Shown: positions 1 to 25,577 of the stretch, in pieces
Layout of the letters: the number at the start of each line of letters is the position of its first letter
Position numbering within the stretch: the first letter of the stretch is position 1
From: a virus
Direction: 5' to 3' (one strand)
IMG/VR virus record: IMGVR_UViG_3300032360_000046
Coordinates: 1 to 25,577 of that record
DNA: 25,577 bases
Notes under the pieces: model-generated
Database searches by the model: none
What the model saw: only the letters and a program-made list of their open reading frames with translations
What the model was told of the DNA's origin: nothing
Translations under genes and position numbers: made by a program

Positions 1-63
1 GAAGGAGCACGAACTATGTATGCACTTCAGAAAATGGGCGAAAAAGCAGCGGGGATGTCGTAA
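1..63 (+). CDS. C-terminal end of an upstream gene, partial
   Basis: The frame is open from the first base and ends at the TAA at 61-63, giving the last 20 residues of a protein (ending in KAAGMS). The stop shares bases with the ATG of the next gene (TAATG), the same coupling seen between other genes here, which supports it being a real gene end. It is probably another structural-type protein because of its neighbours. The fragment is too short to identify. Confidence 0.5.
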   Translation, partial: EGARTMYALQKMGEKAAGMS

Positions 64-2342
64 TGGGAACCGAAACTTATGATGAAAGTAAACCTCATGT
101 TTTACCATCTGCTTCGTATAGCTATAGTGATCCAGCGGTAGAACTTGCATCAAGGAATATGCTCGCGTCTTATTTTGGAACACCTGATCAAGGTGGCCTT
201 ATAGGACAACAAATACCGGTTCCTATTCAACAGGTAGCTGGTCTTTCACCATTAGAGATACAAGCTAGAAATATGTCACAAGGGCTTGGGGGTTTTGGAG
301 GTCAACTTGCCGAAGCTCAAGGCTTGTATCGCCAAGCTGGGCAAGGATTTGACCCAGCAAGTGCTGGTCTTTTTGGTGATCCTCAAGCTCGATCTTTATA
401 TATGCAAAGCTTAGGTCAATATAGTCCTTACCAGGGCGAGCAGTTTATGGATCAAGAAGCCAGGGGCATGATGCGTGGTGCGGCTGGTGATATCGGACAA
501 GCAGGAGCAGGTATTCCTGCAGAAGTACAAGAAGCTCAACTAGGCATGGCCGGTGCAGAAGGCATGATAAGGGGATCTGCTCTGAGTTCTGCAGAGCAAG
601 CAGCAAGAGCACAGCAAATGGCACTTAGTGCGGGACGTAGAGCAGACATTGAATCTCAAACTGGCCAAAGAGGAATAAGAGATGCTTCTAGAAGTTTAGA
701 AAATACTTTAGATAGAACTTTTGGTGAGACTGGCAGACAAGAAGAAGCAGCTTTAGCTGAGGCGCAAGGCTTGTCATCTGCGTTAGGTGGTATAGGTCAA
801 GAAGCAGGTGCAGGTGCCGCAGCAGGAGAAACTGCTATTGGCAGAGCATCATCAGGCATTGGATCTCAAGTTGGAACAGCACAACAACGAGCTTTGGAAG
901 CAACTGAAAGAGCCAGACGACAAACAGAATTTGCAGGGAGAGACTTAAGATCTGCTGGAGAGATGGGCAAATCTACAGCCCTGCAAGGGATAGCTGGTCT
1001 TGCTGGGACTGGAGGGCAATTTGATCCAAGTTCTATTGGTAAATTCATGGATCCATTTACACAGCAAGTTATTGATGCAGAACAGGAAGAGATTGCTCGA
1101 CTTGGAGAGAAGCAAAGACAACAAGCAAAAGCTAAAGCTATTCAATCAGGTGCTTTTGGTGGATCTCGACAAGGTATTGAACAAGCCGAGATTGGTCGAA
1201 ACGTACTTGAACAACAAGCTAGGACCGGTGCTCAATTAAGATCAAAAGGATATGAGCAAGCCGCGCAACAAGCGCAACAAGCTTTTGAGCAATCTAAAGG
1301 ACGACAACAACAAGCTGCTCAGTTGACAGGATCATTAGGCCAAGCTGGTGCAGGAACTTCTTTGCAAGCTGCACAATCAGCAGCACAACTTGGATTAAGT
1401 GCAGAAGAAATGGCGCAATCTGGAGCATTCCAGGGTGGCCAACTTGGCGTTACAGGAAAGATGAATGAGGCACAACTAGCAGAACGTGCTGCTAATCTAG
1501 GGATAAGTACTGATCAATTACGCGGACAACTTGCACAGCAAGGGCAAGCAGCAACGATGGCTGGTCGGCAAATGGGGCAACAAGGTGGATTTCAAAGAGG
1601 TCAGATGGGAGTTCAAGGCTCTCTAAGCCAAGCTGATTTAGCATCACAAGCGGCTCAGATGGGGATTTCCACTCAACAACTTATGTCCCAACTGGGGCAA
1701 CAAGCCTTTCAAACTGCTCAAGCTCAAGGGCAAGCAGGCATGCAAGCAGGTCAAAACATTGGCGCATTAGCTGGGCAGAGAGGCCAACTTGGAATACAAG
1801 GAGCGCAGGCTCAGATTGGTGCTGCCGGTCAACAGGCAGATATAGGCCAGGGCATGGGATCTCAATACGGTCAAGGTCAACAAATGGGCCTGGGCAGTTA
1901 TGAAAACCAAATGGGTAGGATGCAAGGTGCGGCCGGGGGCTTGGGTGGATTAACGCAACAACAATATGGTACTGCTCTTGATGCTTATGGTGCAGGTACA
2001 GCTAATCAACGTGCAGCAGGTGCAGGTATTGCCGGTCTGGGTCAGCAAGGATACAACATGCTTACCGGACAAATTGGCACTATGGCAGGACTGGGTCAGC
2101 AAGGAAGAGGGATTCAAGATCGTGCATATGGTGCTCAGTACACTGCAGCAACTCAGATGGCAGATGAGCCATACATGAGATTACAACGTGGTCAGCAGAT
2201 GCTTGGTGGATTAGCTGGGTACTTGCCGCAAATGCAAAGTGGTTATGGTGCACAACTTGGAAATGTTGGTGCAAATACGGGAGGTAGTAATTGGGCTAAA
2301 GCCGGTCAAGTACTTGGGGCTATTGGAAGTCTTTGGGGGTAA
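63..2342 (+). CDS. Large Gln/Ala/Gly-rich phage protein, probable virion or internal virion protein
   Basis: A 759-aa protein dominated by Gln, Ala and Gly, with no signal peptide and no clear membrane segment. Two more ordered patches are visible: KFMDPFTQQVIDAE at 327-340 and GAFGGSRQGIEQAE at 363-376, in a stretch likely to be helical or coiled coil. I recall this pairing in proteins from uncultured marine phages. Residues about 432-545 hold degenerate repeats: a segment ending GISTDQL (468-490) recurs as one ending GISTQQL (522-544), 54 residues later, and a weaker copy (LGLSAEEM) lies at 443-450. The ATG overlaps the upstream stop as TAATG, implying translational coupling. The next gene starts 9 bases downstream. 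A structural or ejection role is inferred from size, composition and neighbours. No enzymatic motif is seen. Confidence 0.75.
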   Translation: MGTETYDESKPHVLPSASYSYSDPAVELASRNMLASYFGTPDQGGLIGQQIPVPIQQVAGLSPLEIQARNMSQGLGGFGGQLAEAQGLYRQAGQGFDPASAGLFGDPQARSLYMQSLGQYSPYQGEQFMDQEARGMMRGAAGDIGQAGAGIPAEVQEAQLGMAGAEGMIRGSALSSAEQAARAQQMALSAGRRADIESQTGQRGIRDASRSLENTLDRTFGETGRQEEAALAEAQGLSSALGGIGQEAGAGAAAGETAIGRASSGIGSQVGTAQQRALEATERARRQTEFAGRDLRSAGEMGKSTALQGIAGLAGTGGQFDPSSIGKFMDPFTQQVIDAEQEEIARLGEKQRQQAKAKAIQSGAFGGSRQGIEQAEIGRNVLEQQARTGAQLRSKGYEQAAQQAQQAFEQSKGRQQQAAQLTGSLGQAGAGTSLQAAQSAAQLGLSAEEMAQSGAFQGGQLGVTGKMNEAQLAERAANLGISTDQLRGQLAQQGQAATMAGRQMGQQGGFQRGQMGVQGSLSQADLASQAAQMGISTQQLMSQLGQQAFQTAQAQGQAGMQAGQNIGALAGQRGQLGIQGAQAQIGAAGQQADIGQGMGSQYGQGQQMGLGSYENQMGRMQGAAGGLGGLTQQQYGTALDAYGAGTANQRAAGAGIAGLGQQGYNMLTGQIGTMAGLGQQGRGIQDRAYGAQYTAATQMADEPYMRLQRGQQMLGGLAGYLPQMQSGYGAQLGNVGANTGGSNWAKAGQVLGAIGSLWG

Positions 2343-2351
2343 CAGAGGATA

Positions 2352-3878
2352 ATGACTCAACGTCAAAATAAAATTAATACGGTAATGAAAGAGTACAAGT
2401 CAGGTACTCTTAAGTCCGGTGGATCAGGAAAGAAAGTAACGAATCCAAAGCAGGCGATTGCTATTGCTTTGTCGGAGGCTAGAAATATGAACCAAGGTGG
2501 AATGATGTCTCATCCAGAGCTTTATGATCGGCCTATGTTTCAAACACCTGAACAACGTGCTGCAGGTGGAATCATGGGAGGTGTTGCACCTATTCGTAAG
2601 TATGCGGCAGGTGATTATGTGTCTGATGATTTCTTTGAAATGGATTACAGTGACGGAGTCCCTTGGCCCAAAAGGACTGAAGAAGATTCTGGCATGAATC
2701 TTCGGGATGTTACCGATTTCTTTTTTGACCCTTCTGATCCTTTAGATGTAGCAACTTTACCTTTAATTGCTTGGCCTCCTGCTTTACTTGCAGCAAGGCT
2801 TACAAAGATGGGAGTTAAGGCAAATAAAATTAGCGAACAATTGGCAAAGGTTGCAAAGGTTCAAGAAAAAGTACCCGCATTATTGGGAGGTGGCACAGGA
2901 AGAGCGGCTACTTGGGCGCAAACTGAAGTTGCTAAAGAAGCTCCCGGTCTTCCAGGAGAGATAGCCGATTTAGTGGCGCCACCAGCAATGGCGAATGAAC
3001 CTGAAGAAGAAGTAGAAGTAGAAGAAGAATCTACACCCTGGTGGAAAACGCTAGGAGTTATGGGTACTGGTATAGCAGCACTACATCCAAAAACGAGACC
3101 GTTAGCAAAAGCGGCAGGGAAGTTTGCACTAGATAATAAGAAAAAAGGGATTGGGATAGCAGCCCTAACCGCATTACCTTTTGTTGGGGGAGATGATGAA
3201 GCAGGAGCTCCTCCTATTCCGCAGCAGGCAACTGGTCCTTTAGGTACACCATTACCTCAACCAACACTACCTGTTCCTTCTGAGGTAGCTCTTCCAGAAC
3301 CGTCCGCAAGTGCAGTGGTTAATACTGCTCTTACTGAAGAGGCTGAAACTGGAGGAGATCCTTCCCCCGAAGAAGAAGAAGGATTCTTTGCAAATATTAT
3401 GGACCGGTTAAGTGACCCTCGTGTTCAAGCCGGGCTTGCTAATGCTGCGAAGGACAAAGAGGGATGGACTAAGAGAAACTTCTTCTCTGATTTTAATGAA
3501 GGGGCCAGAGAATATGATGTTGAGCGAGCGCAGATAGCAAGTCTAGAAGGAGATGATTCAACTTTCATTACTAACTTTGAATACTTAAGAGATAAATTCC
3601 CAACAAAGGAAGAAGATGAAGAGTCGGGTAAGTCAGATGAAGAGATAATACAGTTGACTCTGTCATTAAATTCACGAGGATCTTCAACAGCTAAAGCCAC
3701 TTTATTTAAGGCTATGAGAGCTAATATTAATAAAAATTCGGGTGTATCAGATGAAGATTTATGGACAAGAGCATCAAGGATGGTTGATGCAAATGGAGGT
3801 ACTGGATTAAATTTAGATGAAAGCGGGAATATACTAGACTTAACTACAGAACAAGCAAATGCTTTAGGCGGGTCTTAA
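2352..3878 (+). CDS. Phage protein with DUF6496-like N-terminus, probable structural module member
   Basis: A 508-aa protein preceded by a ribosome-binding sequence (AGAGGAT). Residues 1-44 resemble DUF6496: a VMKEYKSG...SG..K.V.NPKQAIAIALSEAR pattern that I know as small stand-alone proteins in marine phages. This is followed by RPMFQTPEQRAAGGIMGGVA (60-79). The middle has an apolar stretch (about 132-150), an acidic run (217-227), a second apolar stretch (266-280) and a proline-rich linker (286-320). The C-terminal third is charged and probably helical. The stop overlaps the next start as TAATG at 3876-3880, so the pair is likely translated together. The function is unknown; a virion-associated role is inferred from position. 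Confidence 0.72.
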   Translation: MTQRQNKINTVMKEYKSGTLKSGGSGKKVTNPKQAIAIALSEARNMNQGGMMSHPELYDRPMFQTPEQRAAGGIMGGVAPIRKYAAGDYVSDDFFEMDYSDGVPWPKRTEEDSGMNLRDVTDFFFDPSDPLDVATLPLIAWPPALLAARLTKMGVKANKISEQLAKVAKVQEKVPALLGGGTGRAATWAQTEVAKEAPGLPGEIADLVAPPAMANEPEEEVEVEEESTPWWKTLGVMGTGIAALHPKTRPLAKAAGKFALDNKKKGIGIAALTALPFVGGDDEAGAPPIPQQATGPLGTPLPQPTLPVPSEVALPEPSASAVVNTALTEEAETGGDPSPEEEEGFFANIMDRLSDPRVQAGLANAAKDKEGWTKRNFFSDFNEGAREYDVERAQIASLEGDDSTFITNFEYLRDKFPTKEEDEESGKSDEEIIQLTLSLNSRGSSTAKATLFKAMRANINKNSGVSDEDLWTRASRMVDANGGTGLNLDESGNILDLTTEQANALGGS

Positions 3879-6800
3879 TGAAGATAAGGTTGCCTGACGG
3901 GAGAGTTGTTAATATAAGAACAGATGACCCTGAACAGGCAAAGATTGCTGCGGCAAAGTATTACAATAAAACTCGCAGCGTAACGGCAGAAGATGTTGAG
4001 GCATCAGAAGTATCCAGTTTAGGTGACATAGGCAGGGGAATTGGTGCTGGTCTTGTTGGGACCATGCAAGGTCTTGCAACTCTACCCTGGGAAGTTTATG
4101 ACGCAGTCGCTGATCCAGAAGAAAGTCGAGCAGAAAAGGTTAGACAGTTCTACGAAAAATTCAAACCCGTTACCTACACCGGCGCAGGCGAAGCTGCCAA
4201 GTTCATAACTCAATTTGCAGTTCCTGGAACAATTGCTGCCAAAATAGCTAAAGCAAGAAAGCTGGGGAAGATGGGGGAGTATGGCGCTCTTGCCGGTACA
4301 GACTTTGCTGTAGCTACTCAAGATGTAGAAACCCTTGGTGATTTTTTTGACGCAGGCCCAACATCTAGAACTCCAACCGAAGACCTTGACGGTGCTGAAA
4401 GAGCAGCAGCAGAGCTTGGCAACAGACTCAAAGTTGCAGGAGAAAGTGCTGCATTAATTCTAGGGATCCCTAAAGCTTTTAAATTCGGAGCTTGGGGTGT
4501 TGGCAAAACCATTTCAGCCGCTGGAGAAACAGGGTTAGGGAAAGGTCTTGCTGAAAAAAGTCTTGCACTGTTTGACGCAACGGCAGCTTCTCCTGTTGGA
4601 ACTGCCATGACCAAGATTGGCCAGGATACTTCAGGTAACGCAAGAAAAATACTTAACAAATTTACTTTTAAAGGTGATCTGCCTGACAGTATGACTGCTC
4701 AAATAAAGGCTCAGAAAATTCATGAAATGAGCGCAGTTGATAATGAACTCAGAAGAAATATGGAAAGCATAGATAAGTCTTTAACTGATTTATCTAAAGC
4801 AGGGGTTCTCAACAGTGTTGATGATAGAACTGCACTTAACGCTCTTGATGATTATTTATTTGGTAGAGAGGCAACCACTCGGGTTAAAGGTGGGAAAACT
4901 TTAAGAGCATTGGATGAGAAAGTTAAAAATTTGTCCAAGGATAAAAAGTTTTTAAGGCCAGATAGGAGCCTTTTTGAAGCTTCAGAACTAGCGAGGAAAC
5001 AAATAGATGGCCTATCTCAAAAGTTATCTTCAGATGGTGTCCTTGATCGAGCGACCCAAGAACAGTTGATTGAAACAGTTGGTGGAAATATGTACTTTTA
5101 TGGCTCACGCCTATACCGTGCGTTAAGAGATCCGAAATACAAACCTTCTCCTGAACAAACCCAAGCAGCTATGCAAGAGCTTATTGACATGTCGGCTAAG
5201 ACTAAGAACCCTCTGTCTGAGCAAGATGCTATGAATATTTTAAATGACATGATGTCACGGAAAGAGTTTTCTTCAGGTGGCATGAAACCGGAGATGCAAT
5301 TTGAGAGAGAAACTTTAACAGGTATAGGTAATGGTATTCTTAAAGGGAGAAAGCTCGATAATTTCCCAGCTATAAGAGATTTTCTTGGGGAGTACAGTGG
5401 TAGCGAAAATATATTTGGAAGAATCCCTAATAAAGAAGGTAGTTATAAGATAAGACAACAAAGTTTTGGCGAACAAAAAGAAGGTCTTATGAATAAGGTC
5501 AAGGAGACTACTGAAGGTGTAGCCAAGATGATTACCAAGCACAATATGTTCCGGGATATTGATGCTTATAATACAAAGCTTGCACAGATAAACCCAGGCT
5601 CAGAATATATTGTTAATAAAATACCTTTAACTGCAACACCAGGATCTTATTCCATGCTGGGTGAGCTTGATAACAAAGGTCTGTTAACCGATGCATCCAA
5701 GTCAAAGTATGGGCCATTAGCCGGTAAGTATATTAAGACAGAGTATATAAATGGTCTTGATAATGCTTCAAATTTGGGAGGTTTATTAGGAGATAGTTTT
5801 GTTAGTAACTTATGGTCTACCTTCCTGATGACTAAAGGTTTATCTCAAATGGCTAAAACTGTATACAGTCCAGTAACACAAATCAGAAACGCAACTACCG
5901 CTGCTTTTTTTGCAATTCAATCAGGCAATGTAGGGAATGGGAAATCTCTTTTAGATTCTATGCAAACTGTTTTCAGTCAAATAGGTGACCAATATGTCCC
6001 AGTTAAAGGAGCAAGTAAACAAGTATTAAGGGGAGAGAGGAAGAGTATTGGGAATATGAGTGGCAGAAAAGGAGAGCCTTTAAAAAGCCAGGATCTTAGA
6101 GAAATTTATGATGAATACACTACCCTTGGAGTTGTTAATACAAATGTAAGGCAGGGTGAATTTGAAGCCCTTATGAAGGACGCTGTTGAAAATAGGATAG
6201 GAAGTAATGTATTCAAAGGTAACGCTTTAAAGTGGGCTGAAAAAGCGCAAAACAATTTTGCAACTAAAGTTTACCAGGGGTCAGATGATGTCTGGAAAAT
6301 ATATAACTATGAAATGGAATTGGGGAAGCTTAATAAAGTTATAGAAAAAAATCCTAATGCCATCATTCCTGTAACAGACTATAGGAACCTTCTTCAGTTT
6401 GGCTCCAATGTAAATGCTGCTGCTTTACCTGTAGATCAGTTACAAATATTTCTTAAAAGAGAAGCGGCATCGATTACCAAAGATCTTGTTCCTAATTATG
6501 TTCGTGTCCCAGAGATAATTAGACAGTTGAGAGTGCTTCCTTTGGGAAACTTTATTGCATTCCCTGCTGAAATCATCAGAACCAGTGGCAATACATTGCA
6601 ACGAGCAATTAAAGAAGTTGCCAGTGAATCTCCTGAGATACGAGAGATTGGCATGAGAAGACTTGCTGGTATGGCTACTGTTAATTATGCTGGTGGTAGA
6701 GTTATCTCAAGCATAGGGCATACCCTTACCGGTTCTAGTGAAGATCAGACTGAAGCATATAAAAGATCATTCGCTCCTGAGTGGGAAAGAAACAGTCAAC

Positions 6801-7891
6801 TTATCCCTGTTGCTACAGATAAGGATGGTAATGTCACTGAGTTTTATAATTACTCTTACACCAACCCATACGATTATTTAACACGACCCATTCGAGGAGT
6901 GTGGAATGCAGTAAATAATGGTGTTACAGAAGAGAAAGAACTTATGTCAATTGCTGGAAATGCTTTAGGAGAATCAGCAGGAGAATTCTTTAGCCCATTT
7001 TTGAGCGAACCTATGGTTCTCGAAAGGGCATTTGATCTAGTTAGAAACCAAACTAATACCGGAAGAAAAATATGGAACGAAGCAGATAATTTAGGGACTA
7101 TAGGTGTGAAAGGTTTTAGTCATTTGGTTGATGCTATAGTGCCAACTGCATCTCCTTATGATCTTAGACGGCAGCAGTGGAAAGATTTTCCAAAAGCGAT
7201 GGTATCTGCAACCGGTCTTACGGGTCCAGCGTTAAGCAATCAGGGAGTTAGACTTGATCCTGCTGGCGAATTTGCCGAAGCTATCTCTGGATTAAAGACT
7301 GTTCGTCCTGTTATGGAGCAACAACTCTATTACCGTGGCATAGAAGCAGCACAACAAATTCGTTCAGCAGGTAGAATCTTTAGCCAAGTGGCTAAGAAGC
7401 GCAACAAAGTAGAAGCACAAGCAATAACTGATGCTTATCTAACCACTAATGAACAACGGTTTAAGGAACTGAGATCTTTAAACATGGCAATTGAAGATGC
7501 TCGCACACTAGGTATGTCGGAGGGGCAAATAGCTAGAGTCCTAAAACGAGCAGGCGCACCTGATTATAAACGGGTAATGCATGGAACTTACTCTGTGGCT
7601 CCTCTATCAAAACAAATTATGAAAGAAGCTTACCGTGCTGATAGAAACAAAATATCCAATCCATATGACTTTGAAGGGATAGGAGAAGTTAAAAAAGAAT
7701 TTATTAATAAACCGTTCAGGCCAGAGGCAAGAGCAGAAGCACAAGCGCAAGCAGCACCACCTCCGCTGGCTCAAGCACCTGCACCTGCACCAGGAGCAGT
7801 GCCACCACCTGCACCTCCACCTCAACCATTATTCAAACGTGGTGTACAGGCTTTACGCGATGTAGAATTAGATAAATTATTAGGCACTTAA
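3878..7891 (+). CDS. Very large phage protein (1337 aa), probable internal virion/ejection-type protein
   Basis: The gene starts at the ATG that overlaps the previous stop (TAATG). The N-terminus is a short module (MKIRLPDGRVVNI, then TDDPEQAKIAAAKYY) followed by a Gly-rich apolar stretch. The bulk is long and helix-rich, with segments such as GLSQMAKTVYSPVTQIRN (about 654-671) and GNFIAFPAEIIRTSGN (about 889-904) of a type I recall from large proteins of uncultured marine phages. The C-terminus (about 1285-1320) is low-complexity Ala/Pro/Gln. There is no nuclease, protease or lysozyme motif that I can recognise. Size and location at the end of a block of large rightward genes fit an internal virion or DNA-ejection protein, but this is inference. 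Confidence 0.72.
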   Translation: MKIRLPDGRVVNIRTDDPEQAKIAAAKYYNKTRSVTAEDVEASEVSSLGDIGRGIGAGLVGTMQGLATLPWEVYDAVADPEESRAEKVRQFYEKFKPVTYTGAGEAAKFITQFAVPGTIAAKIAKARKLGKMGEYGALAGTDFAVATQDVETLGDFFDAGPTSRTPTEDLDGAERAAAELGNRLKVAGESAALILGIPKAFKFGAWGVGKTISAAGETGLGKGLAEKSLALFDATAASPVGTAMTKIGQDTSGNARKILNKFTFKGDLPDSMTAQIKAQKIHEMSAVDNELRRNMESIDKSLTDLSKAGVLNSVDDRTALNALDDYLFGREATTRVKGGKTLRALDEKVKNLSKDKKFLRPDRSLFEASELARKQIDGLSQKLSSDGVLDRATQEQLIETVGGNMYFYGSRLYRALRDPKYKPSPEQTQAAMQELIDMSAKTKNPLSEQDAMNILNDMMSRKEFSSGGMKPEMQFERETLTGIGNGILKGRKLDNFPAIRDFLGEYSGSENIFGRIPNKEGSYKIRQQSFGEQKEGLMNKVKETTEGVAKMITKHNMFRDIDAYNTKLAQINPGSEYIVNKIPLTATPGSYSMLGELDNKGLLTDASKSKYGPLAGKYIKTEYINGLDNASNLGGLLGDSFVSNLWSTFLMTKGLSQMAKTVYSPVTQIRNATTAAFFAIQSGNVGNGKSLLDSMQTVFSQIGDQYVPVKGASKQVLRGERKSIGNMSGRKGEPLKSQDLREIYDEYTTLGVVNTNVRQGEFEALMKDAVENRIGSNVFKGNALKWAEKAQNNFATKVYQGSDDVWKIYNYEMELGKLNKVIEKNPNAIIPVTDYRNLLQFGSNVNAAALPVDQLQIFLKREAASITKDLVPNYVRVPEIIRQLRVLPLGNFIAFPAEIIRTSGNTLQRAIKEVASESPEIREIGMRRLAGMATVNYAGGRVISSIGHTLTGSSEDQTEAYKRSFAPEWERNSQLIPVATDKDGNVTEFYNYSYTNPYDYLTRPIRGVWNAVNNGVTEEKELMSIAGNALGESAGEFFSPFLSEPMVLERAFDLVRNQTNTGRKIWNEADNLGTIGVKGFSHLVDAIVPTASPYDLRRQQWKDFPKAMVSATGLTGPALSNQGVRLDPAGEFAEAISGLKTVRPVMEQQLYYRGIEAAQQIRSAGRIFSQVAKKRNKVEAQAITDAYLTTNEQRFKELRSLNMAIEDARTLGMSEGQIARVLKRAGAPDYKRVMHGTYSVAPLSKQIMKEAYRADRNKISNPYDFEGIGEVKKEFINKPFRPEARAEAQAQAAPPPLAQAPAPAPGAVPPPAPPPQPLFKRGVQALRDVELDKLLGT

Positions 7892-7895
7892 TTCT

Positions 7896-8297
7896 TTGGC
7901 ACAACGACGAAGGAAGAAAGGGAATAAGTATTTTGCTCAGAAGGTAGAGTACGATGGTATTAAGTTTGATTCTAAACTTGAAGCCGCTCGATATAAAATC
8001 CTCAAGAACATGCAGGGAGATGGCCACATCAGTCATCTTGAAGTCCAGGTTCCGTATGAATGCATGGTTGAAGGCAAGAAGATCTGTAAATACATTGCTG
8101 ACTTCAGGTACTGGTGTAAGGATCAGTATGTAGTAGAAGATACCAAGGGGATTGTAACCCAGGTATTCAGGCTAAAGAAAAAGCTAGTCGAAGCAACTCA
8201 CCCTGGCGTCATAGTGCATATCATTAAAGACCCAAGAGAATGGCCACCTAGAACGGTGTCTGATCCTCATCCATCACATGAACACTTACAAACCTAG
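7896..8297 (+). CDS. DUF1064-like small PD-(D/E)XK nuclease, possible Holliday junction resolvase
   Basis: A 133-aa basic protein. The start must be the TTG at 7896 or something further inside, because an in-frame TAG lies at 7881-7883 and no ATG intervenes; the ribosome-binding site is weak. The fold signature fits small PD-(D/E)XK enzymes of the DUF1064 type: an N-terminal basic patch, FDSKLEAARY (24-33, with Glu29), YIADFRY (66-72, Asp69) and VVEDTKG (79-85, Asp82-x-Lys84), then a basic helix (FRLKKKL). Family members are thought to cut branched DNA, which would help resolve replication or recombination intermediates before packaging. Its 3' end overlaps the oppositely oriented nuclease gene by 50 bases. 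Confidence 0.72.
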   Translation: MAQRRRKKGNKYFAQKVEYDGIKFDSKLEAARYKILKNMQGDGHISHLEVQVPYECMVEGKKICKYIADFRYWCKDQYVVEDTKGIVTQVFRLKKKLVEATHPGVIVHIIKDPREWPPRTVSDPHPSHEHLQT

Positions 8298-9336
8298 CAT
8301 CGAATGAATCTCTAAAGCTATGAGTGCCTGTCATAATCCCAGCATCAAACTTAGCTTTAGATAATTCTCTGAGTTCAGGACTGCTAAAAGAATTAGCGTC
8401 AAGATTTTCCTTAGTGGAATTAAAGAACTTAACAATACCGGATTGGTAAGCTATTTTATCCTCAGTGCTTTGATCTGGCAGATGGTCCGCGGGTACAAGC
8501 ACAGGCATCCATAGATGGTCCTGGCATCCGTTTTTCTGTTCATCCAGGGCTAAGTTCTTATTGTGTCGGAAACACCACCAGACGGCTCCATTTGACTCTG
8601 TGATGGCCTTAGAACTTGTGCAGTTCCTGCAATTCACAGAAGTGGGAAGTCTGTTTCCCAGATAAACTTCACGATAGACAGTGGTTTCGTTTTTAAGTCG
8701 CCAATCTCTTTCAGAAAGACCGTCAGGAATAGCATCACTAGTAATGATTCGGTCTGCTTTTTCTTGCGCCTGCTCCCAGATAGAAGGATTGTAATCAATG
8801 ATCTCTGAATAGATTTCATTGTTATTCTTATTGACTACAACGATCAGTGTCTTGGTTACACCAAAGATTCCCATGTAAGAATGGATCTGCCATTGATACG
8901 TTTGGCTCCAGCCCTGGTAGTCTTGCAGCTTCACCAGTTCCTTGAAGCGTTTGTCATTTGCACTTTTCACTTCCAGGAGAAGTATAGTATCGGGGGATTC
9001 GGGTAATACTTTCCTGACAAATCCATCACAGGATCCGGCGAAGTGTCCACCAACAGCACTGGCTCGATACTGATTGCCATCGTCATCCAGGGCAGACACA
9101 CCAATTACTTTGGTATCACTTATGTTATCAATGACCTGATCTTCGATTCGATTGCCTAAGTCAAACAACCTAAGCATTCGGCCCTCAAAGCTGGATGTAA
9201 GACACCAATTAAATTTAAGCCAAAGCTTTCGTTCATCAGTATCACCAATAATGCTGAACCCTAAATGACCGCGGTAATCTTTATTCTGTTCAGCAATAAC
9301 TTCATCGATCTTCTTAAAAATTGACTCCGACAACAT
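8248..9336 (-). CDS. Cas4/RecB-like PD-(D/E)XK exonuclease with four-cysteine cluster
   Basis: A 362-aa protein. The nuclease core is visible as GSCDGFV (101-107, Asp104), LLLEVKSAN (119-127, Glu122-x-Lys124) and a QWQIHSYM motif (148-155), matching the order in RecB/Cas4/lambda-exonuclease-type enzymes. Cys236, Cys239, Cys255 and Cys271 form a C-terminal set suggestive of the iron-sulfur or zinc site of Cas4/AddB relatives. The likely role is 5' resection of double-stranded ends for single-strand annealing recombination, with the ATPase and ssDNA-binding protein of the same operon. Its start lies 23 bases inside the helicase gene, so the two are coupled. The 3' end overlaps the convergent DUF1064-like gene. 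The metal centre is inferred only from spacing. Confidence 0.82.
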   Translation of the reverse strand: MLSESIFKKIDEVIAEQNKDYRGHLGFSIIGDTDERKLWLKFNWCLTSSFEGRMLRLFDLGNRIEDQVIDNISDTKVIGVSALDDDGNQYRASAVGGHFAGSCDGFVRKVLPESPDTILLLEVKSANDKRFKELVKLQDYQGWSQTYQWQIHSYMGIFGVTKTLIVVVNKNNNEIYSEIIDYNPSIWEQAQEKADRIITSDAIPDGLSERDWRLKNETTVYREVYLGNRLPTSVNCRNCTSSKAITESNGAVWWCFRHNKNLALDEQKNGCQDHLWMPVLVPADHLPDQSTEDKIAYQSGIVKFFNSTKENLDANSFSSPELRELSKAKFDAGIMTGTHSFRDSFDARFVSVHVMDEDQTPF

Positions 9337-11002
9337 TCCAGTATTTTCCTTCTTTTTTTAAGTTAACTTCTTTGATGTTGCTGAAAATGCCTTCATTATT
9401 AATCAAGTCCACAGCATCATCTATATTTCTAGGAGGCACTTTCCCCATTTGCCCCCACCTTCTTTCTTTTGCCATGGAATCCCATTTTTCTCTCGCTATG
9501 TCACCAGCCTTACCATACATCCCAATCATGAGCGCGGTTGACTGTGGCCAATACACACCTTTGCAATTGAATTCCACGCTTAAATATTCATTGCCTTTCT
9601 TTGATGTTTTTTTCTTGGCAGTTACCGAAGCGACTTGTTCTGTCCGATAGATAGGTTGTTCGGAATCCGGGACTTCATCAGAAAGAACGTAGCCAGTGGC
9701 AGCTTCTGTTGTTTCGGCAGCTTCTTTCTCTTCTTGACCATCTCCTGGTAAAGCTAATTCCAGGGTTGGCTGCGGCTTTAAAGCATTGCACTCAATACAT
9801 TGGTCATATGTATAATCATTTACGGCAAAACATTCATCGCAGATCCAGATCATGTCTTCTTCTTCATCAGCCGGACTTAATCGACTTGGCTTGGCAATAT
9901 CAATGCATCCATGCCGCTGCATATTGCCGCCGTAATCCAGGAGCAAGCAATCTGTTTTATCTCCCCAGGTACGCATGCCTCTACCACAGATCTGGACATA
10001 CAGACCCAGTGATTTGGTTGGCCGAAGAAGGGCTATGCAGTCGGTTCTGGGTGCATCCCATCCCTCTGTTAATACAGCAACATTGCAGAGCGCATTGATC
10101 TCCCCGTTCTCAAATTGATTTAGAATAATTTCTCTGTCAGAAGTGGGGGTTTCTCCTGTGATAAATCTTGCTTTAATGCCGGTAGATCTAAGCGCCATGC
10201 ACATTTTTTGGGCATGCAAAATGCTGACGCAAAAAAAGACAGTGCTGGTTCTCCCCTTATAGAAAGCTTTCTCAAGCCAATCATCAATAATTGCCCTGAT
10301 TGTGCTATCGACCATGGCTAAAATTTCCAGGTCCGACTCTCGATAGTCTCCGCCTTTAAACTTAAGCCTCGCTTTGCTGGCATCGATGATGGCTTCTTTA
10401 GCAACTGCAAAAGCAGAAAGCCTGCATAAATATTGCTGTTTAATAAGTTCAGGTATCGATACAGAGTGAGAGACCCCGCCAAAAAAATCAGCTTTAGTAC
10501 CGTATATATATCCTTGCCCCATCCTGTATGGGGTAGCGGTAACGCCAATTACTTTAGGGGATCCAATCTCTTCAAAGTGATTTATGATTTTTCTATAGCG
10601 ACTATTATGATCGAGGCTAACATGGTGGGCCTCATCAATAATGATGTAGTCTACGGGTAAAGACTTGTAAAGCCTGGTTTGTGATGCCAACGTATCTCGA
10701 CTGGCAATGATGATAGAGGCAGTGCTGTTGAATTGTTTAAGATTGGCAGACAATATGCCGCATGGTGCATTTGGCCAAACATTTAAAATCTTTTCTTTCG
10801 CCTGACTTATTAATTCTTGACGATGCGCAATAATTAAGAATCTTTGTGATGGATCCTGCTTGTAAAGTGTCTTTATTAGGTGAGCAAATACAATTGTTTT
10901 CCCAGACCCAGTCGGTAACACTATGAGAGGGTGTGTGATTTTTGTCTTTAGCCAACCAAGAGTGTCATCTAAAGAACTTTGCTGATAGGTTCTGAGTTCC
11001 AT
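9314..11002 (-). CDS. DEAD/DEAH-box superfamily 2 helicase with zinc ribbon
   Basis: A 562-aa protein with a full SF2 motif set: RTYQQ near the N-terminus (Q-tip-like), PTGSGKT (30-36, Walker A), DEAH (123-126), TATPYR (155-160) and QICGRGMR (337-344, motif VI). A zinc ribbon follows with Cys388, Cys391, Cys402 and Cys405. The C-terminal portion (about 455-562) looks like a small beta-rich accessory or OB-type domain. It resembles phage helicases of the UvsW/RecG-like replication-restart group, which remodel forks or D-loops. The upstream gene's stop directly abuts its ATG with no spacing, and the nuclease gene starts within its 3' end, so it sits in the middle of a leftward operon. Family assignment is secure; the exact substrate is unknown. 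Confidence 0.9.
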   Translation of the reverse strand: MELRTYQQSSLDDTLGWLKTKITHPLIVLPTGSGKTIVFAHLIKTLYKQDPSQRFLIIAHRQELISQAKEKILNVWPNAPCGILSANLKQFNSTASIIIASRDTLASQTRLYKSLPVDYIIIDEAHHVSLDHNSRYRKIINHFEEIGSPKVIGVTATPYRMGQGYIYGTKADFFGGVSHSVSIPELIKQQYLCRLSAFAVAKEAIIDASKARLKFKGGDYRESDLEILAMVDSTIRAIIDDWLEKAFYKGRTSTVFFCVSILHAQKMCMALRSTGIKARFITGETPTSDREIILNQFENGEINALCNVAVLTEGWDAPRTDCIALLRPTKSLGLYVQICGRGMRTWGDKTDCLLLDYGGNMQRHGCIDIAKPSRLSPADEEEDMIWICDECFAVNDYTYDQCIECNALKPQPTLELALPGDGQEEKEAAETTEAATGYVLSDEVPDSEQPIYRTEQVASVTAKKKTSKKGNEYLSVEFNCKGVYWPQSTALMIGMYGKAGDIAREKWDSMAKERRWGQMGKVPPRNIDDAVDLINNEGIFSNIKEVNLKKEGKYWNVVGVNF

Positions 11003-11275
11003 TTAATGAACAGGTTCTTCTCGTTCACCTTCAGGCATATCAACAAGATTGAGTGTGACAGTGTTCTTAATCTCTTGAATTGAATCGTCAACAGTCCCTA
11101 TGTCTGCATAAGTGTATGCATATATCAGAGCAAACGTACACATAACTTCAGTGATTGCTTCTAAGTTATAATTATATTTACGCAGATCTTGAATCCATAC
11201 TTTTAATTCTTCAAATATTTGTGCCATCTCTTCATTGCTGAAATTAATGTGTATCTCTTCAATTCTATCATCCAA
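11003..11275 (-). CDS. Small acidic phage protein, unknown function
   Basis: A 90-aa acidic protein, predicted mostly helical, with an aromatic/Ala-rich segment (FALIYAYTYADIG, about 48-60) that is too short and polar to call a membrane helix confidently. It is joined to the helicase gene with no intergenic base. There is no recognisable domain. Its position in an unbroken leftward operon with replication genes supports it being real, possibly as an accessory or host-takeover protein. Confidence 0.6.
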   Translation of the reverse strand: MDDRIEEIHINFSNEEMAQIFEELKVWIQDLRKYNYNLEAITEVMCTFALIYAYTYADIGTVDDSIQEIKNTVTLNLVDMPEGEREEPVH

Positions 11276-11286
11276 AAAATTTCTCC

Positions 11287-11568
11287 TTACTTTAGCTGGC
11301 CTTTCATGTGTAACCGTTGTTCTTCTTCAACCAACTCGTTTACGTCGCGCCATCGTGCGAGGAAATCAGTTATATCTTTCGGTTCCAAATGTTCTAATTG
11401 GATATCAGGATCTTCTACTCCATTCAATTCATTGATAGCATATTGCAATACATACCAGATTAATGATTCGTCATCTTCATTTAAGAATAATTCGCCATCA
11501 ACATCGCCACCCCATACCCAGGTCATGCTGCTGTCATACTGCTTTTTTGTTTTATCGGGCCATTCCAT
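11287..11568 (-). CDS. Small acidic phage protein, unknown function
   Basis: A 93-aa protein rich in Asp/Glu and Trp (for example MTWVWGGDVDGELFLNEDDE at 15-34) with a basic C-terminal tail. It has no known motif. It lies between two other short leftward genes with gaps of under 12 bases, which is typical of phage early operons. Real by context; function not assignable. Confidence 0.58.
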   Translation of the reverse strand: MEWPDKTKKQYDSSMTWVWGGDVDGELFLNEDDESLIWYVLQYAINELNGVEDPDIQLEHLEPKDITDFLARWRDVNELVEEEQRLHMKGQLK

Positions 11569-11574
11569 GACAGA

Positions 11575-11820
11575 TCATTCCTTTGTTGTATTTTGAACGT
11601 AACCCCAAGTATCTCTGTCAAAGGTTAATCCCAATAGCTCCGTCAGTTTCCATTTTAATTCTTCTAAATTCTTCACATCAGAGAGCCAGAGATCGTTTGT
11701 TTCCTGGGCGGTATCTATAGTTCGTTTTAATTTGTTTGCCGCTGCTATAAATTCATGAAACTCTTTTTTTGAAATCTCAATTTTTACATTTTCATTTTTA
11801 AAATGTTTGATCGTTGTCAT
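11575..11820 (-). CDS. Small phage protein, unknown function
   Basis: An 81-aa, probably helical protein (many Lys/Glu/Leu with a LEELKWKLTELLGL stretch). The ATG at 11820 is preceded, on the coding strand, by a purine-rich GGAGAGGGGAAG sequence that is a good ribosome-binding site. No family recognised. It shares the operon with the replication genes. Confidence 0.58.
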   Translation of the reverse strand: MTTIKHFKNENVKIEISKKEFHEFIAAANKLKRTIDTAQETNDLWLSDVKNLEELKWKLTELLGLTFDRDTWGYVQNTTKE

Positions 11821-11838
11821 CTTCCCCTCTCCTTTGCT

Positions 11839-12030
11839 TTAGATTTCTATGTGCCTCACGATGGGTTCAACATGATAGAAGCAGATGGTTCCATTGTTGT
11901 TTATCTGGACCTCCAACAAGTCACCATCCTTCCATTCATGGATATAGAAATCATTATTCAGGACAATTCGTTTATCAAACACTCCGTTATCGTCGCTTCT
12001 TGTTTCTACAGTCGCATGAAAAGTAGTCAT
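11839..12030 (-). CDS. Small beta-rich phage protein, unknown function
   Basis: A 63-aa protein with alternating hydrophobic residues (RIVLNNDFYIHEW, LLEVQINNNGTICFYHVEPI) that suggest a small all-beta fold. Its ATG overlaps the stop of the preceding gene (TAATG), implying coupled translation. No family recognised. Confidence 0.55.
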   Translation of the reverse strand: MTTFHATVETRSDDNGVFDKRIVLNNDFYIHEWKDGDLLEVQINNNGTICFYHVEPIVRHIEI

Positions 12031-12254
12031 TATTTGGTTCTCCAGACTCTATACCGGACACCCGTAGGTGTTTTGGTTTGTCTCTGTAGGGAAGTCTCCC
12101 CTCTTGCGTAAAACATCGCTCTAACAGCATTCACAGTTTTCACATCTGGAACCTCGATGCTATCTCCAACTTCCATCTGCTTAACCAGCTTCCCTATCTC
12201 ACTGCGAGGGCCAGTTTTTGTGGGAGGAATCTTTATATTTTTTTCAATCTTCAT
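12030..12254 (-). CDS. Small phage protein with VGDS motif (DUF7303-like), possible DNA-binding accessory
   Basis: A 74-aa basic protein with a central MEVGDSIEVP (27-36) and a C-terminal RYRVWR, a layout I associate with a widespread family of roughly 75-aa phage proteins (DUF7303-like). It is related in pattern to the gene at 14100-14333 on the other strand, which has LDVGDSFTIS at the same place. It lies 4 bases from the ssDNA-binding protein gene, suggesting it works with replication proteins. Molecular function is not known. Confidence 0.6.
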   Translation of the reverse strand: MKIEKNIKIPPTKTGPRSEIGKLVKQMEVGDSIEVPDVKTVNAVRAMFYARGETSLQRQTKTPTGVRYRVWRTK

Positions 12255-12258
12255 AGCG

Positions 12259-12774
12259 TTATGTTGTCCATTGGCCGGTGACAGGTGGTGGTGGTGCTAC
12301 CACTGGTGCAGGAACTGGAACTGGAACTGGTGCCGCAACTGGTGCAACCGGTGCTTGTGCCTGGGCCATGCTCTTTGCTTCCTTGAAAGAGGTAATCTGA
12401 GTCTTATCTGCGTACTCGCCAACACCTTCTTCAATCCTAGTTGTAACATTGAGCGGACGATTCATGGCTGAGTTTACCAGGGCAGCACCAAGAGGTTGGT
12501 TAACATCAATACCGGCAACTGAGATGAAGCTTTTCAATCTCGCCATTCCCACTGTAGAACTACCTGTCAAGGTAAAATTTTCCCAGATGCGTTGATTAAC
12601 ATGCGTGGGTCCAAGAACCTTGAATTCAAAATGAAGATAAGTATTACCTGCTGCAGATACCTCTTCCTTATAGCTCCAAGCTTCAACCGTGTATTCACCT
12701 GGTGGTAGTGCGGCATTGTCCATACCAGAATCTATTTCAACGCCTGACCAATCAACTTGATCTAATATTCCCAT
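12259..12774 (-). CDS. DUF669-type single-stranded DNA-binding protein
   Basis: A 171-aa protein with a beta-rich core (LPPGEYTVEAW at 23-33, YLHFEFKVLGP, RIWENFTL, then ...ITSFKEAKS) followed by a low-complexity Ala/Pro/Val tail (about 137-163). This matches DUF669 phage proteins, which occur beside AAA_24 ATPases and recombination nucleases and are thought to act as an OB-fold SSB. The tail is encoded by imperfect GGTGCA/GGAACT-type repeats on the + strand, prone to slippage. The usual acidic C-terminal tip of cellular SSB is missing; it ends GQWTT. It follows the ATPase gene by 10 bases. Good family call; ssDNA binding itself is inferred. Confidence 0.78.
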   Translation of the reverse strand: MGILDQVDWSGVEIDSGMDNAALPPGEYTVEAWSYKEEVSAAGNTYLHFEFKVLGPTHVNQRIWENFTLTGSSTVGMARLKSFISVAGIDVNQPLGAALVNSAMNRPLNVTTRIEEGVGEYADKTQITSFKEAKSMAQAQAPVAPVAAPVPVPVPAPVVAPPPPVTGQWTT

Positions 12775-12784
12775 GGGGAACTCC

Positions 12785-13561
12785 TTATTTATTTGTTTTT
12801 GTTGATGGTACTGCTAATGCAGCTGTGTAATGTTGAGCAAAACTGTCCCAGCTTAAATCGATCTTAGCTGGTAGGTTCACTCGTGATTTGGCATCGTGTG
12901 CGGCAGCAAACTTTGTAAACAAAGATCGATTGCCCCAACTGATACCGCGTGTTTTGCCGCCTTCTTTGACCGTACTGGTCTCGTAATTAGCAAATAGATT
13001 AAAATCTACCCAGTCCTTAATTAATGCGTTCACAGTCTTTTGACAACGCATCTCCCAACGATCATAAGAATCATGACCAGGGTCATTGAAAGGGCGGATG
13101 TGTACATGGCTCAACAGAATGATGTTCATGTTCTTCTGCGTGTACAGATATGAAAGAGCCTCGATTAGCTTAACCCAGCATTCCCTGACAGCCGTAAACC
13201 CTTTTCCATAGCCTGGAGTTTCAATGCTTTCCCAATTATTTTTTTCACAGACCCGTGCTTCTGCCAGCAAACAAGCTGCATCAGTGGTATCTAATACGAG
13301 AGTGCGAAAGGTATGATCTTCAGTTGCCAAGGTAGTAATCTGAGCAATGATGTCATTCCATTGATCGGCCTTTGGAAACCTCGGCACATCCTTGATGTAG
13401 TTCAATCCATCTTCTGCCTGAATAAAGATGGGACTGGGCGCACCTGCACCAAAGGTGCTCTTGCCAATGCCGTCTGTTCCCTGAATATTCATTCTAACAG
13501 GACGGATCTCATTGTCCGGGACATCTTCTGGTTCTGTTTTTACTTGCGCTAATAATGTCAT
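12785..13561 (-). CDS. AAA_24 / Sak4-like RecA-fold ATPase (single-strand annealing recombinase)
   Basis: A 258-aa P-loop ATPase. Walker A is GTDGIGKST (28-36), Walker B is TLVLDTTD (87-94, Asp91), and a sensor-like ILLSHVHIRPF follows at 148-158, all in the order found in AAA_24/Sak4-type phage ATPases (RecA core without the RecA N- and C-domains). Such proteins support annealing or strand exchange with a phage SSB. The ATG overlaps the previous stop as ATGA, and the DUF669 SSB follows directly, the standard partnership. Confidence 0.85.
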   Translation of the reverse strand: MTLLAQVKTEPEDVPDNEIRPVRMNIQGTDGIGKSTFGAGAPSPIFIQAEDGLNYIKDVPRFPKADQWNDIIAQITTLATEDHTFRTLVLDTTDAACLLAEARVCEKNNWESIETPGYGKGFTAVRECWVKLIEALSYLYTQKNMNIILLSHVHIRPFNDPGHDSYDRWEMRCQKTVNALIKDWVDFNLFANYETSTVKEGGKTRGISWGNRSLFTKFAAAHDAKSRVNLPAKIDLSWDSFAQHYTAALAVPSTKTNK

Positions 13562-13968
13562 GCTGACTCCTTCTCTTTAATTGCTTTGATCCGAGGGTCC
13601 CCAAACTTCGTAGACATGGCGGCATGGATCTTGGGTATGATCGGATGCCCTGGATGGTCAAGGCAAAAAGACTTGAACTGCGTCAGGTTTACTTTGATTT
13701 CCAGTTTATGACTAACAAAGGGGATGTATTCCTTTTGCGTTTCTAACGCACCCTGCAAAAGACCCTGGTCCCATAGGTAGGACCGCTTGATCTCGAAGGT
13801 AACACCGTTGTCGGTGCGTTCCCCTCCCTGGTTTAGAATGGGCGCGATTGCGTCCCTTGCGGTTTTTGTCTCTAGTACTTCTCTTTCCAGCTTCTTTATC
13901 TTATGATCAATCTCCGTCCTTCTTTTTCTTTCAGCGACCAATACACTTACGATCTCATCGTATTCCAT
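13558..13968 (-). CDS. Phage protein at head of replication operon, unknown function
   Basis: A 136-aa protein. The N-terminal third (1-45) is a charged helix with coiled-coil character (AERKRRTEIDHKIKKLEREV); the rest is mixed, with two conserved-looking stretches, FEIKRSYLWDQG (58-69) and PFVSHKLEIKVNLTQFKSF (83-101). A coding-strand GGAGAGGAGAAG sequence just upstream of the ATG is a strong ribosome-binding site. It is the first gene of the leftward operon and is ATGA-coupled to the ATPase. I do not recognise a family; a recombination accessory role is only suggested by position. Confidence 0.65.
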   Translation of the reverse strand: MEYDEIVSVLVAERKRRTEIDHKIKKLEREVLETKTARDAIAPILNQGGERTDNGVTFEIKRSYLWDQGLLQGALETQKEYIPFVSHKLEIKVNLTQFKSFCLDHPGHPIIPKIHAAMSTKFGDPRIKAIKEKESA

Positions 13969-14099
13969 ATCTCACTTCTCCTCTCCATTCATTCCTCACT
14001 TTGGCATAGCCACCAGCTAATTGCAACCCTTTTTATCTAGGTTGTTATCTTTTTTTATTTAGCGTAGGATAGAGGCAATAAAACCAGGAGGAGATCCAG
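13969..14099. promoter_or_regulatory. Divergent intergenic region with candidate rightward promoter
   Basis: This 131-base gap separates the leftward and rightward replication genes, so promoters in both directions are expected. On the + strand, TTGTTA (14042-14047), a 17-base spacer and TAGGAT (14065-14070) make a weak sigma70-like match, 30 bases before the TTG start. AGGAGGAG at about 14087-14094 is a strong ribosome-binding site. I could not find a convincing leftward -35/-10 pair. A T-rich run (14048-14060) lies between. Confidence 0.35.
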
Positions 14100-14333
14100 T
14101 TGGATATTGTAATTGAAAAAGGCGTTAGTCTAGGGCCAAAAACCAGAGGCCCAGGGAAGTGGCAAAGGATCCTGCTTAAGCTTGATGTCGGTGATTCATT
14201 CACCATTAGTGAGGTAAACGATCCCAAGCTACAGCAACTTCGATCAATCAGGCAGGCAGCTAAGTCACTCAACATGGCTATTGAATCTGCTTTGGATGAT
14301 GAACGAACGAGGCGCATTGAAAGAACAGGATAG
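14100..14333 (+). CDS. Small phage protein with VGDS motif (DUF7303-like)
   Basis: A 77-aa protein. The TTG start at 14100 is chosen because AGGAGG lies at ideal distance and no ATG is better placed. Centre LDVGDSFTIS (28-37) parallels MEVGDSIEVP of the gene at 12030-12254, and both have a basic N-terminal half with a TGP/RGP turn. The C-terminal half is helical and charged. The gene is 3 bases upstream of the primase-helicase gene and likely co-transcribed with it. Function unknown; a replication accessory is plausible from both copies' locations. Confidence 0.65.
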   Translation: MDIVIEKGVSLGPKTRGPGKWQRILLKLDVGDSFTISEVNDPKLQQLRSIRQAAKSLNMAIESALDDERTRRIERTG

Positions 14334-14336
14334 CGC

Positions 14337-16382
14337 ATGCATTTTTTCCAGGAAAATTTCAACGGAGAAAACATTACTCCTGGTGATAAAGGGGATTTTT
14401 TGCATGAGATGTGGGAGCACGGTCTTCATCTGATACCTTGTGGATCTCCCCTCGAAGTAGTCCCTAAATATTTTAGGACCCGACATCCTTTCGATACCGA
14501 TGACGTACTAAAAGCTAAGTGGGCAAAAACGCCCAGGGTTAAGTGGACCCATTATCAAAAGATCCAGCCGAGTGAAAAAGAAATTAACCAGTGGCATGAA
14601 CAATACCCTGATGCTAACTGGGCAGCAATCACCGGCATCAGCTTTGTTGTTGTCGATGCAGACAGCGATGAGGCCGTTACCTGGGTTGAGTCTGGTGCGA
14701 TCACGCGTACACCACTGGTTCAGAAAACTCCCCGCGGCGGCACACATTTCTTTTACGCAACAGGTCATGATGATATCCGTAACTCTGTGGGCAAGAACAA
14801 GATTGATGTGCGTGGAGATGGTGGCTACGTCATGGTTGTGCCCAGTGGGGGGTATAGCCTGAAGTGTGAGCCAAACTATGGTGTTAGCTCTGTCAGTGAC
14901 CTTCCCCTCCTGTCCAGTGTAGACCTGGAGCATATCCATGGCTTCAATGCTGTGGATCCCAACACCGGAGAAGTGGTCAGCATTCGCAACAAGCTCACCG
15001 AAGAACCCAAGGTTGAAGGCAACCGTAATGACACGCTGGCTAGACTGGTAGGCAAGTGGATCAAGGAAGGGTGGGGACTCAGAGAAGTTCTCATTAAATC
15101 CCAGGACTGGAATCAAACCTGCTTCCCGCCAATGGATATGGTAGAGGCTACCAGAACTGTGCTCTCTATTGCCCAAGGACACCTCAAGCGTAATCCAGAC
15201 ATGGCTGAGAGTGGTATCAATCAATGGCACACCTCGACATGGGAGACCGGGATCAGTGAGGATCTCAAAGAGATACAATCCCAGGAAGACCCTATTGATA
15301 CCCCTGAAAAACCAGACGTTAGCCCCCTTGGTTTAGTCCCTTTCAACGCGCCTCAATGGCAAGAGATGGAAGACGACACCATCGAGCAGTACTGGGGTGA
15401 TAAGTTTATTTTTGAAAACAGTCGAGTGCTCCTGCTTGGCAAGCCAAAGATCGGTAAGAGTAACTGGTTGGGTGGCTTCGCTTCAGGTGCAACTACCGGC
15501 ACTGATTTCATGGGCCGACCTTTTAATAAGCCACTCAAAGTAATGTGGCTCCAGGCTGAGATCATCGCAGAATTCTTGAAGCAGCGAGTCGAGATGTACT
15601 ACCAGAGATTCTCAACAAACGATGACCTCCGGCAGATCGGTTTCAGTAACCTTATTATATCTGGGCGGCTGCGTAAAAATTTAATGAAGGATGCAGACAT
15701 CCAGGCTATCAGTGATGAGATTGCTTTTCATCAGCCAGACATCCTGATGATTGACCCCATTATTAATTTCTTCGACGGTGAAGAGAACAGCAACACAGAA
15801 ATCAGGAAGCTCCTGGACCGGATCGATATGCTGATAGAGATGCACAAGTGCGCTGTCGTACTCGCACATCATACCGGTAAAGAGAGAGTCGATGACAGAT
15901 CATTCCTGTCAGCACGAGGCGGCAGCGTGTTCGCCGGTTGGTTCGACAGTGGCATCAAACTGATGGGCGAAAAGCCTAATATTAATTTGTTCTATGAAGC
16001 GCGTAATGCAGCAGACCCACAAGAACACCTCGCGTTCTTTGATTTCGATGACGGCCTGTGGCAGGTGAGTGACTTTACTAAGATCCAGAAGAAGAGCGAT
16101 GATGAAATCTCAGAAGATGAGGTTGGGATAGCCGGTATCGTTATGAAAGCAATGAAGGAAAACGAATTCTATAAGCGATCAGACCTGGAATTCCTAGCTA
16201 AGACCGCACTCAAGCAGCACAAAAAAGCGAATGGGAACCGCGCTTGTAAGAAAGCAGTTGGATATGTACAGAAACATTTGGGTCACATCGTGCATACCCA
16301 TGCGGAACCGGGCATGGCAATGTGGCATTATCTGGGTAGCAGTACAGCAGCGAAACCTTGGGAGGTACAGAATGAGAAATGA
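14337..16382 (+). CDS. Bifunctional primase-polymerase / RepA-like (AAA_25) helicase
   Basis: A 681-aa fusion. The N-terminal half is a prim-pol domain of the archaeo-eukaryotic primase type: VVDADSD (105-111, metal-binding Asp107/Asp109), PRGGTHFFY (132-140, His137) and DVRGDGGYVMVVPSGGY (157-173). Residues about 225-285 look like a helical linker. The C-terminal half is a RecA-fold helicase: GKPKIGKS (368-375, Walker A), ILMIDP (469-474, Walker B) and AHHTGK (510-515), as in RepA/AAA_25 hexameric helicases. After about 585 a small helical tail follows. It would unwind and prime phage DNA. No stand-alone primase or DNA polymerase is in the window. The start ATG follows an AGGA-type ribosome-binding site by 7-8 bases. 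Confidence 0.88.
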   Translation: MHFFQENFNGENITPGDKGDFLHEMWEHGLHLIPCGSPLEVVPKYFRTRHPFDTDDVLKAKWAKTPRVKWTHYQKIQPSEKEINQWHEQYPDANWAAITGISFVVVDADSDEAVTWVESGAITRTPLVQKTPRGGTHFFYATGHDDIRNSVGKNKIDVRGDGGYVMVVPSGGYSLKCEPNYGVSSVSDLPLLSSVDLEHIHGFNAVDPNTGEVVSIRNKLTEEPKVEGNRNDTLARLVGKWIKEGWGLREVLIKSQDWNQTCFPPMDMVEATRTVLSIAQGHLKRNPDMAESGINQWHTSTWETGISEDLKEIQSQEDPIDTPEKPDVSPLGLVPFNAPQWQEMEDDTIEQYWGDKFIFENSRVLLLGKPKIGKSNWLGGFASGATTGTDFMGRPFNKPLKVMWLQAEIIAEFLKQRVEMYYQRFSTNDDLRQIGFSNLIISGRLRKNLMKDADIQAISDEIAFHQPDILMIDPIINFFDGEENSNTEIRKLLDRIDMLIEMHKCAVVLAHHTGKERVDDRSFLSARGGSVFAGWFDSGIKLMGEKPNINLFYEARNAADPQEHLAFFDFDDGLWQVSDFTKIQKKSDDEISEDEVGIAGIVMKAMKENEFYKRSDLEFLAKTALKQHKKANGNRACKKAVGYVQKHLGHIVHTHAEPGMAMWHYLGSSTAAKPWEVQNEK

Positions 16383-16671
16383 TTCATATTTTAATCTTAC
16401 TTATAAGGCAGTAAACGGTGAAGTGGACATGGATTTTTTTATGAAATCCGACGAGGAGGAACAGGATGAATATTTTGATACCCGGCACAAGAACTGGATT
16501 AAACATCTTCAAAATGCAGGGTTTGAAGATCATCGGGATTACTTCAAATGGAGAAGGCAGATTATCTTTGAGCAAAGAGAGGCAGGGGAAAAATATAAAA
16601 GTATAGCTGAAGATCACAATATAAGTGTATCAAGAGCAGCACAAGTTTATCGACAAGGACGGGGTGGATAA
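16372..16671 (+). CDS. Small protein with C-terminal helix-turn-helix, possible regulator
   Basis: A 99-aa protein. The ATG at 16372 is chosen because GGGAGGT precedes it by six bases; an upstream in-frame ATG at 16231 lies deep inside the helicase gene and is unlikely. The N-terminal part is very acidic (DEEEQDEYFD). Residues about 74-95 (YKSIAEDHNISVSRAAQVYRQ) fit a helix-turn-helix of the sigma-70 region 4 or small-terminase type. It overlaps the helicase gene by 11 bases and precedes the structured leader of the modification cassette, so a role in regulating that cassette is possible but unproven. Confidence 0.62.
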   Translation: MRNDSYFNLTYKAVNGEVDMDFFMKSDEEEQDEYFDTRHKNWIKHLQNAGFEDHRDYFKWRRQIIFEQREAGEKYKSIAEDHNISVSRAAQVYRQGRGG

Positions 16672-16676
16672 AGAAA

Positions 16677-16793
16677 GTACTGCACCAGGCCCGAATAGGT
16701 AACCCAGTGCAGTACAAATACCCAAAGCAATTAAGGTATCGTTAGCAAATAAGGGGGTCTGCTAACAATTAGATAGTAACAAAGGATGGTTAC
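16677..16793 (+). promoter_or_regulatory. Structured 5' leader of the DNA-modification cassette (three inverted repeats)
   Basis: Between the HTH gene and the cassette, three perfect inverted repeats follow one another: GTACTGCAC (16677-16685) with GTGCAGTAC (16707-16715); GTTAGCA (16741-16747) with TGCTAAC (16760-16766); and GTAAC (16776-16780) with GTTAC (16789-16793). The loop of the third holds AAAGGA, the ribosome-binding site, and its stem ends one base before the ATG at 16794. This could be an RNA control element, operator dyads, or a mix. None is followed by a T run, so simple terminators are unlikely. It does not match the preQ1 riboswitch consensus that I know. Confidence 0.5.
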
Positions 16794-17663
16794 ATGAACA
16801 ACCCATATTTAGTTGACGGTCCAACGTGCATCAGTTTCAGTGGTGGCAGAACATCTGCCTTCATGTTGTACAAGGTGCTCGAAGCTTATGACGGATACCT
16901 TCCTGAAGATTGTGTTGTTACCTTTGCGAACACAGGGAAAGAGATGCCGGAGACATTGGACTTTGTCCAGGCTTGCTCCGAGAACTGGGATGTCCCTATC
17001 GTCTGGCTTGAAAGAGAGATCAAAAGAAATACAGAAGAAAAGCCTATGTACCTGTACGAAACACGGGTTGTCGATCACGAAACCGCAGCAAGAAATGGTG
17101 AACCCTTTACTGCACTGATCAAAGCAAGAAGATATGCCCCGAACCCAGTCGCACGATTTTGTACCCAGGACCTGAAGATCAAAGCAATTGGCCAGTATCT
17201 ACGCGAAGAACGAGGATTCCCAAACCCCTATGTGTGCTTGATCGGCATCAGAGGTGATGAGCAACGCCGAGCAGCCAAGATGCATGGCACTGTCGCAGAA
17301 TTTCAGGAACGACACCTGCCGTTATGGCTTGACGGCATCACGAAAGAGGATATCTATGAGTTCTGGATCAATCAAAACTTCGATCTGCAACTACCCAACA
17401 ACAACGGTACAACAGACTGGGGCAACTGTGATCTGTGCTTCCTCAAAGGACTGGGTAAGAAGTTGAGCATCATCGAGGCAAGACCGGACCTCGCTGACTG
17501 GTGGAGTGAACAGGAGCAGACATTGAGTAAGGCGGTTGGCAAAGGCGCATCGTTCAGAAGTGATCAACCCACCTATGCAGATATGAAGGTCATAGCATCA
17601 GACCAGGGAAGCTTGTTCGGATTCGGAGATGATGAGTCAATACCCTGTTTCTGTGGAGATTAG
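16794..17663 (+). CDS. PP-loop ATP pyrophosphatase, PAPS-reductase/DndC-like, of the 7-deazaguanine cassette
   Basis: A 289-aa protein with the PP-loop SFSGGRTSA (14-22) that binds ATP and adenylates a substrate, followed by FANTGKE (44-50) and RFCTQDLK (121-128, Cys123), typical of the PAPS-reductase superfamily. Extra cysteines occur at NCDLC (Cys212, Cys215) and at the very C-terminus (Cys285, Cys287 in PCFCGD), possibly a metal site. The ECGxH catalytic motif of true PAPS reductases is absent, so sulfate assimilation is doubtful. It is the first gene of a tight operon with dpdA, queC and queE, so a step in making, activating or modifying the deazaguanine base is a fair guess. Family secure, reaction unknown. 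Confidence 0.8.
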   Translation: MNNPYLVDGPTCISFSGGRTSAFMLYKVLEAYDGYLPEDCVVTFANTGKEMPETLDFVQACSENWDVPIVWLEREIKRNTEEKPMYLYETRVVDHETAARNGEPFTALIKARRYAPNPVARFCTQDLKIKAIGQYLREERGFPNPYVCLIGIRGDEQRRAAKMHGTVAEFQERHLPLWLDGITKEDIYEFWINQNFDLQLPNNNGTTDWGNCDLCFLKGLGKKLSIIEARPDLADWWSEQEQTLSKAVGKGASFRSDQPTYADMKVIASDQGSLFGFGDDESIPCFCGD

Positions 17664-17666
17664 AAG

Positions 17667-18437
17667 ATGATTCACTACCATGGCATTCCCATATCCGGCG
17701 CAGAAAAAAACCAGATGTCATTGTCTGGGAAGCATGCGTTTGTGTCGTTTGCTGGGGCGCAGCATACCGCCTTGGTTGCTGAGATATGTCAGTCATTCGC
17801 CATTGATAACGGTGCTTTTTCTGCATGGAATTCAGGCAAGGATTTTGATCTTCATGGGTTTGCTACTTTCGTCGAGACATGGCATAGACACCCAGCTTTT
17901 GACTGGTACATCTTGCCCGATGTTATTGGTGGTAACCACCTTGAGAATGAGGAGTTGAGAAACACATGGCGCAAGAAAGTTTCAGACGACATCTGGAACA
18001 AGGGTGTGCCAGTGTGGCATCTACATGAACCAATAGAAGTGTTAAAGGACATGATCAATATGAGTAGGTTGTACAACCAATTCCCCAGGGTAGCATTCGG
18101 ATCAGGTGATTTTGCAGATGTCGGTACGCTTAAATGGTGGAACCGAATGGCTCAGGCAATGGAGGTGTGTTGCGATGACCAGGGTCGCCCGAAGGTTAAA
18201 TTGCATGGCTTAAAAATGCTTGATCCAACCGTGTTCTCGCACCTGCCACTGTCATCAGCAGACTCAACAAACGTAGCTCGAAGCTGTGGCCTTGATAAAG
18301 CATGGGGTGGCCCGTATGCACCCGCTACCGTTTACGGTAGAGCCTTAGTGATGATGGAACGGATCGAGATGCATGCGTCAGCAGCACGATGGTCAAACAC
18401 AAATGGTATTAATAGAAACCTGGAGTTATTCGGATGA
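17667..18437 (+). CDS. dpdA: DpdA-like DNA 7-deazaguanine transglycosylase (TGT-related)
   Basis: A 256-aa protein whose motifs fit the short phage DpdA branch of the tRNA-guanine transglycosylase fold: AIDNGAFSAW (45-54, Asp47), LPDVIGG (83-89, Asp85), WHLHEP (117-122), VAFGSGDFADVGT (142-154), KLHGLKMLDP (178-187) and SADSTNVAR (197-205). DpdA enzymes swap guanine in DNA for a 7-deazaguanine such as preQ0. A GGAG ribosome-binding site precedes the ATG. The gene ends in an ATGA overlap with queC, whose product would supply the base. This is recognition from motif layout and context, without a database search; catalytic residue identities are inferred from TGT. Confidence 0.8.
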   Translation: MIHYHGIPISGAEKNQMSLSGKHAFVSFAGAQHTALVAEICQSFAIDNGAFSAWNSGKDFDLHGFATFVETWHRHPAFDWYILPDVIGGNHLENEELRNTWRKKVSDDIWNKGVPVWHLHEPIEVLKDMINMSRLYNQFPRVAFGSGDFADVGTLKWWNRMAQAMEVCCDDQGRPKVKLHGLKMLDPTVFSHLPLSSADSTNVARSCGLDKAWGGPYAPATVYGRALVMMERIEMHASAARWSNTNGINRNLELFG

Positions 18438-19138
18438 GTGCAGATGCGTTGGTTGTTTTTTCAGGGGGACAGGATTCCACAACTTGCCTGTATTGGGCGA
18501 AAGAAAAATGGGATCATGTCGAGGCAATAACATTTAACTATGGGCAAAGGTCTTGTTGGTTGGAAGTTGAAGCAGCAAGTGACATAGCAGAGAATGCTTG
18601 TGTCACACATGAGATTGTCGATATTCCCGATTGCCTGGTCTCATCCAGTCCATTGACAAGCGACACCCAACTGGAAGCCTATGACTCATTCGAGGAGATG
18701 GAAGACACAATCGGGACACGCAGAGAGATGACGTTTGTGCCGATGCGCAATGCATTATTCTTGACACTCGCAGCGAATCGAGCAGAAGCTAAAGGCATCA
18801 GCAACATCGTAACCGGTGTCTGCCAGATGGATAATGCCAACTATGACGATTGCCGACATGTGTTTTTATATGCAACAGAACAGTATATCAATACAGCATT
18901 GGGACACGATCATCGAGGTACGCAATGGATCAGCATCCATGCACCCCTTTTGTACATGAGCAAAGCACAGAGCATCTACCTAGCACAATCAATACCAGGG
19001 GCGTTTGATGCATTAGGTAATTCTGTCAGCTGCTATGAAGGATTCTTCCCCCCTTGTGGAAAGTGTCACGCATGTGTATTAAGAGCAGAAGGATTTAAGC
19101 AAGCTGATGTACCCGATCCATTACTTCAGAATGTATAA
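18434..19138 (+). CDS. queC: QueC, 7-cyano-7-deazaguanine (preQ0) synthase
   Basis: A 234-aa protein with the PP-loop SGGQDST (10-16), the NYGQR motif (35-39), VPMRN (102-106), GVCQMDNANYDDCR (128-141) and the zinc site Cys200-x7-Cys208-x2-Cys211-x2-Cys214 ending CVLRAEGF, all as in QueC. QueC uses ATP and ammonia to turn 7-carboxy-7-deazaguanine into preQ0 through an amide intermediate. Length is normal for the family. The start overlaps the dpdA stop as ATGA, and queE begins inside its last codons. In phages, queC beside dpdA marks DNA modification rather than tRNA queuosine synthesis. Confidence 0.93.
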   Translation: MSADALVVFSGGQDSTTCLYWAKEKWDHVEAITFNYGQRSCWLEVEAASDIAENACVTHEIVDIPDCLVSSSPLTSDTQLEAYDSFEEMEDTIGTRREMTFVPMRNALFLTLAANRAEAKGISNIVTGVCQMDNANYDDCRHVFLYATEQYINTALGHDHRGTQWISIHAPLLYMSKAQSIYLAQSIPGAFDALGNSVSCYEGFFPPCGKCHACVLRAEGFKQADVPDPLLQNV

Positions 19139-19739
19139 GGTTAAGGAAATATTTTACACGCTCCAGGGCGAAGGGCATCACAGTGGTAGACCCGCTGTAT
19201 TCTGCCGGTTCACTGGGTGCAATCTCTGGTCAGGGCAAGAGCGACACCGGAGCAGTTCAATCTGTCAGTTCTGCGATACCGATTTCATTGGTGGTGACAC
19301 ATTCAGCAGGGAAGAATTGGTAAACAAAATCAACAGCACATGGAAGGGGCAAGGCAATAAGTTTGTCGTGTTCACAGGGGGTGAACCGGCATTACAATTA
19401 GATGAGGCCCTGGTGGAGGAGGTTAAAGATCATGGATTCACAACGGCAGTTGAAACAAACGGGACACGGCAACTCCCAGATAACCTCGACTGGATTACGG
19501 TCAGCCCGAAAGCGTATACTCAACTGGTCATCACCCAGGGGAATGAGGTCAAGGTGGTCTACCCCCAAATCGGTATCAACCCACATGACTTTCAATCCCT
19601 AAACTTTGAGCATTATTATATTCAACCGATGGACGGTTTCATGCGCTTAAATAATACAAATAAAGCAATAGAGTATTGCCTGGGAAACACGCACTGGCAA
19701 CTCAGTACTCAGGTACATAAACGTGTCGGGATCAGGTAG
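19131..19739 (+). CDS. queE: QueE, 7-carboxy-7-deazaguanine synthase (radical SAM)
   Basis: A 202-aa protein from the ATG at 19131. This start is preferred over the in-frame ATG at 19107 because MYKVKEIFYTLQGEG is the usual QueE N-terminus; either start overlaps queC. The radical-SAM cysteines are Cys30-x14-Cys45-x2-Cys48, the spacing that separates QueE from the common CxxxCxxC pattern, followed by FTGGEPALQ (81-89) and VETNGT. QueE makes 7-carboxy-7-deazaguanine from carboxytetrahydropterin. Its substrate is normally made by FolE and QueD, neither of which is in the window, so the host or another part of the phage genome must supply it. Confidence 0.92.
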   Translation: MYKVKEIFYTLQGEGHHSGRPAVFCRFTGCNLWSGQERHRSSSICQFCDTDFIGGDTFSREELVNKINSTWKGQGNKFVVFTGGEPALQLDEALVEEVKDHGFTTAVETNGTRQLPDNLDWITVSPKAYTQLVITQGNEVKVVYPQIGINPHDFQSLNFEHYYIQPMDGFMRLNNTNKAIEYCLGNTHWQLSTQVHKRVGIR

Positions 19740-19794
19740 GGGCAAAAACACTTAGGAGCGGAAGTTAATGGATTTTCTAGGTAAAATAACGTAA

Positions 19795-19810
19795 GTTAGT
19801 GAACACTAAC
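19795..19810. repeat. Perfect dyad GTTAGTG-AA-CACTAAC
   Basis: Seven-base arms separated by AA, 56 bases after queE. AACGTA occurs as a direct repeat on either side (19788-19793 and 19808-19813). The short spacer favours a protein-binding operator or origin element over an RNA hairpin. Confidence 0.55.
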
Positions 19811-19846
19811 GTAGGGTCAATCGGGCTTTTTTCAAATTGACCCTAC
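19811..19846. repeat. 11-bp perfect inverted repeat built from two GGGTCA motifs
   Basis: GTAGGGTCAAT (19811-19821) pairs with ATTGACCCTAC (19836-19846) around a 14-base loop containing a T run. It could fold as a hairpin at the end of the queE transcript, but the T run is in the loop and not after the stem, so it is a poor intrinsic terminator. It is also the first two members of the GGGTCA repeat family. Confidence 0.55.
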
Positions 19847-19992
19847 CCCCTGTGGATAAGTCAGTAAGTGCTTGATTTGCAAGGGAAAGATAGGTAGGGT
19901 CACATGGGTCACACTGACCCTACGTTGACCCTACTGACCCTACCTCGTAAGTCATTGATTTATAAGGGTGGGTCATAGGGTCACATGGGTCA
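19814..19992. repeat. Ten GGGTCA/TGACCC iterons, candidate replication origin or packaging site
   Basis: GGGTCA occurs on the + strand at 19814, 19897, 19906, 19970, 19978 and 19987, and inverted as TGACCC at 19838, 19915, 19926 and 19935. Most are part of the longer GTAGGGTCAC or ATGGGTCAC. TAGGGTCACATGGGTCAC is repeated exactly at 19895-19912 and 19976-19993, inside a degenerate unit of about 80 bases (also sharing GTAAGT, TTGATTT and AAGGG) present twice. With the DnaA box and AT-rich palindrome alongside, an iteron-type origin is plausible. The position just before terS equally allows a small-terminase binding (cos/pac) region. Confidence 0.65.
19851..19859 (-). promoter_or_regulatory. 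Perfect DnaA box
   Basis: TGTGGATAA is the reverse complement of TTATCCACA, the consensus bacterial DnaA-binding sequence. It lies within the GGGTCA iteron block, which raises the chance that it is functional; a single 9-base match could still be coincidence. Confidence 0.5.
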
Positions 19993-19993
19993 C

Positions 19994-20032
19994 TCTCTAA
20001 AGAGAGGGAGAGATATATTAAAATATCTCCCT
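19994..20032. repeat. AT-rich palindromic stretch beside iterons, possible DNA unwinding element
   Basis: GAGATAT (20010-20016) pairs with ATATCTC (20023-20029) around ATTAAA, flanked by GGGA and CCCT that extend the dyad with a small bulge. CTCTCTAAAGAGAG lies immediately before. An AT-rich element next to iterons and a DnaA box is a common origin layout. No gene is seen in 20033-20099, which is a CT-rich stretch ending in the terS ribosome-binding site. Confidence 0.4.
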
Positions 20033-20099
20033 ATCGCTACGCTCTCTCTCGCTCTCTTGAGAAGGGAGGGAAAAATAAAAAAATGAAGGAGACAAAATT

Positions 20100-20825
20100 T
20101 TGAACAAGTTAAATGATGCAGCAGATTCACAAGACCTGGATCCTGTTTCCTTGCCTCCGAATAAGGATATCTTACGGAACCCTGAACAGTATAAACCGAA
20201 AAGGAAACAGATGAAGTTCACACCTAAACAGGAAAAGTTTATTCAGCTGTATGTGTATCACGATCTTACCAACGTCGAATGCGCCCATCGTGCAGGCTAT
20301 GCCTTCCCCGCACCTGAAGCTACTAAAATGCTTAACGACCCAAGGTATGTCCATATACAAAACAAAATCTTAGAACTCAGAGAACTCGAACAGAAAAAAT
20401 ATGAGATCACTTTTGAGAAGGTCGCGCGTGACTTGCATAAGATTCGAGATGCCGCTATGGAAAACGGAACCTATGGCGCAGCAGTGCAAGCAGAACTCGG
20501 ACGCGCAAAACTCGCTGGCCTCCTGGTAGATAAAAAAGAAATCAAACACGGCAGGATAGATCAGATGGATAGAGCAGAGGTCGAAGCCAGATTGCAAAAA
20601 TTGCTAGAAAAAAATGAACTTGCGCCTATAACACCTCCTCGGATTGAAAGCACAGAGATCCTCCAGGAGGAGGATGAGGTTGACCCTTTGGATGATGTCA
20701 CTTATGGGGAGGAAACGGCTGAGATCGAACGAGAGGGCCTTCAGATGGAGGATTATGAGGTCATCGAGGATGAGGATGAAGATGAGGGTGAAAATGAAAA
20801 TCCCCCTCAAAAAGAGGGGGAGTAG
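20100..20825 (+). CDS. terS: Terminase small subunit (DNA packaging)
   Basis: A 241-aa protein starting at the TTG at 20100, supported by AAGGAG eight bases upstream; an ATG at 20083 hits a stop after six codons. Residues about 39-90 (FTPKQEKFIQLYV...NVECAHRAGY...ATKMLNDPRYVHIQNKI) match the helix-turn-helix domain of Terminase_2 small subunits, and 104-142 (ITFEKVARDLHKIRDAA...AELGRAKLAGLL) the following helical part. The last 45 residues are extremely acidic (Glu/Asp repeats). It would bind the packaging start site and recruit the large subunit. The large subunit gene is not adjacent: the next genes are on the other strand. Confidence 0.85.
   Translation: MNKLNDAADSQDLDPVSLPPNKDILRNPEQYKPKRKQMKFTPKQEKFIQLYVYHDLTNVECAHRAGYAFPAPEATKMLNDPRYVHIQNKILELRELEQKKYEITFEKVARDLHKIRDAAMENGTYGAAVQAELGRAKLAGLLVDKKEIKHGRIDQMDRAEVEARLQKLLEKNELAPITPPRIESTEILQEEDEVDPLDDVTYGEETAEIEREGLQMEDYEVIEDEDEDEGENENPPQKEGE
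20802..20820 (-). terminator. Probable intrinsic terminator of the leftward accessory operon, inside the end of terS
   Basis: CCCCCTC (20802-20808) and GAGGGGG (20814-20820) form a perfect 7-bp GC stem with a 5-base loop. Read leftward the stem is followed by ATTTTCATTTT, a T-rich tail, so it suits transcripts of the gene ending at 20830. On the + strand there is no T run after the stem. The stem also lies within the terS coding sequence. Confidence 0.55.
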
Positions 20826-20829
20826 ATGC

Positions 20830-21357
20830 TCATCGAGAAAAAAGTTGCTCATTTATGGTGATGGAAATTATAACTTCTCCATCAGGCCAAGCAGCATATG
20901 CAGACTTGAGTTCCGATCTTAACTTTAACGCTTTGCTCAGTAGAAAATGTGGCTCAACAAGTCTATTGGACTTTGCATCAATCTTCGCTGCCGTATGGGA
21001 TAACTGAACATCAAAATCCTTATCAAGAAGAACCGTCTGAGAAGGAATTGAGATGTTACTACCCGTGTAGTTTTCTTCAAACACCGTGAGCGTAATGTTA
21101 CCGCTATGAATCTTTGTCAGAGTTTCACCAAGGAAATCAATTTTTTCCACCTGATCAGCTACTGTATTATTTAACTTGCTATTTTGCTTACGAAGTACCT
21201 CGCAAGATCCCTCTAACTTTTCAGCATGAACTTTTAATTCCTTCAGTTCTTTCTTCCTCTCATCTTCAAGATATTCAGTACGCTCATACTCCAAAGTTAA
21301 AGCTGCTACTCGTTTGGTTAACTCATCAATCACAGTCTGTTTCTTTTTGTATGTCAT
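20830..21357 (-). CDS. Coiled-coil phage protein, unknown function
   Basis: A 175-aa protein from the ATG at 21357, chosen over the longer frame beginning at 21510 because it is preceded by AAGGAAG and its ATGA overlaps the stop of the upstream gene. Residues about 8-80 are a strong heptad-like coiled coil (Glu/Lys/Leu-rich: DELTKRVAALTLEYERTEYL and onward). The C-terminal half is beta-rich, ending in VIISITINEQ. It would form a dimer or trimer. No family recognised. Confidence 0.62.
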   Translation of the reverse strand: MTYKKKQTVIDELTKRVAALTLEYERTEYLEDERKKELKELKVHAEKLEGSCEVLRKQNSKLNNTVADQVEKIDFLGETLTKIHSGNITLTVFEENYTGSNISIPSQTVLLDKDFDVQLSHTAAKIDAKSNRLVEPHFLLSKALKLRSELKSAYAAWPDGEVIISITINEQLFSR

Positions 21358-21647
21358 CTTATCTTCCTTGCTTTGAGTAATAGGGAACTTAACTCCCTGG
21401 AAGGAGGTCGGAAACCTCCCATGTGCTTGCGCGCTTTGTTTGTTAAACGGCGCTTCTCTCGTATCGCTTTGTTTAATCTGTACGCTAACCTTTGGTGTGC
21501 ATACGAACAAAACTTCTTGTCGCGTGAACTGGCCATCTTCTTATCGCACCATTCACAACGGTACTTGCGGACTTTCCTAGATAAATGCATCGTGCTCGAG
21601 TTAGAACGTAAGCCACCGCGATTTTCTTTTTTACCAGGCTCACTCAT
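21354..21647 (-). CDS. Small zinc-knuckle phage protein
   Basis: A 97-aa very basic protein. Cys31-x2-Cys34-x12-Cys47-x3-His51 (YRCEWCDKKM...KKFCSYAHQR) forms a probable zinc site resembling short treble-clef/DUF2116-type zinc ribbons, with a basic helix after it. It could bind nucleic acid. It is ATGA-coupled to both the gene before and the gene after. Zinc binding is inferred from spacing only. Confidence 0.65.
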   Translation of the reverse strand: MSEPGKKENRGGLRSNSSTMHLSRKVRKYRCEWCDKKMASSRDKKFCSYAHQRLAYRLNKAIREKRRLTNKARKHMGGFRPPSRELSSLLLKARKIR

Positions 21648-21802
21648 GGTGGGTCCTCCATATCCACTCGTCGAAATTTAATATCACTAATTTCAAGCAA
21701 CTCAATAACATTATCCTTCAACTCATATCCAAACCTAACGTGCAGGTCCTCAATTAAATCAGATAAATCTGCGTACTCTTCACCTTGAAATAATACTTTC
21801 AT
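21644..21802 (-). CDS. 52-aa protein, paralogue of its upstream neighbour
   Basis: A short frame from the ATG at 21802 to the TGA at 21644. It overlaps the previous stop and the next start as ATGA, which strongly supports it being real. The sequence MKVLFQGEEYADLSDLIEDL is followed by HVRFGYELKDNVIELLEI. Its Y-x-DL--LI-DL--RFGYE pattern is shared with the C-terminal half of the 81-aa neighbour, and a MED(P/M)-like ending also recurs. Function unknown. Confidence 0.62.
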   Translation of the reverse strand: MKVLFQGEEYADLSDLIEDLHVRFGYELKDNVIELLEISDIKFRRVDMEDPP

Positions 21803-22044
21803 GACGGCCCCTCCATATCCAATTCTTCAAGTGCATCTTGGATCTTTTCATACCCAAATCTATCGTAAAGATCATCAATCAAAGCATATAGATCTGTGTA
21901 CTCTCTAGAAAATGGAGGATACTCCATGTAAATATTCCGCAGTTCCGCTTGCTCAAAAATCCAATTAGGAAACCCAATCTTTTTAAGCTCATCGTATTCT
22001 TCTTGGCCAATATCAAGACTTTGCAGGTGTATTGTATATCTCAT
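21799..22044 (-). CDS. 81-aa acidic protein, paralogue of its downstream neighbour
   Basis: The gene starts at an ATG overlapping the methyltransferase stop (ATGA) and ends overlapping the next ATG in the same way. The N-terminal part (MRYTIHLQSLDIGQEEYDEL) is unique; the second half (YTDLYALIDDLYDRFGYE) matches the 52-aa protein. Acidic and helical. Function unknown. Confidence 0.62.
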   Translation of the reverse strand: MRYTIHLQSLDIGQEEYDELKKIGFPNWIFEQAELRNIYMEYPPFSREYTDLYALIDDLYDRFGYEKIQDALEELDMEGPS

Positions 22045-22925
22045 CGCGCCTCCTCTCCGTAATGGTTAATGTGATTCGCGTAAATTATTTCTCCGATTCG
22101 CTGCACAAGTTGAGGGACGACTGCGTTTCCAAGGGATCTAATTCTGTCCACCCGATTGGGAATCCCATCAACCACTCTGTCCACGCAGGGTTCAACTTGC
22201 CAGTTGGTCGGTGTGGGTTCTTGACCTTCGCACAAAGGTACGAGCGATTGTGCATGTGCGTATGACTCTTGCTCCCCACCGGTCCACAGTCCTTGTACTC
22301 GCTCGCCCGTGGTGTCGGCCATAACCGTATTGGATTGTCCGAAAGACTGTCCTTCACTGCCGATCCAATGTTCCACCCGTGATCTCCTGTCTTGTGAGAT
22401 GGTGCAATCTCCTCGCCTCCAGTCATTTTCGTCGGCGTGGGCCACAATCCAGCATCTGTCTCTGCGATGTCTCGCTTCGACGGCACAAGCCGGTATAACA
22501 AACGATTGGACTTGGTAACCTTCGTTTTCCAGGTCAGCGCACACATCGTCGAGTGCCATGCCGATGAACCCAGAAACATTCTCACCAATGACCCAAGTTG
22601 GACACGACTCTTGGATGATTCGAAACATTTCAGACCAGAGATCACGGTCATCTTTATTTCCAAGTTGTCTGCCTGCCTGTGAGTAGGGTTGGCAAGGGAA
22701 TCCTCCGCAAATAACATCAACTGATTTATATTGGCTTCCATCTAAACTCCTTATGTCTTCATGAATAGGTATGTCAGGCCAATGCTTGGCCAAGATCTGT
22801 CTACAGAATGCGTCCTTCTCACACATGGCAATGGTCTCCATCCCTGCCCACTCAAGGCCAAGAGAAAACCCACCAATACCAGAAAAAAGATCAAGAACTT
22901 TCATCGTCGGTCCCCATCCATTCAT
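22041..22925 (-). CDS. C5-cytosine DNA methyltransferase
   Basis: A 294-aa protein with the ordered C5-methylase motifs: LDLFSGIGG (11-19, motif I, SAM binding), GGFPCQPYSQAG (74-85, motif IV, catalytic Cys78), ENV (115-117, motif VI), RHRRDR (152-157, motif VIII) and RIRSLGNAVVPQ (261-272, motif IX). The target-recognition region between VIII and IX is short (about 100 residues). The start at 22925 has AGAGG five bases upstream; the ATG at 22904 is an alternative closer to motif I. It would methylate phage DNA, plausibly against host restriction. No cognate restriction enzyme is seen. A second long frame is nested in the gene. Confidence 0.92.
   Translation of the reverse strand: MNGWGPTMKVLDLFSGIGGFSLGLEWAGMETIAMCEKDAFCRQILAKHWPDIPIHEDIRSLDGSQYKSVDVICGGFPCQPYSQAGRQLGNKDDRDLWSEMFRIIQESCPTWVIGENVSGFIGMALDDVCADLENEGYQVQSFVIPACAVEARHRRDRCWIVAHADENDWRRGDCTISQDRRSRVEHWIGSEGQSFGQSNTVMADTTGERVQGLWTGGEQESYAHAQSLVPLCEGQEPTPTNWQVEPCVDRVVDGIPNRVDRIRSLGNAVVPQLVQRIGEIIYANHINHYGEEAR
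22085..22741 (-). CDS. Nested protein in an alternative frame of the methyltransferase gene
   Basis: A 218-aa reading frame on the same strand, shifted by one base, almost wholly inside the methyltransferase gene (from its codon 62). It has its own ribosome-binding site, AAGGAG (22752-22747), five bases from the ATG at 22741. The product has motifs I recall from phage proteins linked to C5 methylases: LTWKTKVTKSNRLLYRLVPS, two LWPTP segments (about 10 residues each) and a C-terminal LNPAWTEWLMGFPIGWTEL. The protein-like composition and motif repeats suggest real coding. A shadow effect of the conserved methylase frame cannot be excluded without comparative data. Confidence 0.62.
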   Translation of the reverse strand: MEANINQLMLFAEDSLANPTHRQADNLEIKMTVISGLKCFESSKSRVQLGSLVRMFLGSSAWHSTMCALTWKTKVTKSNRLLYRLVPSKRDIAETDAGLWPTPTKMTGGEEIAPSHKTGDHGWNIGSAVKDSLSDNPIRLWPTPRASEYKDCGPVGSKSHTHMHNRSYLCAKVKNPHRPTGKLNPAWTEWLMGFPIGWTELDPLETQSSLNLCSESEK

Positions 22926-23106
22926 TGTAACCTCTGATGGTTTCAGGGTATGGGATCGGTGTGCTCCCCATATTTAAATGAATCCAAATCTCTCTCTCTA
23001 CCTGATTGCGAAGACGATACAAAATTATTAAGTTACTAGGATTGATTTCCTTGTCACTCGCATCATCAAGGACCTGCCTTGCGTTTTGTAATGGTAATAA
23101 CTCCAT
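22891..23106 (-). CDS. Small phage protein, unknown function
   Basis: A 71-aa protein preceded by AAGGGGGAA, a good ribosome-binding site. The C-terminus overlaps the methyltransferase start by 35 bases. The middle (LIILYRLRNQVEREIWIHLN) is an amphipathic helix. No recognised domain. Confidence 0.55.
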   Translation of the reverse strand: MELLPLQNARQVLDDASDKEINPSNLIILYRLRNQVEREIWIHLNMGSTPIPYPETIRGYNEWMGTDDESS

Positions 23107-23108
23107 TT

Positions 23109-23381
23109 CTATTCCCCCTTATGCTTGGATGCAAAGGCATCAACTGCCTCGTGAAATGCCGTTAAGTCTTTACTTCTCTTTAAGCTTGGGAAGACTTCTA
23201 CTTCAGATAACAAACCGTCTTCAACTACAGCATCCTGCAATTCATCAATGAAATATAAAATGCCCCATAGAACCGGCACCTCTTCAGCCGTATCAGCTAA
23301 AGTGCTTTTCTGTCGCTCAACCATAGCCCAGTTTGTCTCTGTCAGTGTCTTGCGTAGTGATCGCAAATCTAAATCTTTCAT
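23109..23381 (-). CDS. Small helical acidic phage protein, unknown function
   Basis: A 90-aa protein with a GGGGG ribosome-binding sequence close to the ATG. Helical, acidic, with an aromatic-rich centre (VPVLWGILYFIDEL). It sits between two genes of the same operon with gaps of under 10 bases. Function unknown. Confidence 0.58.
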   Translation of the reverse strand: MKDLDLRSLRKTLTETNWAMVERQKSTLADTAEEVPVLWGILYFIDELQDAVVEDGLLSEVEVFPSLKRSKDLTAFHEAVDAFASKHKGE

Positions 23382-23390
23382 AACACCCCC

Positions 23391-23984
23391 TTAACTTTTT
23401 TTAATCCAGTAATACAACTGATCTTCTTCTGTCATCCCATTAAAAATCAAATGGTCAGCACCGTACTTCACTTTGACATAACGAAGGTTCTCTTCCGTTG
23501 GCTTCATCTTGACCTCGTAAACATCATCCGTGGATTTTTCTACTAAGATGATCTTGTTACGCATCAGTTGCTTTAATTCTTTCTTGGCTAGATGACGGTT
23601 TAAAAAATGACCGACGACAATATCAATGACACTATCGCTTACCTCATCAGGACCGAAAGTAAACTCATGCGTACTGATGGCATCTCCAGTATCAAATTCA
23701 GTAACAGTGAGTGATCGATTGGTTAACATGGCATACATCTCAGGGTCATCATCTTTCAAAGTCGCAAGACATGCCGTCTTTAACGACTTGTATGACTCAG
23801 CAAAACTCTCTTTTGATTGACCATGAAATGGATAGTGATTGTCGCACCCGCCGCGGCCATCGTTCTCAACTTTGCACACTCTCTTGCCGTCAAGTAAGAC
23901 AGTGGCCTCATAACAATGGGTTTCGTGCGATGCAAATACTGCGTGTTTAATATTACGAAGCGTAACACTTGGTGAAGTGTCCAT
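23391..23984 (-). CDS. Conserved-looking phage protein, unknown function
   Basis: A 197-aa protein. The ATG at 23984 is chosen because AAGGA lies seven bases upstream and the extra 21 residues of the longer frame look non-coding. The N-terminal part has a pattern I have seen in other phage proteins: IKHAVFASHETHCYEATVLL, DGKRVC and NDGRGGCDNHYPF. No catalytic function known; the Cys/His-rich N-terminus might bind metal. The first gene after a candidate leftward promoter. Confidence 0.65.
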   Translation of the reverse strand: MDTSPSVTLRNIKHAVFASHETHCYEATVLLDGKRVCKVENDGRGGCDNHYPFHGQSKESFAESYKSLKTACLATLKDDDPEMYAMLTNRSLTVTEFDTGDAISTHEFTFGPDEVSDSVIDIVVGHFLNRHLAKKELKQLMRNKIILVEKSTDDVYEVKMKPTEENLRYVKVKYGADHLIFNGMTEEDQLYYWIKKS

Positions 23985-24014
23985 ACCTAGTTCCTTGTTT
24001 GCTTTGGAACTCTG

Positions 24015-24044
24015 AGTGTAACATGGATTGCTTAGGCATGGCAA
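24015..24044 (-). promoter_or_regulatory. Candidate leftward sigma70-like promoter
   Basis: Read leftward, TTGCCA (24044-24039), an 18-base spacer and TACACT (24020-24015) with an extended -10 TG one base before. The start at 23984 is about 30 bases downstream of the -10. Two tandem repeats lie just upstream. Moderate match only. Confidence 0.42.
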
Positions 24045-24388
24045 CACTGAATAGTTTATTCAAGCCTTAGAAAAAGTGTGCCTTTAGCACCAAAAGTGTG
24101 GGGTTAATAGCACCCCCTCCCTCTTGCCCCCTGTTTACGGGGCTTTCGGGGCCGTTCAGAACTGAAGTGAACCGTGGTTTGAGTTGGTTCGGCGTGGTGT
24201 TTGTGCGTTAGGCGCGCGCTTGCGGGTTCTGGCTTATTTTTTTTGCGTTGTGTTGCGGACTTGCGACCTTGCGGCTTTATTACTTGTGTCCAGGCTGGGG
24301 TAGTGTGGGCCTCGCACCCACTCGGTGTCAGTTATACTGCAGTTTTGCTAGTCGGCTTTAACACACTAGAAAGTTCAGACTGTAATTA
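24045..24388. other. Gene-free intergenic region
   Basis: No convincing gene on either strand in about 340 bases. It holds the tandem repeat at 24072-24114, a small hairpin (GCCCC/GGGGC with an 8-base loop around 24127-24144) and an 8-base T run (24237-24244). The middle is unusually rich in G and T on the + strand. It lies between the 197-aa and 130-aa leftward genes, and may contain regulatory DNA or a small RNA; nothing specific can be named. Confidence 0.4.
24072..24114. repeat. Tandem imperfect repeat beside leftward promoter
   Basis: AAAAGTGTG (24072-24080) recurs at 24092-24100, and each is followed 6-9 bases later by TAGCACC, giving two near-copies of a unit of about 20 bases. They end about 28 bases upstream of the candidate -35 and could be regulator sites. 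Confidence 0.5.
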
Positions 24389-24781
24389 TTACTTGCCTTT
24401 ATATGCCTTTCCCTCACTTGAAACTACTAAAACTGGATCATCAGGACGCCACTCATCATCGTAGAAGTAACCTTGGTTAGGACAATTTTCTACTGCTAGG
24501 TCTTGCCATTTCCAATTTTTTCTTTCGGTTAGATTGGGTTGCAGGTGCGGCGTGTCACTGAAGTATAAATTTAATCCCTCATCTCTAGTAGACATGCCAT
24601 TCATCTCTGCTAACAACTCATAGAAATCTTTGTCACCAAAACCACCATAACCTTCATAGTCATCCTCGTGCCATTGATTGCCTTTGTTGTCAGTCATGTA
24701 GACTGGAAGTGCGCCTTGCGCGGTGTATCTATTAGAAATACTTTTGTCTGTGTCTTGTGTTATAAAACTGTGAAATCCCAT
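24389..24781 (-). CDS. Phage protein of unknown function
   Basis: A 130-aa acidic protein with a purine-rich GGGAGAG ribosome-binding sequence before the ATG. The N-terminus (MGFHSFITQDTDKSISN) and the centre (GNQWHEDDYEGYGGFGDKDF) follow a pattern I recall from hypothetical proteins of phages and bacteria. Rich in Trp, Tyr, Asp and Gly. No enzyme motif. Confidence 0.65.
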   Translation of the reverse strand: MGFHSFITQDTDKSISNRYTAQGALPVYMTDNKGNQWHEDDYEGYGGFGDKDFYELLAEMNGMSTRDEGLNLYFSDTPHLQPNLTERKNWKWQDLAVENCPNQGYFYDDEWRPDDPVLVVSSEGKAYKGK

Positions 24782-24792
24782 CGTACTCTCCC

Positions 24793-24975
24793 TTAGTCGC
24801 TTTGTGATATCGTCAAGCTAAAGCTTGATCCATTTAATTTTATGGGTGTGGCATCTACCCATGCCATAAGTGCTTCGCTACTTTCATACAATAAATCGCC
24901 ATCTGTTAACTCGCCTTGCGAATTAAACAGGAAGGTGTAACCGTCTTCTGTTTTGTAGCCGATGATATTATCCAT
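24793..24975 (-). CDS. Small phage protein, unknown function
   Basis: A 60-aa acidic protein starting at the ATG at 24975, with GAAGGGAA upstream overlapping the end of the previous gene. The sequence alternates like a small beta-rich domain (YTFLFNSQGEL). It sits between two leftward genes and is probably co-transcribed. Function unknown. Confidence 0.55.
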   Translation of the reverse strand: MDNIIGYKTEDGYTFLFNSQGELTDGDLLYESSEALMAWVDATPIKLNGSSFSLTISQSD

Positions 24976-24987
24976 GTTTCATTCCCT

Positions 24988-25577
24988 TCAATGATTATGA
25001 TAACTCACGTTTATTATAGCAGAATCCCAACAAGCGCGACAGTTTCCACACTCGCCATTCTGCAGTGGCGCCGGACATGTATGCGAGTTGAGTGGTATGG
25101 TTTTATCATGCACAGTTGAAGTGTGCGTGAATCTTTTTGGTGGAGGTCCGTCGATCATTGGCGCGGATACTCGCACCATTAGATTGCCTGGAATCTTGCC
25201 GGTATAGTTTGCGACTATTTGCGCTTCGCGTGTTGGTATCCAGTGCCTGGTAGCTGGTGTATTCCGTGCAACTTGCACAATTTTTGCGAAGTGGTCCGCG
25301 CTTTGTATGTCGCCGCTGTCATGCCATCGGAAGTACTTTGTCTTATTAATGGCCGCTGTCATACTCTCTACCCAGTCGGCGCGCTTGATTGATTCGAGTC
25401 GGCGCGATTGCGCTTGCTTAACTACCGGCATCACATACATACCGCGATCATATGCATAGCAGTGCTCACAAGTTGAGCCGGTAACCTTGCGCAGTTTCCC
25501 ACCAACCTTGCAAGCTTGCGCAGGTAGTCCGTAACTTTTGCATGGCATTTTTGATGGATTAGATAGCCCGCCAACAT
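24988..25577 (-). CDS. GP88-like phage protein, partial at the window edge
   Basis: The frame is open to the window edge: nine further codons (reading VGGLSNPSK) join the ATG at 25548 without a stop, and these look like part of the protein, so the true start is outside. The visible part has CEHCYAY near the start, FRWHDSGDI in the middle and a Cys-rich end (CPAPLQNGECGNCRACWDSA), consistent with the phage gene 88-like family, of unknown function. The cysteines suggest a metal or iron-sulfur site. Confidence 0.72.
   Translation of the reverse strand, partial: VGGLSNPSKMPCKSYGLPAQACKVGGKLRKVTGSTCEHCYAYDRGMYVMPVVKQAQSRRLESIKRADWVESMTAAINKTKYFRWHDSGDIQSADHFAKIVQVARNTPATRHWIPTREAQIVANYTGKIPGNLMVRVSAPMIDGPPPKRFTHTSTVHDKTIPLNSHTCPAPLQNGECGNCRACWDSAIINVSYHNH

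Follow-up and report, generated by a model that had tools for sequence, protein, structure and literature searches.

The window, as we call the whole stretch of 25,577 bases analyzed here, is a linear virus record and a 25.6-kb fragment; records with a related primase reach up to 55 kb. Open frames and profile matches place genes for a PP-loop protein, a DpdA, QueC, and QueE where the original prediction had put them (Table 1), in a variable slot between primase/helicase genes and the small-terminase gene. The ATGA overlaps ascribed to the four genes hold for DpdA/QueC only, the PP-loop and DpdA frames being set 3 bases apart. For QueE, the start at 19131 is likelier than that at 19107 because the longer frame matches TIGR04508 only from residue 10 onward, and the ATG of the likelier start, next to that residue, overlaps the QueC stop. 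No FolE (PF01227) or QueD (PF01242) was found in the record, as had been claimed, and the absence applies to this record, since it is a linear fragment and related-primase records are longer. By tblastn, QueC relatives were detected in 322 of 50,697 records and QueE relatives in 187; given this rarity in phages, chance is an unlikely explanation for their standing consecutively with a TGT-fold gene.

Table 1. Predicted genes of the 7-deazaguanine locus in the window
Product	Position	Strand	Remarks
NinC-like / PAPS-reductase-like / SspD-like PP-loop protein	16794..17663	+	289 aa; role in cassette uncertain
Short-type DpdA (TGT-fold base-exchange enzyme)	17667..18437	+	256 aa
QueC, 7-cyano-7-deazaguanine synthase (CDG to preQ0)	18434..19138	+	234 aa
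QueE, CDG synthase, Cx14CxxC type	19131..19739 (likelier start)	+	202 aa; start 19107 gives 210 aa

The 256-aa protein matched phrog_887, "queuine tRNA-ribosyltransferase" (E 8.8e-58), and no Pfam or NCBIfam family in searches to E 1. Its AlphaFold model (pLDDT 89.3) was compared with known structures in two ways. Foldseek ranked Cap10 first (E 1.7e-4), followed by other barrels, with no TGT among the 50 matches listed. In a second structural alignment the best match was TGT 1iq8_A (Z 15.3, 3.6 A, 226 residues), and TGTs made up 49 of the 50 matches listed, the remaining one being Cap10 (Z 15.1). By this second alignment the modeled protein lies inside the TGT fold, the point on which the original prediction had staked its reading. 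A search of PDB chains with the short-DpdA alignment returned only two designed proteins over a short stretch, which were treated as noise. Residues D47, G49, A50, D85, P115, H180, D199, and S200 are common to all 17 aligned DpdAs (nine short DpdAs, that of phage 7-11, and seven long DpdAs). Two of the conserved Asp positions are presumably the TGT catalytic pair. A sequence-profile comparison with E. coli TGT gave no match; comparison with the phage Seurat DpdA gave an hhalign probability of 97.8%. The CxCxxC zinc motif of tRNA TGTs is absent from all 174 short DpdAs. Judged by profile and model, the 256-aa protein is a short "singleton"-type DpdA.

The absence of the zinc motif also bears on whether the short protein could be a tRNA transglycosylase, or the genes could otherwise boost host tRNA queuosine and so aid translation. 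The same precursors feed queuosine, and section 8 of PMC6884629 proposes a queuosine role for phages that have the pathway and lack DpdA, which we count in favor of this alternative. However, the window contains no tRNA gene and relatives of the 256-aa protein sit in phages with modified DNA, and we consider a queuosine role very unlikely.

Those relatives include the DpdAs of the "singleton" phages, Salmonella phage 7-11 and Pantoea phage MED16 (group 3 of PMC6884629), which fall in or near the short family of the window. The short-DpdA profile scores 159 bits with the 7-11 DpdA, which is 32% identical to the window protein over 191 residues and lacks the N-terminal MIHYHG stretch, and 196 bits with the MED16 DpdA (36% over 205 aa). 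No preQ0-supply gene was found in MED16 or in 45 kb of 7-11, whereas the window adds QueC and QueE. According to PMC8306585 and PMC6884629, dADG amounts to about 0.13% of G in MED16 DNA and about 0.02% in 7-11 DNA. Of the enzymes tried on MED16 DNA, all cut it except two Dam-sensitive ones, a block that the authors ascribe to adenine methylation. The preQ0/dADG Escherichia phages CAjan and Seurat, which encode DpdA, FolE, QueD, QueE, and QueC, share with the window the same QueC and QueE families, a TGT-fold DpdA, and the same conserved residues. Their system corresponds to group 2 of PMC6884629 as described there, Seurat being placed in it here from its annotation. The Seurat DpdA is longer (306 aa versus 256 aa; 22% identical), and the CAjan/Seurat-type pathway has QueD and FolE, neither of which is in the fragmentary window record. 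The window QueE sets it apart as well, being of the Cx14CxxC type.

The window QueC scores 172.6 bits with TIGR00364 (equivalog cut-off 150.3) and matches PF06508 (1.6e-55). The canonical SGGxDS (as SGGQDS), VPxRN (as VPMRN), and zinc CxxCxxC motifs are present, as is YxDC, but YxQxHxxE reads YGQRSCWLE, with the His lost and one residue inserted; the motif is kept in 35 of 36 compared QueCs, the window protein being the sole exception. CxxCxxC is preceded by a C(x)7C spacing, which several other phage QueCs also show, E. coli being given as C(x)8C, and the zinc-motif pattern found no match in many compared QueCs that have other spacing. With YxQxHxxE altered, activity of the window QueC is not assured. 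QueE, a radical-SAM family protein with Cx14CxxC, scores 291.8 bits with TIGR04508 (cut-off 240) and is 30–33% identical to the QueEs of the named phages listed and 52% identical to that of a gut phage. Profiles, fold, and conserved residues together uphold the DpdA, QueC, and QueE identities originally proposed. When the window QueC was used as query, 30 of the 32 loci found had a DpdA-profile match. Locus L156 has the same order DpdA-QueC-QueE, with a QueC 29% identical to that of the window, and the related phages L243 and L249 carry DpdA-QueE in the same slot without QueC.

Such loci, the altered QueC motif, the traces in the measured relatives, and the lack of effect of dADG on the enzymes tried with MED16 could mean that the module is decaying: QueC would be disabled, CDG or host preQ0 inserted, and trace modification left without benefit. 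Yet the QueC frame runs unbroken through 234 aa and retains its other motifs, and Tyr35 of YxQxHxxE, which was needed in a published test, is present in the window protein; decay seems to us improbable.

The rank of Cap10 in Foldseek and its tie with TGT in the second alignment suggest another role, in which QueC and the TGT-fold protein would act like Cap9/Cap10 of type IV CBASS and deazaguanylate protein rather than DNA. That system (PMC11996544) likewise pairs a QueC-family with a TGT-family protein, and the fold scores are similar. Judged by spellings, the window QueC also has the YxQ(x)5E and YxDC motifs given for Cap9 in PMC13329287. However, YxDC other than YPDC occurs in many phage QueCs beside a long DpdA, and the window QueC exceeds the equivalog cut-off for canonical QueC and contains VPMRN. 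Unlike the CBASS pair, whose CD-NTase partner is modified at its N-terminus, the window has QueE, its short DpdA keeps the residues common to long DpdAs, and no CD-NTase-type nucleotidyltransferase was seen among the PHROG matches of the 29 proteins scanned in this fragment. We regard protein deazaguanylation as extremely unlikely.

To place the locus among its relatives, we examined the neighbors of short DpdAs across viral and genome sequences. At least 584 relatives came from the viral search and 85 from the genome search, and the best 80 of each were used. Removal of 43 near-copies (90% identity, same label) from 174 rows left 131 non-redundant cases; rows below 200 aa or 190 bits were left out, hence the 7-11 protein lies outside the tree. 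A preQ0-supply gene adjoins the short DpdA in 25 of the 131 cases: a YhhQ-like transporter in 10, QueE in eight, QueD in five, and QueC plus QueE in two, fractions that are valid for relatives close to the window rather than for the whole short-DpdA family. These pairings are scattered over the tree, requiring 20 changes, of which the starred branches force at least 15. As a control, the NinC-like gene had a supply neighbor in 0/80 loci (0/39 non-redundant), a difference with a Fisher p of 0.0014, a value that assumes independence among rows that are in fact not independent. Because short-DpdA neighbors served to build the QueD and YhhQ profiles, these may favor detection there; the control used the same profiles. 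This recurrent coupling of short DpdA to single parts of preQ0 supply appears to be new. A 2023 paper reportedly describes DpdA3, DpdA4, and further enzymes. The other 106 of the 131 short DpdAs have no supply neighbor in the examined DNA, which we counted against a module, together with the finding of only traces in the measured relatives, the altered QueC motif, the Foldseek ranking, and the empty comparison with E. coli TGT.

The PP-loop protein matched PF01507 PAPS_reduct (27.2 bits, cut-off 22.5; E 4.5e-6), phrog_424 (E 6.7e-49), and the PADLOC SspD model (E 1.1e-15) and is 33% identical to lambda NinC over 211 aa, having both the PAPS_reduct domain and the NinC homology of a NinC/PAPS-reductase-like protein. 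It is thus homologous to SspD of the Ssp phosphorothioation system, and PADLOC found no Ssp or Dnd partner genes among six window proteins. The best structural match to its AlphaFold model (pLDDT 88.8) is an ATP sulfurylase subunit (Z 13.2), with APS/PAPS reductases also matching (Z 12–13), and no PDB chain sequence matched the PP-loop alignment at E 0.1. Residues C123, C212, C215, C285, and C287 are invariant among 40 aligned relatives, a pattern that suggests a metal or Fe-S site.

Membership of this gene in the cassette is another matter. The fourth gene does have the PP-loop that the original prediction saw, but DpdA is absent from the examined flanks of 79 of 80 viral PP-loop relatives (80 kept of 106 found), and QueC, QueE, QueD, and YhhQ matches are absent from all 80. 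Five sister phages (L103, L124, L251, L255, and L258) carry the PP-loop gene at this slot but lack DpdA, QueC, and QueE, so it is not an obligate partner. Lambda, moreover, carries NinC and is not known to contain 7-deazaguanine. The gene was first read as unrelated on the count of 79 in 80 but was kept as a candidate because of a placement test on non-redundant loci, with one match per locus, PAPS matches down to 25 bits, and the window left out. In 8 of the 12 loci having one, a PAPS-profile PP-loop gene lies within 330 bases of the short DpdA, against 1.3 expected; none of 20,000 trials of random placement reached this number, in a test that mixes distant PP-loop families and ignores kinship in the tree. 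A control helicase was also nearer the short DpdA than random (5/9, p 0.009), so the adjacency partly reflects phage gene order. A 4-base overlap joins the PP-loop frame to the DpdA frame in two loci (L015 and L338), and a YhhQ-profile match lies near the pair in L164 and, weakly, in L338. The SspD model was matched by all nine PP-loop proteins of this kind that were scanned, lambda NinC included, and PF01507 by eight of them.

The adjacency, the overlaps, the shared profile matches, and the invariant cysteines would fit a single pathway of all four genes, in which the PP-loop protein performs a further ATP-dependent step (e.g., amidation or thiolation) to give an undescribed derivative. Set against the sister phages, the empty flanks, lambda, and the helicase control, that pathway appears unlikely. 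We are similarly doubtful of a wider proposal that short DpdA is a modular hub to which QueD, QueE, QueC plus QueE, a YhhQ-like transporter, or an SspD/NinC-like PP-loop enzyme is added interchangeably to make up for whatever is missing in the host, the PP-loop enzyme adding in the window and in scattered prophages a step toward an undescribed 7-deazaguanine derivative in DNA. The PP-loop gene is no more than a candidate member of the 7-deazaguanine pathway.

The reading we prefer, with a probability of roughly 78%, is that DpdA-QueC-QueE in the window form a partial 7-deazaguanine DNA-modification module. The analysis shows the gene identities, the fold, the conserved residues, and the recurrent coupling of short DpdA to preQ0 supply, and the dADG in two phages with DpdAs in or near the subfamily is known from the literature; activity, product, level, and benefit in this phage are inferred. 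QueE would convert 6-carboxytetrahydropterin to CDG, which QueC would turn into preQ0 by way of ADG. Guanine in DNA would then be exchanged for that base by the short DpdA, yielding dPreQ0 or dADG. This phage would encode the late steps only, FolE and QueD being supplied by the host unless they lie in the missing part of the genome; a host-derived precursor may be involved, consistent with the partial-pathway pattern across the short-DpdA family. Short DpdA without supply genes goes with only traces in the two measured phages, so the added QueC and QueE would raise precursor supply and thus the level of modification, with nuclease protection as the probable benefit. The original prediction that guanine is replaced in this phage's DNA is not established as bulk replacement, in view of the dADG levels given for MED16 and 7-11, and for this phage we rate bulk replacement and modification at trace level as equally likely.

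In section 8 of the 2019 survey (PMC6884629), DpdA phages without preQ0 genes are the largest group, their modification status is called "difficult to predict," and YhhQ is reported to show no correlation with any group. That short DpdA is repeatedly paired with one or another single supply gene indicates that this subfamily acts in 7-deazaguanine metabolism, and the pattern of pairing suggests that precursor supply limits short DpdA.

The window takes in the whole of a linear IMG/VR virus record (25,577 bases). Four co-directional genes in it encode, in order, a PP-loop protein of 289 aa, a protein of 256 aa, QueC, and QueE. The four-gene cassette of the original prediction is real, and of the ATGA overlaps ascribed to it, that between the DpdA and QueC frames is present, whereas the PP-loop and DpdA genes lie 3 bases apart. 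Its surroundings also encode a Cas4-type exonuclease, a Sak4-like protein, SSB, and a cytosine-type methyltransferase; the last of these means that DNA modifications of two kinds may coexist in this phage. The gap from QueE to the small terminase contains, within ~130 bases, a cluster of six TGACCCTAC/GTAGGGTCA copies that occur in both orientations and are absent from the rest of the window; this cluster is a possible origin, operator, or packaging site. In the same gap of related loci, GGGTC/GACCC occurs 12 times in L249 and 0 to 2 times in L124, L131, and L213.

Positions of the cassette and neighboring features in the window
Feature	Position	Location	Evidence
Primase/helicase	14337-16382	upstream of cassette	Pfam/PHROG
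Four-gene cassette	16794-19739		
QueC	18434-19138	within cassette	
Repeat cluster	19811-19943	between QueE and small terminase	
Small terminase	20100-20825	downstream of cassette	PHROG 3.5e-9; under Pfam cut-off
Cytosine-type DNA methyltransferase	22041-22925		type II, DruM, and orphan models matched

Pfam and NCBIfam searches gave no match to the 256-aa protein, which, judging from sequence and modeled structure, is a short-type DpdA because of its match to PHROG 887 (queuine tRNA-ribosyltransferase; 8.8e-58), a structural alignment led by TGTs, profile similarity to a long DpdA, eight invariant residues, and the lack of a CxCxxC motif. The structural comparison used an AlphaFold model built from 58 aligned sequences (mean pLDDT 89.3, pTM 0.86). 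Foldseek ranked Cap10, a TGT-family protein, first and unrelated barrels next, with no TGT among the best 50 matches listed, but a second structural alignment of its 1000 best chains placed TGTs on top (1iq8_A, Z 15.3, 3.6 Å, 226 residues; Cap10 9ntn_A, Z 15.1, 4.1 Å, 237 residues). The family's alignment profile matched the long DpdA of phage Seurat with 97.8% probability, at a BLASTP identity of 22% for the window protein. D47, G49, A50, D85, P115, H180, D199, and S200 are invariant in all 17 aligned DpdAs (the window protein, seven long DpdAs, eight other short ones, and the phage 7-11 protein), and CxCxxC, the zinc site of tRNA TGT, is found in none of 174 short DpdAs.

The window QueC and QueE score above the NCBIfam equivalog cut-offs of TIGR00364 and TIGR04508, respectively. 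QueE contains the Cx14CxxC motif and more likely starts at 19131 than at 19107. The YxQxHxxE motif, present in all 35 other QueCs compared, reads YGQRSCWLE in the window QueC alone, the His being gone and one residue added; the frame and remaining motifs are intact, and the Tyr corresponding to Tyr35, found essential in PMC13329287, is retained. The human-gut phage scaffold MT835580 (L209, 5616-9711) encodes a QueE that shares 52% identity with that of the window; inspection by eye also suggested frames resembling QueD, QueC, and, at 443 aa, bacterial-type DpdA.

Phage QueC relatives accompany long-type DpdA in most cases, and 30 of 32 viral loci with relatives of the window QueC hold a frame weakly matching the short-DpdA profile (34-113 bits). 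The window DpdA belongs to a large short family of at least 584 viral stretches; a tblastn search of 50,697 phage records hit 105 of them, always below 60% identity. The DpdAs of Salmonella phage 7-11 and Pantoea phage MED16 match the short profile at 159 and 196 bits and are 32% and 36% identical to the window protein. As published, dADG amounts to ~0.02% of G in 7-11 DNA (PMC6884629) and to ~0.13%, plus trace dPreQ0, in MED16 DNA, where its authors found little effect of dADG on the tested enzymes (PMC8306585). QueC, QueE, QueD, and YhhQ profiles had no match in the MED16 genome or 45 kb of 7-11, and preQ0 gene annotation is absent from 4 kb on each side of DpdA in phages BTP1, SPN3UB, and SfI. 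OR850331.1 (1,719 bases), which carries the name Staphylococcus phage, does not differ from Salmonella BTP1 DpdA in the range or identity of its match and is possibly mislabeled.

Short DpdAs were pooled from viral contigs, related phages, named phages, and bacterial genomes, and a preQ0 supply gene was called adjacent within 200 bases; for QueE the limit was 900, which includes a QueE that follows QueC. Such a gene adjoins short DpdA at 34 of 174 loci, or 25 of 131 once near-copies are removed: a YhhQ-like gene (Vut_1) at 10, QueE at 8, QueD at 5, and QueC with QueE at 2. The control, the NinC-like gene, had supply genes at 0/80 loci (0/39 after near-copy removal). Family assignments were checked on examples. 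Pfam placed Vut_1 (3/3), PTPS (1/1), and the QueC of locus L156 above cut-off, and Radical_SAM below it in the three QueE frames scanned (L142, L177, and L156). With NCBIfam, QueD models matched all three examples, one above cut-off; a QueE model was the best match of all five QueEs scanned, which are of two different types, above cut-off in L243 and below in L177, L156, L142, and L189; the L156 QueC was above cut-off; and transporter example L196 had no match. On the tree of 131 short DpdAs, where 41 of 128 inner branches lack support, the supply labels take 20 changes, at least 15 forced by the starred branches. Among 43 longer records searched whole, QueC occurred in one, QueE in three, and QueD in five, by position always directly upstream of DpdA. 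L156 shares the window's DpdA-QueC-QueE order, which probably arose twice, since its QueC is only 29% identical to the window's and its DpdA sits elsewhere on the tree. Acinetobacter phage vB_AbaM_AB3P2 (L011, 5001-6193) encodes a short DpdA followed immediately by a Vut_1 transporter annotated as a hypothetical protein.

The slot between primase/helicase and small terminase (14337-20825 in the window, both genes included) was compared in 33 related loci having both. It holds a NinC-like gene in five, DpdA alone in one (L131), DpdA-QueE in two (L243 and L249), a methyltransferase-like match in two (L236 and L257), another PP-loop-looking protein, judged by eye, in five, and none of these in the remaining 18; the window's combines PP-loop, DpdA, QueC, and QueE. 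DpdA-QueE is also present in L237 and L241, and QueD, FolE, and QueC were found in none of 12 related records of up to 55 kb. The slot looks like an exchange place for DNA-modification genes.

The PP-loop protein, a homolog of lambda NinC (33% over 211 aa), also hits the SspD model (1.1e-15), and its predicted fold is similar to those of an ATP sulfurylase subunit and APS/PAPS reductases (Z 12-13). DpdA is missing from the examined flanks of 79 of 80 viral PP-loop relatives (80 kept of 106). At nonredundant short-DpdA loci, excluding the window, PP-loop genes lie within 330 bases of DpdA in 8 of the 12 loci that have one (1.3 expected), as do QueE in 8/9, QueD in 5/5, and YhhQ in 11/11; the controls gave 3/12 for methyltransferase (1.6 expected) and 5/9 for helicase (1.5 expected, p 0.009). 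The PP-loop count points to a possible association with short DpdA, part of which is phage gene order.

The cassette is best read as a partial module for 7-deazaguanine DNA modification, centered on a short DpdA. Its product is more likely dPreQ0 or dADG than dG+ or dPreQ1, because ArcS, QueF, and amidotransferase are not named among the PHROG matches of the 29 proteins scanned in the window, a genome fragment. Bulk replacement of G and protection by the module are possibilities rather than established effects. The kind of system is already known, and, as far as the literature searched, from which the main later work of 2023 was absent, shows, the gene combination and the family-wide pairing are new.

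Follow-up and report, generated by a model that had tools for sequence, protein, structure and literature searches.

Background

Iteron-type replication origins combine a winged-helix initiator bound to repeats with DnaA boxes, sometimes IHF, and an unwinding element, as outlined in the sections of PMC4980987 drawn on here. SaPI/PICI elements sometimes also carry terS (excerpts of PMC6092414). In the V. cholerae PLE/ICP1 system, the nuclease Odn of ICP1 cuts origins via a RepA-like domain, and this origin-directed nuclease appears to drive the swapping of origin and initiator, according to the relevant portion of PMC8263062. Among the titles and opening lines of abstracts covered in the non-subscription literature, no published code linking an iteron word to a recognition helix was found in phages.

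The locus described here lies in IMG/VR virus record IMGVR_UViG_3300032360_000046, classed as linear; the window, i.e., the whole stretch of DNA analyzed, comprises its 25,577 bases. The source group is uncultured marine tailed phages. Measured against an iteron-type theta origin, the locus contains a repeat cluster, a cognate reader indicated by co-variation, and a DnaA box within the window.

Results and discussion

Iteron array and its gene neighborhood

Two genes of the window are central to the analysis:

14337–16382, + strand, PrimPol / PriCT_1 / AAA_25 replication protein, the proposed initiator (Pfam; match to the prim-pol domain of pRN1 ORF904, E 0.004)
20100–20825, + strand, terS (small terminase), ruled out as the protein that reads the word

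The prim-pol gene is followed by a PAPS-reductase-like gene, an unnamed gene (17667–18437), QueC, QueE, a gene-free block, and terS. The four genes between prim-pol and the array occupy 16794–19739 and include functions of 7-deazaguanine synthesis (QueC, QueE); in many relatives this slot holds other genes. Modification of the phage DNA with 7-deazaguanine is possible and may affect the G-rich iterons. A C5-cytosine methyltransferase gene is located at 22041–22925, and some relatives (e.g., L083) have a similar gene beside prim-pol. The block extends from the QueE stop at 19739 to the TTG start of terS at 20100 and is gene-free, as the sequence-only reading had described it; the gap of 107 bases between the repeats and terS is likewise correct, provided that the TTG at 20100 is the start. 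GC skew tracks gene direction in the window, and in five long contigs the array does not coincide with a turn of the skew. The block contains the following repeats:

19814–19992, unstranded, iteron array, ten GGGTCA copies in three clusters, (+ -), (+ + - - -), and (+ + +)
19814–19819, + strand, iteron 1, exact GGGTCA hexamer
19838–19843, - strand, iteron 2, exact hexamer, inverted partner of iteron 1
19897–19902, + strand, iteron 3, exact GGGTCA hexamer
19906–19911, + strand, iteron 4, exact GGGTCA hexamer
19915–19920, - strand, iteron 5, exact hexamer
19926–19931, - strand, iteron 6, exact hexamer
19935–19940, - strand, iteron 7, exact hexamer
19970–19975, + strand, iteron 8, exact GGGTCA hexamer
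19978–19983, + strand, iteron 9, exact GGGTCA hexamer
19987–19992, + strand, iteron 10, exact GGGTCA hexamer

The ten GGGTCA/TGACCC copies noticed earlier, six direct and four inverted, were all recovered at 19814–19992. The 18-bp direct repeat reported with them (TAGGGTCACATGGGTCAC, at 19895 and 19976, i.e., 81 bp apart) is exact, and over 21 bp the two copies match at 20 of 21 positions. Within the clusters, the 6-bp cores follow each other in steps of 7–11 bp and in both orientations. The claim that the hexamer is denser than expected also holds: GGGTCA occurs 23 times in the whole window versus 10.5 times (sd 3.3) in dinucleotide shuffles, none of 100 shuffles reaches 23, and the 179-base block holds ten copies where the shuffle rate gives about 0.07.

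Six words in conserved positions

Relatives were collected by a TerS scan, which yielded 39 loci, and by prim-pol scans, which yielded further sets. Their block follows the prim-pol gene, the end of which lies about 0.4–3.4 kb from the array, and precedes terS. The comparisons below rely on 72 genotypes, each a different combination of prim-pol C-terminus and array in the loci gathered at that stage; at least three forward and two reverse copies were required, and loci below this threshold were dropped. For L242 and L245, the word was assigned as GGGTCA by hand from copy counts, overriding the automatic call of the filter.

Array spacing is nearly constant in the 72 genotypes, with recurrent offsets of about 0, 23–25, 71–92, 98–121, and 153–173. 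The hexamer itself differs among phages and is uniform inside most of them: GGGTCA occurs in 33 genotypes, GGTGCA in 15, GGGGCA in 13, GGTACA in 7, GGTATG in 3, and GGTATA in 1. Less pure arrays, which mix related words, comprise six of the seven GGTACA arrays as well as the GGTATG and GGTATA arrays. Between L256 and L257, the flanks are almost identical, and GGGGCA versus GGGTCA amounts to a one-base switch at every aligned copy of the word. The copies of an array change their word in concert while position and spacing persist. The hexamer is probably a specificity word, in whose slots relatives place other words.

A bacterial and archaeal genome scan returned a single match, the near relative L292; its contig is assigned to a Sphingobacteriales MAG and is possibly a mis-binned phage. 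Isolated phages gave no DNA match to the array and no match to the prim-pol C-terminal domain; prim-pol itself matched 45 phage records and 7 plasmid records, each only in part. In four distant isolates that carry a TerS relative, a search run without a positive control gave no match to the prim-pol alignment, and three of the four contain no comparable repeat cluster within 1.2 kb before terS. The cultured pelagiphage HTVC023P (L309, 5763–5911) has seven TAGGAA copies in both orientations directly before terS. This phage is distant, has no match to the prim-pol of the window, and differs in its repeat cluster, so the place beside terS may have a meaning of its own. In phage 023Pt_psg01 (L310, 7110–7324), seven GTGCCA copies are located after terS, in a stretch without annotated genes.

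Elements around the iterons

Several further elements accompany the iterons:

19751–19780, + strand, conserved left-boundary element CTTAGGAGCGGAAGTTAATGGATTTTCTAG, about 30 bp, left of the array
19851–19859, - strand, perfect DnaA box TTATCCACA, the sole perfect box in the window
19865–19877, - strand, IHF-type site AATCAAGCACTTA, a sequence motif that fits WATCAANNNNTTR
19948–19960, - strand, IHF-type site AATCAATGACTTA, a sequence motif
19993–20006, unstranded, palindrome CTCTCTAAAGAGAG, directly 3' of iteron 10
20006–20031, unstranded, AT-rich stem-loop GGGAGAGATATATTAAAATATCTCCC, candidate unwinding element from its sequence

Of the 72 array genotypes, 46 have a perfect DnaA box and 26 lack one. 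The array spacers were scored with the IHF consensus WATCAANNNNTTR; at least one match occurs in each of the 72 genotypes, compared with 0.017 per array in shuffles. The arms of the palindrome directly 3' of iteron 10 co-vary in relatives (TTCTAAAGAA, CCCTAAAGGG). In the AT-rich palindrome, pairing is kept while the sequence differs between clades, and the element scores as terminator-like on the - strand. In L008, the segment from this palindrome to the terS leader is duplicated in tandem 3' of the array.

The left-boundary element takes the form CTTA..GAAAGTTAAAGT...TTC.AG in relatives and is kept across deep clades. Used as a search pattern it recovers many arrays. The spacer motif, used in the same way, recovered mostly array-less loci. 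Of the 61 loci newly fetched by the left-boundary scan, 51 have an array. Of these, 49 also have terS, and in the remaining two the contig stops no more than 700 nt past the left-boundary motif, so none of the 51 looks like a satellite that carries the array.

Co-variation of the word with a prim-pol helix

If a protein reads the hexamer, that protein is expected to switch along with the word. The prim-pol contains the motif G-a-b-x-x-c, in which a, b, and c correspond to residues 634, 635, and 638 of the window protein. Met638 is found with GGTGCA in 15 of 16 genotypes (GGGGCA in the other), and Arg638 with GGGGCA in all 12. Gln638 accompanies GGGTCA in 32 of 35 genotypes; in the other three it stands behind Val-Asn and the word is GGTATG. 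Lys638 corresponds to GGTACA when it stands behind Val-Gln (n=7) and to GGTATA behind Leu-Asn (n=1), while the window itself combines Lys638 with GGGTCA (n=1).

The column tests use 63, 66 (prim-pol), or 67 (TerS) of the 72 genotypes. Across the whole prim-pol, in the 63 full-length genotypes covered by the mutual-information test, normalized mutual information with the word reaches 0.88 at residue 638 and 0.73 at residue 634, followed by 0.42 for the next column. Residue 638 scores 0.915 versus 0.40 for the next best when 3145 columns and 20 neighboring gene families are considered. All 95 close pairs whose words differ also differ at this residue, and 91.5% of the 340 distant pairs that share a word have the residue in common.

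The association is repeated along the phylogeny. A tree of 66 genotypes, reconstructed from prim-pol residues 1–590 so that the winged-helix domain is excluded, shows 22 changes of the word, 21 of residue 638, and 23 of their joint state. Phylogenetically independent pairs agree in 10 of 10 cases for GGTGCA/Met, 8 of 8 for GGGGCA/Arg, and 12 of 13 for GGGTCA/Gln; L011, too short for the tree and the close-pair tests, is counted as an exception. The prim-pols of L220 and L227, whose words differ, are distinguished by 12 of 670 residues, 11 of them inside the winged helix, an apparent domain swap by recombination. In L256 and L257, four domain residues differ, including R638Q, alongside the one-base switch of the word. 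The C-terminal helix of the prim-pol thus very probably reads the word, as far as co-variation can identify a reader. Since switches accompany changes at residues 634, 635, and 638, origin and initiator appear to evolve as a matched pair.

Predicted winged helix of the prim-pol

The co-varying residues fall within a domain at the C-terminus of the protein:

16098–16334, + strand, winged-helix domain, residues 588–666, the proposed iteron-binding domain (AlphaFold2 prediction)
16236–16277, + strand, recognition helix, residues 634–647, of which 634, 635, and 638 co-vary with the word (model and co-variation)

The AlphaFold2 model of the full protein, based on 42 sequences, is weak overall (mean pLDDT 66, pTM 0.37) and better in the C-terminal domain; residues 578–681 modeled alone reach pLDDT 88 and pTM 0.77. 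The order of elements in the predicted domain is helix, short strand, helix, helix (634–647), and two strands. The domain is predicted to adopt a winged-helix fold, with residues 634, 635, and 638 opening the third (recognition) helix. Its best structural neighbors are winged helices of many families, among them T138 eWH (Z 8.1), PerR (Z 7.4), Cdt1, Zur, and Z-alpha; for Z below about 8, the alignment tool itself advises caution. As Foldseek returned no hit with E < 0.001 for the domain and VIA-align Z was at most 8.1, only the arrangement of the fold is claimed here and the domain is left unassigned to a family. A PDB sequence search with the C-terminal domain returned nothing significant. 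Met or Val going with T, Arg with G, and Asn with an A-T pair would fit ordinary recognition chemistry.

Prediction of the word in new contigs

The rule leading from residue to word was fixed before new contigs were fetched. It was correct in 24 of 26 of them (13/14 in the first batch and 11/12 in the second), several of which are near-copies of each other or of earlier contigs, so these are not 26 independent trials. Of the 21 new loci in the first batch, 20 had the helix. An array accompanied it in 14; in the other six the contig ended or no array was in reach. The second batch comprises the 12 previously unlisted contigs with both helix and array among the 61 loci of the left-boundary scan (L385, L386, L388, L390, L391, L392, L407, L409, L432, L435, L441, and L444).

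Three contigs break the rule. L345 combines Asn634 and Arg638 with GGGTCA, which suggests that residue 634 can override residue 638. L385 has Arg638 with GGTGCA, and L011 (2159–2335), from the loci gathered before the prediction, has Met638 with GGGGCA; these reciprocal Met/Arg mismatches could be recombinants between states or assembly chimeras. All three contigs might stem from chimeric assembly or represent recombinants in transition.

A putative origin and alternative readings

Taken together, the block is probably an iteron-type replication origin recognized by the PrimPol-helicase of the phage. The prim-pol would bind the GGGTCA iterons via the recognition helix in its last ~80 residues. 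Host DnaA, with one box in the window's phage, and a DNA-bending protein like IHF, with two sites, might assist where such sites exist. The prim-pol might then open the adjoining AT-rich palindrome, load itself as helicase-primase, and begin unwinding and priming. Binding, the use of DnaA and IHF, melting, and origin activity are steps that we infer. The sequence-only reading had proposed either a phage origin, served by an initiator such as the prim-pol/helicase, or a recognition site of the small terminase. The first option is well supported, because the word changes along with the recognition helix of the prim-pol and because a DnaA box, IHF-type sites, and the AT-rich palindrome are situated within or next to the array; the array itself can with good reason be taken as a likely replication origin on these sequence features. 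The second is disfavored, as no column of TerS follows the word more closely than background does.

Co-variation tells which protein reads the array and says nothing about the purpose, and the array sits in an upstream region. It might be an operator, through which the prim-pol winged helix controls transcription of terS or a neighbor, with the origin elsewhere; winged helices are often regulators, and iteron initiators often repress transcription too. Such a role is improbable: the protein that reads the array is a primase-helicase, an operator needs far less than some ten sites in 180 bp combined with a DnaA box, IHF-type sites, and a palindrome, and no sigma-70 promoter match was found within the array.

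A packaging start (pac or cosB-like), with TerS and IHF binding repeats beside terS, is more doubtful still. The array lies 107 bases before terS, this adjacency is kept in relatives, and HTVC023P has a different repeat cluster at the same place; lambda cosB joins terminase sites with IHF. The proteins, however, point away from TerS: its best column reaches 0.42 in mutual information and 0.31 in the pair contrast, and 41 TerS pairs with at least 97% identity differ in word. Words differ even where TerS is identical over 181 aa (L057/L065) or 139 aa (L292/L014). Contig ends are not concentrated at the array, either: of 145 loci, two end in the 450 nt that follow the left-boundary motif, and one starts in the 300 nt that precede it. 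TerS was rejected as reader of the word, since identical stretches of it stand beside different words and none of its columns tracks the word.

Linkage without binding would require that array and initiator 3' end recombine as one cassette, the association being due to hitch-hiking. Pairs of the L220/L227 type resemble segment swaps, and the array is only ~0.4–3.4 kb from the end of the prim-pol gene. This is hardly credible, because the tested neighboring gene families do not follow the word and the same residues recur across deep clades: Met/GGTGCA and Arg/GGGGCA each appear on two distant backbones, as does Val-Gln with GGTACA on two backbones. In L256/L257, moreover, R638Q is among only four domain changes that go with the one-base switch. 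Equally implausible is the view that the repeats act as RNA or single-strand hairpins whose stems are merely preserved by co-changing words, and it was rejected as the main cause: forward and reverse copies can pair and pairing survives word changes, yet the last three forward copies switch as well, although almost every spacing pattern leaves them without a reverse copy close by, the word tracks a protein recognition helix, and the window has no Rfam match.

Possible causes and significance of the word switches

If the array is an origin read by the prim-pol, the question arises why its word changes. Somewhat speculatively, the word might act as a replication password under diversifying selection, with at least six words and matching helix changes defining replication-compatibility groups. 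Possible pressures, by analogy, are an origin-directed nuclease as in PLE/ICP1 or incompatibility between co-infecting phages. If the password reading is true, such groups would bar co-infecting relatives, satellites, and origin-directed nucleases from using or attacking the origins of these phages, and the phages would constitute a natural experiment on a protein-DNA recognition code, with about 22 word changes on one tree. The putative reading residues are narrowed to three positions of one helix. Two questions become testable: by what route some ten sites and the initiator of a replicon can be changed jointly while replication is kept, and what selects for the change. The approach also offers a sequence-only route to origins and to the prediction of cross-replication for phages in viral metagenomes.

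Comparison with known systems

The helicase of P4 alpha belongs to SF3. As in proteins of the P4 alpha type, a C-terminal winged helix is predicted for the window protein; in place of Toprim and SF3, Pfam detects Prim-Pol, PriCT_1, and AAA_25. In the parts of PMC4234260 relevant here, P4 alpha is a comparable one-polypeptide initiator acting at origin repeats and has a bacterial-type (Toprim) primase. Its primase and ATPase both differ from the PrimPol and AAA_25 of the window protein. A natural multi-word code for P4 was not found in the literature searched. The same source material (PMC4234260) gives pRN1 ORF904 a C-terminal winged helix, which adds to the likeness of the PrimPol domain by sequence (E 0.004); unlike the window protein, ORF904 has an SF3 helicase and acts at a stem-loop origin without iterons. 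Of the pRN1-type features, the window has the PrimPol domain and lacks the SF3 helicase and the iteron-free stem-loop origin.

The plasmid origins of R6K, RK2, pSC101, and P1 share a winged-helix initiator on repeats, DnaA boxes, in some cases IHF, and an unwinding element (PMC4980987, in the sections used). Plasmid iterons are typically 17–22 bp long, whereas those of the window have a 6-bp core, 7–11 bp steps, and both orientations; in contrast to plasmid iteron initiators, that of the window combines primase and ATPase/helicase domains in one protein.

V. cholerae PLE resembles the phage group in that its origin and initiator (RepA/ori) co-vary and get swapped (PMC8263062, in the portion consulted). 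It differs in its RepA_N protein, for which the available part of PMC7145576 gives no predicted primase or helicase activity, and in its ~30-bp iterons. PLE has few variants, whereas the window's phage group has six words and 22 changes. SaPI/PICI pri-rep-ori modules are similar in the placement of the origin 3' of the replication gene and in the combination of iterons with an AT-rich region, although in PICI two iteron sets flank that region (PMC6092414, as excerpted). In the window, all iterons are on one side and no flanking sets are found.

Geminiviruses differ as single-stranded DNA plant viruses with a rolling-circle Rep, and the fold of Rep differs from that of the window's initiator. 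They nevertheless offer a close parallel in their iterons of 5–6 bases, which vary among close relatives and serve as recognition sites of the cognate Rep (PMC12548392, in the passages considered). Iteron origins with matched initiators are already known; this one phage group stands out by its many parallel word switches on near-identical backgrounds.

Follow-up and report, generated by a model that had tools for sequence, protein, structure and literature searches.

In the two-polypeptide C5-cytosine methyltransferase M.EcoHK31I, the larger polypeptide contains motifs I-VIII and X and the smaller one contains motif IX (PMC3404938). Lee, Kam and Shaw (1995) reportedly found the small gene to be nested in the large one in a different frame, and both proteins to be needed. 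The predicted recognition domain of M.EcoHK31I is in the larger subunit, not the smaller (PMC3404938), which counts against the recognition role that we propose below for a smaller subunit. M.EaeI is another two-polypeptide C5-methyltransferase of this kind. M.AquI is also split, and its smaller polypeptide has part of the recognition region as well as motif IX (PMC3404938). The multispecific phage C5-methyltransferases SPR, phi3T and rho11s have several exchangeable recognition units of ~40 amino acids between motifs VIII and IX. Long overlapping genes on the same strand are thought to be rare and are usually defended case by case.

Here we describe a locus from a 25.6-kb virus record (IMGVR_UViG_3300032360_000046); the whole stretch of 25,577 nt is called the window. 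We refer to the methylase frame as alpha and to the frame nested in it as beta (Table 1). The two overlapping frames of this locus likely encode a C5-cytosine DNA methyltransferase made of two polypeptides, with beta as the small subunit. That both products are expressed, that they assemble, that both are needed, that the units in beta recognise DNA, and that the enzyme counters restriction are all inferences.

Table 1. Features of the overlapping methylase locus, in window positions.
Feature	Position	Strand	Remark
Alpha (large frame): C5-cytosine methyltransferase, 294 aa	22041..22925	-	motifs I, IV (PCQ), VI (ENV), VIII, X
Beta (nested frame): 218 aa, ATG start, +1 relative to alpha	22085..22741	-	proposed recognition/motif IX subunit
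Shine-Dalgarno-like hexamer AAGGAG	22747..22752	-	5 nt before nested ATG
WPTP unit 1, nested residues 100-140	22322..22444	-	unit in nested protein
WPTP unit 2, nested residues 141-181, widely shared ASEYKDCGPVGSKSHTHM..SYLCA unit	22199..22321	-	
Motif IX-like KLNPAWTEWLMGFPIGWT, nested residues 182-199	22145..22198	-	profile-profile match to canonical motif IX
Alpha linker of ~90 aa, residues 171-260	22146..22415	-	same DNA as nested WPTP/IX part; replaces small domain
Alpha motif X LGNAVVPQ, residues 265-272	22110..22133	-	begins just past nested motif IX on DNA

The beta ORF is entirely within the alpha ORF, of which it covers 74%; its frame is one base ahead. A preliminary description, made from the sequence alone, had reported a nested 218-aa ORF over about three quarters of the methylase gene, with two LWPTP segments and a WLMGFPIGW ending. 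All of this held: the LWPTP segments are at nested residues 99-103 and 140-144 and the ending is at residues 190-198. The suggestion that these motifs are linked to phage methylases held as well, as the nested product matches 124 phage records (E <= 1e-3) and the family phrog_1008, which is annotated as “DNA methyltransferase” (E = 1.5e-30, residues 4-202). We assign the nested product to PHROG 1008 because this profile match is significant over most of the protein. Comparisons to Pfam, NCBIfam, PADLOC and PDB sequences gave nothing meaningful for the nested protein.

Alpha has the features of a catalytic core. It matches phrog_363 (E = 1e-80) and PF00145 (E = 4.9e-45), the latter only over profile positions 1-169 of 324, or up to mid-profile. 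Motifs I, IV (PCQ), VI (ENV), VIII and X are all present, which places alpha among the C5-methyltransferases, and P77, C78, E115, N116, R155, R157, G266 and N267 are invariant in 72 sequences. In the AF2 model of alpha, pLDDT is mostly above 90 for residues 11-165, and the motif X helix is confident (pLDDT 97 at residues 271-280). The model superposes on M.HhaI with Z of 25.7 over 212 residues. Residues 171-260 have pLDDT of about 50 and almost no secondary structure, so that a disordered linker is predicted to stand where alpha's DNA-recognition domain should be. Of 129 nested-type loci, 127 have no motif IX in the alpha frame; L045, one of the two that do, has an indel that swaps the frames. 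If we compare alpha tails to the tails of canonical methylases, they match only at motif X (E = 2e-7). An enzyme made of one chain should have both motif IX and a recognition domain in alpha, and this expectation was not met.

The nested frame is open for longer than expected. Its +1 run is 218 codons, as compared to a mean of 109 in synonymous-codon shuffles (P of about 0.01 for this gene alone), and the +2 run of this gene showed no excess over such shuffles. Across 130 relatives, the +1 run was above the shuffles at P < 0.05 in 96%, and the +2 run in 7%. The preliminary description also noted AAGGAG five bases before the ATG and called it a strong ribosome-binding site. The hexamer is present, but it is not diagnostic: of 125 nested-type loci, 69 have a Shine-Dalgarno-like site before a +1 start codon in this stretch, and so do 8 of 17 control methylases that have no +1 ORF. 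As the controls carry such sites nearly as often, we rejected the site as proof of a nested gene.

Relatives were collected by scanning IMG/VR proteins, which gave 47 loci, and by a pattern scan, which gave at least 594 confirmed relatives, of which 80 were kept. Among 135 fetched loci, the nested profile overlaps the methyltransferase core in 129, invariably in frame +1; no overlap in any other frame was seen among these loci. The other six are mostly broken copies or copies at contig edges. Overall, well over 100 sequences from phages and plasmids have this layout, and the overlap recurs across phages and plasmids of Bacillota, Bacteroidota, Pseudomonadota, Actinomycetota and cyanobacteria. 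Nested-type pairs are also on plasmids or chromosomes of Nostoc, Bacteroides, Amycolatopsis and Bacillota. The same family and nesting are found in Paenibacillus phage Shelly, where the nested gene is annotated as “g55 internal gene,” and in K1 coliphage K1G, where it is annotated as “putative Mte8-like protein.” The nested gene has thus been annotated before, in some phages and in PHROGs. In the literature that we searched (subscription journals and preprints were outside its reach), we did not find a paper on the function of the nested pair or on the overlap.

Some loci have unusual structures. In L025, L045 and L231, a single indel swaps the two frames and disrupts both genes together, which could be sequencing error or decay. 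In L032 (1571-3245), an amino-type DNA methyltransferase-like gene separates an N-terminal piece of alpha from what is left of the C-terminal parts of both frames. In methylases from Picosynechococcus plasmids (L137, 2426-3536, and L148), the +1 frame is divergent and its end, with YMGFP, resembles motif IX.

To see selection in the two frames, note that in the +1 arrangement, position 3 of an alpha codon is position 2 of a nested codon, and alpha position 1 is nested position 3. Between the window and its close relatives, alpha positions 1/2/3 differ at ~10/7/45% of sites before the overlap, at 19/8/21% over motifs IV-VIII, and at 40/14/12% in the WPTP/motif IX region. Past the nested gene, they differ at 11-41/11-20/59-65%, with position 3 the fastest again. 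In other words, the fast codon position flips inside the overlap, from alpha position 3 upstream to alpha position 1 (nested position 3) in the WPTP region. Amino acid identity in the WPTP region among close relatives is 79-82% for the nested frame versus 55-58% for the alpha frame.

For a broader sampling, we used 47 independent pairs and considered four-fold sites at which the amino acid is unchanged. In nested-type loci, synonymous change at these sites was 54.5% before the overlap, 28.8% over motifs IV-VIII, and 30.4% in the tail. In control methylases without a +1 ORF, it was flat across the same three regions (66.7, 63.8 and 66.4%), although the control has only six pairs and these are at somewhat greater divergence. 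Phage methylases with an in-frame motif IX had been considered as the negative control, but they turned out to have +1 ORFs of their own, so we replaced them with methylases that have none. Phase counts on distant pairs were too saturated to separate the groups.

Codon choice at motif IX bears the mark of both frames. The nested V/T codon there never ends in T, which would put a stop in alpha, and in 105 of 112 cases it ends in A or C, which gives arginine in alpha. Overall, because of the codon-position, identity and four-fold data, we conclude that both frames are constrained and that the nested frame dominates the constraint in the recognition region. At the level of sequence, this shows that the nested ORF is real and under selection; its expression has not been shown. 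The preliminary description had proposed a true overprinted pair if both frames are conserved, and this is supported. It would have been refuted by frequent stops in the nested frame of relatives, which we did not see; there is no peptide evidence.

The nested ORF might instead be a functionless by-product of methylase codons, or a frame shadow. In its favor, other phage methylases also show long +1 runs (median 160 codons), and some have weak matches to the N-terminal half of the nested profile. Against it are the flip in codon position, the reduced four-fold change with a flat control, the excess over shuffles in +1 but not in +2, and a copy of the nested family that does not overlap a methylase (in L056, described below). 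We consider the frame shadow to be refuted at the sequence level and all but excluded.

When the nested profile is aligned with the C-terminal tails of conventional methylases, the best match falls on motif IX itself (E = 1.5e-4), where nested GKLNPAWTEWLMGFPIGWTEL pairs with the canonical RRLTPxECERLQGFPDDWT. The score of 31.8 compares to 11.1 +/- 2.3 for column shuffles (maximum 18.2), and 0 of 200 shuffles reached it. A previous comparison, of six sequences, had also pointed to this position, though with less support. We therefore consider the smaller polypeptide to have motif IX, with moderate support, given that this is one short stretch of similarity. Because the nested protein carries the motif IX that alpha is without, we read beta as a subunit of the enzyme, which is sharper than the “accessory to methylation” that was first suggested.

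Upstream of motif IX, each nested protein has 1-5 WPTP units with a median length of 41 amino acids and with WPTP at the start of the unit. Whole units have been gained or lost among close relatives (L002, L006, L011 and L013). In L017, nested residues 140-199 are 85% identical although alpha is only 43% identical. More broadly, of 475 unit pairs with at least 65% identity, 221 are from loci whose alpha-core identity is 0.55 or less. Gain, loss and sharing of units is the pattern expected of recognition units under exchange, but we have no recognition data, so this role is inferred. No recognition-domain fold was visible in the nested protein alone, for which the AF2 model was poor (pLDDT 59); this also ruled out a fold search with that model.

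The WPTP and motif IX part also occurs without overlap. On a Paenibacillus bovis plasmid (L056, 2438-2839), directly behind an alpha/beta pair, lies a protein with WPTP and motif IX whose DNA does not also encode a methylase. It may be a second, exchangeable specificity subunit. The homologue scan found no viral relative of this stand-alone copy.

A second alternative is that the nested protein is real but independent (for example, an anti-restriction protein or a regulator) and that its resemblance to motif IX is coincidental. This would fit with the unexplained N-terminal half of beta, with the +1 ORFs without a WPTP/IX part in phage methylases that have an in-frame motif IX, and with the lack of a recognisable domain in the AF2 model of the nested protein alone. 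Against it, alpha is without motif IX where the WPTP form of the nested protein is present (127 of 129), the profile match falls exactly at motif IX, and alpha has no ordered small domain. We consider an independent protein to be unlikely.

Under our preferred reading, the two-polypeptide enzyme, alpha would make the AdoMet-binding catalytic core (motifs I-VIII), followed by the disordered linker and motif X. Beta would start separately inside alpha, and its C-terminal half would be the row of WPTP units and then motif IX. Normally, these elements make up the small domain between motifs VIII and X that recognises DNA. The two proteins would come together on DNA as an active enzyme, and swaps of WPTP units may change or broaden the target sequence and so protect phage DNA from host restriction. 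This model is supported by the conservation of and constraint on both frames, by the absence of motif IX and of an ordered small domain from alpha, by the motif IX match in beta, by the gain, loss and sharing of units, and by the non-overlapping protein behind the pair in L056. Against it, there is no fold for beta, the motif IX stretch is short, and data on expression or activity are lacking. Also, no role is assigned to the part of beta that lies over motifs IV-VIII, its N-terminal half. Since phage methylases with motif IX in alpha have a related +1 ORF, it is possible that beta does something else too.

A third alternative is that frameshifting fuses the alpha core to the WPTP units and motif IX in one chain, with no separate nested protein. 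Such a chain (the core and the C-terminal half of the nested protein) would look like a conventional methylase as far as motif IX, and the single-indel alleles L045 and L231 put motif IX into the frame of the alpha core. However, there is constraint on the nested frame even over motifs IV-VIII, before any point at which a shift would be useful; ribosomes would have to shift back in a second event to read motif X; the nested frame has its own start and a Shine-Dalgarno-like site; and the copy in L056 does not overlap. The window's own frames do not yield the fusion by a single shift word. We consider such frameshifting very unlikely.

The related +1 ORFs form a second class. In phage methylases with an in-frame motif IX, the DNA for motifs IV-VIII tends to contain a +1 ORF as well, about 150-210 codons long (L143, L158, L163, L170, L198, L216 and others in L149-L228). 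In roughly two thirds of these methylases, the ORF exceeded the shuffles in length (P < 0.05), and four-fold change was 27.7% over the +1 ORF versus 59.7% before it and 63.3% after it. The product is phrog_16143, and many of these proteins end like YFLSxKACxGILRRAEKRGKKLP. Thus, the N-terminal half of the nested family exists apart from motif IX; its role remains open. A bolder reading, against which we lean slightly, is that phage C5-methyltransferase genes generally carry an ancient selected +1 gene. In the first class, this gene would have acquired the recognition domain and motif IX of the methylase frame and become a modular specificity subunit, while in the second class it would be a shorter protein of unknown function and the methylase would still have its motif IX. 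If so, then evolution has shifted the specificity module from one frame to another within one stretch of DNA.

If the two-polypeptide model is correct, many annotated phage “cytosine methyltransferases” are half-enzymes, the annotated gene alone would give an inactive protein, and the WPTP units are a natural library of exchangeable specificity units. The recurrent overlap can be tested with a standard methylation assay. Elsewhere in the window (16794-19138, + strand), PAPS-reductase-like, queuine tRNA-ribosyltransferase-like and QueC-like genes are in a row. These are possibly a cluster for 7-deazaguanine DNA modification, in which case, together with the cytosine methylase, the phage genome would be doubly modified.

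How does this locus compare to the known systems? Like the larger polypeptide of M.EcoHK31I, alpha has motifs I-VIII and X and is without motif IX, and there are two separate, overlapping coding frames, as judged by selection on both rather than by expression. Unlike M.EcoHK31I, the pair is phage-borne, no endonuclease was noted adjacent to it, and the nested frame has 1-5 WPTP units. The assignment to the M.EcoHK31I type is by analogy and rests on the motif layout; it does not involve a sequence comparison with the subunits of M.EcoHK31I. As with M.AquI, one enzyme would be formed from two polypeptides, but M.AquI has motif X in its small subunit, whereas the present locus keeps motif X in alpha and has a nested small gene. 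The consecutive units of ~41 amino acids, 1-5 per protein and shared between divergent loci, would resemble the arrays of the multispecific enzymes if they recognise DNA, for which we have no data. In SPR, phi3T and rho11s, the units are part of the methylase chain, while here they are in a second polypeptide, encoded in the other frame.
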